Source: Bifidobacterium pullorum subsp. gallinarum (GTDB lineage Bacteria > Actinomycetota > Actinomycetes > Actinomycetales > Bifidobacteriaceae). From it: 64,000 nt of DNA. Position 1 is the first letter of the stretch. Every line of letters starts with the position of its first letter. Shown one piece after another: positions 1-64,000 of the stretch. The position numbers were made by a program, and so were the translations under genes. Below the pieces are notes generated by a model. That model was not told the DNA's origin. It saw only the letters and a list, made by a program, of their open reading frames with translations, and made no database searches. The stretch lies in contig NZ_JGYX01000002.1 of the NCBI RefSeq assembly GCF_000741215.1, positions 434,001-498,000 of the forward strand. Reading direction: 5' to 3'.

Positions 1-62
1 GAATCGCGCCCGAAGACGGCCCGGCAGCAAGCCGCGGCGGGGCGCGACGCATGGAGGATGAT

Positions 63-2714
<2,652 letters not shown>

Positions 2715-2812
2715 TGCGGTAGTCCCCGGTCCGTTCCGATCCGTCGAATCGGGGGCTATACGCATGGTGTCCATGCCGGTAGCCCTCGGTTCGTTCCGGA
2801 TCTGTCCGCTTT

Positions 2813-2846
2813 GGCCTCGGCCCCTTTACTGCGGCCGGGGCCTTTT
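2813..2846 (+). terminator. Rho-independent terminator after clpB
   Basis: Ten-base-pair GC-rich stem (GGCCTCGGCC with GGCCGGGGCC, one G-U pair), an 10-11 base loop, then TTTT. It ends clpB transcription about 100 bases after the stop codon and separates it from rmuC. Confidence 0.75.
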
Positions 2847-2948
2847 GGTTGTCGCTGTTGTCTCGGCTTGCACGACGATTGGTGAATCGTGCCCGGTGTT
2901 TCGCTCACGCCCGTTCCCTCGTCCACGCCTGCCGCTTCAATAGAACAT

Positions 2949-4289
2949 ATGTTCGATTCTGCGGTGATGCCACTGGTTATGGTGGCGATGGTGGTGGTCG
3001 GTGCGGCGCTGGGGGCGTTCGCCGGCTTTGTGCTGGGGCGCGCCAAAGGTCAGGAGCAGGCTCGCGCCGTCAAGTCCAGTGAGCTGGATCAGGTGAAGGG
3101 GGAGTTGGAATCGGCCCGGCATGAGATTGCTTCGCTGTCCACGCAGTCGGCGGAGTACCGTGCGCAGGCCGATGGTCTGAACCAGCAGCTGTCGTTCGTC
3201 AAGTCGCAGTTGGCCCAGGCGCAGCAGGCCGAGCAGGTCCGAATGCAGCATGAGAAGGACCGTGCCGCGGCGGAGGCCGAGCGCAGACGGTCCGAACAGG
3301 CGCAGGCCTTGAACGAACAGGGCAAGGTGCTGTCGGCGTTGGCCCCGGTGCAGAAGAATCTGGATGCCCTGCAGCAGAAGGTCGCCCAGATTGAGGAGGG
3401 GCGCAAGCAGGAGTTGGGCGCGCTGAGCGAACAGCTGCGCGGCCTGGGCGAGCAGCAGGCCCGGTTGGATAAGGAGACCAGCACACTGTCGGCCGCGTTG
3501 CGAAACAACAAGGTGCGTGGAGCGTGGGGCGAGGCGCAGCTGCGCAATATCGTGGAATCGGCCGGCCTGCTGGAGCATGTGGATTTCGATACGCAGGTGG
3601 TGGTCACCGATTCGGACGGCCACATCCAGCGCCCCGATATGGTGGTGCATCTGCCCGGCGGCAAATCGATTCCGATCGACGCCAAGGTGCCGTATGCGGA
3701 TTACCAGCGTGCCTGTGAGATCCCGGAGACCGCTTCCGCCGAGGACTTGGCCCGCCGCAACGAGCTGCTCAAGGCCCATGCCAAGGCGTTGCGCGACCAT
3801 GTGAAGACGCTGGGGGATAAGGCATATTGGCAGGCGTTCGATACGGCGCCCGACTTCGTGGTGGCGTTCATTCCGAATGAGGCGTTGCTCCAGGCGGCGC
3901 TGGAGGCGGATCCCACGCTGATGGACGATGCCTTCGCCCGCAAGGTGGCGCTCACCTCGCCGGTCACACTCTGGGCGGTGCTCAAGTCCGTGGCGTATGC
4001 GTGGCGGCAGCAGGGACTGACGGATGACGCCAAGCAGCTGTTCGACCTGTCGCGTGAGCTCTATAGTCGCTTCGTGACCTTGGGCGACCATGCCAACAAG
4101 CTCGGCACGGCCATCACCCGCACCGTGGGCGCCTACAACCAGTTCGCTTCGTCGTTGGAATCGCGTGTGCTCGTCACCGCGCGCAAACTGCAGGCGGTCG
4201 ATGGCAGCAAGATCATCGCACAGGTGGGAATGCTCGATGCGGAGAAGACCAACATCCGTGAACTCACCGCCCCGGAGGTCACGCAATAG
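2949..4289 (+). CDS. rmuC: DNA recombination protein RmuC family
   Basis: RmuC-family protein, linked in E. coli to limiting inversions at short repeats; its biochemistry is poorly defined. The 446-residue form has an N-terminal membrane segment (about 6-27), a long Gln/Glu/Ala-rich coiled coil (about 35-175), and a conserved RmuC core that includes VRGAWGE and a PD-(D/E)xK-like stretch with RPDMVVHLPGG followed by IDAKVP. The start is uncertain: an in-frame ATG 60 bases upstream would add 20 residues before the membrane segment. I chose the ATG that puts the hydrophobic segment at the very N terminus, although neither start has a strong ribosome site. Confidence 0.85.
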   Translation: MFDSAVMPLVMVAMVVVGAALGAFAGFVLGRAKGQEQARAVKSSELDQVKGELESARHEIASLSTQSAEYRAQADGLNQQLSFVKSQLAQAQQAEQVRMQHEKDRAAAEAERRRSEQAQALNEQGKVLSALAPVQKNLDALQQKVAQIEEGRKQELGALSEQLRGLGEQQARLDKETSTLSAALRNNKVRGAWGEAQLRNIVESAGLLEHVDFDTQVVVTDSDGHIQRPDMVVHLPGGKSIPIDAKVPYADYQRACEIPETASAEDLARRNELLKAHAKALRDHVKTLGDKAYWQAFDTAPDFVVAFIPNEALLQAALEADPTLMDDAFARKVALTSPVTLWAVLKSVAYAWRQQGLTDDAKQLFDLSRELYSRFVTLGDHANKLGTAITRTVGAYNQFASSLESRVLVTARKLQAVDGSKIIAQVGMLDAEKTNIRELTAPEVTQ

Positions 4290-4330
4290 CCCGGAATCGG
4301 TTTGGCGGCACTCGGCGATAGGCTGGACGT

Positions 4331-4957
4331 ATGACCGAAGAGACCATGAACACCGCCTCCACCTCCATCGACGAGGCGACATTCGCCATGATGACGCCGT
4401 ACGACCAGATGAAGACGCTGCTGCGCGCCGAGATGGCAGACAAACCCTTCAGCGAGCTGTTCTCCGTGACCTTCGATCATCGAGGGGCCGCAGTGGTGGG
4501 TCATCTCCTGCTCGACACCTTGGAGGAGCAGGGGTATTCGATCGATGATTTCGATGCCGTCGGCGCCCTGACCGCAGCCGCCGTGCCGCTGGTTGGTGCG
4601 ATGGTGCAGGCGGCCGCCTCCCGCGGCGAGGACCTGGACGGTTTCGTGATGGACTTCGTCTACCCGTCCGTCAAGGGGCCGAGCATTGCGAATAAGCGCG
4701 TCATCCTTCTGGATTCCTGGCTGTCCGAGAAATCGTATGTGCAGACCTCGTCTCTGGTCACCCTGCGTAACGGCAACGAACTGAGCCTGGACTTCGGCGT
4801 CGTCGAGGCGCAGAACGCGCAGGTCGTCGCCATCGCCTCCCTGATCGGCGGCGTTGACATGACCGAACCGACCATCACCGTCGTCAATCCGGTCAACGGT
4901 GAATCGCACGCCCTGCCGTTCATCGAGATCTTCCACGAATCCGATCTCAAGGCGTGA
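4331..4957 (+). CDS. PyrE-like phosphoribosyltransferase-fold protein, probably inactive
   Basis: A 208-residue protein whose middle resembles the type I phosphoribosyltransferase fold of actinobacterial orotate phosphoribosyltransferase: an AVGALTAAAVP segment where PyrE has its glycine-rich PPi loop, then a FVM strand, then KRVILLDSW where PyrE has the PRPP-binding strand and loop (consensus VVEDTSTTGNS). The second acidic residue survives as Asp, but the TTG loop has become WLSEKS and the catalytic RKxxKxHG stretch is not recognisable. Mycobacteria have pyrE between clpB and a SpoU methyltransferase, the same context as here, which supports common descent. The frame is intact, so it is probably kept for a non-catalytic or changed role. 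The start could also be the ATG at 4346. Confidence 0.6.
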   Translation: MTEETMNTASTSIDEATFAMMTPYDQMKTLLRAEMADKPFSELFSVTFDHRGAAVVGHLLLDTLEEQGYSIDDFDAVGALTAAAVPLVGAMVQAAASRGEDLDGFVMDFVYPSVKGPSIANKRVILLDSWLSEKSYVQTSSLVTLRNGNELSLDFGVVEAQNAQVVAIASLIGGVDMTEPTITVVNPVNGESHALPFIEIFHESDLKA

Positions 4958-4961
4958 TTTC

Positions 4962-5795
4962 ATGCACGAGCCGAATCCCATCTCCTTGGCCGCCAAGGCC
5001 TCCGGCGAACCCACCTTCCGTGAGATCGGCGTGGGGCCATGGGCGCAGGTCCATCCGGGCGAGCCGCGTCCGGACGACCCCCAGTCGCCCAACTACGACG
5101 CCCGGTATGATGGCGAGCTACTGGACGAAGGCGACCGGCGCAACGTGCTCGACCGGTACCGCTACTGGACTGTCGACGCCATCAAGGCCGACCTGGATGC
5201 GCGGGGCCGCCACGGGTTCGAGGTGGCGGTGGAGAATTGGACGCACGATTTCAACATCGGCTCGATGGTGCGTACCGCCAACGCATTCGCCGCGCGGCGT
5301 GTGCATATCGTCGGCCCGCACAAGTGGAATCGCAAGGGCGCGTTGATGACCGAGCTGTACCAGCACGTCGAATACCATCCGTCGATCGACGAACTGATCA
5401 CCGGCTGGCGCGCCGGCATCGCCGCCGAGATAGCCGATTGCGAGGTCCAACTCGCACAGCTGACCCTTGACCCGTCCCATCCGGACTTTGGGCATGAGTG
5501 CATCCCCGATCTGGCTATGCAACGGGTTGAAGTGCGCGAGCGACTGCGTGTGCTGCGTGAGGCGCGGATTATCGCGCTCGACATCATTCCGGGCGCGGTG
5601 CCGATCGAGACCTACCGCTTCCCCGAACGCTGCCTGATGCTGTTCGGCGCCGAGGGGCCGGGACTGTCTGAAAAGGCCGTGTCGATGGCCGACGATGTGG
5701 TGTACATCTCTCAGTTCGGCTCCGTGCGCTCCATCAACGCCGGTGCCGCGGCCGCCGTGGCCATGCACTGTTGGATCGCCCAGCGCGCCATGTAG
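4962..5795 (+). CDS. TrmH/SpoU-family RNA 2'-O-methyltransferase
   Basis: SPOUT-class methyltransferase expected to transfer a methyl group from S-adenosylmethionine to a ribose 2'-hydroxyl in tRNA or rRNA. All three SpoU motifs are present in the 277 residues: HDFNIGSMVRTANAFAAR (motif 1, with the catalytic Arg), LMLFGAEGPGLS (motif 2) and ISQFGSVRSINAGAAAAVAM (motif 3, the knot). About 50 residues between motifs 1 and 2 (near 150-195) form a charged insertion unlike short TrmL. The ATG used lies 5 bases after the stop codon of the preceding PyrE-like gene, consistent with one transcript. The target nucleotide cannot be told from the sequence. Confidence 0.88.
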   Translation: MHEPNPISLAAKASGEPTFREIGVGPWAQVHPGEPRPDDPQSPNYDARYDGELLDEGDRRNVLDRYRYWTVDAIKADLDARGRHGFEVAVENWTHDFNIGSMVRTANAFAARRVHIVGPHKWNRKGALMTELYQHVEYHPSIDELITGWRAGIAAEIADCEVQLAQLTLDPSHPDFGHECIPDLAMQRVEVRERLRVLREARIIALDIIPGAVPIETYRFPERCLMLFGAEGPGLSEKAVSMADDVVYISQFGSVRSINAGAAAAVAMHCWIAQRAM

Positions 5796-5865
5796 GGCCG
5801 GTCGTATCTGGTCCTTTTGCCGCAGCACGGTCTTGCTGGTGCACCAAAAGGTCTTCATTGGGCAT

Positions 5866-5884
5866 GAGTTATCCACAACACGCC
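5866..5884 (+). promoter_or_regulatory. DnaA-box-containing 19-mer, copy 1
   Basis: Contains TTATCCACA, a perfect consensus DnaA box, followed by ACACGCC. The same 19 bases with one change occur at 27732-27750. A single box is not an origin; it could titrate DnaA or be part of a dispersed upstream motif. Confidence 0.4.
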
Positions 5885-5957
5885 CGAAACCGTTCCCTGC
5901 GTACACATAGTCGGGATTCCCGTGTCTGTCATCGCATTATTCGCTAGGGTTCGATGC

Positions 5958-6368
5958 ATGAGAATCAGCGCGGGGATCCAAACAATCATTGATCAGGCAG
6001 CCAAGGAAAAACGTTGCTTCTATGGCTCGACCCATTCGCAGCGGCGTGCGATGCTCAATCTGGCCAGAGACGGCGAACTGAAACGCACGTATTGCAATAC
6101 ATATATGACTGCGAATCAATGGGACGAGCTGGTTCCTCCTGATCGAATAAGGGCACTGCATTATGATTATGCGGATGCCCGGAGTGAAAACGGTGGTGAA
6201 TCCGAATGTCGGGCCGTCATCATAGAAGCGGGCTTCATGGTTCCCGAACTCCAGGTGGAATTCAATATCGATGGCAGGATCAAGCGTGTTGACTTTGTGC
6301 ATCAGATGGCGCCAGTGCCCCCTACCTGCGGCCGACATACCGCTGGTGGTGTAGGCTCGGAGGCATGA
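5958..6368 (+). pseudogene. Remnant of an AbiEi-like/DUF559-type bifidobacterial protein
   Basis: The 136 residues start like the N-terminal region of a large family of bifidobacterial proteins of about 300 residues (MRISAGIQTIIDQAAKEKRC, then HSQRRAMLNLARDGELKR, a winged-helix-like segment of AbiEi-type antitoxin regulators). After DRIRAL the reading jumps to SENGGESECRAVIIEAGF and ELQVEF, which in my memory of the family lies in the C-terminal DUF559/VSR-like nuclease domain. It then loses similarity after KRVDFV and runs into the next gene. I infer an in-frame internal deletion plus a lost C terminus. Base composition is clearly more AT-rich than the neighbours. It overlaps the following ABC gene by four bases, so it may merely serve as a leader for it. 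Confidence 0.55.
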
Positions 6369-7351
6369 TCGAGATTGAGGGGCTCTCCAAACGGTTCGGT
6401 GCCAAACCGGTGCTGGACCACGTCAGCTTCACCGCCGAGGATGGCAAAGTCACCGGTTTTCTCGGGCCGAATGGCGCCGGCAAGTCCACCACCATGCGTG
6501 CCGCGCTCGGCCTGATCGCCCCGGACTCCGGTCGCGCCCTCATCGATGGCCGGCCGTTCGCCGAGCATCGCGCCCCGCTGCGGACCGTCGGGGCGGTGTT
6601 GGACGCCAAATCCGCGCACAAGGGCCGTAGCGCCTACGCCCACCTGCTGAGCATCGCCCTCACCAACGGCATCCCGAAGCGCCGTGTGGACGAGGTCATG
6701 GACCTGACCGGCATCGCCGCCGTCAAAACCCGTAAGGCTGGCGCGTTCTCCCTGGGCATGAGCCAGCGCCTGTCCATCGCAGCCGCCCTGCTGGGCGACC
6801 CGCACAACCTGGTCCTCGACGAGCCGATCAACGGTCTGGATCCCGAAGGCGTCAAATGGGTGCGCGACCTGTGCCGCTACTACGCCGCGCAGGGCCGCGC
6901 CGTACTGTTGAGCTCGCATCTGATGAGCGAGGTGGCCCTCACCGCCGACAACTTGGTCATCATCGGCCAAGGCCGCATCCTGGAGACCACCACTGTGGCC
7001 GACTTCGTGGCCGAACACTCCACGCGTTCGCTGCGCGTCATCACGCCCGAGCCGGAGAAGCTGCGGGCCATCTTCGCCCACGCGCCCGAGGTCACGGTCA
7101 CGCCGATCACGCGCGAAACCGGCGACCCGCAGGAGGGCGCGGCCTTCCGCATCACGGGCGCCGATCTGGGGGCCGCCGCCTGTGTCTTCGCCGCCGCGCA
7201 GCTGGTCACCTACCTGTTCGTGCAGGAGCACGCCTCGCTCGAAGAGGCCTACATGACGCTCACCCACACCAGCGCCGAATACCTGGGCCGTTCGATGTCC
7301 GGCGCCACGCAATCAGCGCAGCCCGCGCAATCCAAGGAGGTGCAGCAATGA
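6365..7351 (+). CDS. ABC exporter ATP-binding protein
   Basis: Nucleotide-binding subunit of an ABC-2 type exporter (BcrA/CcmA class). In the 328 residues I see Walker A GPNGAGKST, signature FSLGMSQRLSIA (LGMSQ in place of LSGGQ), Walker B LVLDEPINGLDPEG and the H-loop Ser-His in SSHLMSE. About 100 residues follow the ATPase core and end in a hydrophilic tail rich in Gln and Ser. The last four bases overlap the start of the permease gene (ATGA), with AAGGAGG inside the end of this gene, so the two are translationally coupled. The cargo is unknown; relatives export antibiotics, lantibiotics or lipids. Confidence 0.9.
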   Translation: MIEIEGLSKRFGAKPVLDHVSFTAEDGKVTGFLGPNGAGKSTTMRAALGLIAPDSGRALIDGRPFAEHRAPLRTVGAVLDAKSAHKGRSAYAHLLSIALTNGIPKRRVDEVMDLTGIAAVKTRKAGAFSLGMSQRLSIAAALLGDPHNLVLDEPINGLDPEGVKWVRDLCRYYAAQGRAVLLSSHLMSEVALTADNLVIIGQGRILETTTVADFVAEHSTRSLRVITPEPEKLRAIFAHAPEVTVTPITRETGDPQEGAAFRITGADLGAAACVFAAAQLVTYLFVQEHASLEEAYMTLTHTSAEYLGRSMSGATQSAQPAQSKEVQQ

Positions 7352-8445
7352 GCAGGGGAGCCCACGCCGCGCACGCCAACCGTAACGCCCGTTCCGCCCG
7401 TTCCGCCGGCAACACCCGCACCCGCCGCCAGCCGCAGCAGACCTGGAACGTCCCCGCACCGAATACTGGAGACGGCGGCCGCGCCGGCGGGTACGGCACG
7501 CACGCCACGTTCGCCGCGCCGCGCCTGACGTTCCTGAACGCGCTGCGCGCCGAGATCTGCAAGGCGTTGAGCCTGAAGTCCACGTACGTGCTGCTGATCA
7601 TCAACGCCCTGCTGCTGCCCGTCGGTTCCGCGCTGATGGCGTGGGCGATGGCGTTCCTGATGTCCCTCGACCCGGCGACCGGAACCACGACGGACGATCC
7701 GCAGCCGGTGGCCGAATCGTATATGTGGGGGTCGGCCTCCGCGTTCGTGCCGACCTGCCTGCTGGTGACCGGCATCCTGGGGGTGATGGCGGTGACGGTG
7801 GAGTATTCATCATCCACGATTCAATCCTCGCTGACGGCGAACCCGCGCCGCGTGATGTTCCTGAACGCCAAGACGCTGGTGACGGCGGCGCTCGCGTTCG
7901 TATCGTCCTTGGTCGGCCTGCTGCTGGCATGGGCCGCGGCCTATGCGCTGCTGTCCCCGGTCGGCATGACTCCGTTGGCCGACGGCGAGCATGCGCTGCC
8001 GTGGGTGAGTATCCTGGGCGGCGCGCTGCTGCTGACCGCCATGGCGGTGTTGGGCGTGGGCCTGGGCGGCGTCTGCCGGTCGACGATGGGCGGCGTGTTC
8101 GCGCTGGTCGGTCTGCTGATCATTGCCCCGTCCGCGCTGTCGATGGCCTCTCTGGCCGGCGACCGGTTTGCGTGGCTGCAGTCGGTGGCGCGTTGCCTGC
8201 CCGATCAGGCCGCGTCGAATGTTCTGACGGCGGGCGTCGATGTGGTGGTGTCGTCGTCTTCGACGAACGTGAGCATCGACGTCGGCTCGGCGGATGCCAT
8301 TGCGGAGACGACGGTTGCCGCGACCCCCGAAACAAGCGGCCTGTTCGAGCCGACCTGGTGGCAGAGCGGACTGATTCTGCTGGCGTGGGTGGTTGTGGCG
8401 TATGCGATCGGCGCGATCGTGGTCCGCCGCTCCGATGTCAAGTGA
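7348..8445 (+). CDS. ABC-2 type exporter permease
   Basis: Membrane partner of the preceding ATPase. The 365-residue protein begins with an unusual hydrophilic cytoplasmic extension of about 55 residues rich in Ala, Arg, Asn and Gly. Six hydrophobic segments then follow (near 72-97, 128-150, 170-192, 210-230, 235-255 and 338-360), the usual ABC-2 permease number. A Ser/Thr/Val-rich loop (about 290-330) lies outside between segments 5 and 6. A consensus ribosome site AAGGAGG eight bases upstream fixes the start. The cargo is not predictable. Confidence 0.85.
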
Positions 8446-8489
8446 GACCGGTAACCCACGTGTCACGCCGCGCTCATATAGTTGAGGCC

Positions 8490-8786
8490 ATGCCAACATT
8501 CACACGTGAAGAGATCATGCATTTGGGCGATCTGGCCCGAATCGCGCTGACCGATGAGGAGATCGCCCGCCTGCAGGGCGAGCTCAACGTCATCGCCGAC
8601 GCCATCAACAAGGTGCAGGAGGTCGCCGGAGACGACGTGCCGCCGACCGCCAACCCGGTGCCGCTTGAGGCGTATCTGCGCCCGGACGTGGCCGAGGCTC
8701 CGCTGACGCAGGAGGAGGCCGTCTCCGGCGCTCCGGTGTCCGAGAGCGGCATGTTCGTGGCGCCGCGCATTCTGGGGGAGGAGTGA
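8490..8786 (+). CDS. gatC: Asp/Glu-tRNA amidotransferase subunit C
   Basis: Small (98-residue) subunit of the GatCAB complex, which stabilises GatA and bridges it to GatB. The typical N-terminal helix pattern is present ([20 protein letters not shown]) and the C terminus ends [10 protein letters not shown], matching the conserved GatC end where the protein wraps round GatA. GatA begins one base after the GatC stop codon. With GatA and GatB it converts Asp-tRNA(Asn) and/or Glu-tRNA(Gln) to the amidated forms. Confidence 0.95.
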
Positions 8787-8787
8787 G

Positions 8788-10323
8788 ATGACCGACGAGC
8801 TGGTGAAGCTGTCCGCGGCGCAGATGGCCGCGAAGATCAAGTCCGGCGAGGTGTCCAGCCGTGAGCTGGTCGAGGCCCACCTGAAGGTGATCGAAGCCGC
8901 CGAACCGAGCATCCAGGCGTTCCTGCAGGTGTCCGCCGACGAGGCGCGCGCCCAGGCCGACGCCTTCGACGAGAAGACCGCCAAGGGGCAGACCGAGGGC
9001 CTGCCCGAGCTGGCCGGCGTGCCGATCGCGATCAAGGACATGATCGTGACTAAGGGCATCGTGACCACGGCCGCCTCGAAGATCCTCGAAGGCTGGGTGC
9101 CGCCGTATGACGCCACCGTCATCGAGAAGCTCAAGGCCGCGGGCATGCCGCTGCTGGGCAAGACGAACCTGGACGAGTTCGCGCAGGGCTCCTCCACCGA
9201 GCATTCCGCGTTCGGCCCGACCCACAACCCGTGGGACACCGACCGTGTGCCGGGTGGCTCCGGCGGCGGCTCGGCCTCCGCGGTGGCCGCCTTCGAGGCC
9301 CCGCTGGCCCTGGGCACTGACACCGGCGGCTCGATTCGCCAGCCGGGTGCGCTGACCGGTACGGTCGGCGTCAAGCCGACCTACGGTGGCGTGAGCCGTT
9401 TCGGCGCGATCGCGATGGCGAGCTCGCTGGACCAGATCGGCCCGGTGAGCCGCACGGTGCTGGATTCCGCGTTGCTGCAGGAGATCATCGGCGGCCATGA
9501 CCGCCGCGATTCCACCTCGATCCCGGCCCCGGTGCGCCCGATGGCCGCCGCCGCCCGCGAAGGCATGAAGCGCGACCTGAAGGGCATGCGCATCGGCCTG
9601 GTCAAGGAACTGGGCGGCGAAGGCTTCCAGCCGGGCGTGCAGGCCCGCTTCAACGAGTCCGTCAAGCTGCTGGAGGAGATGGGCGCCGAGATCGTGGAGG
9701 TCTCCTGCCCGCACTTCCCGTATTCGCTGGGCGCGTACTACATCATCATGCCCTCCGAGGTCAGCTCCAACCTGGCCCGCTACGACGGCATGCGCTACGG
9801 CCTGCGCGTCATGCCGCCGGCCGACGTGCCGCAGACCGCCGCCAACATGATGGCCTACACTCGTGAGGCCGGCTTCGGCGACGAGGTCAAGCGCCGCATC
9901 ATCCTGGGCACCTACGCGCTGTCCGCCGGCTACTACGACGCCTGGTACGGCTCCGCGCAGAAGGTGCGCACGCTGATTATCCAGGACTTCAACAAGGCGT
10001 TCGAGCAGGCCGACGTGCTGATCTCCCCGACCAGCCCCTCCACCGCGTTCAAGTTCGGCGAGAAGATGGACGACCCGCTGGCCATGTACATGAACGACAT
10101 CGCCACGATCCCGGCGAACCTGGCCGGCACCCCGGCCATGAGCATCCCGTCCGGCCTGTCCGACGACGGTCTGCCCGCCGGCATCCAGTTCATCGCCCCG
10201 CAGCAGCGCGACGAGGTCATGTACAAGCCGGCCGCCGCCCTGGAGGCCGCGCTCAACGAACAGTGGGGCGGCCCGATCTGGCAGTCCCTGAAGACCCCGT
10301 GGCTCGACGGCCTGAACAAGTGA
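8788..10323 (+). CDS. gatA: Asp/Glu-tRNA amidotransferase subunit A
   Basis: Amidase subunit that frees ammonia from glutamine or asparagine for transamidation of mischarged tRNA. The 511 residues contain the amidase-signature Ser-cisSer-Lys triad: Lys in [10 protein letters not shown], the cis-Ser in [14 protein letters not shown] and the nucleophile Ser in [11 protein letters not shown]. Length is normal. It lies second in gatCAB, one base after gatC and 22 bases before gatB, with GGAGG-type ribosome sites before each gene. Confidence 0.97.
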
Positions 10324-10345
10324 AGCATCGGAGGAGCAAGACACT

Positions 10346-11845
10346 ATGGCTGAAAAACTGATGAAGTACGCCGATGCCGTCAAGCAGTTCGACCCGGTCA
10401 TCGGCCTGGAGACGCATGTCGAGCTGAGCACGAACACCAAGCTGTTCTGCCCGGCGCATGTGGAGTTCGGCGGCGATCCGAACACGCAGCTGACCCCGGT
10501 CTCCCTCGGTCTGCCCGGCTCCCTGCCGGTGCTCAACGAGGCGGCCGTGGACTACGCGATCAAGCTGGGCCTGGCCCTGCACTGCGAGATCGCCGAATGG
10601 AGCCAGTTCTCCCGCAAGAACTACTTCTACCCGGACATGCCGCGCAACTACCAGATCTCCCAGTACGACAAGCCGACCAACGGCAACGGCTACCTGGACG
10701 TGGAACTGGATGACGGCACAATCTTCCGCGTGCCGATCGAACGCGCCCACATCGAGGACGACGCCGGCAAGAACACGCACGTCGGCGGCGCCGACGGCCG
10801 CATCGAGGGCGCGGACCATTCGCTGGTCGACTACAACCGCGCCGGCGTGCCGCTGATCGAGATCGTCACCAAGCCGATCGAGGGCGTGGGCGACCGCGGC
10901 CCGGAAATCGCCGGCGCCTACATGCGCACGCTGCGCGACATCGTGCGTGCGCTGAACATCTCGCACGCCCGCATGGAGCAGGGCAACATGCGCGCCGACG
11001 TGAACGTGTCGCTGCGCCGCAACCCGACCGACCCGTTCGGCACCCGTTCCGAAACCAAGAACGTGAACTCGTTCCGCGGCATCGAGAAGACCATCCAGTA
11101 CGAGATCCGCCGCCAGGCCGCCATCCTGAACGACGGCGGCGAGGTGCTGCAGGAGACCCGCCACTGGGACGAGGCCTCGCAGACCACCGCCGGCGGGCGC
11201 GTCAAGTCCGACGCGGACGACTACCGCTACTTCCCGGATCCGGATCTGGTGATGCTGCACATCACCAAGGAGCACATCGAGCGTCTGGCCGCGCAGATGC
11301 CGGAGATGCCGCGCGAACGCCGCAACCGCCTGCAGGGCGAGTGGGGCTTCTCCGACCTGGAGATGCGCGACGTGGTCAACGCCGACGCCCTCGACCTGAT
11401 CGAGGCCACCGTGGCCTCCGGCGCAAGTGCCGCCGGCGCCAAGAAGTGGTGGCTGGGCGAGCTGTCCCGCGAGGCGAACGCCAAGGGCGTGTCGCTGGAG
11501 GAGCTGCCGGTGACCCCGGCCGACGTGGCCGAGGTCGAGAAGCTCATCGCCGACGGCAAGCTCAACGACAAGCTGGCCAAGCAGACCGTCTCCGGCGTGC
11601 TCGCCGGCGAGGGCACCCCCGCCGAGGTCGTGGCCAAGCACGGTTACCAGGTCGTCTCCGACGACGGCGCGCTCGTGGCCGCCGTAGAGGAGGCCATGGC
11701 CGCCAACCCGGATGTGGTCGAGAAGCTCAAGGCCGGCAACATGAAGCCGATGGGCGCCATCATCGGCGCGGTCATGAAGGCCACCAGGGGCCAGGCCGAC
11801 GCCAAGGCGGTCAACAAGATCGTGATGGAGAGGCTTCACGCCTAG
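10346..11845 (+). CDS. gatB: Asp/Glu-tRNA amidotransferase subunit B
   Basis: Kinase/tRNA-binding subunit that activates the mischarged aminoacyl group by phosphorylation before amidation. The 499-residue protein has the GatB cradle motifs ([10 protein letters not shown] near residue 18, [20 protein letters not shown] near 95) and a C-terminal GatB/YqeY helical domain (about 350-499) that grips the tRNA. It completes gatCAB. A complete complex implies that the organism relies on indirect synthesis of Asn-tRNA, Gln-tRNA or both; no AsnRS or GlnRS gene lies in this window to narrow this down. Confidence 0.97.
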
Positions 11846-11929
11846 TGCACAATGCTTTCAGCGAATCTTGAGATGGGTACAATACCGTCGAGAGGTAGAG
11901 TGAAAGCGAATGACCAAGGGGTGTATGTC

Positions 11930-13015
11930 ATGGAACAGAACGCCGAACCTCCGTTGACTGATGCCGACGCGGTCTCCCGCGAACTTCCGGCGCGGATCGT
12001 CATCCCCCCGATCAGGGGCGAGATGGTGCATCTACGCCCGGCGGCCGTGGAGGATCTGCCGCGTATGGACGAACTGGGCGCCTACTGCGGCGCCTCCCGC
12101 ATCACCGGCAAGGACATGCAGGCCGAACGCGCCGTGGTCCACGCCTGGGTCCGCCGCTCGGTGGCCTGGTCGGAGGGTCGCAGCGAAACCGGTGTGGACG
12201 ATCCCGAATCGCGCCGCACGATTGCCTGGTCGATCCTGACCGACGCGGACCATGACGACGACGGCACAATCGACGCGGCCGAAACCGGCAACGTCATCGG
12301 CATGATCTTCCTGATCGACATCGACGGCTGGGCGCGTTCCGCGCGCATCCAGATCGTGCTCGGCAAGGACTACCGCGGCCGCGGCTATTCGCGTGACGCG
12401 ATGCCTCGCGTCATGACCTTCGGGTTCGCCCCGGAACCGGCCGGACTGGGCATGCACCGCATCTGGGTCGGCGTGCCGGAGAAGAACACGCGGTCGATTT
12501 CCGTGTACCAGTCGCTCGGCTTCGTGCCCTCGGGCACCTCGCGCGACGCGCTGTGGGACGCGGAGAACAACAAGTACCAGGACCTGATCGTCATGGACAC
12601 CCTGGCCGACGAATACGATCCGATCGCCTCCCTCGACGCCTTCGGCATGCATGTGCTGGAGGATAACCCCGGCGTCAAGGAGGCGCTGAGCATGCGCGAG
12701 CACTCGGTGTCCATCCGCAAGCGCAACGCCGAGGAACAGCAGACGCGGCCGGTCATCCCGGAGGAGGCCAAGGCCCCGATGCCGCAGCCGGGCGAGGAAC
12801 CGGGCGAATCGCAGCGGCAGGAGCACGTCCCGCCGGAACAGTCCGAACCCCGCGCCGTCCAACGCTTCCGCGAGCCGGAGTCCGGCGACGTGCGCGAATC
12901 GTCCGACGGCGAGGAAAGCAGCTGGCCGTACGGCTCGTCCGAACGCAAATCGTCGAAGACCGCCTGGTGGCGCAACCTGGGGCGTGGCCGCAAACGCGAT
13001 ATGGAAGGTAAGTGA
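11930..13015 (+). CDS. GNAT-family N-acetyltransferase with long acidic tail
   Basis: Probable acetyl-CoA dependent N-acetyltransferase of unknown substrate. In 361 residues the GNAT fold spans about 30-240: GEMVHLRPAAVEDLPRMDEL at the start, an acetyl-CoA pyrophosphate loop in VLGKDYRGRGYSRDAM (motif A), and VPEKNTRSISVYQSLGFVPSG (motif B). The last 110 residues or so are a Pro/Glu/Arg/Ser-rich, probably disordered tail ending in a basic patch. AAGGGG eight bases before the ATG favours this start over longer in-frame options. It is translationally coupled to the next gene (stop TGA and start ATG share a base). Confidence 0.8.
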   Translation: MEQNAEPPLTDADAVSRELPARIVIPPIRGEMVHLRPAAVEDLPRMDELGAYCGASRITGKDMQAERAVVHAWVRRSVAWSEGRSETGVDDPESRRTIAWSILTDADHDDDGTIDAAETGNVIGMIFLIDIDGWARSARIQIVLGKDYRGRGYSRDAMPRVMTFGFAPEPAGLGMHRIWVGVPEKNTRSISVYQSLGFVPSGTSRDALWDAENNKYQDLIVMDTLADEYDPIASLDAFGMHVLEDNPGVKEALSMREHSVSIRKRNAEEQQTRPVIPEEAKAPMPQPGEEPGESQRQEHVPPEQSEPRAVQRFREPESGDVRESSDGEESSWPYGSSERKSSKTAWWRNLGRGRKRDMEGK

Positions 13016-13326
13016 TGAGCGCCGAGGATCTCGACAACTACGAAACCGACGCCGAACTCGCCCTGTACAAGGAATACCGCGACGTCATCAAACTGTTCAC
13101 CTACGTGGTGGAGACGGAACGGCGCTTCTACCTGGCGAACAAGGTGGATTTCAACGTGCGTTCGGCCGGGCAGGACGTGTACTTCGACGTGCAGCTGACC
13201 GACGCATGGGTGTGGGACGTGTACCGGTCCTCCCGGTTCGCCAAGAGCGTGCGTATCGTGACGTTCAAGGATGTGAACGTGGAGGAGGTCCAGAAATCCG
13301 ACATCGACATCCCCGACGGCATCTGA
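13015..13326 (+). CDS. DUF2469 conserved actinobacterial protein
   Basis: A 103-residue soluble protein that begins MSAEDLDNYETDAELALYKE and continues with ETERRFYLANKV, closely matching the DUF2469 family found across actinobacteria (for example Rv2901c). Its function is not established. It has no signal peptide or membrane segment; the second half is beta-rich (VYFDVQLTDAWVWDVYR). GGAAGG six bases upstream supports the ATG, whose first base is the last base of the stop codon of the acetyltransferase gene, so the two are co-translated. Confidence 0.88.
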   Translation: MSAEDLDNYETDAELALYKEYRDVIKLFTYVVETERRFYLANKVDFNVRSAGQDVYFDVQLTDAWVWDVYRSSRFAKSVRIVTFKDVNVEEVQKSDIDIPDGI

Positions 13327-13502
13327 TGTCACACGGAACCGGTCGTCCGGCATCGGGTTCGGGTCGATGAGCGGTGACGAACGGAACGTATCCGACGGGT
13401 CGATTCCAACAGACGGATCGGCCCGTTTCCTGTATTCCCGTGGAGGCACATCCGCGGGACGAATGGATGCCAATCCTTGCCGCAATCGTGAGGATTTGGC
13501 GA

Positions 13503-13551
13503 TACCCCATGCGGGGTACCGCCTTTTCGGGTAAACTATGCGTGATTTACC
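13503..13551 (+). promoter_or_regulatory. Hairpin and GGTAAA/TTTACC inverted repeat upstream of FAD oxidoreductase
   Basis: A perfect TACCCC-ATGC-GGGGTA hairpin (13503-13518) is followed by an inverted repeat with arms GGTAAA and TTTACC ten bases apart (13530-13551), ending seven bases before the AAGGAG ribosome site. The second repeat has the size of a repressor operator; no regulator is identified. Confidence 0.4.
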
Positions 13552-13572
13552 GTAATGCAAGGAGAACGGAAC

Positions 13573-15168
13573 GTGACGCAGAAGCAAACCGTGGTGATCA
13601 TCGGCGGCGGCCCCGCCGGTCTGACCGCCGCATGGGAATTGATGAAGGACGGCGGCGCGGACGCGTACGACGTGACCGTGCTGGAGGCGACCCGCGAGTT
13701 CGGCGGCATCTCGCGCACGGTGAAGCACAACGGCAACCGGATGGACATCGGCGGCCACCGGTTCTTCTCGAAGGACGACCGCATCATGCAGTGGTGGCGC
13801 GACACCCTGCCGCTGCAGGGTGCGCCCAGCTACGACGACAGGAAGCTCGGCCGCCATCACGACCTGGAACCGGGCGGGCCGGACCCGGAGACCTGCGACG
13901 AGGTGATGCTCAAGCGGCACCGCGTGTCCCGCATCTACTGGAACCGGCATTTCTTCGACTACCCGATCAGCCTGAGCCCGAACACGCTCAAGGCCATGGG
14001 CCCCAAGCTGACGCTGGAGGCCGGGTTCTCGTACCTGAAGTCGATGGTGCACAAGCTGCCCGAGGACAATCTGGAGAACTTCTACATCAACCGTTTCGGG
14101 CGCAAGCTGTACTCGATGTTCTTCGAGGGCTACACCGAGAAGCTGTGGGGGCGGCACCCCTCGCAGATCTCGGCCGACTGGGGCGCGCAGCGCGTCAAGG
14201 GCCTGAGCATCACCGAGGTGCTGAAGAACGCGTTCCTCAAACTGCTGCCGAAGAAGCAGGACTCCTCCAAGGTGGAGACCAGCCTGATCGAGGAGTTCTG
14301 GTACCCCAAGTACGGGCCCGGCCAGCTGTGGGAGACCGTGGAGCGCAACTGCGAGCGCGCCGGCGTGCGTGTGATCACCGACGCGAACGTGGTCCAGGTG
14401 CGCCAGGAGGGCGGCCGCATCGAATCCGTGGTGTACGAGGATTGCGAGGGCAACCGCACCGAGCTGAAGGCCGACCAGTTCATCTCCTCCATGCCGGTGA
14501 AGGACCTGGTCAACGCCTTGGGCGCGGGTGAGGGCGCCGCGCAGGTGCCCGCCGATATGAGCGAGATCGCCAACGGCCTGCCGTACCGCGACTTCGTGAC
14601 CGTGGGACTGCTGGTCAAGCACCTGAAGCTGCGCAACACCACCGACATCCCCACGCTGGGCAATCCGCCGATCGTGCCGGACTGCTGGATCTACGTGCAG
14701 GATCCGGGCTACAAGGTAGGCCGTTTGCAGATCTTCAACAATTGGAGCCCCTACCTGGTCAAGGATGTGGACGACACGGTGTGGATCGGCCTGGAGTACT
14801 TCTGCGAGGAGGGCGATTCGTTCTGGTCGATGAGCGACGAGGAAGCCCGGGATTTCGCCATCCAGGAACTCACCCGCATGCGCGTGATCAACGGTCCGCA
14901 GGATGTCATCGACTCGCACCGCGAACGCGTGAAGAAGGCGTATCCGGCGTACTTCGACACCTACAGCCGCATGGACGAGCTGGTGGAGTACCTGGATTCG
15001 TTCGGCAACCTGTACTGCGTGGGCCGCAACGGCCAGCACCGGTACAACAACATGGACCATTCGATGGCCACGGCCATGGAGGCGGTCGGCAACATCAAAA
15101 CCGGCAAGACGTCCAAGAAGAACGTGTGGAGCGTCAATACCGAGCAGTCCTACCACGAAAGCAAGTAA
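13573..15168 (+). CDS. FAD-dependent oxidoreductase, amine oxidase / UDP-galactopyranose mutase-like
   Basis: Cytoplasmic flavoprotein of 531 residues. The N terminus holds the dinucleotide-binding motif [18 protein letters not shown], then [20 protein letters not shown], typical of the amine oxidase/protoporphyrinogen oxidase/UDP-galactopyranose mutase superfamily. The C-terminal [19 protein letters not shown] closes the FAD site. Related genes often sit near surface-glycan synthesis, and a UDP-sugar mutase-like role is possible, but the neighbours here (DUF2469, rho) do not help. A GTG start with AAGGAG eight bases upstream is preferred to the ATG six codons earlier, which would lie across the ribosome site. 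Confidence 0.75.
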
Positions 15169-15221
15169 CCGGGCTGTTGGGCGGGTTTTGCGGTTGGTCG
15201 GCATGGCGTAGTATGGTGAAC

Positions 15222-15256
15222 AACGTCCGTTAGCGATGCTTGCCATGCCGGACGTT
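15222..15256 (+). promoter_or_regulatory. Hairpin in the rho leader
   Basis: AACGTCCG and CGGACGTT form an eight-base-pair stem around a 19-base loop, about 85 bases before the rho start codon. rho genes are often autoregulated through their leader; this hairpin is a candidate element but lacks a U tract. Confidence 0.35.
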
Positions 15257-15339
15257 CCATCGCGGGTTTTCCGCAATCCTGTCACCAGCCGCAGCCGGTT
15301 ATGTCGTATGGCGGTTGCGGCCAAGGAAAGGTACCAACA

Positions 15340-17205
15340 GTGGCCAATAGCCAAAATCTTGAAGAGATGAAGCTGCCCGAGCTCAAGGAGCTCGCCAAGC
15401 AGATGGGTCTTCGTGGCACGTCGACGATGCGTAAGCCGGAATTGCTCGCCACCCTGCAGGCCGCGCGTAACGGGGGAGAGGCCCCGGAAGGTGTAACGGT
15501 CCGCGCGCCGAAGAATACTGAGCCTCGCCGTACGCGCACGGCCGAGCAAACCCCGGCGGCCGAGCCCGCCGCGCCCCAGGCGGCCGCGGCACCCGAGCAT
15601 CCCGCCGCCCCCGCCGCGGAGCCGGCGGAGCAGGCCGAACGCAGGCCGCGTCGCGCCGCCCATGAGCGTCAGTCCACCGACGAATTCGCCTCCACCCTGC
15701 TCGACGAGCTGGATCTGGGCGCCAAGCCGGAATCCCGCGAGCACCGTCACCAGGATGAGGTCGATGACTCCGGGCAGCCGATGCGCCGTCGCCGCCGCGG
15801 CGAGCGCGACCAGAAGCATGCCCCCGCCGACCGTCAGCGTGTGTCCGAACCGGATCACGAGCTGGACGACATCCTCGCCGCTCTGCCCGACCAGAAGCAT
15901 GAGGACGAGGGCGCGGACCATGAGTTCTCCCGCCGCAACCGCAACCGCGGCGACCGGAACAGCAACGCCGCGGGCAATGATCGCCGCCAGCGCCGCATGC
16001 GCGGCCGTGACCGCGAGAACACCGAGGATCGCGAGGAACAGCAGCGTCCGCAGGAGGAGCTGGTGCCGGTCGCGGGCATTGTGGACGTATTGGACTCCTA
16101 CGCGTTCGTGCGCACCTCCGGCTATCTGCCGGGACCGAACGACGTGTACGTGTCGATGGGGCAGGTCAAGAAGTACGGCCTGCGCAAGGGCGACGCCGTG
16201 CACGGCACGATTCGCCCGCCTCGTGAGGGTGACCGCCGCAACCAGCGTCAGAAGTTCGTGCCGCTGCAGGCGATCGACTCGATCAACGGCATGAGCGTGG
16301 AGGAGGCGGCCAACCGTCCGCAGTTCGCCAAGCTCACCCCGCTGTATCCGCAGGAGCGGCTGAAGCAGGAGACCACGCCGAATAAGCTCACCGGTCGTCT
16401 GATCGACATCGTGGCCCCGATCGGCAAGGGCCAGCGCGGCCTGATCGTCTCCCCGCCGAAGGCCGGCAAGACCATCACGCTGCAGAACATCGCCAACGCG
16501 ATCACCACCAACAACCCCGAGGTGCATCTGATGGTGGTGCTGGTGGACGAGCGCCCCGAAGAGGTCACCGACATGGAGCGCACGGTGCAGGGCGAGGTCA
16601 TCTCCTCCACCTTCGACCGTCCGGCCTCCGACCACACGACCGTGGCCGAACTGGCGATCGAGCGCGCCAAGCGCCTGGTCGAGCTCGGCCAGGACGTGGT
16701 GGTGCTGCTGGACTCCATGACCCGTCTGGCCCGCGCCTACAACATCGCGGCCCCGGCCTCCGGCCGCATCCTGTCCGGCGGTGTGGACGCGCAGGCGCTG
16801 TACCCGCCGAAGAAGTTCTTCGGCGCGGCCCGCAACATCGAGAACGGCGGCTCGCTGACCATCATCTCGTCCGCGCTGGTGGAGACCGGCTCGAAGATGG
16901 ACGAGGTGATCTTCGAGGAGTTCAAGGGCACCGGCAACATGGAGCTCAAGCTCAGCCGCGAACTGGCTGACAAGCGCCTGTTCCCGGCCATCGACGTGAA
17001 CTCGTCCGGCACCCGCCGCGAGGAGCTCATCACCCCGCCCGACGAGCTACCGGTCATCTACCGTCTGCGCCGCCTGCTGGGCGGTCTGGAACCGGAGCAG
17101 GCCTATCAGACGCTCGTGCCGAGGCTTAAGAAGACGCCGACCAACCGCGACTTCCTGGCCGCGATCGTCCAGCAGAGCAACTCCAGCGCCGTCAACGGCA
17201 ACTGA
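15340..17205 (+). CDS. rho: Transcription termination factor Rho
   Basis: Hexameric RNA-dependent ATPase that ends transcription at Rho-dependent sites. The 621 residues comprise an N-terminal Rho helical domain (LEEMKLPELKELAKQMGL), an actinobacterial insertion of about 190 residues rich in Arg, Glu, Asp, Asn and Gln (about 55-240), a cold-shock RNA-binding domain (AGIVDVLDSYAFVRTSGYLP), and a RecA-type motor with Walker A VSPPKAGKT near residue 370, Walker B VVVLLDSMTR and the Q- and R-loops. The GTG start has AAGGAAAG nine bases upstream; an ATG 39 bases earlier lacks a ribosome site. Confidence 0.95.
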   Translation: MANSQNLEEMKLPELKELAKQMGLRGTSTMRKPELLATLQAARNGGEAPEGVTVRAPKNTEPRRTRTAEQTPAAEPAAPQAAAAPEHPAAPAAEPAEQAERRPRRAAHERQSTDEFASTLLDELDLGAKPESREHRHQDEVDDSGQPMRRRRRGERDQKHAPADRQRVSEPDHELDDILAALPDQKHEDEGADHEFSRRNRNRGDRNSNAAGNDRRQRRMRGRDRENTEDREEQQRPQEELVPVAGIVDVLDSYAFVRTSGYLPGPNDVYVSMGQVKKYGLRKGDAVHGTIRPPREGDRRNQRQKFVPLQAIDSINGMSVEEAANRPQFAKLTPLYPQERLKQETTPNKLTGRLIDIVAPIGKGQRGLIVSPPKAGKTITLQNIANAITTNNPEVHLMVVLVDERPEEVTDMERTVQGEVISSTFDRPASDHTTVAELAIERAKRLVELGQDVVVLLDSMTRLARAYNIAAPASGRILSGGVDAQALYPPKKFFGAARNIENGGSLTIISSALVETGSKMDEVIFEEFKGTGNMELKLSRELADKRLFPAIDVNSSGTRREELITPPDELPVIYRLRRLLGGLEPEQAYQTLVPRLKKTPTNRDFLAAIVQQSNSSAVNGN

Positions 17206-17230
17206 ACTGCAGCCGGACGCCGAACGCATC

Positions 17231-17266
17231 AACCGCCGTGGTACGCAACGAGCCGCGGCGGTTTTT
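17231..17266 (+). terminator. Rho-independent terminator after rho
   Basis: Stem AACCGCCG/CGGCGGTT with a 17-base loop, followed by a T run. The loop also carries the first copy of the GTGGTACG word that recurs downstream. Confidence 0.75.
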
Positions 17267-17459
17267 CATAACCGCGTACCACCACGACGTGGTACGTAAC
17301 GGGTCTCATCCCGCATGTGGGGTTCCGTACCGTACCACATGGATGTGGCATGAACAGGAACGGCGGAATACAGCCAATCCTTAATCCGGCGGAGGGGTGT
17401 GGTACGGTACGGAGCCTCTCCGGAGGGTCGATTCGCATTACGTACCATCACATAACGGA
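17238..17459 (+). repeat. Cluster of GTGGTACG words in direct and inverted order
   Basis: The spacer between rho and the chorismate mutase holds direct copies GTGGTACGCAACG (17238-17250) and GTGGTACGTAACG (17289-17301). It also holds an 8-bp perfect inverted repeat CGTACCAC/GTGGTACG with a 6-base loop (17275-17296), and a 16-bp perfect inverted repeat TCCGTACCGTACCACA/TGTGGTACGGTACGGA at 17324-17339 and 17398-17413. A further TTACGTACC lies at 17439. Nothing else is visible in this 300-base stretch apart from the terminator. Confidence 0.7.
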
Positions 17460-17504
17460 ATCCGTGGATGGTGAGTGCCTGTGTGATGCGCTAGGCTGAC
17501 GGGT

Positions 17505-17867
17505 ATGAGCGATAACGAACAGAGTGATTGGCGCAATTCCACAATCGATGCCGCCGAGACGCGGGAACATCCCGAGACGGCCGAGGCCGTGCAGGCCATC
17601 GAGCGGCTGCGTGGGTCGATCGACAACGTGGACACGGCCATCGTCATGCTGCTGGCCGAACGGTTCAAATACACGGCTCGGATAGGCCAATGGAAGGCCC
17701 GGGCCGGGTTCGCCCCCGCCGACAACGAACGGGAACACCGCCAGATCGCACGCTTGCGCACGCTCGCGGAGCAGGCCGGATTGGACCCGGACATCGCCGA
17801 GTCCTACCACACCTTCGTGGTGAGCGAATCCAAGACCCGCCACGAACGCATCGCCGCCCAGTCGTAG
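17505..17867 (+). CDS. Chorismate mutase, AroQ class
   Basis: All-helical chorismate mutase of 120 residues that converts chorismate to prephenate, the branch point to phenylalanine and tyrosine. Conserved features are RLRGSIDNVDTAIVMLLAER in the first helix (catalytic Arg, and Asp of the ID..D motif), then KYTARIGQWKAR with the active-site Lys, and a C-terminal helix with SYHTFVVSES. It is a stand-alone enzyme with a polar N-terminal extension of about 25 residues. It is transcribed alone after the repeat-rich spacer, and its 3' end faces valS. Confidence 0.9.
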   Translation: MSDNEQSDWRNSTIDAAETREHPETAEAVQAIERLRGSIDNVDTAIVMLLAERFKYTARIGQWKARAGFAPADNEREHRQIARLRTLAEQAGLDPDIAESYHTFVVSESKTRHERIAAQS

Positions 17868-17883
17868 CACGTCTCGTATCGGT

Positions 17884-18016
17884 CCGACACGCCCGACTTC
17901 TGCGGACTCTGATACTTTGTGACCGTGACACAAGTTCAGAACCTTGATATTCCGCCGTTTTGTAACTTGGATCAGAGTCACGATGGATCAGAGTCCGCAC
18001 AGGCCGGGCGTGTTGG
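17884..18016. repeat. Long imperfect palindrome, copy A, between convergent genes
   Basis: Two 53-base arms (17884-17936 and 17964-18016) are complementary at about 42 of 53 positions around a 27-base loop. Within the arms the word GACTCTGATNCA and variants recur, including two exact TGGATCAGAGTC copies 16 bases apart (17968-17979, 17984-17995). A related element lies at 63799-63936, also at a convergent junction. No protein is encoded. Confidence 0.75.
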
Positions 18017-18039
18017 GGAAGGAATGCCGAAATAACACA

Positions 18040-18069
18040 GGGGGCGTCCGATATCCATCGGACGCCCCC
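18040..18069 (-). terminator. Terminator hairpin after valS
   Basis: Perfect 13-bp stem GGGGGCGTCCGAT/ATCGGACGCCCCC with a four-base loop, 22 bases past the valS stop codon. On the minus strand it is followed by TGTGTTATTT; on the plus strand it could also stop readthrough from the chorismate mutase. Confidence 0.75.
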
Positions 18070-18091
18070 CGAGCGGAAATAGAGCCTTGGA

Positions 18092-20818
18092 TCAGGCCTT
18101 CGGCTTCTTGGCCGGCGGCTCGCCCAGCTCGCTGGCGGTCACCGCAACGGTCGCATCCGCCTCGCCCTCGCCCGCGGCGGCCTCCACCACGGTCAGCGGA
18201 CCGGTCACACGGCCGGCCTCGGCGATGTCGCTGAGCGTGCTGATGATCGCCTCCACGGCGTCGGTCGGCGCGGCCAGCGTGGCGGAGAGGATCGGGGTCT
18301 TCATCGAGACCTTGGCCTGCGACTTCAAGCCACGCAGCTCGGCCAGGGCCTTGCCGGCCCAGTCGAGCACGTCGGCGGACACCGAACCGGCGGCCGCCTC
18401 GTACACGGCCGCATCCGGCCAGGCGGCGCGGTGCACGGAGCCCTCGCCCTCATGCATCCAGCTGAACACCTCTTCGGTGGCGTACGGCAGGTACGGGGCC
18501 AGCAGACGCGCGAACGCATCCAGTCCCAGGCCCAGCGTGGTGCGCGCGGAGAGCACGGCGGCCTCGCTCGGCGTCACGCCGGTCGAATCGGCGGTGCCGT
18601 AGGCGCGGTTCTTCACCAGCTCGATGTAGTCGTCGCAGAACTGCCAGAAGAAGGTCTCGATGGCCTCCAGCGCCTTGGAATGCTCGTACGCCTCCAGCGA
18701 CTCGGTGGCCTCGCGCACCACGCGGGCCATGGCGGCCATGGCGGCACGGTCCAGCGGCTCGGTCACGTCGGCCGGATTCCACGCGGCGGTGGCGGCGGCG
18801 CCCACATGATGGTTCTCGTCCTCGCGGCCGATGGCCAGCGCGAACTTGGTGGCGTTGAGCAGCTTGATGGCCAGGCGGCGGCCGATCTTCATCTGGCCCT
18901 CGTCATAGGTGGCGTCCAGGCCCAGGCGGGCGGCGGCGGCCCAGTAGCGCACCGCGTCGGCGCCGTACTTGTCGATCGGCTCGTTCGGCACCACCACGTT
19001 GCCCTTGGACTTCGACATCTTCTTGTGATCCGGGTCCAGGATCCAGCCCGAGAGCGCGGCGTGCGCCCACGGCAGGCACTTGTTCTCCAGATGCGCGCGG
19101 TCCACGGTGGAGAACAACCAGGTGCGGATGATGTCCTGGCCCTGCGGGCGCAGATCCATCGGGAACGTGGCGTTGAAGATCGCCTGATTCTCCTCGCCTG
19201 GCTCCTCCCAGCGGGTCACGATCTGCGGGGTCAGCGACGAGGTGGCCCAGGTGTCCATGATGTCCGGCTCGGCCGTGAACCCGCCCGGCACGTCGCGCTG
19301 CGACTCGTCGTAGCCCTCCGGCACGTCGGTGGTCGGGTCGATCGGGAGCACGTCCTCGCTCGGCGTGATCGGATGCTCGTAATCCGCGGTGCCGTCGGCC
19401 TTGACCGGGTACCACAGCGGGAACGGCACGCCGAAGAAGCGCTGGCGGGAGATCAGCCAGTCGCCGTTGAGGCCATTGACCCAGTTCTCATAGCGCACGC
19501 GCATGAAATCCGGGTGGAAGTTGAGCTCACGGCCGCGCTCGATCAGCTCGGCGTTCAGCTGCTGGTCGGTGCCGCCGTTCTTCAGATACCACTGGCGGGA
19601 GGTCACGATCTCCAGCGGCTTGTCGCCCTTCTCGTAGAAGTTCGTCATACGTTTGGTCGGCGTCGGCTCGCCGTCCAGGTCGCCGGACTCGCGCAGCGCG
19701 TCCACGATCGCCTTGCGTGCGGAGAACGTGGTCTTGCCGGCGATCTGCTGGAACAGCTCGCGTCCGGCCTCGTCCTCGATCCAGTCCGGGGTGTCCATGA
19801 TGATGCGGCCGTTGCGCTGGATGATCGACCGCAGCGGCAGGTTCAGGTCGCGCCACCACTCCACGTCGGTCACGTCGCCGAACGTACAGCACATGGCGAT
19901 GCCGGCGCCCTTGTCCATCTCGGCGGCCTTGTGCGCCAGGATCGGCACCTTGACCTTGAACAGCGGTGAATACACGGTCTGGCCGAAATACGGCTGGTAG
20001 CGCTCGTCCTCCGGGTTGGCGATCAGCGAGGTGCAGGCTGCCAGCAGCTCGGGGCGGGTGGTCTCGATGTAGATCGGGGTGCCGTCCTCGAAACGGAACG
20101 CCACCTTATGGTAGAAGCCCGGGTACTCGCGCGACTCGAGCTCGGCTTGGGCCACGGCGGTCTGGAACGTCACGTCCCACAGGCCCGGCGCCTCCTTCTG
20201 GTAGGCCTCGCCGCGCTTCAGGTTGCGCAGGAACGCCTTCTGCGCCACGCGCCGCGGATGCTCGCCGATGGTGTGGTAGGTCTGCGACCAGTCGATCGAC
20301 AGGCCCAGCTTGCGCCACAGCGCCTCGAACAGCTTCTCGTCCTGCGCGGTGAGTTTCTCGCACAGCTCGATGAAGTTCTGGCGGCTGATCGGCACCTGGT
20401 CCTTGGCGTCGATCTTCTTGCCGTCGGTGCCCTCGAACGGCGGCTTGAAGTCCGGATCGTACTTCAGCGAGGTGTCCACGCGCACGCCGTAGTAGTTCTG
20501 CACACGGCGCTCGGTGGGCAGGCCGTTGTCGTCCCAACCCATCGGATAGAACACGTCGTAGCCGCGCATGCGCTTGAACCGGGCGATCACGTCGGTGTGC
20601 GTGTAGGAGAACACATGCCCCACATGCAGCGAACCGGAGACGGTGGGCGGCGGGGTGTCGATCGAATAGACGGCCTTGCGGTCGCGGGTGCCCTGGAACT
20701 TGTACGTGTCGTTGCCGTCCCAGACGCCGCGCCACTTGTCCTCAAGTCCGTCGACGCCCACCCGGTCGGGCAGCGGCGTCAGATGCGCATTGATGATGGT
20801 GTTGTGGCTCTCTGTCAT
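18092..20818 (-). CDS. valS: Valyl-tRNA synthetase
   Basis: Class I aminoacyl-tRNA synthetase that charges tRNA(Val) and edits misactivated threonine. The 908 residues include the HIGH-type motif in SGSLHVGHVFSYTHTD near residue 55, the CP1 editing domain (about 200-400), the KMSKS motif in DHKKMSKSKGN, an anticodon-binding domain after about 650, and a C-terminal stretch with the usual valyl coiled-coil region. Length is normal. It is read alone on the minus strand, closed by a strong hairpin. I see no T-box in the short leader. Confidence 0.97.
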   Translation of the reverse strand: MTESHNTIINAHLTPLPDRVGVDGLEDKWRGVWDGNDTYKFQGTRDRKAVYSIDTPPPTVSGSLHVGHVFSYTHTDVIARFKRMRGYDVFYPMGWDDNGLPTERRVQNYYGVRVDTSLKYDPDFKPPFEGTDGKKIDAKDQVPISRQNFIELCEKLTAQDEKLFEALWRKLGLSIDWSQTYHTIGEHPRRVAQKAFLRNLKRGEAYQKEAPGLWDVTFQTAVAQAELESREYPGFYHKVAFRFEDGTPIYIETTRPELLAACTSLIANPEDERYQPYFGQTVYSPLFKVKVPILAHKAAEMDKGAGIAMCCTFGDVTDVEWWRDLNLPLRSIIQRNGRIIMDTPDWIEDEAGRELFQQIAGKTTFSARKAIVDALRESGDLDGEPTPTKRMTNFYEKGDKPLEIVTSRQWYLKNGGTDQQLNAELIERGRELNFHPDFMRVRYENWVNGLNGDWLISRQRFFGVPFPLWYPVKADGTADYEHPITPSEDVLPIDPTTDVPEGYDESQRDVPGGFTAEPDIMDTWATSSLTPQIVTRWEEPGEENQAIFNATFPMDLRPQGQDIIRTWLFSTVDRAHLENKCLPWAHAALSGWILDPDHKKMSKSKGNVVVPNEPIDKYGADAVRYWAAAARLGLDATYDEGQMKIGRRLAIKLLNATKFALAIGREDENHHVGAAATAAWNPADVTEPLDRAAMAAMARVVREATESLEAYEHSKALEAIETFFWQFCDDYIELVKNRAYGTADSTGVTPSEAAVLSARTTLGLGLDAFARLLAPYLPYATEEVFSWMHEGEGSVHRAAWPDAAVYEAAAGSVSADVLDWAGKALAELRGLKSQAKVSMKTPILSATLAAPTDAVEAIISTLSDIAEAGRVTGPLTVVEAAAGEGEADATVAVTASELGEPPAKKPKA

Positions 20819-20839
20819 ACACGACAGTCTAGAAATCCG

Positions 20840-22390
20840 TTACGACAGCGCGATATCGGACAATGGCAGCCACCGGTCCACCATATTCGTGGTGTAGCCG
20901 CTCAACCGGGGCTGGGCCGCCACGAACGTCCGGCAGGAGTACAACCAATCGCTGGCCGCATCCTGGCTGACCGTACGGGCGAAGGCGCGCAGGCCGTCCT
21001 GGTACTCCTCATCGTTGGGGGCCGCCATGGCCGCCTTGTACTGGTCCTGCGCCTGCGAATCGGTGTACTGCGAGAGCGATTGCGGGTCGGCGTACTGCGC
21101 CGCGGAATCGTCCCCGTCCTCGGTCCGCAGCGTCAGGTCGAACTGGCGCGAGTCGATGCGCACCTGGTAGTCGTTCTCGGCCAGCGCCTCCACGTTGACC
21201 GGCACACCCCCCTGCTCGATCTGCGAGGCGATGGTGGTGGCCAGCGTCGCGTACTCCTGCTGGACGACGAACCGGAGCCCCCCGCCGTAGTACGAAGTGC
21301 CGAAATACGAGGCCAGGGCGGCACCCTGGTCCGTGTCGTGCGGGAACAGGCCGGTCAGGTCCTCGTACCCCGGGTCGAGCGGGCCGATCGGGCCGCCCAG
21401 CTCCTGCGAGGCGTCGGCCTGCGACTGGGTGATGACGGCGGTGTCGACCAGATACCGTATGGCCTGCCGCATCTGCGAATCGGAAAGGATGGAATCGGCG
21501 TCGTTGTTGAACACCAGCGTGGTCTTGTTCAGGCTCTCCCCGGTGGCGACCATCAGCGTGGGGTCCTCGCTCAGCGATTGGGCCGTGGCCGCGCTCAGCG
21601 GCAGTGCCATGTCGATCTCGCCGTTCCGCAGCGCCTCCACCATGGAGGATTCGTCGGCGAAATACCGGAGGGTGATCTGCGAGGAGGCCGGGGCCTGCCC
21701 CCAGTAGGAGTCGTTGCCGCGCAGCGCGATGGACACGCTCTGGCGGAACTCGGAGACGGTGAACGGCCCGGAGCCCAAGGCCTGGCGCGCGTAATCGATG
21801 GAGGCGTCCTCATCGTAGACGATGCCGGCGCGTCCGGCCAGGGTCCGGGGCAGCGTCGGGTCGGGGGAGGACAGCGTGATGGTGACGGTGTCCTTGTCCG
21901 GATTGGCGACCTCGGCGAGATGGTCGAGCGCCTCGGAGCCGACGTACTGCTGCTGCACGGCCTGCTGGAGGGACCAGACCACGTCGGAGGAGTCGAGCGC
22001 ATGGCCGTTGGAGAACCGCAGCCCGGATTGCAGCGTGAAGGTGTAGCTGAGGCCATCCTCGGAGACGTCCCATTGCTTGGCCAGACCGGCGGTCAGGGAG
22101 TTGTCCTGGCCGCGGGAGACGAGCGTTTCGTACACGTTGCCGAGCAGCGCCTGCTCGATGGCGGGGTTGTCGTCGGTGCGGATGTCGATCGAGGACGGTG
22201 CGTCCGGAACGCCGATGGTGACGGCCGTGTCGGACTGGATCGAGCTGACGTGGTCGATGACGTGGCTGTCCTTCAGGAGCGTCCAGCCCGCCCACAGCAG
22301 CATGCACAGCGCGGCGGCGACCGCCACGAACACGGCCCAACGTTTCCATGCATCGTTCCTCTGAGTACGCATGGTATCGAGTGTAGCCAC
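20840..22390 (-). CDS. Family 5 solute-binding protein (peptide/nickel type), membrane anchored
   Basis: Extracytoplasmic solute-binding protein of the oligopeptide/nickel ABC class. In 516 residues, a hydrophobic segment (about 19-40) follows a basic N terminus. There is no lipobox cysteine at the end, so it looks like a signal anchor rather than a lipoprotein. The SBP_bac_5 body has NVYETLVSRGQDNSLTAGLA, then LTYTFTLQSG-like LSYTFTLQSGLRFSNG and a C-terminal lobe. No permease or ATPase gene adjoins it; it lies between valS and nth. The start is uncertain: GTG as given, or ATG six codons later. Confidence 0.8.
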   Translation of the reverse strand: MATLDTMRTQRNDAWKRWAVFVAVAAALCMLLWAGWTLLKDSHVIDHVSSIQSDTAVTIGVPDAPSSIDIRTDDNPAIEQALLGNVYETLVSRGQDNSLTAGLAKQWDVSEDGLSYTFTLQSGLRFSNGHALDSSDVVWSLQQAVQQQYVGSEALDHLAEVANPDKDTVTITLSSPDPTLPRTLAGRAGIVYDEDASIDYARQALGSGPFTVSEFRQSVSIALRGNDSYWGQAPASSQITLRYFADESSMVEALRNGEIDMALPLSAATAQSLSEDPTLMVATGESLNKTTLVFNNDADSILSDSQMRQAIRYLVDTAVITQSQADASQELGGPIGPLDPGYEDLTGLFPHDTDQGAALASYFGTSYYGGGLRFVVQQEYATLATTIASQIEQGGVPVNVEALAENDYQVRIDSRQFDLTLRTEDGDDSAAQYADPQSLSQYTDSQAQDQYKAAMAAPNDEEYQDGLRAFARTVSQDAASDWLYSCRTFVAAQPRLSGYTTNMVDRWLPLSDIALS

Positions 22391-22409
22391 TGCGTCTGAA
22401 TAACGGCTG

Positions 22410-23075
22410 TCAATGAGCGGAAGGACAGGTGTCGTTCAGGGGGCACGCCCCGCAGTCGGGCTTGCGCGCGTGGCAGGTGGCGCGCCCGTGCAGGATCAGC
22501 CGGTGCGACAGGTCCGTCCACTCCTCGGGCGGGAAGCAGGCGGTGATCTCCCGTTCGATGCGCACCGGGTCGGGGGTGGGGTCGTTCCAGTCGTCGCGCC
22601 AGCGCAGCCGGCCCGTCACGCGGATCACATGCGTATCCACGGGGAAGCCGGGCACGTCGAACGCGTTGCCGAGCACCACGTTGGCGGTTTTGCGGCCCAC
22701 GCCGGGCAGGGTGACCAGTTCCTCCATGGTGTCGGGCACCCGGCCGGCGAACCGGGATTCAATCTGGGCGGACAGGGCGATGATGTTGCGCGTCTTGGTA
22801 TGGTAGAAGCCGATGGGGCGGATGATGTCCTCCACACGCTGCGGGTCGGCCGCCGCCAGCGCCGCGGGCGTGGGATAGGCGGCGAACAGCGCGGGGGTGA
22901 CCGTGTTCACGCGCTTGTCGGTGGTCTGGGCGCTCAGCACGGTGGCCACCAGCAGCTGGAACGGGGAGTCGAAATCGAGCGCGCACGCCGGCTCGGGAAT
23001 GACACGGCAGAGAATCGCGTATTCGTCATGCATGCGCCGCAACCGGGCGCGTTTGGATTCGCGCGGAATGCTCAC
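22410..23075 (-). CDS. nth: Endonuclease III
   Basis: Base-excision repair DNA glycosylase/AP lyase for oxidised pyrimidines. The 221 residues carry the catalytic Lys in SAQTTDKRVN, the helix-hairpin-helix LPGVGRKTANVVLGNAF, the catalytic Asp in GFPVDTHVIRVTGRL, and a C-terminal 4Fe-4S site CHARKPDCGACPLNDTC with Cys spacing 7-2-5 (C-X7-C in place of the usual C-X6-C). The start codon overlaps the stop codon of the upstream glnR-type gene by four bases, so the two are co-translated. Confidence 0.95.
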   Translation of the reverse strand: MSIPRESKRARLRRMHDEYAILCRVIPEPACALDFDSPFQLLVATVLSAQTTDKRVNTVTPALFAAYPTPAALAAADPQRVEDIIRPIGFYHTKTRNIIALSAQIESRFAGRVPDTMEELVTLPGVGRKTANVVLGNAFDVPGFPVDTHVIRVTGRLRWRDDWNDPTPDPVRIEREITACFPPEEWTDLSHRLILHGRATCHARKPDCGACPLNDTCPSAH

Positions 23076-23794
23076 TCATCCCCCAGGGCGTCCTCGGGCG
23101 GGTCGAACCGGTAACCCACGTTGCGCACGGTGCCGATCATATGCTCGTATTCGCCGCCGAGCTTGGCGCGCAGCCGCCGGATATGCACGTCCACGGTGCG
23201 GGTGCCGCCGTAGTAGTCGTACCCCCATACCTCCTGCAGGAGCTGGGCGCGCGTGAAGACATGACCGGGGTGCTGCATGAGGTATTTGAGCAGCTCGAAC
23301 TCCTTGTAGGCCAGATCGAGCGGGTGGCCGTGCAGGCTGGCCGTATAGCCGTTGACATCCATCACCAGATCGCCGCAGCGCAGCAGACCGTCCTGCTCGT
23401 CGCTCAGGGCCGGCGCGTCGAGCTTCTGCACGGTGTCGGCGCGCACCGGCTGGCGCTCGCCGGCCAGCCGCAGCCGTCCCTCCACCTCGGCGGGCGAGGC
23501 GGACGCCAGCACCATGTCCGTGGTCCCCCATTCGGCGGTGACCACGGGGAATCCGCCGTCGGTCAGGATCAGGATGATCGGTATGGTCAGCCCCGAGGCG
23601 TGCATCATCAGGCACACGGTTTTGGCGGTGGCCAGGTCGTCGCGGGCGTCGACGAACAGGATGGTGTCCTCGGGCAGACGCACGATGCTCGCCAGATCCA
23701 GCGGGAGCACGCGCACGCGGTGCGGCAGCAGCGCCAGCGAGGGCAGCACGGTGGCGGGGTCTTCCGCCGCAGTCATCAACGTCAGATCCGTCAC
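23072..23794 (-). CDS. glnR: GlnR-type orphan response regulator
   Basis: OmpR-family DNA-binding regulator, closely like actinomycete GlnR, the global regulator of nitrogen assimilation. The 240 residues match GlnR through both domains: a receiver-like domain with one Asp (D49 in ILFVDARDD) but no acidic pair after strand 1, followed by the winged helix KEFELLKYLMQHPGHVFTRA, then LLQEVWGYDYYGGTRTVDVH and IGTVRNVGYRF. No histidine kinase adjoins it, as expected for this phosphorylation-independent class. GTG is chosen as the start because GGAGG lies just upstream; a 39-residue upstream extension is open but has no ribosome site. nth is its downstream partner. Confidence 0.88.
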   Translation of the reverse strand: MTDLTLMTAAEDPATVLPSLALLPHRVRVLPLDLASIVRLPEDTILFVDARDDLATAKTVCLMMHASGLTIPIILILTDGGFPVVTAEWGTTDMVLASASPAEVEGRLRLAGERQPVRADTVQKLDAPALSDEQDGLLRCGDLVMDVNGYTASLHGHPLDLAYKEFELLKYLMQHPGHVFTRAQLLQEVWGYDYYGGTRTVDVHIRRLRAKLGGEYEHMIGTVRNVGYRFDPPEDALGDE

Positions 23795-23971
23795 CTGCTC
23801 CTCCTTGCGATTGTCTCCCCGACACGGACTGTTGGAACGCAACGTCCCTTTTGGTTGGATTGTACGTTTGGGATATGTCAATTGCGGGAATGCGGCGCAG
23901 TATGTGGACACTGTAGACTACATTGGAATGGCAAGGAACGGTTCGATTATCCGACAGAAAAGAGGGCGACC

Positions 23972-24736
23972 ATGATTCAGACGCAGTCGTCGGCACAGAC
24001 GGCGGAACAGCCCGATGCGATCCCGTTCCCCAAGGTGGTGGCGGTTCAGGTCTGCGCATACGTGGTGCTGGTGGCGGTGTCGGCGTGCTCGCCGATGCGG
24101 GATCTGCAGGGTGCCGTGCACGTTGCCTATACGACGGTTCCCGTGGTGGCGGCCATGGCGTTGTTCACATGGTGCTCGTCGTTGCGCGACGGGCTGGCCG
24201 GCAGGGTGATTGCGGCCGTGGCCGGTGCGCTGTCCCTGGCGTGCGCCGTGGGGCAGTCGTTGGGGGCGCTGTTCTTCCCTGTGCGTGCCACGGGCGCCGA
24301 AGGGACCGAACCGGTGGGGTTCTACCCGCAGGAGACGTGGGCCGCCGGGGTCGTGGGGCTGCTGGTGGCGCTGGTGCTGGTCTCGTTCGCGCGGCAGATG
24401 GCGCGTGAGGACCGGTCGCATCTGATCCGTTCGTTGTCCCACGGCGTGACCGGCGGGGTGGCGATGATCGCCGCCCCCGGCTGGTGCTTCCTGCCCGATC
24501 TGTTCGCCGGCTGCCGTGCCGCGGATGGTGGGCCGGCCCTGACGGTCGCATGGGCTGGCTGCGCGGTGATTGCGGTGCTGGCGGTGCTGCTGGGCATCGC
24601 CTCATATCTGTGGGCGAGGGACGCGAACCCGGTGGAGGGCGCCGCGCACCCGTGGCTCGGCATCGGGCTGATGCCGGTGATGTTCCTGGGCCCGGTGGTG
24701 GCAGTGGCCGGCCTGATTACGACGTTGCTGGTGTAG
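23972..24736 (+). CDS. Polytopic membrane protein of unknown function
   Basis: I do not recognise this 254-residue protein. It begins with a polar stretch of about 22 residues, then shows seven hydrophobic segments (about 24-41, 48-71, 77-102, 122-142, 157-180, 188-214 and 227-253). Loops carry few charged residues apart from AREDRSH after segment 4. There is no recognisable transporter or enzyme motif. It is divergent from glnR across a 177-base spacer and convergent with ppa, so it is probably a single-gene transcript; shared control with glnR is possible but unproven. Confidence 0.65.
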   Translation: MIQTQSSAQTAEQPDAIPFPKVVAVQVCAYVVLVAVSACSPMRDLQGAVHVAYTTVPVVAAMALFTWCSSLRDGLAGRVIAAVAGALSLACAVGQSLGALFFPVRATGAEGTEPVGFYPQETWAAGVVGLLVALVLVSFARQMAREDRSHLIRSLSHGVTGGVAMIAAPGWCFLPDLFAGCRAADGGPALTVAWAGCAVIAVLAVLLGIASYLWARDANPVEGAAHPWLGIGLMPVMFLGPVVAVAGLITTLLV

Positions 24737-24769
24737 CGGTCGGTTCCCTCTCCGGACACCTATACGAAC

Positions 24770-24797
24770 GGGGCGCATGGTTCATACCATGCGCCCC
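24770..24797. terminator. Bidirectional hairpin between the membrane gene and ppa
   Basis: Perfect 11-bp stem GGGGCGCATGG/CCATGCGCCCC with a six-base loop in the 85-base gap between convergent genes. It likely serves both, although the U tracts are poor. Confidence 0.65.
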
Positions 24798-24821
24798 GCA
24801 AACGTTACCGAGGAGACGGAC

Positions 24822-25316
24822 TCACTCGCCCTGGGCGGCGAGACGCTCCTTGGCGGCCACGATCTCCTTCTCGGCCTCGGCCACGCCGGCCCAGTAGTCG
24901 CCGGGCATGACCTCCTTGCCGGGCTCCAGGGCCTTGTACTGCTCGAAGAAGTGCTTGATCTCAGCCTTGTGGTACTCGGAGACGTCGTCGATGTCCTTGA
25001 TGTCGTCGAAGCGCACATCGGCGGGCACGCACAGCACCTTGTCGTCGCCGCCGGCCTCATCGACCATGTGGTACAGGCCCACGGCGCGGCACTCGACCAC
25101 GCAGCCCGGGAACACCGAGTTCGGGATCATGACCAGGGCGTCGAGCGGATCGCCGTCCTCGCCGAGGGTGCCGTCGATGTAGCCGTAATCATCCGGGTAG
25201 CCCATCGAGGTGAACAGCGTACGGTCCAGGAACACGCGACCGGTCTCATGGTCGACCTCGTACTTGTTCTTGGAACCGCGCGGGATCTCCACCACCACGT
25301 TGAAGGTTTCTGCCAT
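24822..25316 (-). CDS. ppa: Inorganic pyrophosphatase, family I
   Basis: Soluble Mg-dependent enzyme that hydrolyses pyrophosphate and so drives biosynthetic reactions. The 164-residue length is typical. Metal-site residues are visible in [27 protein letters not shown] and the family signature [10 protein letters not shown] good ribosome site (AAAGGAGAAG on the minus strand) precedes the ATG. Likely monocistronic, ending at a perfect hairpin. Confidence 0.96.
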
Positions 25317-25365
25317 TGTCTTCTCCTTTGGAAGGTCAGACGGATATTCCGTTACCTACGATACC

Positions 25366-27576
25366 TCAGCCCTGCACGCTGAGGATGTGCGCCACGTCGG
25401 CCCACGGGGCCAGCGAGACGAAGTTGTCCCAGCCCCACTGGAACTCGCGGCCGGTCAGCTCGTCGCGCATGGTGACGGCGCGGTCGGTCGGCAGGCCGAG
25501 CTCGGGCAGTTCGATGTGCACGGTGGACTGGTGGGCGTTGTAGCCGTCCAGGTTCACGACCACGATCAGCGTGTCCGCCTGGCCGGTGCCGGTCAGCTCG
25601 GCCGGCGTGTGGCGGGCGAACGCCAGGATGCTCGGATCCGAGGTCGGCAGCACCGTGAGGTTGTGGTAGCTGCGGGTGGCCGGATGGTTGCGGCGGATCT
25701 CGTTGAGCGAACCGAGCAGTTCGGCGATGCCGTACTTGTCGGCTTCCTTCCAGTCGCGGACCTTGATCTCGTACTTCTCGTTGTCGATCTGCTCCTCGAA
25801 TCCCGGGCGCTGGCGGTTCTCGATCAGCTCGTAGCCGTTGTAGATGCCCCAGGACGGCGATCCCATGGCGGCCAGCACCGCGCGCACGGCGTGGCCAGCG
25901 ATGCCGTTGTCGCGCACGTAGGCGGTCAGGATATCCGGCGTGGTGGGCCAGAAGGTGTTGTGCTGGTAGTAGCCCTCGTTGCCGTTGGTTTCGAGCAGGT
26001 ACTCGGCCAGCTCCTCCTTGGTGTTGCGCCACGGGAAGTAGCAGTGCGACTGCGTGAAGCCCACGTAGCTCAACGCACGCATCATGCCCGGGCGGGTGAA
26101 CGCCTCGGCCAGGAACAGGACCTCGGGGTGCTTCTTGGTCACCGCGGCGATGACGTCCTGCCAGAAGCGCACCGGCTTGGTGTGCGGGTTGTCGATGCGG
26201 AAGATCGTCACGCCCGCCTCGATCCACCGGTTCATGATGCGCTCGACCTCGCGCTCGATGCCGGGCATGTCCGCGTTGAAGTCGATCGGATAGATGTCCT
26301 GGTACTTCTTCGGCGGGTTCTCGGCGAACGCGATCGTGCCGTCCGGCTTGATGCGGAACCAGTTCGGATGCTGCTTGACCCACGGATGGTCGGGGGAGCA
26401 CTGCAGCGCGAAGTCGAGCGCGATCTCCAGACCCAGCTCGTGGGCGTGGGCCACGAACGCCTTGAAGTCGTCCATCGTACCCAGCAGCGGGTCCACCGTG
26501 TCATGGCCGCCGAGCTCGGAACCGATGCCGAACGGGGAGCCCGGGTCGTGCGGGCCGGCCACAAGCGAATTGTTGCGGCCCTTGCGGTTGGTCACGCCGA
26601 TCGGGAAGATCGGCGGCAGGTAGACGATGTCGAACCCCTCTTCGGCGGCACGGTCCAGACCGGTGAGCGCGGTCTTGAAATTGCCCTGCACGATCGTGCC
26701 GTCCTCGGCGCGGTACGCGCCTTCCGAACGCGGGAAGAACTGGTACCAGGCGGCGAAGCTGGACTTCGGACGCTCGACCTTGAAACGCTGCGGGCGGCTT
26801 TCGGAGATGCCGTCGCGCAGCGGGTGCGTCTTGTGCAGCGCCTCGATGCGCGGGTTGTCGGCCTCGGCAAGCCTGGCGGAGGCCGGACGCTCCTTGTCCG
26901 ACATGCGTTCGGCGGCCTGCTCCAGATGCTTGCGGTCGCGGGCGGACAGGTGCGCGTCCGCGGTGTGTGCCCAACGGTTGAGCATCTCGGCGCCGGTTTC
27001 CAGGGCGTTCTCCACGTCGTCGCCGACCTGCACCTTGATGCGGGCGTCGTGCAGCCACGAGGTGTAGGTATCCTCCCAACCCTCGATGGTGACGGTCCAC
27101 TCGCCCAGCTGGCGCTTGACGGCGGCATAGTCCTCATCCCACGGCTTCAGGTCGCTGTGCTCGCCGGCCTGGAGCATGACGGTCCAACGGTCGAGACCGG
27201 GGTTCGCGCAGGTCATGGCGGCGCGCTGCATCTCACGGCCACGCGGATTGCGCAGCACGGCGGTGGCACCGACCTTGGTGCGTCCCTCGATGAACACCTG
27301 CGCCGTGACCTCGAACGGCTCGCCCAGTTCGACGCGGGCCGGGAACATGCCCTGCTCGGCGCTCGGGGTCACGTCCATGACCACGATGCGGCCGAACTGC
27401 TCGGGCGAGGTGACGGGGATGGTAGGGGCGGGGACCTCGCCGGCGGCCATCGACTTCGCCGCGGTGGAATTCGCGGTGGCGGCCGTCTGGGTCCTCGTCG
27501 TGCGCTTGCGCGTGCTCCTCTTCGGAGCGGGTTTCTCACTGGTGGTGCGCTTGGATGCGCTGTTGTTTGTTGCCAT
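25366..27576 (-). CDS. glgE: Alpha-1,4-glucan:maltose-1-phosphate maltosyltransferase
   Basis: GH13_3 enzyme that extends alpha-1,4-glucan using maltose 1-phosphate. The 736 residues begin with a basic Ser/Thr/Lys-rich leader (about 1-50), then an N-terminal beta domain, and the catalytic barrel with FDIVYLPPIFPIG, the nucleophile Asp in IFRIDNPHTKP and the acid Glu in VLFLAEAFTRPGMM, all typical of GlgE. A C-terminal beta domain follows. The ATG chosen starts MATNNSASKR; upstream in-frame codons lack a ribosome site. No treS, mak or glgB is nearby, so the source of maltose 1-phosphate is outside this window. Confidence 0.92.
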   Translation of the reverse strand: MATNNSASKRTTSEKPAPKRSTRKRTTRTQTAATANSTAAKSMAAGEVPAPTIPVTSPEQFGRIVVMDVTPSAEQGMFPARVELGEPFEVTAQVFIEGRTKVGATAVLRNPRGREMQRAAMTCANPGLDRWTVMLQAGEHSDLKPWDEDYAAVKRQLGEWTVTIEGWEDTYTSWLHDARIKVQVGDDVENALETGAEMLNRWAHTADAHLSARDRKHLEQAAERMSDKERPASARLAEADNPRIEALHKTHPLRDGISESRPQRFKVERPKSSFAAWYQFFPRSEGAYRAEDGTIVQGNFKTALTGLDRAAEEGFDIVYLPPIFPIGVTNRKGRNNSLVAGPHDPGSPFGIGSELGGHDTVDPLLGTMDDFKAFVAHAHELGLEIALDFALQCSPDHPWVKQHPNWFRIKPDGTIAFAENPPKKYQDIYPIDFNADMPGIEREVERIMNRWIEAGVTIFRIDNPHTKPVRFWQDVIAAVTKKHPEVLFLAEAFTRPGMMRALSYVGFTQSHCYFPWRNTKEELAEYLLETNGNEGYYQHNTFWPTTPDILTAYVRDNGIAGHAVRAVLAAMGSPSWGIYNGYELIENRQRPGFEEQIDNEKYEIKVRDWKEADKYGIAELLGSLNEIRRNHPATRSYHNLTVLPTSDPSILAFARHTPAELTGTGQADTLIVVVNLDGYNAHQSTVHIELPELGLPTDRAVTMRDELTGREFQWGWDNFVSLAPWADVAHILSVQG

Positions 27577-27680
27577 ACAGCCCATTGTAGGGGCCGGCGT
27601 CCCAACTGTCGGACGCGGCTGCGGCATATGGACGCGCGCCGGCGAATCGCGCCACCGGCGAGTCTTGCGACTGTGGATAT

Positions 27681-27693
27681 GTGGACGGTCCAC
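27681..27693 (+). promoter_or_regulatory. GTGGAC-G-GTCCAC palindrome upstream of pilus operon
   Basis: Perfect six-base arms around a single G in the 289-base gap between glgE and the pilus genes. It is a possible operator for either divergent unit; no regulator is identified. Confidence 0.35.
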
Positions 27694-27731
27694 GGACGCC
27701 GCAGCCGTGGAATGTGCACAACCTCAACAGC

Positions 27732-27750
27732 GAGTTGTCCACAACACGCC
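27732..27750 (+). promoter_or_regulatory. DnaA-box-containing 19-mer, copy 2
   Basis: Contains TTGTCCACA, the DnaA box form favoured by high-GC actinobacteria, followed by ACACGCC. Eighteen of 19 bases equal the site at 5866-5884. It lies about 115 bases before the first pilus gene. Confidence 0.4.
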
Positions 27751-27865
27751 GGCGTCACTCATCGTTCGACCACATTTGCACGAACCCCTGCCGTGCCGCG
27801 CGCAACCATGGCAGGCTCGAGAGTGACGCGTGGGGCGTGGGGGAAGGCCAATCGAAAGGACGAAG

Positions 27866-30100
27866 ATGAACGCACAACTACGCAGACCGATGGCGCTGAT
27901 CGCCGGTGTGATCGCGGCGCTGGCCATCTGCTGCGGGCTGATGGGCGCGGCGCACGCCGGCCCGCTGACGGCGCCGGCGGATGGCACATACCTGACCTAC
28001 CAGTATGCGGGGCAGCGGCTCTACATCGGCGCGATCGGCTCATCGGAACAAGGGCACGTCTACTGCATCGAGGCTGGCAAGGCCTCGGAACTGTCCTACA
28101 GCCAGGAGATCGCGCTCGCTGACACCGATCAGGCGCGGCGCGTGGCCTGGCTGGCGGAGGAATACCGCGAATCGCGTGACGCACGGATTCACGCGGGCAT
28201 CGGCGTGCTGGCCCACCGGTATTTCGATCTGGACGCCAACGCGTGGCAGTCCCATTGGGCGGTCATCCAGGGCCAGCATCCGGACCTGGCCCGAACCGCG
28301 GACGAGCTGTGGAACCAGGCCGGCCAATCCATGCCTGCATCCACACAGGCTTCATACGCTTATGAGGAGGGCCTGCGCTCCGGTACCGTGAGCGTGGGCG
28401 TGAAGAACTCGTCCGGCGTCATGGTGGCCGGCGTACCCTATAGCGTGACCTTATCCGGTCCGGCGGAGTTCGTCGGCGGCGGGCAGCGGGTCCAGGGCGT
28501 CTCGGCGGATAAGACGATCACCCACGCGTGGCGTGCCACCGGCGAGGGCGAGGTTTCGGTGAGCACCACCTACCAGCGCCCGGCGTTGCAGCAGCTGGTC
28601 AGCAACCAGGATTACGTGCGCTTCGCGGGTAACACCGACGTGCCGGGATCCGGCGTCCGCTTCTCGGTGCGCAAGGCGTTCACGCCGGCCCTCGGCACGG
28701 TTGCGGAGCAGCATGTGGTCGATGCCGGGCAGCCGGTGGCTGATACTGTGACCTCCGGTGTGGCCGGCGCGACCGACCACTGGGTGCCCGGATTGGAACT
28801 CAACGCCACGGGCTGGTATTTCGACCGGATCGATCCCGACGCGTTGGACGGTGCCATCAGTCCGGAGCAAGGGCAGAGCGCCGAGGCGTTCCTGGACGCC
28901 CTGGCCTCCCGCGGCTACACGCCCGCCGGCTACGGCGAAGCGGTATTCGACGGCCCCGATCAGCATGCGACCGTGCAGGCGCACACCGCGGACGGCGAAC
29001 CTTATCTGGCACCGGTCGACGGTGGGTTCGGCACCTGGGTGTGGGCGTTCGAGCGCGGCAGGCAGAGCGAGCAGGCCCGGGAATACATGACGCAGGACGT
29101 GGTCACCCCATTCCTGGAGATCCCGGAGACCAATGCGAACCGTGCGCGAGCGACCGTGGAATCCACCGTCACCGAACATTCCGCCACGGTAGGCGCGGAA
29201 TTGAGCGATACCATCACGGTTTCGGGCTTTCCCGACGACCACGGCTCATTCGACGGCGATGACTCGTACGGGTTCGGTGCGGACAACGCGTACGCCCAAG
29301 TGCGTGTCTGGTGGGCGGGCGACCCGGCCGATCCGAACAACGACGAGGCATACCGCCCCGACACGGTGGCGGAGCCGCGGGAGGACGACAACCATCGACT
29401 GCTGGGCGTATGGGACTATCCGGCCGCCAACGGCACGATCCGTGTGGGCGGCGGCGCTCCCGACGCGCACGGCGAACCGGTGCACATCACCGCGGAGCAG
29501 CACGGCTGGTACGTGTTCGTCTACAGCTTTGCCGGCGACGACCGGGTCATGCCTGTGACCAGCGCCTACAACGACGGCTGGGAGCGTACCAGGGTCAATG
29601 AGTATGACACTCCGGAACGGCCGGTAATCACCACGCAGGTGGGCCCGGAAACCGTCAACGTCGGCGATCCATTCCATGACACCGCACGCATCACCGGGGA
29701 CATCCCTGAAGGCTCGTTCGTGGTGTTCGACGCCTATGAAGCCGTACCGGAGGGGCAGGAGCCAGGCGGCAACGGCAAGTTGGTGGATGCGCACCGCGTG
29801 CCGGTGGACCACACCCTGCCCGAACAGGTGGTCTCCAGCCCCGAGGTCCGATCGGAGGAGCCGGGATTGGTGTATTGGAGGGCCGCGCTGATATCCGGGG
29901 AGGGCGATGTGCTGGCCACCCATGAGCTCGGTGTCGAGGGCGAGGTCGTGACCGTGGAGGAGCCCGTCGAGCCCGTCACTCCGGAGAAGGCCGATCCTCT
30001 GCCCCAGGCCGGATCCGATCTGCTGGCCGTATTCGGCGTGGCGGTGGCGGCCTTGGCGGTGGGAGCCGTCATGCTCGCCAGCATCCGGCGCCGCTCCTGA
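27866..30100 (+). CDS. LPXTG-type surface protein, probable thioester pilus-tip adhesin
   Basis: First gene of a sortase-pilus operon. The 744 residues begin with a signal peptide cut near AHA (30-31). A Cys (67, in VYCIEAGK) and a Gln (135, in HWAVIQGQ) are placed as in thioester domains of Gram-positive tip adhesins, which bind host targets covalently. Beta-rich repeats follow, one near 620-700 resembling VaFE-type surface domains (FVVFDAYEAVPEG, then LVYWRAAL, then LATHELGVEGE). The C terminus has a non-canonical sorting signal LPQAG (712-716), a hydrophobic span and RRRS. The ATG has AAAGGA upstream. The thioester call is inference from residue placement. Confidence 0.75.
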   Translation: MNAQLRRPMALIAGVIAALAICCGLMGAAHAGPLTAPADGTYLTYQYAGQRLYIGAIGSSEQGHVYCIEAGKASELSYSQEIALADTDQARRVAWLAEEYRESRDARIHAGIGVLAHRYFDLDANAWQSHWAVIQGQHPDLARTADELWNQAGQSMPASTQASYAYEEGLRSGTVSVGVKNSSGVMVAGVPYSVTLSGPAEFVGGGQRVQGVSADKTITHAWRATGEGEVSVSTTYQRPALQQLVSNQDYVRFAGNTDVPGSGVRFSVRKAFTPALGTVAEQHVVDAGQPVADTVTSGVAGATDHWVPGLELNATGWYFDRIDPDALDGAISPEQGQSAEAFLDALASRGYTPAGYGEAVFDGPDQHATVQAHTADGEPYLAPVDGGFGTWVWAFERGRQSEQAREYMTQDVVTPFLEIPETNANRARATVESTVTEHSATVGAELSDTITVSGFPDDHGSFDGDDSYGFGADNAYAQVRVWWAGDPADPNNDEAYRPDTVAEPREDDNHRLLGVWDYPAANGTIRVGGGAPDAHGEPVHITAEQHGWYVFVYSFAGDDRVMPVTSAYNDGWERTRVNEYDTPERPVITTQVGPETVNVGDPFHDTARITGDIPEGSFVVFDAYEAVPEGQEPGGNGKLVDAHRVPVDHTLPEQVVSSPEVRSEEPGLVYWRAALISGEGDVLATHELGVEGEVVTVEEPVEPVTPEKADPLPQAGSDLLAVFGVAVAALAVGAVMLASIRRRS

Positions 30101-30172
30101 CACAGGCAACCCGGTGCCGTTCATAGCACCGCATCACCAATTTTCAACGTTCACATTCCCAAGGAGAAGACC

Positions 30173-31828
30173 ATGCAACATCACATCAGCCGCACAATGT
30201 TGGCCGCAGCCTGCGCCGGCACCGCACTCCTGTACGGATTTTCACTCGCCGGAACCGCCGCGGCCGCCGACCAAGCCACACTGACGCTCAATGCCGCGCA
30301 AGGATCCACCTTGGCCGGACACACGTTCGGTGTGTACCGCATCGGCGGCTACCATGACGCCGTCAGCTCGGGAGAAGCCATCGCCAGTTTCGGCGTGCGG
30401 GGCACCACCGCATCCAACGCATGGGCCCAGGACGCCATTGACAATTACAACCAGGCCGAAGCGGAGGATATCGACATCCCCCTCGGGTATGACGCGGCCG
30501 GTGCCGTCGCCTCCCTGGCCGATACGGGCAGCGCGATGCAGATCCGCGGCATAGCCAAGGCCCTGGCCGAATCCAGCCGTAGGCCCGCCGCAGCGAAAAC
30601 CGTCACCGGTTCCGGCATCCAGGCGGTTGTGACCGTGGAGGAAGGCTATTATCTGGTTGTGGATTCGCAGGGCGCCCCCATGCTCATCGGCACCAAGATC
30701 GATGGCAGGAGCCTGAACGGCACCGAACTGGGCGTGGCCACGGTCAAATCCAAAAGCATCACCGTCGACAAGCGAATCGGCGCCGATACGTCGTCGCTCA
30801 AGGACCACGGCAGCTACACGGTCGGCTCGGTGGTGACCCAGACCATCACCACCAGCGTGCCGAACGGCAAACTCGGCGGCGCGTTGGCATGGAAGATCAC
30901 CGATACGCCGTCAGGTTTGGTATACGTCAAGGGCACGTTGGATGCCGAACTCCGGGACGGCACGAATGTGACCGATCTGCTGGATGTATACGATTCGGTG
31001 GGCGCCGCGGTGCCCGGTGACGAGAGTCTGAAGGACGCCTCCGGCGCGCGCACCGATCCCGACCTGACAGTGCCCGAGGGCGGATTCGTCATCGACGCCA
31101 AGCGGCTGATGGCCGCACACCCGAACCGGCAGGTGACGTTGACCTACCAGGCCCGGATCACCACCGTCAAGGCGAGCAACGTCGCCGCAGTCACCACCGT
31201 GTTCGCCGACGGCACGGACAGCACGCCCGTGAGGAACGAGGATGAATCCACCAGCACCGCCTACGGTTTCGATCTGGATAAAACCAGCTTCGACGATCCG
31301 TCGCTGAAGGTCAACGGTGCCGGATTCAAGATCTTCGACCAGGACCGCGGCCAGTGGCTGAGTTATGCGCCGTCCACCGGACAATGGAGCGACGCCCGCG
31401 ACCAGGCGTCGGCCACCGAGTTCGTCACCGGCGACACCACGCATGACGGCACGGTCGACTCCCGGGACGATGCGGCCAAGGCGGGCAACCTGCGGTTCGA
31501 CGGCCTGGGTGCGGGCACATATCTGATTCAGGAGACCACCGCGCCGGAGGGATATTCCAGCTACGACATCGCCATACCGAGCCTGACCGTGACGATCACG
31601 GAGAACGGTGCGGTGACGTTCGAGGGCAAGGATCTGCCCGACCTGAGCGTGGACGACGGCGACGGCAGTGTGACCGTGGCGAATATCGCCAGTCTGACCG
31701 ATCTGCCGCAAACCGGTGGGGCATGGAGCGCCCTGCCGTGGATCCTGGCGGCGCTCGCCGTCGGTGGCATCGGTCTGGCCGTCGTCAAAACCGGCGGCAT
31801 CATCCGCCGTGGATATACGCGTCGATGA
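30173..31828 (+). CDS. Major pilin (shaft subunit), FimA/SpaA type
   Basis: Sortase-assembled pilus backbone. The 551 residues have a signal peptide (cut near residue 31 after TAAAA), a SITVDKR segment with Lys200 in the place of the pilin-motif lysine used for isopeptide polymerisation, and Cna-B-like domains. An E-box, YLIQETTAPEGYS, has Glu454 to guide the intramolecular isopeptide bond. It ends with the sorting signal LPQTG (511-515), a membrane span and a basic end. It lies 72 bases after the tip gene with AAGGAG upstream, and before the accessory protein and sortase gene. Confidence 0.88.
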   Translation: MQHHISRTMLAAACAGTALLYGFSLAGTAAAADQATLTLNAAQGSTLAGHTFGVYRIGGYHDAVSSGEAIASFGVRGTTASNAWAQDAIDNYNQAEAEDIDIPLGYDAAGAVASLADTGSAMQIRGIAKALAESSRRPAAAKTVTGSGIQAVVTVEEGYYLVVDSQGAPMLIGTKIDGRSLNGTELGVATVKSKSITVDKRIGADTSSLKDHGSYTVGSVVTQTITTSVPNGKLGGALAWKITDTPSGLVYVKGTLDAELRDGTNVTDLLDVYDSVGAAVPGDESLKDASGARTDPDLTVPEGGFVIDAKRLMAAHPNRQVTLTYQARITTVKASNVAAVTTVFADGTDSTPVRNEDESTSTAYGFDLDKTSFDDPSLKVNGAGFKIFDQDRGQWLSYAPSTGQWSDARDQASATEFVTGDTTHDGTVDSRDDAAKAGNLRFDGLGAGTYLIQETTAPEGYSSYDIAIPSLTVTITENGAVTFEGKDLPDLSVDDGDGSVTVANIASLTDLPQTGGAWSALPWILAALAVGGIGLAVVKTGGIIRRGYTRR

Positions 31829-31850
31829 CCCTCGATGAATCGGAGATCAG

Positions 31851-33866
31851 ATGCGTATCGGAAGAACACTCATCGTGACCTGCGCGCTGGCGGTATCCGC
31901 CGGCATGATGTGCGGCACCCACGGTATCGCCGCCGCTCAGGAACAACGGGTCGACCATATAACGGCTGCAACGGCGGACAATGCCGTCGACGAGCCCATC
32001 CCCTCCACGCTGATCGGCGTCGGTGGCGGCAAGGACACGCAGGAGGGTACGACATCTACGGACTCCTCGGGTGTCACGGACTCCTCGGGTGTTGGGGACT
32101 CTCCGGAATCCGCATCCGCTGACAATCCACAGGATGTTGGGCCGCAAGACTCCGCACCGGATACCCGGCCACAGGGCGCAACGCCGCGCAGTGCGCCGCC
32201 GGCGGCCCGGGTGGATGGATTCGTGACGCATAACCAGAAGCCCCGGAGCGTGGAGCTGGACTACTGGGCACCCGTCGACGGATACGGCAGCGCCGTGAGC
32301 GTGGGGCAGGGCAGGTTCGCGGGCGACCAGACCAGTCGGCTGCTGGAGGCCGCCGCGGTGGCCTCCGCCGGCGGGGAGGCGGTACTACACCCCGATTACC
32401 ATGCCGGCCAGGGATTCAGCGGCGATCGCGACTACGAGTTCGTGGGATGGAGTCAGCTGTACCTGTCGGACTCATACCCGTGCGTGCAAGAGGACGGCCA
32501 TGTGGTCACCGCTTCGGACTTCACCGACCCCAACCCGCATGACACCTGGTATTGGGAACCGGGCATGACCTACACGCCGCCGACCGCCGGCAGGCTGACC
32601 AGCAGCGATCCGAACGCCACCGAGGCGTACTGGTGGATGCAGGGCGACCTGTACGCCACCTACAAGCCGCTGATCCGCTACCACGCCAACGGCGGTGGCG
32701 GCAGCATGGAATCCACCACGGACATCGTGGCCGCCAACCGGTTCACAGCCCCATCGGGCAAGGAGTTCGAGGGGTGGAACACCAAACCGGACGGCACCGG
32801 TTCGTGGTATTCCGTCGGACAGATCGCCGGACGCGCCTACACCACGCTCGGCGGCCTGGCCGCGCACGACCCGGCCGGCACGGTGGGCGACGAGACGAAG
32901 GAACCCTACCAGCCGCTCCTGCTGTACGCGCAGTGGGATAAGGGCGGCGGGTCGAGCGAGGCCGCCAAGCTGATCTTCAACGGCGTCTGGTTCAACACCG
33001 GCGTCTACGCGTTCAACAACGATCCATGGAGGGTCTCGCCTCCTGCGGCGATGATCGACGCGCTCGAACGCAAATTCCCCGGCAACTACGGCCTATCCAT
33101 GAGCGGCGACCTCGGATACCATGATAAGGTCCCGTTCGACGTGGAACATCTGCCGGACATGTCGCGCTATCAGCTGACTGTGGCCATCAACGCTAACTAC
33201 GAGACACTCAGACCGATACCGTACCTGCACGACACGCTGAGAGGCGAGTGGGAGCTGATCGGGTGGAACACCGAGCCGGACGGGTCGGGCACCATGTACG
33301 CGCCGGGCGCCAAGTTTCACGTGCCGCTGGGCGTGACCCACCTGTACGCGCAGTTCCGGCCGACCAGCCCGGACGCGGTCCGCAAGGTGCACGTGACCTA
33401 TGAGGCGAACGGCGGCACCGGCGGCATGGACGGGCACACCGTGCCCATCGGGGAGAACGTCACCATCAAACGCAACGAATTCACGCGGGAGGGGTACCAG
33501 TTCGTCACCTGGAATACCGAACCGGACGGCAGCGGACAGGAATATGGGCCGGGCACGGCCATCCAACCCGCCGACGACATCACCCTCTACGCCCAATGGC
33601 GGACGGCGCTGACCACCCTGCCGTTGACCGGCGGCACAGGGCGGACGCCTCCGGTCGGGGTGGGAATGGCTGCGGTCGGAGGACTGCTGGCCGTGTCGGC
33701 GGGAACGGCGGGTGTGGCGTTCCGGGTGATGCGGCGCAGACGACGATCCGGAGACCCGGGCGGCAGCGGCGGTTCCGAGTCGAAGGGCGAGGACGATCTC
33801 AACGGCATGCTGCAGGGCGGCATTCAGGATCGGTTTCACATCGCGGGCGAGGGCACCCGGGCATGA
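31851..33866 (+). CDS. InlB-repeat surface protein with LPLTG anchor and long cytoplasmic tail
   Basis: Third member of the pilus operon, 671 residues. After a signal peptide (about 1-30) and a Ser/Asp/Thr-rich stretch with an 18-base tandem duplication, it has three Listeria-Bacteroides (InlB B-type) repeats near 276-365, 441-505 and 515-583, recognisable by ANGG, WNTEPDGSG and LYAQW/LYAQF. An LPLTG sorting signal (590-594) and a membrane span (about 604-625) follow. Unlike ordinary sortase substrates, about 45 more residues come after the RRRRR patch. Its stop codon overlaps the sortase start by four bases (ATGA). It is probably a minor pilin or accessory adhesin. Confidence 0.75.
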   Translation: MRIGRTLIVTCALAVSAGMMCGTHGIAAAQEQRVDHITAATADNAVDEPIPSTLIGVGGGKDTQEGTTSTDSSGVTDSSGVGDSPESASADNPQDVGPQDSAPDTRPQGATPRSAPPAARVDGFVTHNQKPRSVELDYWAPVDGYGSAVSVGQGRFAGDQTSRLLEAAAVASAGGEAVLHPDYHAGQGFSGDRDYEFVGWSQLYLSDSYPCVQEDGHVVTASDFTDPNPHDTWYWEPGMTYTPPTAGRLTSSDPNATEAYWWMQGDLYATYKPLIRYHANGGGGSMESTTDIVAANRFTAPSGKEFEGWNTKPDGTGSWYSVGQIAGRAYTTLGGLAAHDPAGTVGDETKEPYQPLLLYAQWDKGGGSSEAAKLIFNGVWFNTGVYAFNNDPWRVSPPAAMIDALERKFPGNYGLSMSGDLGYHDKVPFDVEHLPDMSRYQLTVAINANYETLRPIPYLHDTLRGEWELIGWNTEPDGSGTMYAPGAKFHVPLGVTHLYAQFRPTSPDAVRKVHVTYEANGGTGGMDGHTVPIGENVTIKRNEFTREGYQFVTWNTEPDGSGQEYGPGTAIQPADDITLYAQWRTALTTLPLTGGTGRTPPVGVGMAAVGGLLAVSAGTAGVAFRVMRRRRRSGDPGGSGGSESKGEDDLNGMLQGGIQDRFHIAGEGTRA

Positions 33867-34861
33867 GCATGGACGCCGCTGACACCGCCTATGACGCCTC
33901 GCGGAATGTGGTGTGGTCCGGCTGGTATACGATTCTGGCCGGGCCGCGGCCACGGCGGGAACACCGGCTGCTGCGGTCGGCATCCAGCCTGTTGCTGGGT
34001 GCGGGCGTGATGATGCTGGCCGCCGCGCCGGTGATCGGATGCTGGCCATTGGTCGAACAGGCGGCGAATGCGCACGTGCAAGCCGAACAGGTGCGCAGCG
34101 TGGTGGCCGCCAACTGGCCGCAGCAGGAACGCGACGTGGGGGAATTGCGGCGAGCGCGTGCATACAACGCCGCCATATTGGCTTCGGGGCAGCCGACCCT
34201 GGGTGAGCCGGTCGACCCGTTCAGCGGCAGCGTCCACGGCGATTTCAGCGGGCGCGACGATGCGGAGTATCTCGGTCAATTGGATGACGACCACGGGGCG
34301 ATGGCCGTAATCGACGTGCCTTCGATCGGGGTCTCCCTGCCTATCGGCCATGGGTCCGACGAGGCCACGCTGGAGCGCGGGGCCGGGCATTTGCACGGCA
34401 CGAGCCTGCCCGTCGGTGGTATGGGCAGCCATAGCGTCATCACCGCGCACCGAGGGTTGCGGGATAAGCTTATGTTCACGAGGTTGGATGAGATGGAAAG
34501 CGGCGATCTGATGTACATCCGCGTGGAGGGTGAAACCTTGGCCTACCGGGTGGATCGCATCGCCGTGGTCGAGCCTGACGACACCGCGGCGCTCAGGGCA
34601 TCGGCGGATGAGGATCGACTCACGTTGATGACTTGTACGCCGTATGGGGTGAATACGCACCGGCTGCTGGTCTCCGGCGTGCGCGCTTCAATTCCCGACG
34701 ATGCGCCTCCCATGGATCAGGCTCCGGATGATGGGCGGTTTGCGCTCGTCATCGGCGGTCTGACGGCGTTCGCCGCGGGTGCGGCCGGGTGCACCGTCAT
34801 CGCGCTGCGCCGATGTCGCAGACCCATCTACGCCCGTCATGCCGCTGCACTAACGCACTGA
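33863..34861 (+). CDS. Class C (pilus) sortase
   Basis: Membrane transpeptidase that cleaves LPXTG-type signals and polymerises pilins. The 332 residues have the class C layout: cytoplasmic N terminus, membrane span (about 37-57), catalytic domain, and a second membrane span near the C terminus (about 291-318). The triad is visible: His196 in ITAHRGL, Cys258 in LTLMTCTPYG and Arg267 in NTHRLLVSG. It is translationally coupled to the preceding surface-protein gene and is the only sortase in the operon, so it presumably builds this pilus. Confidence 0.93.
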   Translation: MSMDAADTAYDASRNVVWSGWYTILAGPRPRREHRLLRSASSLLLGAGVMMLAAAPVIGCWPLVEQAANAHVQAEQVRSVVAANWPQQERDVGELRRARAYNAAILASGQPTLGEPVDPFSGSVHGDFSGRDDAEYLGQLDDDHGAMAVIDVPSIGVSLPIGHGSDEATLERGAGHLHGTSLPVGGMGSHSVITAHRGLRDKLMFTRLDEMESGDLMYIRVEGETLAYRVDRIAVVEPDDTAALRASADEDRLTLMTCTPYGVNTHRLLVSGVRASIPDDAPPMDQAPDDGRFALVIGGLTAFAAGAAGCTVIALRRCRRPIYARHAAALTH

Positions 34862-34920
34862 CACACCGCTGCGCCGCGCGCTGCGTGTCTCGGTCGGCAG
34901 CCCAACCGGACTCCGGCGAG

Positions 34921-34938
34921 GCGCCGTCCTGACGGCGC
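34921..34938 (+). terminator. Hairpin after the pilus operon
   Basis: Perfect 8-bp stem GCGCCGTC/GACGGCGC with a minimal loop, 60 bases past the sortase stop codon. There is no U tract, so it may only stabilise the mRNA end. Confidence 0.4.
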
Positions 34939-34954
34939 ATGTCTTCCGCGAACA

Positions 34955-34998
34955 CGAATAAAAATACCGCCGCTTCGGAGGATTCCGAGGACGGCGGT
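34955..34998 (-). terminator. Terminator of the initiator tRNA gene
   Basis: On the minus strand an ACCGCCG/CGGCGGT stem, extended by an inner CCTCGGA/TCCGAAG-type stem, is followed by ATTTTTATT. It begins five bases after the tRNA 3' end. Confidence 0.75.
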
Positions 34999-35002
34999 CA
35001 AG

Positions 35003-35079
35003 TGGTAGCGGGGCATGGATTTGAACCATGGACCTCTGGGTTATGAGCCCAGCGAGCTACCGAGCTGCTCCACCCCGCG
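35003..35079 (-). tRNA. tRNA-fMet (CAT), initiator
   Basis: 77 bases including encoded CCA. It folds into a full cloverleaf with anticodon CAT in the loop CTCATAA. Initiator marks are the unpaired C1/T72 end of the acceptor stem and three consecutive G-C pairs (GGG/CCC) at the base of the anticodon stem. It reads opposite to metA and has its own terminator. Confidence 0.95.
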
Positions 35080-35283
35080 TCGGCTTGCCTTGCGGCAGCT
35101 CTATCTACGATAGGAGTTGTTTTCGGAAAGTCAAACCGGCGTGTCGTGTGTGTTGGACGCATGCGCCCACCGTACGTGCTGACGTGGGATTCAGCGGAGC
35201 GTCTGCGTCGGGTTTGCGCCTGTCCGCGCGAACCGCGCAGGCGCCGTAGCCGTACCGGCCATCCGTTTGCCATAATGGGAACC

Positions 35284-36333
35284 ATGCCTATCAAGATCCC
35301 CAGCGGCCTGCCGGCCAGAGCCATACTCGATTCGGAACGCATCTTCGCGTTGGAGAAGCCCGAGGCGGAACGTCAGCGTGTCCGCCCGCTCAAGCTGGTG
35401 ATCCTCAACCTCATGCCCAAGAAGATCGAGACGGAGACCCAGCTGCTCCGCCTGATCTCCAAGTCCCCGCTGCAGGTGGAGATCGACTTCATGAAGACCT
35501 CCACGCACGAGTCCACCCACGTCAGCGCCGACCATCTGGTCAAGTTCTACGAGACGCTTGACTCGTTCCGCAACAACTACTACGACGGATTCGTGGTCAC
35601 CGGCGCGCCTGTGGAGCATCTGGCGTTCGAGCAGGTGGACTATTGGGACGAGTTCGAGGCGATCCTGGACTGGGCCGGGTCTCATGTGTTCTCCACCATG
35701 TACCTGTGCTGGGGCGCGATGGCCGCGCTCAACCACCGGTACGGCGTGCGCAAACGCGATCTGCCCACCAAACTGTTCGGCGTGTTCCCGCAGTATCTGC
35801 AGGATGAATACTGCTTCCTGACCAACGGTTTCGATGAGATCGCCCTGCAGCCCCACTCCCGGCTGGCCGGTGTGGATGAGGACGATGTGGCGGCCAATCC
35901 CGACCTGCAGGTGCTGACATGGGGCCCCCGATCCGGCCCCGGCCTGATCGCCACGCGCGACTTCTCCGAAGTGTTCGCGCTGGGCCACTGGGAGTACGGC
36001 AAAACCACGCTTGCCGAGGAATACGAGCGCGATATGGCCAAGGGGCTGACCAACGTGCCGTTCCCGGAGAACTACTTCCCGCATGACGATCCGTCGCTGG
36101 AGCCGTTGTTCTCGTGGCGCGCGCATGCCAACCTGCTGTGGCGCAACTGGCTTAATTGGGTATATCAGACCACGCCATACGATTTGACCGAGGTGCCGCG
36201 GCTGCGCGCCGAGAAGCGACTGGGCACCGACCGGTCGATCCGCCATGAGCCGGGCGCCCCTCGCACCGACGGGTTCCGACCCTTCCTCGACGACGGATAC
36301 GGGGTGGTGCGGGCGGCGGCGACCACGATGTGA
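35284..36333 (+). CDS. metA: Homoserine O-acyltransferase MetA, predicted acetyl-CoA specific
   Basis: First committed step of methionine synthesis from homoserine. The start chosen gives 349 residues and places the catalytic residues at their canonical numbers: Cys142 in YLCWGA, His235 and Glu237 in GHWEYGK. Residue 111, in VTGAPVEHLAF, is Glu. In this family Glu111 favours acetyl-CoA while Gly111 (E. coli) favours succinyl-CoA, so the product is predicted to be O-acetylhomoserine. Another in-frame ATG lies nine bases upstream. Homoserine would come from Hom, encoded 19 kb away. A GCGCCTG/CAGGCGC hairpin lies about 60 bases before the start. Confidence 0.93.
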   Translation: MPIKIPSGLPARAILDSERIFALEKPEAERQRVRPLKLVILNLMPKKIETETQLLRLISKSPLQVEIDFMKTSTHESTHVSADHLVKFYETLDSFRNNYYDGFVVTGAPVEHLAFEQVDYWDEFEAILDWAGSHVFSTMYLCWGAMAALNHRYGVRKRDLPTKLFGVFPQYLQDEYCFLTNGFDEIALQPHSRLAGVDEDDVAANPDLQVLTWGPRSGPGLIATRDFSEVFALGHWEYGKTTLAEEYERDMAKGLTNVPFPENYFPHDDPSLEPLFSWRAHANLLWRNWLNWVYQTTPYDLTEVPRLRAEKRLGTDRSIRHEPGAPRTDGFRPFLDDGYGVVRAAATTM

Positions 36334-36567
36334 ACGCCTGAATTGTGAAGAAAATCGATGCCGCCGGCTGGAGTGTCGCGTTGATGGCAGGAAGTCGGGG
36401 CCGGTGGTAGTATGCGTATCCAGCCGTTCGGAACCGGCTCCGAATCCCTGATGGGGACCGCCGGAGTCGTGTTCCGCAACCGGGATGGACGGAAGTAACC
36501 GTAACGTCACATTTCGCCCGTTCTGTTGGGTTACACTGACAGCAGACATGAAACAGGAGGCGAGAGT

Positions 36568-37688
<1,121 letters not shown>

Positions 37689-37743
37689 TCCGGAGCTGTT
37701 CGCTCATCATTGACGGCAGCCCGGTAAACAGAAAGGAGAAGCC

Positions 37744-38274
37744 ATGCCGCTAGCGGAGGAAGAAGTTTCGGGAATCGCGTTGTTCATTCCCGAGATCTAC
37801 GACATCGTGTGGTCGCTGGTCGTTCTCATCGTCATCGCCGTGGCGTTCTATGTGGTGATCATGCCGAAGTTCCAGGCCGTGTTCGATGAACGCGCCGCCC
37901 GGATCGAAGGCGGCATCGCCAAGGCCGAGCAGGCTCAGCGCGAGGCTGAGGACACAAAGCGCAAGTATGAGGAGCAGCTGAGCCAGGCGCGCGTCGAAGC
38001 GTCCAAGATCCGCGACGACGCCCGTAGCGAGGCCTCCCACATCATCGCCGACGCTCGTTCCCGTGCCGAGTCCGAAGCGGAACAGATCACCGCCAATGCG
38101 CAGCGAGCCATCGAATCGCAGCAGCAGCAGGCGATGGTCAGCCTTAAGGGCGAGATCGGCACCCTGGCCACCGCGCTTGCCGGCAAGATCCTTGGCGCCA
38201 AGTTGCAGGACAACGCCACCCAGTCCGCGATGATCGACCAGATGATCGCCGATCTGGACGATGACAAGCAGTGA
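37744..38274 (+). CDS. atpF: ATP synthase Fo subunit b
   Basis: Peripheral stalk subunit of 176 residues: an N-terminal membrane span (about 17-40, IVWSLVVLIVIAVAFYVVIM) and then a long charged coiled coil rich in Glu, Ala, Gln and Arg to the end, which holds the F1 head through subunit delta. AAAGGAG precedes the ATG. Confidence 0.95.
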   Translation: MPLAEEEVSGIALFIPEIYDIVWSLVVLIVIAVAFYVVIMPKFQAVFDERAARIEGGIAKAEQAQREAEDTKRKYEEQLSQARVEASKIRDDARSEASHIIADARSRAESEAEQITANAQRAIESQQQQAMVSLKGEIGTLATALAGKILGAKLQDNATQSAMIDQMIADLDDDKQ

Positions 38275-38318
38275 CCGGCGTATCCGACCACGGGAATATG
38301 AGGAAAGGGAGGTGACAG

Positions 38319-39152
38319 ATGCGAGGAGAGGCCTCACGTATCGCCGACCGCGTCTCGCGTGACTCACTGGCCCCGAAGCTTCGGGCCACGGCTGAGGACG
38401 CGTGGCGCATCGGTAACGAGCTGTTCTCGGTCACCAATGTGCTCGATCGCAATATCAGGCTCGAACGCGCCCTCACCGACCCATCGCGTCCGGTGGAGGA
38501 CAAGGTCGCGCTGCTGAACAAGCTGGTCGGCGACCAGGCCCACGAGATGACGATGGAGATCCTCACCGATCTGGTCGGTCGCCGGTGGAGCCGCGTCTCG
38601 GACATCGCGAACGCCGTCGAGGATTTCGGCGTGGACGGCATGATGTACTATGCCGACGCCACTGACGCCACGCTGCAAGTCTCGATCGAACTGGCCGAGC
38701 TGCATTCGGCCTTGCTCAACCTGCCGGTGATCCGCTCCGGCCTGAGCAGCGACCACGCCCCCGCCGAGGCCCGCATCAAGCTGCTGTACGCGCTGGTCGG
38801 AAATAAGGACCTCAACAAGGTCACCATGCGTCTGGCGGAACACGCCGCATGCAATCCACGCAACCGCAGGTACCTGTCCACGATTCACTGGCTGATCAAC
38901 AAGTTCTCCCGGCATATGGGCGAATCGATGGTCACCGTGACCACCGCCGCGCCGCTGAATCAGGAGCAGGTCGACAAGCTGATCGCCGTGTATTCGAAGA
39001 AGCTCGGACGTCCGGTGCACATCAATTCGAACGTCGACCCCACGGTGATCGGCGGCATGCGCATCGAGATCGGTGACGAGGTGACCGACAACACCGTGGT
39101 GGCCCAGCTGCAGCAACTGCAGCGCCGTGTGACCAACGGGATGCGGACCTGA
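38319..39152 (+). CDS. atpH: ATP synthase F1 subunit delta
   Basis: Links the peripheral stalk to the F1 head. At 277 residues it is about 100 longer than the E. coli protein, as in other actinobacteria; the extra length is an N-terminal helical stretch rich in Arg and Asp. The conserved C-terminal part VTVTTAAPLNQEQVDKL followed by GGMRIEIGDEVTDNTV identifies the family. GGGAGGTGA precedes the ATG. Confidence 0.94.
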   Translation: MRGEASRIADRVSRDSLAPKLRATAEDAWRIGNELFSVTNVLDRNIRLERALTDPSRPVEDKVALLNKLVGDQAHEMTMEILTDLVGRRWSRVSDIANAVEDFGVDGMMYYADATDATLQVSIELAELHSALLNLPVIRSGLSSDHAPAEARIKLLYALVGNKDLNKVTMRLAEHAACNPRNRRYLSTIHWLINKFSRHMGESMVTVTTAAPLNQEQVDKLIAVYSKKLGRPVHINSNVDPTVIGGMRIEIGDEVTDNTVVAQLQQLQRRVTNGMRT

Positions 39153-39195
39153 GAGACGTACCAGACAACACAACAATCATCAATAAGGAGTGATC

Positions 39196-40872
<1,677 letters not shown>

Positions 40873-40874
40873 AC

Positions 40875-41795
40875 ATGGCATCGCAGCTCGCATTCAAGTC
40901 AAGGATCGCCTCCACCGCGTCGCTTGAGAAGATCTTCAACGCGCAGGAGATGATCGCGTCTTCGCATATCGCCAAGGCCCGTCAGGTGGCGTTGGAGGCG
41001 AAGCCGTACGCTGATGCGATCTTCGATGCAGTCCAGGCGGTGGTGGCCCACGGCCATATCTCGCATCCGATCGTGCGCAAGGAGGAGAACAACCCCAAGG
41101 TTGCCGTCCTGGCGCTCACCTCGGACCGTGGTATGGCCGGCCCTTACACCTCGTCGATCATCCGTGAGACCGAGCAGCTGCTCGCCCGTCTCGACGAGGC
41201 CGGCAAACAGCCGGAACTTTATGTGTATGGTCGCCGCGGAGTGACGTACTACAAGTACCGCAACCGCGACATCGTGCAGACGTGGGAGGGCGATACCGAC
41301 AAGCCTGGCGTCGAGGTCGCCGACTCGATCTCCAATGCGCTGATGGACGCGTACATGCGGTCGGCTGCGGAGGGCGGTGTCTCGGAACTGTACATCGTCT
41401 ACACCGAGTTCATCAACATGGTGGTGCAGAAGGTGCGCGTGCTGCGCATGCTGCCGGTGGAGCTGGTCGAGGCCGAGACCACGGTGGGCACGGACCCCGA
41501 GGTCGACGCCGTGCAGGACGTTTCCCCGCTGTACATCTTCGAGCCGAGCATTGAAGAGGTGCTGGACGTGGTGCTGCCCAAGTACATCCGCTCCCGCATC
41601 CACGAATGCCTGCTCGAGGCTGCGGCCTCGGAGACCGCCAGCCGCCAGAACGCCATGCATACCGCCACGGACAACGCGCGGAAGCTGATCGACGACCTGA
41701 CCCGCAAGCTCAACGCCTCGCGTCAGGCCTCGATCACCCAGGAACTCACCGAAATCATCGGCAGCGCCGACGCGCTGAACACAAAGGAAGAGTAG
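40875..41795 (+). CDS. atpG: ATP synthase F1 subunit gamma
   Basis: Central rotor shaft, 306 residues. N- and C-terminal helices form the coiled coil (KSRIASTASLEKIFNAQEMI at the start, RKLNASRQASITQELTEIIG at the end) and enclose a Rossmann-like middle domain (ALTSDRGMAGPYTSSIIRE). It begins two bases after atpA and precedes atpD by nine bases. Confidence 0.96.
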   Translation: MASQLAFKSRIASTASLEKIFNAQEMIASSHIAKARQVALEAKPYADAIFDAVQAVVAHGHISHPIVRKEENNPKVAVLALTSDRGMAGPYTSSIIRETEQLLARLDEAGKQPELYVYGRRGVTYYKYRNRDIVQTWEGDTDKPGVEVADSISNALMDAYMRSAAEGGVSELYIVYTEFINMVVQKVRVLRMLPVELVEAETTVGTDPEVDAVQDVSPLYIFEPSIEEVLDVVLPKYIRSRIHECLLEAAASETASRQNAMHTATDNARKLIDDLTRKLNASRQASITQELTEIIGSADALNTKEE

Positions 41796-43291
<1,496 letters not shown>

Positions 43292-43292
<1 letters not shown>

Positions 43293-43591
43293 TGGCCACT
43301 TCGAGCATGCAGGTGAACATCGTCGCCGCCGACCATCCGGTCTGGGCGGGGCAGGCGAAGTCCGTCGTCATTCCCGCATATGAGGGCGCGATGGGCATCC
43401 TGCCTGACCACCAGCCGATCCTGACCCTGTTCAAGGAGGGCGTGGTCACGGTCACCGACATGAACGACGAGAAACACGAGTTCGAGGTCACCGACGGGTT
43501 CATCTCGTTCGACTCGAACAAGCTCACGGTCGCCGTGGAACGCGGTCGTGACGTGGTCCGCCGCGCCGGAGAGCAGTCCGAAGCGGAATAG
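43292..43591 (+). CDS. atpC: ATP synthase F1 subunit epsilon
   Basis: Rotor subunit and regulator of F1. It is 99 residues long, shorter than the roughly 135 of E. coli because most of the C-terminal helical hairpin is missing, as in many actinobacteria. The beta-sandwich core has VIPAYEGAMGILPDHQPILT. The start is ambiguous: this ATG shares one base with the atpD stop codon, while a GTG three bases earlier has slightly better spacing to AAGGAG. Confidence 0.93.
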
Positions 43592-43611
43592 AACGCCAAC
43601 AACCCCGTATA

Positions 43612-43648
43612 TCGGCCCCTCGCGCACAACGCTTGCGCGAGGGGCCGA
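43612..43648 (+). terminator. Terminator of the ATP synthase operon
   Basis: Perfect 15-bp stem (TCGGCCCCTCGCGCA with its complement) and a seven-base loop, 20 bases past the atpC stop codon. The T-rich tail is weak (TTCGTT). Confidence 0.75.
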
Positions 43649-43731
43649 TTCGTTACAGGGCCGCTTGTTCCCCGCACACTTTTCCGCAGTCGCGAAGCGG
43701 CCGGGCGCGGCATGGGGTATGGTGGTGGCTT

Positions 43732-44436
43732 GTGCGAATCATAGTTGCCGATTGCTCCGCCGAATATTCCGGCCGTCTGAACGCGTCCCTGCCGCTGGCC
43801 AGGCGCGTGCTGCTGATCAAGGCCGACAACAGCCTGCTCATCTTCTCCGAGCTGGGCTCGTACAAGCCGCTGAATTGGATGGCCGCGCCTTGCACAATCA
43901 AGGAGATCGTCCCGGCCGACGCGGACGCCGACGTGGACACCGCCGTCCCGGAGAAGATGCTGCGCGTCTGCTCGGACAAGTCCAGCGACATCCTGGAGGT
44001 CACGCTCCAGCACATCTACAGCGACGAATCCTATGACCTGGGCGAGGACCCCGGTCTGGTCAAGGATGGTGTGGAGGATCATCTGCAGCGCTATCTGGCC
44101 GAGCAGATCGAGCGCATCGGTCGGGGCGCCAAGCTGGTGCGCCGCGAATACCCGACCGCCATCGGCCCGGTGGATATCATGGCCGTGGACGCGGAAGGGC
44201 GGCATGTGGCCATCGAGATCAAGCGGCATGGCGGCATCGACGGCGTCGAGCAGCTGACCCGGTACTGCGAACTGCTCAACCGGGACCCGTTGCTGGCTCC
44301 GGTGCGGGGCATCTTCGCCGCGCAGACCATCACCCCGCAGGCCCGTGTGCTGGCGCAGGACCGCGGCTTCGAGTGCCTGATCCTGGATTACGACGAGATG
44401 AAGGGCACCGACTCGGACGAGATCAGGTTGTTCTGA
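43732..44436 (+). CDS. nucS: Mismatch-specific endonuclease NucS/EndoMS
   Basis: Nuclease that starts non-canonical mismatch repair in actinobacteria lacking MutS/MutL. The 234 residues show the N-terminal dimerisation/DNA-binding domain (RIIVADCSAEYSGRL at the start) and a RecB-like nuclease core with Asp148 in GPVDIMAVDA and Glu162-Lys164 in VAIEIKRHGG. The C terminus ends DEIRLF, resembling the clamp-binding tail of NucS, which recruits the sliding clamp. A GTG start is inferred because homologues begin MRIIVADC. Its position directly after the atp operon is common in actinobacteria. Confidence 0.93.
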   Translation: MRIIVADCSAEYSGRLNASLPLARRVLLIKADNSLLIFSELGSYKPLNWMAAPCTIKEIVPADADADVDTAVPEKMLRVCSDKSSDILEVTLQHIYSDESYDLGEDPGLVKDGVEDHLQRYLAEQIERIGRGAKLVRREYPTAIGPVDIMAVDAEGRHVAIEIKRHGGIDGVEQLTRYCELLNRDPLLAPVRGIFAAQTITPQARVLAQDRGFECLILDYDEMKGTDSDEIRLF

Positions 44437-44441
44437 AACAC

Positions 44442-44523
44442 GGTTCGCACCACTTCAGGGTTTAACGAGAAGAGCCGCGGAATTCCGCGGCTCTTCATCA
44501 TATTATCCGAGGTAGTGCGAACC
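44442..44523. terminator. Nested palindromes between convergent nucS and FKBP genes
   Basis: The inner perfect hairpin GAAGAGCCGCGG-AATT-CCGCGGCTCTTC (44469-44496) is a good bidirectional terminator. An outer pair GGTTCGCAC (44442-44450) and GTGCGAACC (44515-44523) encloses it 64 bases apart, so the whole gap can fold as one two-tier hairpin. Confidence 0.7.
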
Positions 44524-44527
44524 TATG

Positions 44528-45505
44528 TCAGTACGCCGCCAGGATATCGACCACGAACACCAGCGTGGCGCCGCCCGGAATCGTATCCCCGGAGCCGGAA
44601 TCGCCGTAGCCCAGGTCGGAAGGCACGATCAGCAGCACCTGCGAGCCCACCGTCTGTCCGGTCAGGCCCTGCTGCCAGCCGTCAATCACGCCATCAAGCG
44701 AGAAGTCGGAGGGCTCGCCGCGGTCCCAGGACGAGTCGAACTGCGTGCCGTCCAGCAGCCAGCCGGTGTAGTGCGCCCGCACCGTGTCGCTCTCCTGCAC
44801 CTCCTTGCCCTCGCCCTTGATTAGCGTCTGCACCACCAGCTGGTCCACGTCGCCCTGGCCGTTCATATCGATCGACGGCTTGCCGTCCTTGGCAAGGGTG
44901 ACCTTCGGCAGATCGGCCGGGATATCGGTGACGGCCTCGCCTTCGGCACGGGTCGGATCGGTGGATTGGGAGACGATGGTCCATATCCATGCGTACGGCT
45001 GACCGCTGTCGTCATTCGAACCGATCGCGAAGGTGGTGTTGATGGTCGCGTCGGCGATCAGCGAATAGATCGGGTACTGTGCCACCGTATCCTCGGTCAG
45101 CAGCGTCGAGCAATCGGGGGTGTTCTTCTCCCAGGAGCTGGCCATCTCGGAGCCGTCGTTGAGATTGACGGCAAAGGCCTGCATGCACACGCGATTGCCT
45201 ACCTTGACCTTGTCCCCATTCCCCTTTTGGAGTACCGCGTACGCGCCATCCTCCACGCTCATCGGGGCATGGAATTTGACCGTCGGCTTCTGCCCGGGCT
45301 CGCCCTCGGCCACCAGTCCGGCGATCTGCGGCAGGTCCTCCAACGCGTCGGCGGACGACTGCGAGGAATCGCTCGAATCGTTGGAATCCTTGGAACCCTC
45401 GGCCTGGTCGCCGCCGTTGCACGCCGCAAGCGTGGCACACATGACCAGCGCGCACAGCGCCGCGAGCAGCTTGCCGAACAGGGAAATCGATGTCTTGATA
45501 TGCAT
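44528..45505 (-). CDS. FKBP-type peptidyl-prolyl isomerase lipoprotein
   Basis: Extracytoplasmic prolyl isomerase that probably helps fold secreted proteins. The 325 residues start with a lipoprotein signal peptide (lipobox LAAC at about 26-29), then a Ser/Asp-rich linker. The C-terminal FKBP domain (about 235-325) has VRAHYTGWLLDGTQFDSS, then VIDGWQQGLTGQTVGS and LGYGDSG. The middle (about 95-190) resembles a second, degenerate FKBP-like unit (VKVGNRVCMQAFAVNLNDGS). It is monocistronic and convergent with nucS. Confidence 0.88.
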   Translation of the reverse strand: MHIKTSISLFGKLLAALCALVMCATLAACNGGDQAEGSKDSNDSSDSSQSSADALEDLPQIAGLVAEGEPGQKPTVKFHAPMSVEDGAYAVLQKGNGDKVKVGNRVCMQAFAVNLNDGSEMASSWEKNTPDCSTLLTEDTVAQYPIYSLIADATINTTFAIGSNDDSGQPYAWIWTIVSQSTDPTRAEGEAVTDIPADLPKVTLAKDGKPSIDMNGQGDVDQLVVQTLIKGEGKEVQESDTVRAHYTGWLLDGTQFDSSWDRGEPSDFSLDGVIDGWQQGLTGQTVGSQVLLIVPSDLGYGDSGSGDTIPGGATLVFVVDILAAY

Positions 45506-45587
45506 GGCATCAACACTAGCGCCTCACCCTGATTTCCAGTCCTTTCCAAGCAAAGGGTTATGGGCTAACGGTAGAATGGGCGTTGCT

Positions 45588-46661
45588 ATGACTGTTGAAG
45601 AACGTGAACAAGAAGAGCCGCAGGTCCCGGCCGGCCCGACCCGTCATGCCAAGATCATGCGGGGCGTGGTCACGCCCGTTTTCGGGCTGATCGCCGTGGC
45701 CTGCGTTGTGCTCGGTGTGCTGAACGCCACGATCTGGCAGCCCAGCCGCGAGATCGTGGCCACGGCCACGGTCTCCGGCACGCGCTACGTGGTCACCGAT
45801 CCCGGCGTGCTGGGGCTGGTCGATGACCGGGTGTCGATGACGGTGAAAAGCAAGAATGCCGAGGCCACGGTGTGTGTGGCCGAGGGATCGATGAAGGACA
45901 TCACCGGCTGGATTTCCGGCAACCCCTACGTCCGCGTGACCGGACTGAGCGAGTGGACCGCACTGTCGGTGACCGACGCCGAGGCCCAGGGGTCGGATCT
46001 GTCCGGCGAGGGCGATGTGGCGTTCGCCGATTCTGACATGTGGACCACCGTGTCTTGCGATACGGGTGCCGTCACGTTGAAGACGACCGATGAGGATGCA
46101 TCCCGTGTCGCTCTGGTGGATCTGGGGGAGGATGACGTCTCCGCCACCGTGACCATGGATTGGGTGCGCCAGAGCGTGCCCGATTTCGCGATGCCGTTCT
46201 ACTTCGCCGGCGGTATCTGCGTGGTGCTGGCGGTGCTGTGTGCATCGGTGTTCGCCATGTCGCCGCACAAGCGCCGCAAAGCGGTTTCGGAAGCCGCCGA
46301 GGCGGAAGCCGAAGAGCCGACGGAGGGCATGGGGCCGGGCAACGCCGTGGCGGAGCCGGAAAGCCGTCGCGCTCGCCGCCGTAGGCACGGACGCGGCAGA
46401 ACGGCCGAACAGGTCGAACAGTCTGAGGTCGAAGGGCCGAACATCGTCGACCCCGCGGCCCGAAACCTGGTGTCGGATCAGATGCGGTCCTCGGAGCAGT
46501 CCGGAGACGAGGGGGCTGGCGAACAGACCTCGGTGATCTCCCCCGATGAGTTGGCGGCGTACTTCGCGCGCCTTGCCCAGGAGAGCGCCCCCGAGACCGG
46601 ATCGTCCGAGGCCGAATCGTCCGAGGCCGGCGAAAACGACGATGCCAAGGAAGGGGAGTGA
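45588..46661 (+). CDS. Two-span membrane protein of unknown function
   Basis: 357 residues. A cytoplasmic N terminus rich in Glu and Pro precedes a membrane span (about 28-50). An extracytoplasmic beta-rich domain of about 150 residues follows, then a second span (about 204-226) and a cytoplasmic tail with an arginine cluster (RRARRRRHGRGR) and then acidic, Ser-rich sequence. I recognise no enzyme motif. The lipoprotein gene that follows begins one base after this stop codon, so the two likely work together at the envelope. The start could be the ATG 12 bases earlier. Confidence 0.7.
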   Translation: MTVEEREQEEPQVPAGPTRHAKIMRGVVTPVFGLIAVACVVLGVLNATIWQPSREIVATATVSGTRYVVTDPGVLGLVDDRVSMTVKSKNAEATVCVAEGSMKDITGWISGNPYVRVTGLSEWTALSVTDAEAQGSDLSGEGDVAFADSDMWTTVSCDTGAVTLKTTDEDASRVALVDLGEDDVSATVTMDWVRQSVPDFAMPFYFAGGICVVLAVLCASVFAMSPHKRRKAVSEAAEAEAEEPTEGMGPGNAVAEPESRRARRRRHGRGRTAEQVEQSEVEGPNIVDPAARNLVSDQMRSSEQSGDEGAGEQTSVISPDELAAYFARLAQESAPETGSSEAESSEAGENDDAKEGE

Positions 46662-46662
46662 T

Positions 46663-47667
46663 ATGCGTTCACGAATCACGAAGCTGCTGGCCGCGGTTGC
46701 GGCGTTGGGGCTGACGCTGGGATTGGGCGCGTGCGAGGGCCGGATCCCCGAACCGCAGGCGGCGCCGGCCGATGTGGACCAGATTCCCGATCTGACCGAG
46801 GAGCAGGAGAGCAAGATCCGCGCCTCGATCCTGGAGACGCTGGATCAGGCTACGCAGAATATGAGCGGCGACGGATTGTCGGCGCGCGTGACCGGGCCGA
46901 TGCTGGACGTGCGCAACAGTGCGATCACGGTGGGCAAGGCCACCGGCGGTCTGGACAAGACCAACACGATCCCCTCCGACATGATGCAGACGGTGATCCC
47001 CGTCGATTCCGGATGGCCGCGCACGGTGTACACGATCACCACCACCACCGAGGATCAGCAGTCGCAACGTCTGCTGGTGTTCACGCAGGATTCGCCGCGT
47101 CAGAACTACAAGCTGTGGGGCGTGGCCCGTCTGTTCGCCGGCGCCCAGCTGCCGCGGTTCACCGTGCCCGAGATCGGCACCCAGATGGGTCTGCCGAATG
47201 ACACGGGTCTGGTGGCCACGCCGCAGGAGGCCGTGGAACGATACGCCGACGTGCTGCAGAATGGGGCGAACAGCGAGTTCGCCGACCAGTTCGCGGACGA
47301 TTCGCTGCGCCAGACCATCGCCTCGGTGGCGCAGACCGTGCAGGAGGGCATGGAGCGCAACAACGGCACGCAGACGCAGACGTTCACCGTGGTCCCGGAC
47401 GCCATCAAGATCATGCGCTCGAGCGACGGCGGCGATCTGGTGGTGGCGCAGATCAACTCCGAATGGACCCGCGCCGCAGGCGACGGTCGCGAATCGCTGC
47501 CCGCCTCGGACGAGGAGCAGGCCCTGTTCGGCGACGGCACCGCCACGAGCACGATGAAGGTCACATACGTCAACATCGTGGCGCTGTACGTGCCGCCGGA
47601 GGATTCCGGGGAACCGATCACGGCGGTCGGCGCGGAACGCAAGCCGATCAAGGTCGAGGCGATCTGA
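46663..47667 (+). CDS. Envelope lipoprotein of unknown function
   Basis: 334 residues with a lipoprotein signal peptide (lipobox LGAC at about 21-24). The mature protein is largely alpha/beta, with a YTITTTTEDQQSQRLLVFTQ strand pair and an actinobacterial pattern of a surface-exposed soluble domain; I cannot assign a named family with confidence. It is co-transcribed with the preceding two-span membrane protein (one-base gap; GGGGAGTG ribosome site). A GATCGA/TCGATC hairpin with an inner CCCCGC/GCGGGG stem follows at 47686-47717. Confidence 0.75.
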   Translation: MRSRITKLLAAVAALGLTLGLGACEGRIPEPQAAPADVDQIPDLTEEQESKIRASILETLDQATQNMSGDGLSARVTGPMLDVRNSAITVGKATGGLDKTNTIPSDMMQTVIPVDSGWPRTVYTITTTTEDQQSQRLLVFTQDSPRQNYKLWGVARLFAGAQLPRFTVPEIGTQMGLPNDTGLVATPQEAVERYADVLQNGANSEFADQFADDSLRQTIASVAQTVQEGMERNNGTQTQTFTVVPDAIKIMRSSDGGDLVVAQINSEWTRAAGDGRESLPASDEEQALFGDGTATSTMKVTYVNIVALYVPPEDSGEPITAVGAERKPIKVEAI

Positions 47668-47685
47668 TTCCGACTGATTGTTGCC

Positions 47686-47717
47686 GATCGAACCCCGCCG
47701 GCGTGCGGGGGTCGATC
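47686..47717 (+). terminator. Hairpin after the envelope lipoprotein gene
   Basis: GATCGA and TCGATC arms with an inner CCCCGC/GCGGGG stem, 18 bases past the stop codon; no clear U tract. Confidence 0.5.
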
Positions 47718-47871
47718 ATATCTCGACCGCCTTCGGGCGTCGCCTGCCGCCGCGGGAATCGTCCGTCCCATATGGCGACACGGCCGCTATGCCGTTGGGG
47801 AACCGCACGATTCTTGGCGGCGCGATGGAGTAAGTTGTGAATCAGTACGGTTCTTCGAGTTTGGAGGCATG

Positions 47872-48828
47872 ATGGCAGGTCAGCAGCGGCAGTTCAATCC
47901 GGGTGTGTCCCTGGCGGGCGCGGTGGATCTGGAGGCGTTGAAGCACCAGGTCACGGCCGAACCGGGGCAGGCGGGAGGCGCGCCCGCGGCCGGCGGGTAC
48001 GTCATCGACACCACGGAGAACACGTTCCAGGCCATGGTGCAGACCTCGGCCACGTTCCCGATCCTGCTGCTGTTGTGGCTGCCGACCGACGATCGCCTCT
48101 TCCCGATGGCCAAGGCCCTGGGCGACGCGGTGAACGCGATGAACGGCCAGCTGCAGCTTTCCCGCATCGACGTGGCCTCGTTCCCCGCGGTGGCTCAGGC
48201 GTTCGGCATCCAGGGGGCGCCGGCCCTGTTCGCGCTGATCAACGGGCGGCCGATGCCCTTGCTGCAGGGGGTGCCGTCGGATCAGGAGATGCAGCAGATC
48301 GTGGATGAGGTGCTGCCGAAGATCGTGCAGGTGGCGCAGCAGGCGGGCGTGACCGGCACGGCGCCGTATTCGGGCGATCCGGACGCCGAGCAGACCCCGT
48401 TGCCGGAGCAGACGGTGCCGCCGGAGCACGAACAGGCCCATCGCCTGGCGATGGAGGGCGATTATGCCGGTGCCGCGGCCGCGTACGACAAGGTGCTGGA
48501 AGCCGACCCGAACGATGCCTTGGCCGCGCGCGAACGCGCGAAGGCGTTGCTGCTGGCTCGTTCCGCGGACGCCGATGTGCGTGAGGTGCGTGCCGCCGCC
48601 GCGGATCATCCGGAGGATGTGGACGCGCAGATGGCCGTGGCCGATATCGATATGATCGGCGGGCAGATTCAGGATGCGTTCGATCGACTGCTGGATTATC
48701 TGGCGGCCGGGCACCGGGACCAGATGGAGACGGTGCGCGTGCGTCTGCTGGAATACTTCGCCATCCCCGATCCGTCAGACGAACGCCTCAAGCGTGCCCG
48801 TCGCCGTCTGGCCACGCTGCTGTACTGA
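47872..48828 (+). CDS. Thioredoxin-fold TPR co-chaperone, CnoX/YbbN-like
   Basis: 318 residues: an N-terminal thioredoxin fold (about 45-150, with ILLLLWLPTDDR and cis-Pro region IQGAPALFALING) and a C-terminal TPR-like helical part (about 180-318, HRLAMEGDYAGAAAAYDKVL and later helices). CnoX proteins hold oxidised clients and pass them to chaperones. The position of the redox CXXC is occupied by LPTD, with no cysteine, so this protein cannot do thiol chemistry. GGAGG four bases before the second of two adjacent ATGs favours that start. It converges on the CYTH gene with only a 23-base gap. Confidence 0.82.
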   Translation: MAGQQRQFNPGVSLAGAVDLEALKHQVTAEPGQAGGAPAAGGYVIDTTENTFQAMVQTSATFPILLLLWLPTDDRLFPMAKALGDAVNAMNGQLQLSRIDVASFPAVAQAFGIQGAPALFALINGRPMPLLQGVPSDQEMQQIVDEVLPKIVQVAQQAGVTGTAPYSGDPDAEQTPLPEQTVPPEHEQAHRLAMEGDYAGAAAAYDKVLEADPNDALAARERAKALLLARSADADVREVRAAAADHPEDVDAQMAVADIDMIGGQIQDAFDRLLDYLAAGHRDQMETVRVRLLEYFAIPDPSDERLKRARRRLATLLY

Positions 48829-48851
48829 CCCATCGGCGGGCGGAACGGGCG

Positions 48852-49478
48852 TCAGCGCACCGTATGACGCATACGGTTGCGGCCGAAGATCTGCTGGAAT
48901 TGCGGCCCCTGCTCGGCCAGCTCCCGCTCGAACTCGTCCTCCCAGGCCGAGTACGGTTTGGACGCCAGTCCGTCGTTGGAGAATCGCGCCTGATCGGTGA
49001 CCTCGGTGATGCAGAACGAGGGGATGATCAGGTTGGTGACCGGTCCGCTGCGTTCCGCTTCGGCGATGACCAGCGGGGCGTTCGGACCGCCGAACACGTC
49101 GATGTTCCACCCGTCCTCATCGATCCACACGGAGTAGCGGTTCTTGATGATGATATCGCCGCCGCGCTTGACGAGTTCGACGGCGATGCGCGTATCGATC
49201 TCCCGTTCCGCCTCGTACCTCGTGCCGCCCACGGCCGGGCCCTTGATGGTGACGAAGGCTTGGGAGAACAGGTCACGGCAACGGTCGAGCACGTCGAGCG
49301 GGTCGGTGCTTCGGTCCATGGGGATGCGTGTTCTGCGGGTTTTCAGGCGAACGCGCAGCGCGTAGTTGTCGGAGTGCACGTAATAGCTCTGTACAATCAG
49401 CGTCGGCGCGTCGCCATCGTCGAGTTGGGGCGGCATTTCGCGGCAGAAGAAGCGACGCTCATACTCGAAATCATCCAT
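48852..49478 (-). CDS. CYTH-domain protein (triphosphate tunnel family)
   Basis: 208-residue soluble protein with the CYTH fold of the triphosphate tunnel metalloenzymes: an N-terminal ExExR-type signature in DFEYERRFF, basic strands ALRVRLKTRR and AFVTIKGP, the acidic strand YEAEREIDTR, and later KNRYSVWIDEDGWNIDVF and LVIAEAE. Family members are inorganic triphosphatases, thiamine triphosphatases or CyaB-type adenylyl cyclases; the sequence suggests hydrolysis of a triphosphate but not which one. It is 30-40 residues longer than minimal CYTH at the C terminus. Confidence 0.82.
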   Translation of the reverse strand: MDDFEYERRFFCREMPPQLDDGDAPTLIVQSYYVHSDNYALRVRLKTRRTRIPMDRSTDPLDVLDRCRDLFSQAFVTIKGPAVGGTRYEAEREIDTRIAVELVKRGGDIIIKNRYSVWIDEDGWNIDVFGGPNAPLVIAEAERSGPVTNLIIPSFCITEVTDQARFSNDGLASKPYSAWEDEFERELAEQGPQFQQIFGRNRMRHTVR

Positions 49479-49615
49479 GAACCCAGTCTAGTGCGAAACG
49501 CCGCGGAATTCCGGCAATCTTACGATATGTCCGGATATCGGACGGGGTTTGGGGAGACTCGCCGATGTTAGAAGACGCGCGGAAGTCATGTCGGCGTGTA
49601 AAGTAGAGGGGCACG

Positions 49616-49691
49616 GGTCCGTAGCTCAGTGGATAGAGCGTCTGTCTCCGGAACAGAAGGTCGTGAGTTCGAACCTCATCGGGCCCACCAT
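49616..49691 (+). tRNA. tRNA-Arg (CCG)
   Basis: 76 bases including encoded CCA. The acceptor stem GGGTCCG/CGGGCCC, the D arm, and the anticodon loop CTCCGGA give CCG, which reads CGG arginine codons that are common in this GC-rich genome. Confidence 0.96.
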
Positions 49692-49694
49692 GCA

Positions 49695-49740
49695 ACCCCG
49701 GTGCGCGTTGAAGGCATGTCTCCGCGCATCGGGGTTTTTG
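49695..49740 (+). terminator. Terminator of tRNA-Arg
   Basis: A 14-bp stem (AACCCCGGTGCGCG with CGCGCATCGGGGTT, one G-U pair), a 15-base loop and a run of T. It starts three bases after the tRNA. Confidence 0.9.
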
Positions 49741-49907
49741 GTTTGCGCACGGTTGTCTGTTGTCTGTCCACGGCGTTGACGGCAGCGCGTCCGGAGCGTG
49801 AGGCGCGGCCCCCGCATCCCGGTGCCGGGGTGGTATCGTGGCTGCATCCACCGACCGGCGGCTGTGCCGGTCGGACCAACCGACCGACATACCGTAAGGA
49901 GGGTCAT

Positions 49908-50294
49908 ATGACCGCCATCGAAGAGATCGCCACCGCATCCGCCCCCGCCGCGCTGGGCGCCTACAGCCAAGCCGTCAAGGCCAACGGTTTCGTATTCGTC
50001 TCGGGCCAGCTGGGCATCGACCCGGCCACCGGCGAACTGGCCGGCGAAACCGCCGGCGAGCAGGCGGCCCAGTCCCTGAAGAACATCGCCAGCATTCTGG
50101 CCGCCGCGGGCACCGACATGACCCGCGTGGTGCGCGCCACCATCTATCTGAAGAACGTGGACGACTTCGCCGAGGTCAACGCCCGCTACGCCGAGGTGTT
50201 CACCGGATCGGTCAAGCCGGCCCGCTGCGCGTTCGGCGGCAACGAGATCCCCAAGGGCGCACTCGTCGAGATCGACGCGATCGCGGCCCTGTGA
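49908..50294 (+). CDS. RidA-family deaminase
   Basis: 128-residue Rid protein; members hydrolyse reactive enamine/imine intermediates such as 2-aminoacrylate made by PLP enzymes. The trimer-site residues are visible: PAALGAYSQAVKANGFVFVSGQ at the start and the conserved Arg in PARCAFGGNEIPKGALVEID at the end. AAGGAGGG precedes the ATG. It lies just before the argS-lysA-hom-thrB cluster, where PLP-dependent amino acid metabolism makes such protection sensible. Confidence 0.9.
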   Translation: MTAIEEIATASAPAALGAYSQAVKANGFVFVSGQLGIDPATGELAGETAGEQAAQSLKNIASILAAAGTDMTRVVRATIYLKNVDDFAEVNARYAEVFTGSVKPARCAFGGNEIPKGALVEIDAIAAL

Positions 50295-50413
50295 CGTCCG
50301 ATCGCTCCGACAGGACCGTCCGATTCGACCAGATCCGACCCGATACGCCCGTGGACGCCGCCGTGCGCCTGCGGGCGTTTGCGCTGTCAGGCCGCCCGGT
50401 ATCCTTGGATACC

Positions 50414-52210
50414 ATGAGTCCAGAAGCGCTGAGTGAACTGATTTCCGCCATCGCCCATGACCTTGTCGCGCAAGGCAAGGCGGGCGATCTGACCGATGAC
50501 CTGATTCCGCCCGTGGACAAGCTGACCGTCATGCGCCCGAAGGATCGCGCACACGGCGACTGGGCGTCCAACATCGCCATGCAGCTGGCCAAGAAGGCTA
50601 GCATGAAGCCGCGTGACCTGGCCGAGCCGTTCGCGGCCGCGCTCGCCGAGGCCGAAGGCGTCAAATCCGTTGAGGTGGCGGGCCCCGGCTTCATCAACAT
50701 CACCCTCGACTCCGCCTCCGCCGCGGCCGTGGTGGACAAGGTCCTGGCCGAGGGCGCCGCGTTCGGCCGGAACGGCCACCTGGGCGGCGAGACGCTGAAC
50801 CTGGAGTTCGTCTCCGCCAACCCCACCGGACCGATCCACATCGGCGGCACCCGCTGGGCCGCCGTCGGCGATTCGATGGCCCGCGTGCTGGAGGCCAACG
50901 GCGCCACGGTGGTGCGCGAATACTACTTCAACGACCACGGCGAGCAGATCAACCGCTTCGCCAAGTCGCTGGTGGCCGCCGCTCATGGCGAGGAGTGCCC
51001 GGCCGACGGGTACAAGGGCGCGTACATCGACGAGATCGCCCGTCGCGTGATCGACGAGGCCCAGGCCGACGGCGTGGACGTGCTGAGCCTGCCGCGTGTG
51101 GACGGCGGCGTGGACGCCGACGGCAACCCGCTCGGCGAGGGCGACTCGCAGCAGCGCGAGGAGTTCCGCAAGCGCGCCGTGCCGATGATGTTCGCCGAGA
51201 TCCGCGAATCGATGAAGAACTTCCGCGTGAGCTTCGACGTCTGGTTCCATGAGAACAGCCTGTACGAGGACGGCGAGGTCGAGCGCGCAATCGCCGATCT
51301 GCGTGAACGCGGCGACATCTACGAGAAGGACGGCGCCACCTGGTTCGCCTCCACCAACCACGGCGACGACAAGGACCGCGTCATCGTCAAGTCCGACGGC
51401 AACTACGCCTACTTCGCCGCCGACATCGCCTACTACCGCAACAAGCGCCACCGCGAGTCCAACCCCGCCGACGTGGCCATCTACATGCTCGGCGCCGACC
51501 ACCACGGCTACATCGGCCGCATGATGGCCATGTGCGCCGCGTTCGGCGACGAGCCGGGCCGGAACATGCAGATCCTCATCGGCCAGCTGGTCAACGTGAT
51601 GAAGGATGGCAAGCCCGTGCGCATGTCCAAGCGCGCCGGCAACGTGGTCACGATCGACGACCTGGTGGAGGCCGTGGGCGTGGACGCGGCCCGCTACTCG
51701 CTGGCCCGCACCGACTACAACACCCCGGTGGACATCGACCTGGACCTGCTGGCCTCGCACACCAACGAGAACCCGGTGTACTACGTGCAGTATGCGCACG
51801 CCCGTGCCTGCAACGTGGACCGCAACGCGGCCGACGCCGGCATCACCCACGAGGGCGCGGACCTGGCGCTGCTGGACACCGAGGCCGACGGCGAGGTGCT
51901 CGCCGCGCTCGCCCAGTGGCCGGCGCTGCTCTCGCTGGCGGGCGACCTGCGCGCTCCGCACCGCGTGGCCCACTATCTGGAGGACCTGGCCGCCACGTAC
52001 CACAAGTGGTACAACGTGGAGCGCGTGGTCCCGATGGCCCTGACCGACCCGGAGGAGCGTCAGGACGACGCGGCCCGCGAGGCGCTGCGCATCGCCAAGA
52101 ACCCGGAGCCGGCCCGCGCCGCCGCGCGTCTGAAGCTCAACGACGCCGTGCGCATCGTCATCGCCGCCGGCCTGGACCTGCTGGGCGTCGAGGCACCGGA
52201 GCGGATGTAA
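50414..52210 (+). CDS. argS: Arginyl-tRNA synthetase
   Basis: Class I synthetase that charges tRNA(Arg), one of which is encoded 0.7 kb upstream. The 598 residues show the HIGH-type motif in ANPTGPIHIGGTRWAAVGDS near residue 137, a KMSKS-type RMSKRAGNVV near residue 402, and a C-terminal DALR anticodon domain (about 470-598). Length is typical. argS followed by lysA is an arrangement conserved in corynebacteria and other actinobacteria. Confidence 0.96.
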   Translation: MSPEALSELISAIAHDLVAQGKAGDLTDDLIPPVDKLTVMRPKDRAHGDWASNIAMQLAKKASMKPRDLAEPFAAALAEAEGVKSVEVAGPGFINITLDSASAAAVVDKVLAEGAAFGRNGHLGGETLNLEFVSANPTGPIHIGGTRWAAVGDSMARVLEANGATVVREYYFNDHGEQINRFAKSLVAAAHGEECPADGYKGAYIDEIARRVIDEAQADGVDVLSLPRVDGGVDADGNPLGEGDSQQREEFRKRAVPMMFAEIRESMKNFRVSFDVWFHENSLYEDGEVERAIADLRERGDIYEKDGATWFASTNHGDDKDRVIVKSDGNYAYFAADIAYYRNKRHRESNPADVAIYMLGADHHGYIGRMMAMCAAFGDEPGRNMQILIGQLVNVMKDGKPVRMSKRAGNVVTIDDLVEAVGVDAARYSLARTDYNTPVDIDLDLLASHTNENPVYYVQYAHARACNVDRNAADAGITHEGADLALLDTEADGEVLAALAQWPALLSLAGDLRAPHRVAHYLEDLAATYHKWYNVERVVPMALTDPEERQDDAAREALRIAKNPEPARAAARLKLNDAVRIVIAAGLDLLGVEAPERM

Positions 52211-52335
52211 CAATCGCGATGCGCCGTCCGACGGACACCGATCCGCGGGCGGCGCAATCGCATATACGGCACGTATGCCGGTACCACCAGCCGATGCCGG
52301 CATACGGCCGCAACGCAACATGAGTTGGAGAAGAT

Positions 52336-53898
52336 ATGGCAATCACCCCGATCTGGCCCGAGGCCACGGCGCTCGACGCCAACGGCGAACTGACCTTCCA
52401 TGGGCGCACCGCATCGAGCCTGCTCGATGAGTTCGGCTCTCCGCTGTACCTCATCGACACCGACGAAGTGGCCGCCCGAGCCCGCCGGTTCGTGCGCGCC
52501 GCGGCCGACGCGTTCCACAACACCACCACGCACGTCAGCTTCGCCGGCAAGGCGTTCCTGTCCAAGGAGGTGGTCCGGATCGTCACCGAGGCGGGCATGC
52601 TGGTGGACACCTGCTCGATGGGCGAGATGCGCATCGCGCTCGCCGCCGGCGCCCCCGGACGCCGCCTGGTGCTGCACGGCAACAACAAGTCGGACGAGGA
52701 GATCGCGCTCGCCATCGAACAGGGCTTCGCCAAGATCGTGGTCGACTCCCCGGACGAGCCGGCCCGCATCGCCGCCATCGCCCGCCGGCTCGGCAAACGC
52801 GCCCGCGTCATGCTGCGCGTGACCGCCGGCATCCACGCGGGCGGCCACGAGTTCATCTCCACCGCGCACGAGGACCAGAAGTTCGGCGTGCCGCTGCTGC
52901 CGGCCGGCGCCGACGCGTCGGTACTGGCCATCCTCGACGCCCTCGACGGCATCACGCCGGCCGGCGCGAACGTCCGCGTCAAACCGGTCGAATCCAACGA
53001 CCGCGCCCTGCGCTACGACGTGCGTTACCCGTACGACCTGCGCGCCGAAGACATCAATCCCGCCGACCGGGCGCTCGCCGCGGCGATGGAGACCGTGGCC
53101 GACGGCCCGGCTCTGGCCGTGCTCAAGGACATCCTCGCGCATGGCGACGATCTGGAACTGGTCGGCATCCACTCGCATATCGGCTCGCAGATCCACGACG
53201 CGGACGCGTTCGTGCAGGCGGCCAAGCGCATGATGCTGCTGCGCAAGACCTTCTACGCCACCGACGCCTACACGCTGCCCGAGGTCGATCTGGGCGGCGG
53301 CTACTCGGTGGCGTACACCGACGGCGAGGATTCGATGGATATCGACGTGGAGCTGCATCGCCTGGCCGACGCGGTGACCGCCGTCAATCGCGCGCTCGGC
53401 ATGCCCGCGCCGGTGATCTCCTTCGAACCCGGCCGCTGGATCGTGGCCCCGGCCGGTGCGACGCTGTACCGCGTCGGCACGATCAAGCCCGTGCATCTGC
53501 CGGAAGGCACGACCGATGCGGCGGGCGAGCCGATCGACGAACGCGTGTACGTGTCCGTGGACGGCGGCATGAGCGACAACATCCGCCCGGCGCTGTACGG
53601 CGCGGACTATACGGCGCGGTTGGCGAACCGTGAGGGGTCGGTGGATACGATGCTCGCCCGCGTCGTCGGCATGCACTGCGAATCCGGCGACATCATCGTG
53701 CACGAATGCCGACTGCCCAGGGACTTGAAGCGCGGCGACGTCCTGGCCGTGCCGGTCACCGGCGCGTACGGACGCACGATGGCCAGCAACTACAACCAGG
53801 CGCTGATTCCGGCGGTCGCGGCCGTGTCCGCTTCCGGCGCGCATGTGATGCTGCGCCGGCAGACCGTGGACGATCTGCTCGCGCTGGATGTGAGCTGA
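52336..53898 (+). CDS. lysA: Diaminopimelate decarboxylase
   Basis: PLP enzyme that makes lysine from meso-diaminopimelate. In the 520 residues the PLP lysine is in HVSFAGKAFLSKE (about residue 64); the glycine-rich phosphate loop is in VDLGGGYSVAY; the second active-site motif is MHCESGDIIV near the end, as alanine-racemase-fold dimers require. It is about 60-80 residues longer than E. coli LysA, mainly through insertions near 230-265. GGAGAAG precedes the ATG. A 12-bp hairpin closes the unit before hom. Confidence 0.94.
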   Translation: MAITPIWPEATALDANGELTFHGRTASSLLDEFGSPLYLIDTDEVAARARRFVRAAADAFHNTTTHVSFAGKAFLSKEVVRIVTEAGMLVDTCSMGEMRIALAAGAPGRRLVLHGNNKSDEEIALAIEQGFAKIVVDSPDEPARIAAIARRLGKRARVMLRVTAGIHAGGHEFISTAHEDQKFGVPLLPAGADASVLAILDALDGITPAGANVRVKPVESNDRALRYDVRYPYDLRAEDINPADRALAAAMETVADGPALAVLKDILAHGDDLELVGIHSHIGSQIHDADAFVQAAKRMMLLRKTFYATDAYTLPEVDLGGGYSVAYTDGEDSMDIDVELHRLADAVTAVNRALGMPAPVISFEPGRWIVAPAGATLYRVGTIKPVHLPEGTTDAAGEPIDERVYVSVDGGMSDNIRPALYGADYTARLANREGSVDTMLARVVGMHCESGDIIVHECRLPRDLKRGDVLAVPVTGAYGRTMASNYNQALIPAVAAVSASGAHVMLRRQTVDDLLALDVS

Positions 53899-53940
53899 AC
53901 CGCCGGCTGTGTCTCCCTTGCCATCGGTTCATTCCGCATT

Positions 53941-53977
53941 TCCGCCGCCCGGTGCGCATCCGTGCCCGGGCGGCGGA
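53941..53977 (+). terminator. Hairpin after lysA
   Basis: Perfect 12-bp stem TCCGCCGCCCGG/CCGGGCGGCGGA with a 13-base loop, 42 bases past the stop codon; no U tract. Confidence 0.6.
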
Positions 53978-54058
53978 AGTATGAGACGCGTGCCCGGTAA
54001 ATCGGCGGCGTTCCGTAGGATGGCAGTACACACCCGTCATCGCTAGGGAAGGACACTC

Positions 54059-55369
54059 GTGGCACAGCATAATGAAGCCCCCATCCGCGTCGGACTGTTG
54101 GGCGCGGGCACCGTCGGATCGCAGACCGCGCGTCTGCTGGTGGAACAGCGGGACGAACTCTCCCAGCGCATCGGCCGGGACATCGAACTCGTCGGCGTGG
54201 CCTGTCTGGATCCGGACGAGGTCGACTTCCCCTGGATCGACCGGTCGCTGCTGACCAGCGACACCATGGCCGTGGCCACGAACGCCGACATCGTCGTCGA
54301 ACTGATCGGCGGACTCGAACCGGCGCGCACCTTCGTGCTGGCCGCCATCGAATCCGGCGCGTCCGTGGTGACCGCCAACAAGGCGCTGCTGGCCAAGTAC
54401 GGCCCCGAGATCTACCAGGCCGCCGAAGCCAAGGGCGTGGACATCTACTTCGAAGCCGCGGTCGGCGGCGCGATCCCGATCGTGCGCCCGCTGCGCGAAT
54501 CGTTGGTCGGTGACAAGGTCACCAGCATGCTCGGCATCGTCAACGGCACCACCAACTACATCCTCGACGAGATGACCACCAAGGGCCTCGACTTCGACGT
54601 GGCGCTCAAGGACGCGCAGGCCAAGGGGTACGCCGAGGCGGATCCGACCGGCGACATCGAGGGGCATGACGCGGCGAACAAGGCCGCCATCATGGCCACG
54701 CTCGGCTTCCACGCCAACGTCGGCATCGACGACGTGACCGTGGAGGGCATCACCAAGGTCACCGCGGACGACATCGCCGCGGCCACCGCCGAACACAAGG
54801 TGGTCAAGCTGCTCGCGGTGGTGGAGAACGGCGAGACCGGCGTCTCCGCGCGCGTCTACCCGGCGTTGATCGATGAGAACCATCCGCTGGCCTCCGTGCA
54901 CGGCAGCTTCAACGCCGTGTTCGTCAAAGCCGAGGCCGCCGACGACCTCATGTTCTACGGTCGCGGCGCCGGCGGCGCACCCACCGCCTCCGCCGTGGTC
55001 GGCGACGTGGTCACCGTGGCCCGCCACATCGCCCAAGGCTGCACTGGCCCGGCCATCACGCTGTACAACGACCTGCCCAAGGCCCCGATCGAAGCCTCCA
55101 AGGCCGCGTTCGCCGTGCGGTTCGTCATCCATGATAAGCCGGGCGTGCTCGCCGCCATCGCGGAGGAATTCGCCAAGCGCGGCGTATCGATCAACGGCGT
55201 GAACCAGGACCTGAAGCCCACGCTGCATGAGCCGGGCTACTCCGGCGAACTCCAGCAGCTGCGCCTGGTGACCCACCTGACCGACGAGGTCACGCTGCGC
55301 GAAACCGTGGAGGCCGTCTGCCAGCTCGACTTCGTGACCGGCGAGCCTTCCATCCTTCGCGTACTGTAA
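54059..55369 (+). CDS. hom: Homoserine dehydrogenase
   Basis: Reduces aspartate semialdehyde to homoserine, the shared precursor of threonine and methionine. The 436 residues include the NAD(P) fold (VGLLGAGTVGSQTARLL), the catalytic region VNGTTNYILDEM and GYAEADPTGDIEGHDAANK, and a C-terminal ACT domain (about 355-436, VRFVIHDKPGVLAAIAEEFA) that usually gives threonine feedback inhibition. GTG start with GGGAAGGA upstream. thrB follows after 129 bases. Confidence 0.96.
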   Translation: MAQHNEAPIRVGLLGAGTVGSQTARLLVEQRDELSQRIGRDIELVGVACLDPDEVDFPWIDRSLLTSDTMAVATNADIVVELIGGLEPARTFVLAAIESGASVVTANKALLAKYGPEIYQAAEAKGVDIYFEAAVGGAIPIVRPLRESLVGDKVTSMLGIVNGTTNYILDEMTTKGLDFDVALKDAQAKGYAEADPTGDIEGHDAANKAAIMATLGFHANVGIDDVTVEGITKVTADDIAAATAEHKVVKLLAVVENGETGVSARVYPALIDENHPLASVHGSFNAVFVKAEAADDLMFYGRGAGGAPTASAVVGDVVTVARHIAQGCTGPAITLYNDLPKAPIEASKAAFAVRFVIHDKPGVLAAIAEEFAKRGVSINGVNQDLKPTLHEPGYSGELQQLRLVTHLTDEVTLRETVEAVCQLDFVTGEPSILRVL

Positions 55370-55383
55370 CCCGCGGCACGGCC

Positions 55384-55428
55384 GCCCCTCCTGCCGCAAG
55401 CCGGTGCAACGATGCGGCAGCGGGGGGC
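55384..55428 (+). promoter_or_regulatory. Hairpin between hom and thrB
   Basis: CTGCCGCA/TGCGGCAG stem extended by GCCCC/GGGGC around a 14-base loop. It could be a terminator or attenuator partly uncoupling thrB from hom; there is no U run. Confidence 0.45.
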
Positions 55429-55498
55429 AGACCGGCCGATTCTCGTTTCACCATCGATCCTGGAACCAGCCCACCCGACCCCTCGTAAGGAGTACGTC

Positions 55499-56566
55499 AT
55501 GAATCCTGTGACACGTCGTGTACATGTCCGCGTCCCCGCCACCAGCGCGAATCTGGGGTCGGGGTTCGACACGGTCGGTCTGGCACTGGACTACCACGAC
55601 GAACTCACCTTCACGCTGAGCGACGATCCGGCGGACACCGATGCGCACGTGAACATCGAGGGGGAGGGCGCGCAGACGCTGCCGCGCGACGAAACCCATC
55701 TGGTGGTCTCCACCTTCCGTCGCGCCTGTCGCACCTTCGGCCTGGGGCGGCTCGGCTTCACGCTTGAGGCGCACAACCGCATCCCGCAGGCGCGCGGCAT
55801 GGGTTCCTCCGCCGAGGCGATCGTGGCTGGCATCGCGGCGGCCGCCGCCTTCGCGCAGGACGGTGGGCTCAACCGTTCGGCCATCTTCGACCTGGCCGCC
55901 ACCATCGAAGGCCATCCGGACAACGTGGCGCCGGCCGTGTTCGGCGGCCTGACCGTGTCCTGGGATTTGTCCACCGCCGAAGGCGTGGGCTCCGTGCCGA
56001 TTCCCGGCGGCGAACCGCTGCATGGAGGTTTCCACACCGTCAACTATCCGGTCGACCCGGCCATCACCGCCGCCGTGTTTGTGCCGGACTACGAGCTTTC
56101 CACCGAAAAGGCGCGGCAGGCGCTGCCGGCCACGCTGCCCTACCGGGATGCGGTCTACAACGTCTCACGCGTGGGCCTGCTGCCTGCGGCCATGAACCCC
56201 GGCGCACTGGCCGCGGCCTCCACTTCCTCGGACGGCTCCGACGCCGACGGGGGCATCGCCGCATCCGTCGCACCGTCCGCGCTCGCGGCCACGGCGAACA
56301 CCCTGCTGTACACGGCTACGCAGGACAAGCTGCATCAGCCGTATCGCGCCGCGTTGATGGAACCTTCATGGAACCTCATCGAACGTTTCCGTTCACACGG
56401 CTACGCGGCCGCCGTCTCCGGCGCGGGCCCGTGCGTGCTGGTGCTGCACTACGGCGACGCGCGCGAGGCCATCGACGCCATTGCGGCCGAGGATCTGGCC
56501 TCCGGCCACTGGCGCGTGCTGCATCTGCCCATCGATACCACCGGCGTAACCGTGGAACGCGGCTGA
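55499..56566 (+). CDS. thrB: Homoserine kinase
   Basis: GHMP-family kinase that phosphorylates homoserine on the way to threonine. The 355 residues include the N-terminal VRVPATSANLGSGFDTVGLAL motif, the phosphate-binding loop IPQARGMGSSAEAIVAGIAAA and the C-terminal GYAAAVSGAGPCVLVLHYG. An Ala/Ser/Asp-rich insert near 238-262 is specific to this lineage. GTAAGGAG seven bases upstream fixes the ATG. Confidence 0.95.
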   Translation: MNPVTRRVHVRVPATSANLGSGFDTVGLALDYHDELTFTLSDDPADTDAHVNIEGEGAQTLPRDETHLVVSTFRRACRTFGLGRLGFTLEAHNRIPQARGMGSSAEAIVAGIAAAAAFAQDGGLNRSAIFDLAATIEGHPDNVAPAVFGGLTVSWDLSTAEGVGSVPIPGGEPLHGGFHTVNYPVDPAITAAVFVPDYELSTEKARQALPATLPYRDAVYNVSRVGLLPAAMNPGALAAASTSSDGSDADGGIAASVAPSALAATANTLLYTATQDKLHQPYRAALMEPSWNLIERFRSHGYAAAVSGAGPCVLVLHYGDAREAIDAIAAEDLASGHWRVLHLPIDTTGVTVERG

Positions 56567-56665
56567 ACGGATATCCTGGGCGGATCCGGAGTCGGGCGGC
56601 GCATCCGCCGATCTCCGGCGATATCCGGCGACCATGCGCACGGCGGTTGCGGTACAGTGGGCGGT

Positions 56666-58240
56666 ATGACGATTCCGCTGATCCTTGCCTCGAAGTCCGT
56701 CCCGCGCCGCAATGTGCTGTACTCGGCCGGCGTGTGCCCGACCATCCGCGTCTCGCATGTCGACGAACCGGCCGCATTGGAACATGCCGCCGAACAGGCC
56801 GGTGTGAGCGTCGATGAGCTGAGCGTGAATCAGCGGGTCATGATCCTGGCCGAGGCCAAGGCCCAGGCCGTGTATCAGGCGTACCGGAACGTGGCCGATG
56901 CGGCCGCCGCCGCGACCGGCGAACGCGTGACCGCCTATCCGCTCAAGGCCGTGGGGGTGGGCGATGCGGGTTCAGTTCCCTCATCATCCGATCTGACCGC
57001 TGTCCCGGCTTCCGCTTCGTCTTCCGCGTCCCCGGCGTCCGGCGTTACAGGCGGCAAAGCCTCCGACATCACCCGCGATTTCTCCGGCGTGGACGTGCCC
57101 ACAACCGTGGAACCAATCCACACGCCCGCGGATGGCGCCGGCAAGGGCGGTTCCGGCGTCAACGGCACCGATGCCGATGATACCGGCAGCACTGGCGCCA
57201 ACGGTTCCGGCACCAACAACGCCTCCGCAATCCAAGGCCTGACCACCGCCGCGGTCGGCCCGCTGATCTTGGGCTGCGACTCGATGTTCCTGTTCAACGG
57301 CGAATGCCACGGCAAGCCCCACAGCGCGGACGTGGCACGCGAACGGCTCCGGGCCATGCGCGGCCACAGCGGCGAGCTGTGGACCGGCCACTGCCTGATC
57401 GACTTCGCCACCGGGCGCGTGGCCCGCGGCGCCAGCCACGCCATCGTGCATTTCAGCGACTATTCCGACCGTGACATCGAGCGCTACATCGCCACCGGCG
57501 AACCGTTGGAGGTGGCCGGCTCCTTTACGCTGGAAGGCTTCGGCGGCGCGTTCATCGACGGCATCGAGGGCGATCCGCACGGCATCATCGGCCTGAGCCT
57601 GCCGTTGGCCCGGCGGCTGGCCGGCGAGCTGGGTGTGGAATGGACGGACCTGTGGAACGTGGCCCGCGGCGAACACGATCCCGCACCCAAAGCCGACGGC
57701 GTGACCAGCTCCGCCAGCGGTTCGGTGCCGCCCAAGGAGAACGTGCGTCAGCCGGGCGACGGTTGGATCGACTGCGACTGCGGCCGCCGCCACTGGGGAC
57801 TCAACGGCGCCTCCGGCGTGCTGCTGGCCCGTCGTGACGCCGTCACCGGCAAGGTGACGCATGTGGTGATGCAGCATCGCGCGTTGTGGAGCGCCGAAGG
57901 CGGCACCTGGGGCATCCCGGGCGGCGCCACGGCGGACGGCGAGAGCGCCATCGAGGGTGCGTTGCGCGAAAGCTACGAGGAGGCGAACATCACCCCCGAG
58001 GACATCGAGGTGGTCGGCGCCTACCGGGAGGACCACGGCAACTGGGCGTACACCACCGTGTTCGCGTTCGAGAAGCCCGGCCACACGGTCATGCCGCGCG
58101 CCAATGACGACGAGAGCATGGAGATCGAGTGGGTGTCGATCGACGAGGTGCCCAACCGCAAGCTGCTGACGGCCATGCGCACCGACTGGCCGCGCTTCCG
58201 CGCACGCCTTGACACCATCGCCGAGGAGCCCGCGCGATGA
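56666..58240 (+). CDS. Maf-Nudix fusion nucleotide hydrolase
   Basis: 524-residue fusion of two house-cleaning nucleotide hydrolases. The N-terminal Maf/HAM1-like pyrophosphatase has LASKSVPRRN at the start, catalytic-region Asp205 in LGCDSMF, then GKPHSADVARERL. A low-complexity Ala/Ser/Gly/Asp-rich insert of about 110 residues (85-195) interrupts the Maf fold. After a linker (about 335-365) a Nudix domain runs from about 365 to the end; its box fits GX5EX7REXXEEXGU except that the Gly is Asn (RESYEEANI). The gene overlaps the LacI-type regulator by four bases, so they are co-translated. Substrates are unknown; damaged or modified nucleotides are likely. Confidence 0.88.
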   Translation: MTIPLILASKSVPRRNVLYSAGVCPTIRVSHVDEPAALEHAAEQAGVSVDELSVNQRVMILAEAKAQAVYQAYRNVADAAAAATGERVTAYPLKAVGVGDAGSVPSSSDLTAVPASASSSASPASGVTGGKASDITRDFSGVDVPTTVEPIHTPADGAGKGGSGVNGTDADDTGSTGANGSGTNNASAIQGLTTAAVGPLILGCDSMFLFNGECHGKPHSADVARERLRAMRGHSGELWTGHCLIDFATGRVARGASHAIVHFSDYSDRDIERYIATGEPLEVAGSFTLEGFGGAFIDGIEGDPHGIIGLSLPLARRLAGELGVEWTDLWNVARGEHDPAPKADGVTSSASGSVPPKENVRQPGDGWIDCDCGRRHWGLNGASGVLLARRDAVTGKVTHVVMQHRALWSAEGGTWGIPGGATADGESAIEGALRESYEEANITPEDIEVVGAYREDHGNWAYTTVFAFEKPGHTVMPRANDDESMEIEWVSIDEVPNRKLLTAMRTDWPRFRARLDTIAEEPAR

Positions 58241-59352
58241 CGGCGGCCAAGGGCAGGGGCGGCAAGCGTCCGTCGATGTTCGAAGTGGCCAAGCTGGCCG
58301 GTGTGAGTCATCAGACCGTCTCCCGCGTGATCAACCATTCCCCGGACGTGTCCGAGGTCACGCGCGCCAAGGTGCAGGCCGCCATCGACCGTCTGGGCTA
58401 CCGTCCGAGCAATTCGGCCCGCGCGCTCGCCTCGCAGCGCTCGCGCACGATCGGCCTGATCGCCGGCGGCCTGCGCTTCTTCGGGCCGATCTCCGCCATC
58501 TCCTCGATCGAGACGATGGCCCGCGCCCATGAGCTGTTCATGTCCGTCATGCTGGTGCATGAGGCGTTCTGCTCGCAGAAGGATTTCGAGACGCTGTGCG
58601 ACACGTTCGACGAGCAGAACGTGGATGCGTTCATCTTCCTGACGCCCACCGACGCCATGTTCTCGGCCGCCTGCCACGCGCCGGTGCAGCAGCCGCGCGT
58701 GCTGATCACCTCGACGCACGGCGCGGTGGACATCCGCACCGCCATGGCGGCCATCCGTCCCATGGATCAGCGCAAGGTGGCGCTGGTGGGCATCGACCAG
58801 TGGGGGGCAATGGCCGAGGTGATGCGGCTGGTCGCGGAATACGGGCATCGTCGTGCGCTGTATTTCGCCGGCCCGCAGGAATGGCGCGACGCGGGCACCC
58901 GATTGGCGGCGTGGCGGCAGTTGTGCGCGGAGCATGCCGTGGAGTGCGTGGTCGAGCAGTGCGAGTCCTGGGAGTCGGCCGAGGCGTATACGCGGATGAA
59001 CCATGTGCTTGAGGATTTCGGCAGCCGTGGCGCCGCGTTGCCGTCGCTGGTGGTGACGGCGAACGACAGCCAGGCGGTGGGCGTGATGCGCGCGCTGCAC
59101 GAGCATCGGCTGCGGATTCCGCAGGATGTGAGCCTGGTGGGCTTCGACGATATGCCCGCGATGGATAACATGCTGCCGCCGTTGACCACGGTGCGCCCCG
59201 ATTTCGAGCAGTTGGGCGTGGCCGCGATGAAGCAGGTGCTGCATCTGCTGGGTGAGGGGCCGGAGCCGACGTTCGCGGCGGCATCGCACGGCGTGGGGCT
59301 AGTGCCGGCGAAGGTGATGCTGCGCAACTCGCTGGGCCCGGCCGCGCACTGA
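58237..59352 (+). CDS. LacI-family transcriptional regulator, probable araBDA repressor
   Basis: 371 residues: an N-terminal helix-turn-helix and hinge (MFEVAKLAGVSHQTVSRVIN near 14-33, then LGYRPSNSARALASQRS) and a periplasmic-binding-protein-like sugar sensor (IGLIAGGLRF to about 355). It lies directly before araBDA, whose promoter carries two LacI-type operators, so L-arabinose or a related pentose or oligosaccharide is the likely inducer. It is co-translated with the Maf-Nudix gene upstream. Between its stop codon and the ara promoter lies the palindrome array. Confidence 0.9.
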   Translation: MTAAKGRGGKRPSMFEVAKLAGVSHQTVSRVINHSPDVSEVTRAKVQAAIDRLGYRPSNSARALASQRSRTIGLIAGGLRFFGPISAISSIETMARAHELFMSVMLVHEAFCSQKDFETLCDTFDEQNVDAFIFLTPTDAMFSAACHAPVQQPRVLITSTHGAVDIRTAMAAIRPMDQRKVALVGIDQWGAMAEVMRLVAEYGHRRALYFAGPQEWRDAGTRLAAWRQLCAEHAVECVVEQCESWESAEAYTRMNHVLEDFGSRGAALPSLVVTANDSQAVGVMRALHEHRLRIPQDVSLVGFDDMPAMDNMLPPLTTVRPDFEQLGVAAMKQVLHLLGEGPEPTFAAASHGVGLVPAKVMLRNSLGPAAH

Positions 59353-59359
59353 CGTCGAC

Positions 59360-59592
59360 GCGGCTGTCGGCCGTCATGACGACACACCCTCGGGCGGTTG
59401 GCCCAAAGTGTGTGTTGTCATATGTCCATGACGACACGCCCTTTAACGGTGGTTTGGAGTCCGTGTCGTCATACAGCCGTGACAACACGGCATCTGAAGG
59501 AATCGTTGGAGGGCGTGTTGTCGCGAGCGGACGACGACACGGCTTCGTGCGGTTGGCTGGGGAGGCGTGTTGTCATGCGGACATGACGACAC
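59360..59592 (+). repeat. Tandem array of 26-bp palindromes at 51-52 bp spacing
   Basis: Four palindromes of the form GTGTYGTCR-N8-YGACRACAC occupy 59412-59437, 59463-59488, 59515-59540 and 59567-59592. Each has nine-base arms and exactly eight bases between them. A fifth, at 59360-59385, keeps only the right arm TGACGACAC. Start-to-start distances are 52, 51, 52 and 52. The 25-26 base spacers share a GGTTGG-like word, so the unit is a diverged 52-bp tandem repeat. The whole 445-base gap between the regulator and araB holds this array, the promoter and the operators, and no gene. Confidence 0.85.
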
Positions 59593-59650
59593 GGGGTTTG
59601 CGGTGCCTGGCAATCGAAATTTACAACGATGAAACAAGACACTCGTCGGG

Positions 59651-59679
59651 TTGAGATTCGGGGTGTCGGCGCGTATAAT
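59651..59679 (+). promoter_or_regulatory. Promoter of araBDA
   Basis: TTGAGA (-35), a 17-base spacer and TATAAT (-10, perfect consensus). Transcription would start near 59686, about 110 bases before araB. Confidence 0.8.
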
Positions 59680-59692
59680 CGGCACTACAAAT

Positions 59693-59706
59693 TGTGAGCG
59701 CTAACA
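59693..59706 (+). promoter_or_regulatory. LacI-type operator O1
   Basis: TGTGAGCGCTAACA, a near-perfect palindrome with central CG, typical of LacI-family sites. It starts about seven bases after the predicted transcription start, where a bound repressor blocks initiation or elongation. Confidence 0.8.
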
Positions 59707-59724
59707 CTGGCCGATGAAGGCGGC

Positions 59725-59738
59725 TGTTAACGTTCACG
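59725..59738 (+). promoter_or_regulatory. LacI-type operator O2
   Basis: TGTTAACGTTCACG, a second imperfect palindrome with central CG, 32 bases centre-to-centre from O1 (about three helical turns), suggesting two dimers on the same DNA face. Confidence 0.65.
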
Positions 59739-59797
59739 AACAACGGTAGTGCAGCGGACGGTACGGGCCGGCCGGGCAGGGTAAGGAGTCCACCACC

Positions 59798-61432
59798 ATG
59801 GCAGTAATGCAGAACGATTCCGATCAGGTTGCCGCGATCGCGGAGAAGATCCGCGCGGGCAAGACCTCGCTCGGCATCGAGTTCGGTTCCACGCGAATCA
59901 AGGCCGTCCTCATCGACGACACCTACCGCACCATCGCCTCCGGCGATTACGGCTGGGCCAGCCATCTGGAGCACGGCCTGTGGAGCTACACCGTCGAGGA
60001 GATCTGGAAGGGCCTGCAGGCCGCCTACGCCGAGATGGCCGGCGATGTGGAGGCCGCCTACGGCGAGAAGCTCACCCACATCGGTCACATCGGATTCTCC
60101 GCCATGATGCACGGCTATCTGGCCTTCGACGAGGCCGGCGAGCTGCTGGTGCCGTTCCGCACCTGGCAGAACACCAACACCCACGAGGCTCATGAGAAGC
60201 TCTCCGAGCTGTTCCAGTACAACATCCCGGAACGCTGGTCCATCGCCCACCTGTACCAGTGCGTGCTCGACAACGAGGAGCACGTCTCCAAGGTCGCCTT
60301 CTTCACCACCCTGGCCGGCTACGTGCACTGGAAGCTCACCGGCAGGAAGGTGCTCGGCGTCGGCGACGCCTCCGGCATGTTCCCGATCGATCCGACCACC
60401 CGCACCTGGGAGGCCGAATTCATCCGCCAGTTCAACGAACTGCCCGAGGTGGCCGCCCAGCCGTGGAAGCTCGAGGACCTGCTGCCCGAACCGCTCGTGG
60501 CCGGCACCCCTGCCGGCGAGCTCACCGAGGAGGGCGCCAAACTGCTCGACCCGACCGGCACCCTGCAGCCGGGCATCACGCTGGCCCCGCCGGAAGGCGA
60601 CGCCGGTACCGGCATGATGGCCACCAACTCCGTGCGCAAGCGCACCGGCAACGTATCCGCCGGCACCTCCATCTTCGCCACCGTGGTGCTCGAAGGCAAG
60701 CTCAAGGCCCTGCACCCGGAGGTCGACCTGGTCACCACCCCGGCCGGCGACCTGGCCGGCATGAGCCACGCCAACAACTTCACCTCCGACCTGAACGCCT
60801 GGGTCGGCCTGTTCGGCCAGTTCGCCGAGGCCCTCGGCCACCCGGTCGACGCGGGCACGCTGTATGGCACGCTGTTCCGCGCGGCCATCGCCGACGATGT
60901 GGACGCCAACTGCGGCGGCCTGCTCAACTATCCGTTCCGCTCCGGCGAGTTCCTGGCTGGCCTGCCCGAAGGCCGCCCGCTGTTCGCCCGCAAGCCCGAA
61001 GCCCGCATGAGCCTCGGCAACTTCATGCGCGCGCAGCTGTTCGGCGCGTTCTCGCCGGTCAAGATCGGCATGGACGTCATGACCAAGGACGAGCACGTCC
61101 AGGTCGATTCCCTCGTGGGCCACGGCGGCATCTTCACCACCCCCAAGGTGGCGCAGAAGATCCTCGCCGCCGCGTTCGACACCCCGATCAAGGTCATGGC
61201 CACCGCCGCGGAGGGCGGCGCCTGGGGCATGGCCGTGCTCGGCGACTACCTGTGGCACGCCGACGAGGACCTGGCCGACTATTTGGACAACCGCGTGTTC
61301 GCGGACGCCGAGTCGGTCACCGAAACCCCGGACGAGAAGGACGTGGAGGGCTTCGAGGACTTCTTCGCCCGCTTCCGCGCCGGTCTGCCGATCGAACACG
61401 CCGCCATTGCGGCGATCCCGCTCGAGGACTGA
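59798..61432 (+). CDS. araB: FGGY-family pentulose kinase, probable ribulokinase
   Basis: 544-residue sugar kinase that, from its place with araD and araA, should phosphorylate L-ribulose. FGGY features include the N-terminal phosphate loop region SLGIEFGSTRIKAVLID, the GHIGFSAMMHGYLAFD strand, and the C-terminal ATPase fold with VMATAAEGGAWGMAVLG. It is less like E. coli AraB than like the broad xylulokinase/ribulokinase group, so annotation as xylulokinase is a common alternative. AAGGAG nine bases before the ATG. First gene of the operator-controlled operon. Confidence 0.85.
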   Translation: MAVMQNDSDQVAAIAEKIRAGKTSLGIEFGSTRIKAVLIDDTYRTIASGDYGWASHLEHGLWSYTVEEIWKGLQAAYAEMAGDVEAAYGEKLTHIGHIGFSAMMHGYLAFDEAGELLVPFRTWQNTNTHEAHEKLSELFQYNIPERWSIAHLYQCVLDNEEHVSKVAFFTTLAGYVHWKLTGRKVLGVGDASGMFPIDPTTRTWEAEFIRQFNELPEVAAQPWKLEDLLPEPLVAGTPAGELTEEGAKLLDPTGTLQPGITLAPPEGDAGTGMMATNSVRKRTGNVSAGTSIFATVVLEGKLKALHPEVDLVTTPAGDLAGMSHANNFTSDLNAWVGLFGQFAEALGHPVDAGTLYGTLFRAAIADDVDANCGGLLNYPFRSGEFLAGLPEGRPLFARKPEARMSLGNFMRAQLFGAFSPVKIGMDVMTKDEHVQVDSLVGHGGIFTTPKVAQKILAAAFDTPIKVMATAAEGGAWGMAVLGDYLWHADEDLADYLDNRVFADAESVTETPDEKDVEGFEDFFARFRAGLPIEHAAIAAIPLED

Positions 61433-61486
61433 CGCCGGCCGATCAAGACCTGATACAGACCTGATCAATTAGAAAGGAAACACAAT

Positions 61487-62179
61487 ATGGCAACATTGGC
61501 TGATTACGGTCCCGAAGTCCGGGCCGAAGTCAAGCAGGTGCGCGAGGTCGTCGCGACGCTGCACGACCAGCTCATCAAGTGGAATCTGGTCGTGTGGACC
61601 GCGGGCAACGTCTCCCAGCGTCTGCACACCGCCGACCTCATGGTGATCAAGCCCTCCGGCCTGCGCTACGAATACCTGACCCCGAGCTCGATGGTCGTCT
61701 GCGACCTCGACGGCAACGTGGTCGACGGCTCCGAGGCCCCGTCCTCCGACACCGCCTCCCACTGCTACATCTACCGCAACATGCCGGACGTGTACGGCGT
61801 CGTGCACACGCACTCCACCTACGCCACCGCCTGGGCGGCCACCGGCCAGAACATCCCGTGCGGCCTGACCATGATGGGCGACGAGTTCGGCGGCGAGGTG
61901 CCGGTCGGCCCGTTCCGTCTCATCGGCTCCGAGGCGATCGGCGAGGGCGTCGTCGAGACGCTCAAGAAGTACCCGAAGTCCCCGGCCGTCCTCATGCAGA
62001 ACCATGGCCCGTTCACCATCGGCAAGGACGCCGAGTCCGCCGTCAAGGCCGCCGCCATGACCGAGGAGGTCGCCCACACCATGTGGGCCGCCCGCCAGCT
62101 CGGCGATATCATCCCGATTCCGCAGGAGGATATCGACAAGCTGAACGACCGCTATCAGAACGTCTACGGGCAGCACTGA
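61487..62179 (+). CDS. araD: L-ribulose-5-phosphate 4-epimerase
   Basis: Class II aldolase-fold zinc enzyme of 230 residues that converts L-ribulose 5-phosphate to D-xylulose 5-phosphate, which bifidobacteria feed to the phosphoketolase route. Phosphate and metal sites are visible: TAGNVSQR, IKPSGLRYEYL, the zinc histidines in VVHTHSTYATAWA and the third His in MQNHGPFTIGKD. GAAAGGAAAC upstream. It lies 54 bases after araB and 46 before araA. Confidence 0.95.
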   Translation: MATLADYGPEVRAEVKQVREVVATLHDQLIKWNLVVWTAGNVSQRLHTADLMVIKPSGLRYEYLTPSSMVVCDLDGNVVDGSEAPSSDTASHCYIYRNMPDVYGVVHTHSTYATAWAATGQNIPCGLTMMGDEFGGEVPVGPFRLIGSEAIGEGVVETLKKYPKSPAVLMQNHGPFTIGKDAESAVKAAAMTEEVAHTMWAARQLGDIIPIPQEDIDKLNDRYQNVYGQH

Positions 62180-62225
62180 CAGCAATCGAAATAACCCAAC
62201 CAATACAACAAAGGAACATATCACT

Positions 62226-63743
62226 ATGGTTATGGCAAACCCGTTCGAGGGCAAGGAAGTCTGGTTCGGCGTCGGCTCGCAGGACCTGTACGGCGAGGAG
62301 GCGCTGCGCCAGGTCGCCGAGCAGTCCACCGAGATCGTCGATTACCTGAACGGCACCGGCGTCATTCCGGTCAAGATCGTCCTCAAGCCCACGCTGAAGT
62401 CCTCCGACGGCGTCAAGCAGTTCATGGTCGAGGCCTCGGCCAACCCGAACGTCATCGGCGTGATCACCTGGTGCCACACCTTCTCCCCGGCCAAGATGTG
62501 GATCCGTGGCCTGGAGGTGCTCACCAAGCCGATGCTGCAGCTGAACACCCAGCATCACATGGAGATCCCGTGGGAGACCATCGACATGGACTTCATGAAC
62601 CTGAACCAGGCCGCCCACGGCGACCGTGAGTTCGGGTACATCGTCTCCCGCCTGGGCATCAACCGCAAGATCGTGGTCGGCCACTACACCGACCCCGAGG
62701 TGGCCGAGAAGATCGCCACTTGGACCCGCGCCTGCGCCGGCTGGGATGCCTCCAACAACATGAAGGTCATGCGCTGGGGCGACAACATGCGCAACGTGGC
62801 CGTCACCGAGGGCGACAAGACCGAGGCCGAGCGTGTGTTCGGCGCCTCGATCAACACCTGGGCCGTCAACGAGCTGGTCGCCGCCTACGAGGCCGTCAAG
62901 GACGACCAGGTCAAGGCCATCATCGAGGACTACAAGGCCAAGTACGACGTGGCCCCCGAGCTGCTCGACGCCAAGTACGACTCGCTGTTCATCGCCGCCA
63001 AGGAAGAGGCCGCGATGATCAACATGATGAACGCCAACGGCTGCACCGCCGGCGTCGACAACTTCGAGGACCTGGGCGCCCTGCCGCAGCTGCCGGGCGT
63101 GGGCCCGCAGCGCTTCCCGTCCGAGTACGGCTTCGGCTTCTCCGCCGAAGGCGACTGGAAGACCGCCGTGCTGGTGCGCATCGGCGCCGTGATGGGCTAC
63201 GGCCTGGACGGCGGCGCCTCCCTGATGGAGGACTACTCCTACAACTTCGTGCCCGGCCATGAGATGAACATGGGCGCGCACATGCTGGAGGTCTCCCCGG
63301 CCATCGGCACCATCGCCAAGCCGCGTCTGGAGATCCACCCGCTCGGCATCGGCGGCAAGGCCGATCCTGTGCGTCTGGTGTTCACCGCCGCCCCGAAGAA
63401 GGATGCGGTCGTGGTTTCGATGGCCGACATGCGCGAGCGCTTCCGTCTGCTGATGAACGTGGTCGACGTGGTCGAGCCGGAAGGCTCCCTCAAGGCCCTG
63501 CCGTGCGCCCGCGCCCTGTGGCAGCCGCGCCCGAGCCTCAAGGATTCGGCCGAGTGCTGGCTGCGCGCCGGCGGCTCGCACCACACCTGCATGACCACCT
63601 CCGTCGGCCGTGAGGCGTGGGAGGACTTCGCCCGCATGGCCGGCGTCGAGCTGGCCGTCATCGACGAGAACACCACCCCGCGCCAGTTCGAGCGCGAGCT
63701 CGAGCTCAGCGAGATGGTGCACCGTCTGAACAACCGCCACTGA
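62226..63743 (+). CDS. araA: L-arabinose isomerase
   Basis: Mn-dependent isomerase of L-arabinose to L-ribulose, 505 residues. Typical stretches are EVWFGVGSQDLYGEEAL at the start, GVITWCHTFSPAKMWI, LNTQHHMEIPW, and the metal/acid residues in GAHMLEVSPAIG and SHHTC-like GGSHHTCMTTSVG. AAAGGAAC precedes the ATG; an ATG two codons later is also possible. Last gene of araBDA, ended by a strong terminator. Confidence 0.96.
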   Translation: MVMANPFEGKEVWFGVGSQDLYGEEALRQVAEQSTEIVDYLNGTGVIPVKIVLKPTLKSSDGVKQFMVEASANPNVIGVITWCHTFSPAKMWIRGLEVLTKPMLQLNTQHHMEIPWETIDMDFMNLNQAAHGDREFGYIVSRLGINRKIVVGHYTDPEVAEKIATWTRACAGWDASNNMKVMRWGDNMRNVAVTEGDKTEAERVFGASINTWAVNELVAAYEAVKDDQVKAIIEDYKAKYDVAPELLDAKYDSLFIAAKEEAAMINMMNANGCTAGVDNFEDLGALPQLPGVGPQRFPSEYGFGFSAEGDWKTAVLVRIGAVMGYGLDGGASLMEDYSYNFVPGHEMNMGAHMLEVSPAIGTIAKPRLEIHPLGIGGKADPVRLVFTAAPKKDAVVVSMADMRERFRLLMNVVDVVEPEGSLKALPCARALWQPRPSLKDSAECWLRAGGSHHTCMTTSVGREAWEDFARMAGVELAVIDENTTPRQFERELELSEMVHRLNNRH

Positions 63744-63760
63744 GCGAAGGAACATGCATC

Positions 63761-63798
63761 GCCGTCCGGCTGTCATCCCTCAGCCGGACGGCTTTTTT
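63761..63798 (+). terminator. Terminator of araBDA
   Basis: Perfect 12-bp stem GCCGTCCGGCTG/CAGCCGGACGGC with an eight-base loop and six T. It ends exactly where the palindromic element begins. Confidence 0.92.
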
Positions 63799-63892
63799 GG
63801 ACTCTGACACATTTGTGACTCTGATGCAAGTGAGGAACGTTGGAAAATCAACGTTTTCGTGAATAGATCACGGTCACGATGCATCAGGGTCC
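63799..63892. repeat. Long imperfect palindrome, copy B, between convergent genes
   Basis: Two arms of about 44 bases (63799-63842 and 63849-63892) pair with about 30 matches and end in a perfect AACGTTG/CAACGTT tip with a six-base loop. They carry GACTCTGAYNCA words (63800, 63817) and inverted variants. The arms and the right flank (CCGGGCGTGT, GGGAAGG) resemble copy A at 17884-18022. Confidence 0.75.
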
Positions 63893-63902
63893 GGAGAAGC
63901 CG

Positions 63903-63936
63903 GGCGTGTCCGGGAAGGTGACCTCCCGGACACGCC
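63903..63936 (-). terminator. Hairpin after the partial minus-strand gene
   Basis: Perfect 13-bp stem GGCGTGTCCGGGA/TCCCGGACACGCC with an eight-base loop, three bases from the stop codon of the minus-strand gene; no U tract. Confidence 0.6.
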
Positions 63937-63938
63937 GA

Positions 63939-64000
63939 TTAGCGCCCGCCGTAGATCTCGTGGGCGATCACGTCGGCGAAGACCGTGTTCACCTTCGGGC
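63939..64000 (-). CDS. C-terminal end of an unidentified protein (partial)
   Basis: The minus strand is open into the window edge and ends with PKVNTVFADVIAHEIYGGR and a stop codon, immediately followed by a terminator-like hairpin, which supports a real gene end. Nineteen residues are too few to name the product. Confidence 0.5.
   Translation of the reverse strand, partial: PKVNTVFADVIAHEIYGGR

Follow-up and report, generated by a model that had tools for sequence, protein, structure and literature searches.

A dispersed family of regularly spaced intergenic palindromes in Bifidobacterium pullorum that probably resembles REP/BIME elements

The array of palindromes that separates a LacI-type regulator gene from an araBDA-like cluster in the window (the whole 64,000-nucleotide stretch of the Bifidobacterium pullorum subsp. 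gallinarum genome that was analyzed) probably represents a single locus within a lineage-specific family of palindromic repeats, dispersed over intergenic sites, that behaves like REP/BIME elements (estimated probability roughly 0.6). Where several units form an array, they recur head to tail with a period of 52 bp. Such arrays would grow and shrink in 52-bp steps by recombination between the cores, new sites would be reached by recombination or through a putative mobilizing enzyme, and arrays would be tolerated mainly downstream of genes; hairpins in RNA or in extruded DNA may have mild effects on supercoiling or on the ends of transcripts. The likeness to REP/BIME repeats lies in placement, palindromy, and turnover, and the family would best be called an untagged, regularly phased variant of the REP/BIME-type repeats.

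The window array (59360-59592) consists of four exact 26-bp palindromes and one decayed unit, with spacings of 52, 51, 52, and 52 bp (table 1). The pattern GTGTYGTCR-N8-YGACRACAC matched exactly at units 2-5 and in none of 100 dinucleotide shuffles, and all five core mismatches of the decayed unit lie in its left half. When the units are described by the full 46-bp palindrome model, the linkers between units 2-5 are 5-6 nt long. The array begins 8 bp past the stop codon of the LacI-type ORF, and 58 bp separate its end from the araB -35 hexamer; a 92-aa open frame that overlaps the array (59376-59654) was treated as non-coding. The exact pattern matches confirm the coordinates and spacings given in an initial annotation of this DNA, as well as the location of the array between the regulator stop codon and the araB promoter. 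The GGTTGG-like word that the annotation assigned to the spacers was not common to the spacers of other arrays in a spacer comparison.

Table 1. Positions of the array units and the surrounding features in the window.
Feature	Position	Strand	Description
LacI-type regulator ORF, 371 aa	58237..59352	+	5' of the array; ORF list and coding score; presumed LacI type, by eye from the N-terminal sequence and from the initial annotation
Unit 1	59360..59385		Left half decayed, right half GACGACAC intact
Units 2-5 with 10-nt outer arms	59402..59602		Alignment A1, model R1
Unit 2	59412..59437		Exact core GTGTTGTC-N10-GACGACAC
Unit 3	59463..59488		Exact core GTGTCGTC-N10-GACAACAC
Unit 4	59515..59540		Exact core GTGTTGTC-N10-GACGACAC
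Unit 5	59567..59592		Exact core GTGTTGTC-N10-GACGACAC
araB promoter TTGAGA-17-TATAAT	59651..59679	+	Consensus match only; 3' of the array and outside it
LacI-operator-like AATTGTGAGCGCTAACA	59690..59706		At the araB promoter, outside the array; presumed operator
araB-like ORF	59798..61432	+	First gene of the araBDA-like cluster; ORF list and coding score; presumably araB, named after the initial annotation

The exact unit occurs at 20 places across the whole genome of the window (G000). A covariance model (R1) built from 39 units found 25 units at 11 loci in this genome and 20 units at nine loci in B. pullorum DSM 20433 (G064; unit counts with the strands collapsed). Four loci are common to the two genomes (the window and L048, L026 and L036, L028 and L040, L033 and L037), and both together therefore contain 16 distinct loci; the number of recognizable units per array ranges from one to four. 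These counts leave out four weak matches (E = 0.019, 0.11, 0.35, and 0.92) and a 60-nt match (L027, G000:C3:119483-119542) that outscores several of the counted units (E = 8.6e-6). The L027 unit was included in the 40- and 41-unit sets and excluded from the 39-unit set, and by its sequence the site may be a twelfth locus in G000. The single unit there (L027:5980-6040) has a seemingly lengthened left arm and follows a terminator-like hairpin in the gap that comes after a long gene. A three-unit array in DSM 20433 (L078:5920-6049, G064:C5:27409-27558) carries the variant right arm GACRACTC in all three units, which suggests amplification within the array.

The family is restricted to a narrow lineage. 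Of 112 Bifidobacterium genomes, 105 of them with a completeness of 90% or more, two contained the exact array pattern. B. pullorum was the sole match among 84,980 GTDB species genomes, a set that may not include the genome of the window. The single-unit pattern with one mismatch matched once each in G017 and G100, which corresponds to chance level, and the reversed control of this pattern also matched once, in G016. Model R1 had matches in 21 further genomes of the 112 (E up to 0.01, stricter filters), which are probably ordinary hairpins: they reach at most 32.1 bits and are 42-76 nt long, none is exactly 46 nt, and none lies in a 52-bp array. A phage or plasmid origin was rejected since the array pattern had no match in viral contigs and the interval 59352-59600 had none in the phage and plasmid collections. 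A literature search found no description of this palindrome family.

The short distance between the array and the araB -35 hexamer would suit a string of arabinose operators bound by the neighboring LacI-type regulator or another sugar regulator. However, the 21 other units at ten other G000 loci adjoin other genes, several between convergent genes, and 18 other Bifidobacterium genomes with a recovered lacI-araB gap (from 61 searched) all keep the operator-like sequence GTGAGCG.TAAC in the gap (18/18) and none carries the array. Operator function is very unlikely and can be regarded as already largely refuted, and the special tie to lacI/araBDA seen in the initial annotation is not supported, given the unrelated neighbors of the other copies and the 18 genomes whose gap lacks the array. 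Its view that the array is unlike an ordinary LacI operator and more than a local chance repeat is borne out by the genome-wide family and the near-fixed 52-bp period. In one genome (G071, L049) the lacI-araB gap contains a different short tandem repeat, which by eye resembles GGTCCGACYGAGGT.

The genes next to the arrays encode unrelated proteins. Pfam assigned ten flanking proteins at six of the 11 G000 loci to an FMN oxidoreductase, a DHO dehydrogenase, an HAD hydrolase, an alpha/beta hydrolase, an ABC ATPase, an acyl-CoA thioesterase, a UDP-galactopyranose mutase, an inositol-1-P synthase, GH31, and a ribonucleotide reductase. They share no common pathway, which favors a dispersed repeat over a regulon. 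None of the ten is a Cas protein, a result that bears on the possibility that 26-nt repeats alternate with 26-nt spacers in a CRISPR or CRISPR-like array. The regular repeat/spacer geometry fits such an array, but the repeats are approximately 70-76% identical (42 cores) and truly palindromic, the spacer ends continue the palindrome and resemble one another between arrays, and the family is spread over 11 loci, all of which makes a CRISPR origin extremely unlikely.

Based on codon-usage ORF scoring and open frames, the arrays are intergenic; gene calls come from the scoring script and the open frames, not from curated annotation, and a 247-aa open frame that overlaps the array at L032 (L032:148-891) was treated as non-coding. 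Among the 16 distinct loci, seven lie between co-directional genes, six between convergent genes (L034 only when two low-scoring small ORFs are ignored), and two between divergent genes (L035, and L030 only by an open frame absent from the script's calls), and one is unplaced near a contig end (L032). A stop codon is found within 64 bp of the array in ten of the 13 co-directional or convergent loci, and the remaining three distances are 141 bp, 154 bp, and ~340 bp (L034 from an open frame). The placement of these 13 loci resembles that of the REPs, which lie singly or clustered near 3' ends and mostly between co-directional or convergent genes (PMC3733652). The two divergent loci (of 15 placed) are not 3' of any gene and count against the REP/BIME-like reading.

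The proximity to stop codons would also be expected if each unit were transcribed and folded into an RNA hairpin that stabilizes or ends the upstream mRNA. In B. breve, transcripts often end at GC-rich stem-loops that lack the features of rho-independent terminators (PMC5746004), a finding in favor of this reading. The window array folds far better than shuffled sequences on both strands (z = -6.7 and -6.0), but in this fold the units pair largely with one another and do not form single hairpins. Furthermore, no intrinsic terminator (a GC-rich hairpin followed by a T run) was identified within the scanned interval 59200-59820, and Rfam had no match at the arrays of seven loci other than the window, its matches nearby being two tRNAs and one SRP RNA. 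At L039 and L027 a different GC-rich hairpin separates the stop codon from the units. On balance, a role as RNA hairpins is rather unlikely.

The pairing of the arms bears on the same question. The alignment consensus is a 26-bp core palindrome within a looser 46-bp palindrome, and over 40 units the core letters GTGT-GTC / GAC-ACAC are near invariant, with T or C as the fifth letter and G or A as the ninth. The initial annotation described covarying arms, but the reverse complement of GTGTTGTCG is CGACAACAC and not CGACGACAC, and the variable Y opposes a non-complementary letter in all four intact window units. In a test set of 34 non-redundant units (41 units from the two genomes, less seven near copies), the core Y/R pair is Watson-Crick in 21 units compared with 17.7 expected (p = 0.21), and core covariation was rejected as a sign of a maintained helix for this pair. 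The variable pair 8/17 displays a weak excess (paired in 24 of 34 units compared with 17.0 expected, p = 0.02). The outer arms of the same units pair above chance, with a mean paired run of 2.71 compared with 1.52 by permutation (p = 5e-5) and a total of 4.97 pairs compared with 4.29 (p = 0.005). A pair counter applied to 39 units gave a covariation score of 0.223 compared with 0.183 in shuffles (reached in 0 of 500) and 13 pairs changed on both sides compared with 11.8 (96 of 500). All of these p values are optimistic because the units are related by duplication.

The mismatches of the core pair are eight G-T and nine A-C over 40 units, and A-C mismatches are not favored by an RNA helix. When the three variable pairs are pooled on the sense strand, G-U is slightly more frequent than A-C (17 to 11 of 60 cells, p = 0.17; 20 units from nine co-directional arrays of both genomes), a small difference in the direction expected of RNA. 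One unit (L026:6270-6315) folds into a perfect 20-bp stem as RNA and a 19-bp stem as DNA, and long perfect outer arms are present in few units. Overall, the pairing data, as far as sequences can tell, lean away from a strictly maintained RNA helix. The outcome is mixed with respect to the initial annotation, which named absence from close relatives, or random spacing without arm covariation, as signs of a neutral minisatellite: the array pattern is missing from 110 of the 112 genomes, and it is present with non-random spacing in the closest species. The half-sites of both genomes are of two linked types, GTGTTGTCG and GTGTCGTCA. Among 78 half-sites (39 cores) the combinations T4-G8 (37) and C4-A8 (22) outnumber the other two (13 and 6; Fisher p = 1e-5, a value that is optimistic because the units are related), and 59 of the 78 contain exactly one CpG.

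The most regular property of the family is its period. Between neighboring units found by the model, 23 of 25 spacings are exactly 52 bp, with one of 51 bp (in the window) and one of 50 bp; with decayed neighbors at the window and L030 added, the latter placed by a fixed-spacing pattern, the count is 25 of 27. A distance of 52 bp corresponds to 5.0 helical turns at 10.4 bp. The spacers have diverged, with a mean identity of 0.41 between arrays and 0.51 within arrays (0.27 when shuffled). In five unit pairs common to both genomes, changes affect one of 80 core positions, three of 50 positions in the inner 10, and 17 of 100 positions in the outer arms (core compared with outer arms, Fisher p = 3e-4); neither the recombinant L026 unit nor the decayed array at window/L048 belongs to this set, and the low rate in the core is partly built in because the pairs were chosen by core match. 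Judged from the sequences, the fixed period with divergent spacers is a stronger sign of constraint than the conservation of the core, and a period this close to absolute suggests a constraint not required of a purely selfish repeat. A plainer reading is that the units descend from one 52-bp ancestor and have seldom changed in length, because approximately 20 of the 26 spacer letters are outer arms.

The period and the dyad core with its near-invariant letters are what a phased protein-binding array would display, in which each palindrome would be occupied by a putative dimeric protein of the lineage, neighboring proteins would share a helix face at a distance of five turns, and the array would bend, wrap, or loop the DNA between genes or recruit an enzyme, for instance gyrase. 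The uncompensated variation of the core Y/R pair, with A-C as common as G-T, and the contrast between core and outer arms point in the same direction, the latter with the reservation on the choice of pairs given above. Against it, the orthologous window array in B. pullorum keeps a single good unit and whole arrays are dispensable at orthologous sites. Such binding is possible, if unlikely. A more specific proposal, in which a candidate protein of the B. pullorum group would assemble side by side on the palindromes (about ten intergenic sites in each genome) and insulate neighboring transcription units topologically, is quite unlikely; if true, the insulator arrays would be a renewable architectural element that is adjustable unit by unit. 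Phased operator or nucleoid-protein arrays place dyad sites on one helix face, whereas the present arrays occupy many dispersed intergenic loci and are dispensable between close genomes.

The turnover of the arrays was followed between the two sister genomes, and three of the 12 unshared loci were compared with the other genome; with two genomes, gain and loss of an unshared array look the same. The L039 array of DSM 20433 is missing in G000, where the flanks abut (95-96% identity), and the L025 array is missing in DSM 20433, where 10 bp replace 154. At the third site (L029:3734) the convergent gap carries a four-unit array in G000; in DSM 20433, the same gene pair encloses a 64-bp tandem repeat of unrelated sequence. 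The tandem repeat (L068:2600-3110; G064:C23, ~131205-131715) contains internal inverted repeats; no match to it was found in G000, and the rest of G064 gave three partial matches, all weak. No clear target-site duplication was visible by eye at the two empty sites among these three loci.

The shared loci differ in number of units. L026/L036 and L028/L040 each differ by exactly one 52-bp unit, and one L026 unit resembles the left half of L036 unit 1 joined to the right half of unit 2 (43 of 46 letters), as expected under recombination between cores. L033 and L037 are nearly identical (one substitution and one gap event over 97 aligned positions), and at L048, the orthologous site of the window array, the good unit stands among decayed ones. 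Transitions stand at 15 to 1 in the array and 16 to 6 in the right flank of L028/L040, and at 6 to 5 in L026/L036; an elevated transition rate was rejected as a family feature, as it rests on one locus pair, which is too little. A second dispersed palindromic repeat was observed at L039:6857-6939 (~83 bp, with 27-nt arms that are 93% complementary), with matches in G000 at C5:381591, C5:231604, C5:270207, C7:194643, and C7:80297.

The REP/BIME-like reading was compared with known repeat families. In BIMEs, clustered REPs alternate in orientation and are joined by conserved linkers; the units described here are symmetric and their linkers are not conserved. Like REPs, they are short intergenic palindromes that are restricted to a lineage and vary in presence and copy number (PMC3733652); REPs are palindromes of 20-40 bp that recur in intergenic space, a description that fits the 26-bp core of the 46-bp palindrome and its 25 and 20 intergenic copies, but the copy number is low for a REP family and counts against this assignment. 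Unlike REPs, they have no unpaired GTAG or CGTC end tag, since both ends are symmetric with CGTC/TGTC within both arms, and, in contrast to GTAG REPs, the Y1 transposase domain (Y1_Tnp, RAYT family, PF01797) was found in neither G000 nor G064 (it is present in five of 14 control genomes). A RAYT was therefore rejected as the mobilizer, and the lack of a tag and of this transposase argues against the REP/BIME-like reading and means that the family is not a member of the GTAG or CGTC superfamilies. CGTC REP families also occur without a dedicated transposase, and REP clusters contain opposed dimers (PMC3733652), whereas the present arrays have a head-to-tail order and a nearly constant period of 52 bp.

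Untagged REP-like families are mentioned for M. tuberculosis and D. radiodurans and are likewise palindromic without a conserved terminal motif; their description gives no fixed period, compared with 52 bp here (PMC3733652). MITEs (RUP, ERIC, and NEMIS) share the non-coding, intergenic character and the inverted repeats but have a body of 70-300 bp with terminal inverted repeats, in contrast to a 46-bp unit in arrays (PMC3733652); at the two empty sites among the three compared loci, inspection by eye showed no clear target-site duplication. The main text of PMC3733652 contains no occurrence of Bifidobacterium or Actinobacteria. Within the genus, B. animalis subsp. lactis AD011 carries a spaced palindrome (GGGACAG-N15-TGTCCC) in 21 copies, of which 20 are intergenic and mostly nearer to a 3' than to a 5' end and about ten adjoin amino-acid genes (PMC5217627). 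The two palindromes are similar in copy number, intergenic location, and 3' preference, but the arm sequence is different and section 13 of PMC5217627 does not mention fixed-period arrays.

It is unusual for spacers to drift freely while the period stays rigidly at 52 bp, and this combination makes the role of the spacing, and so of the DNA face, directly testable. The unit-by-unit differences between the two close genomes suggest the use of the arrays as a strain-typing marker. Because B. animalis has a comparable intergenic palindrome, further families of this kind may exist in Bifidobacterium. Good descriptions of small palindromic repeats come mainly from Proteobacteria.
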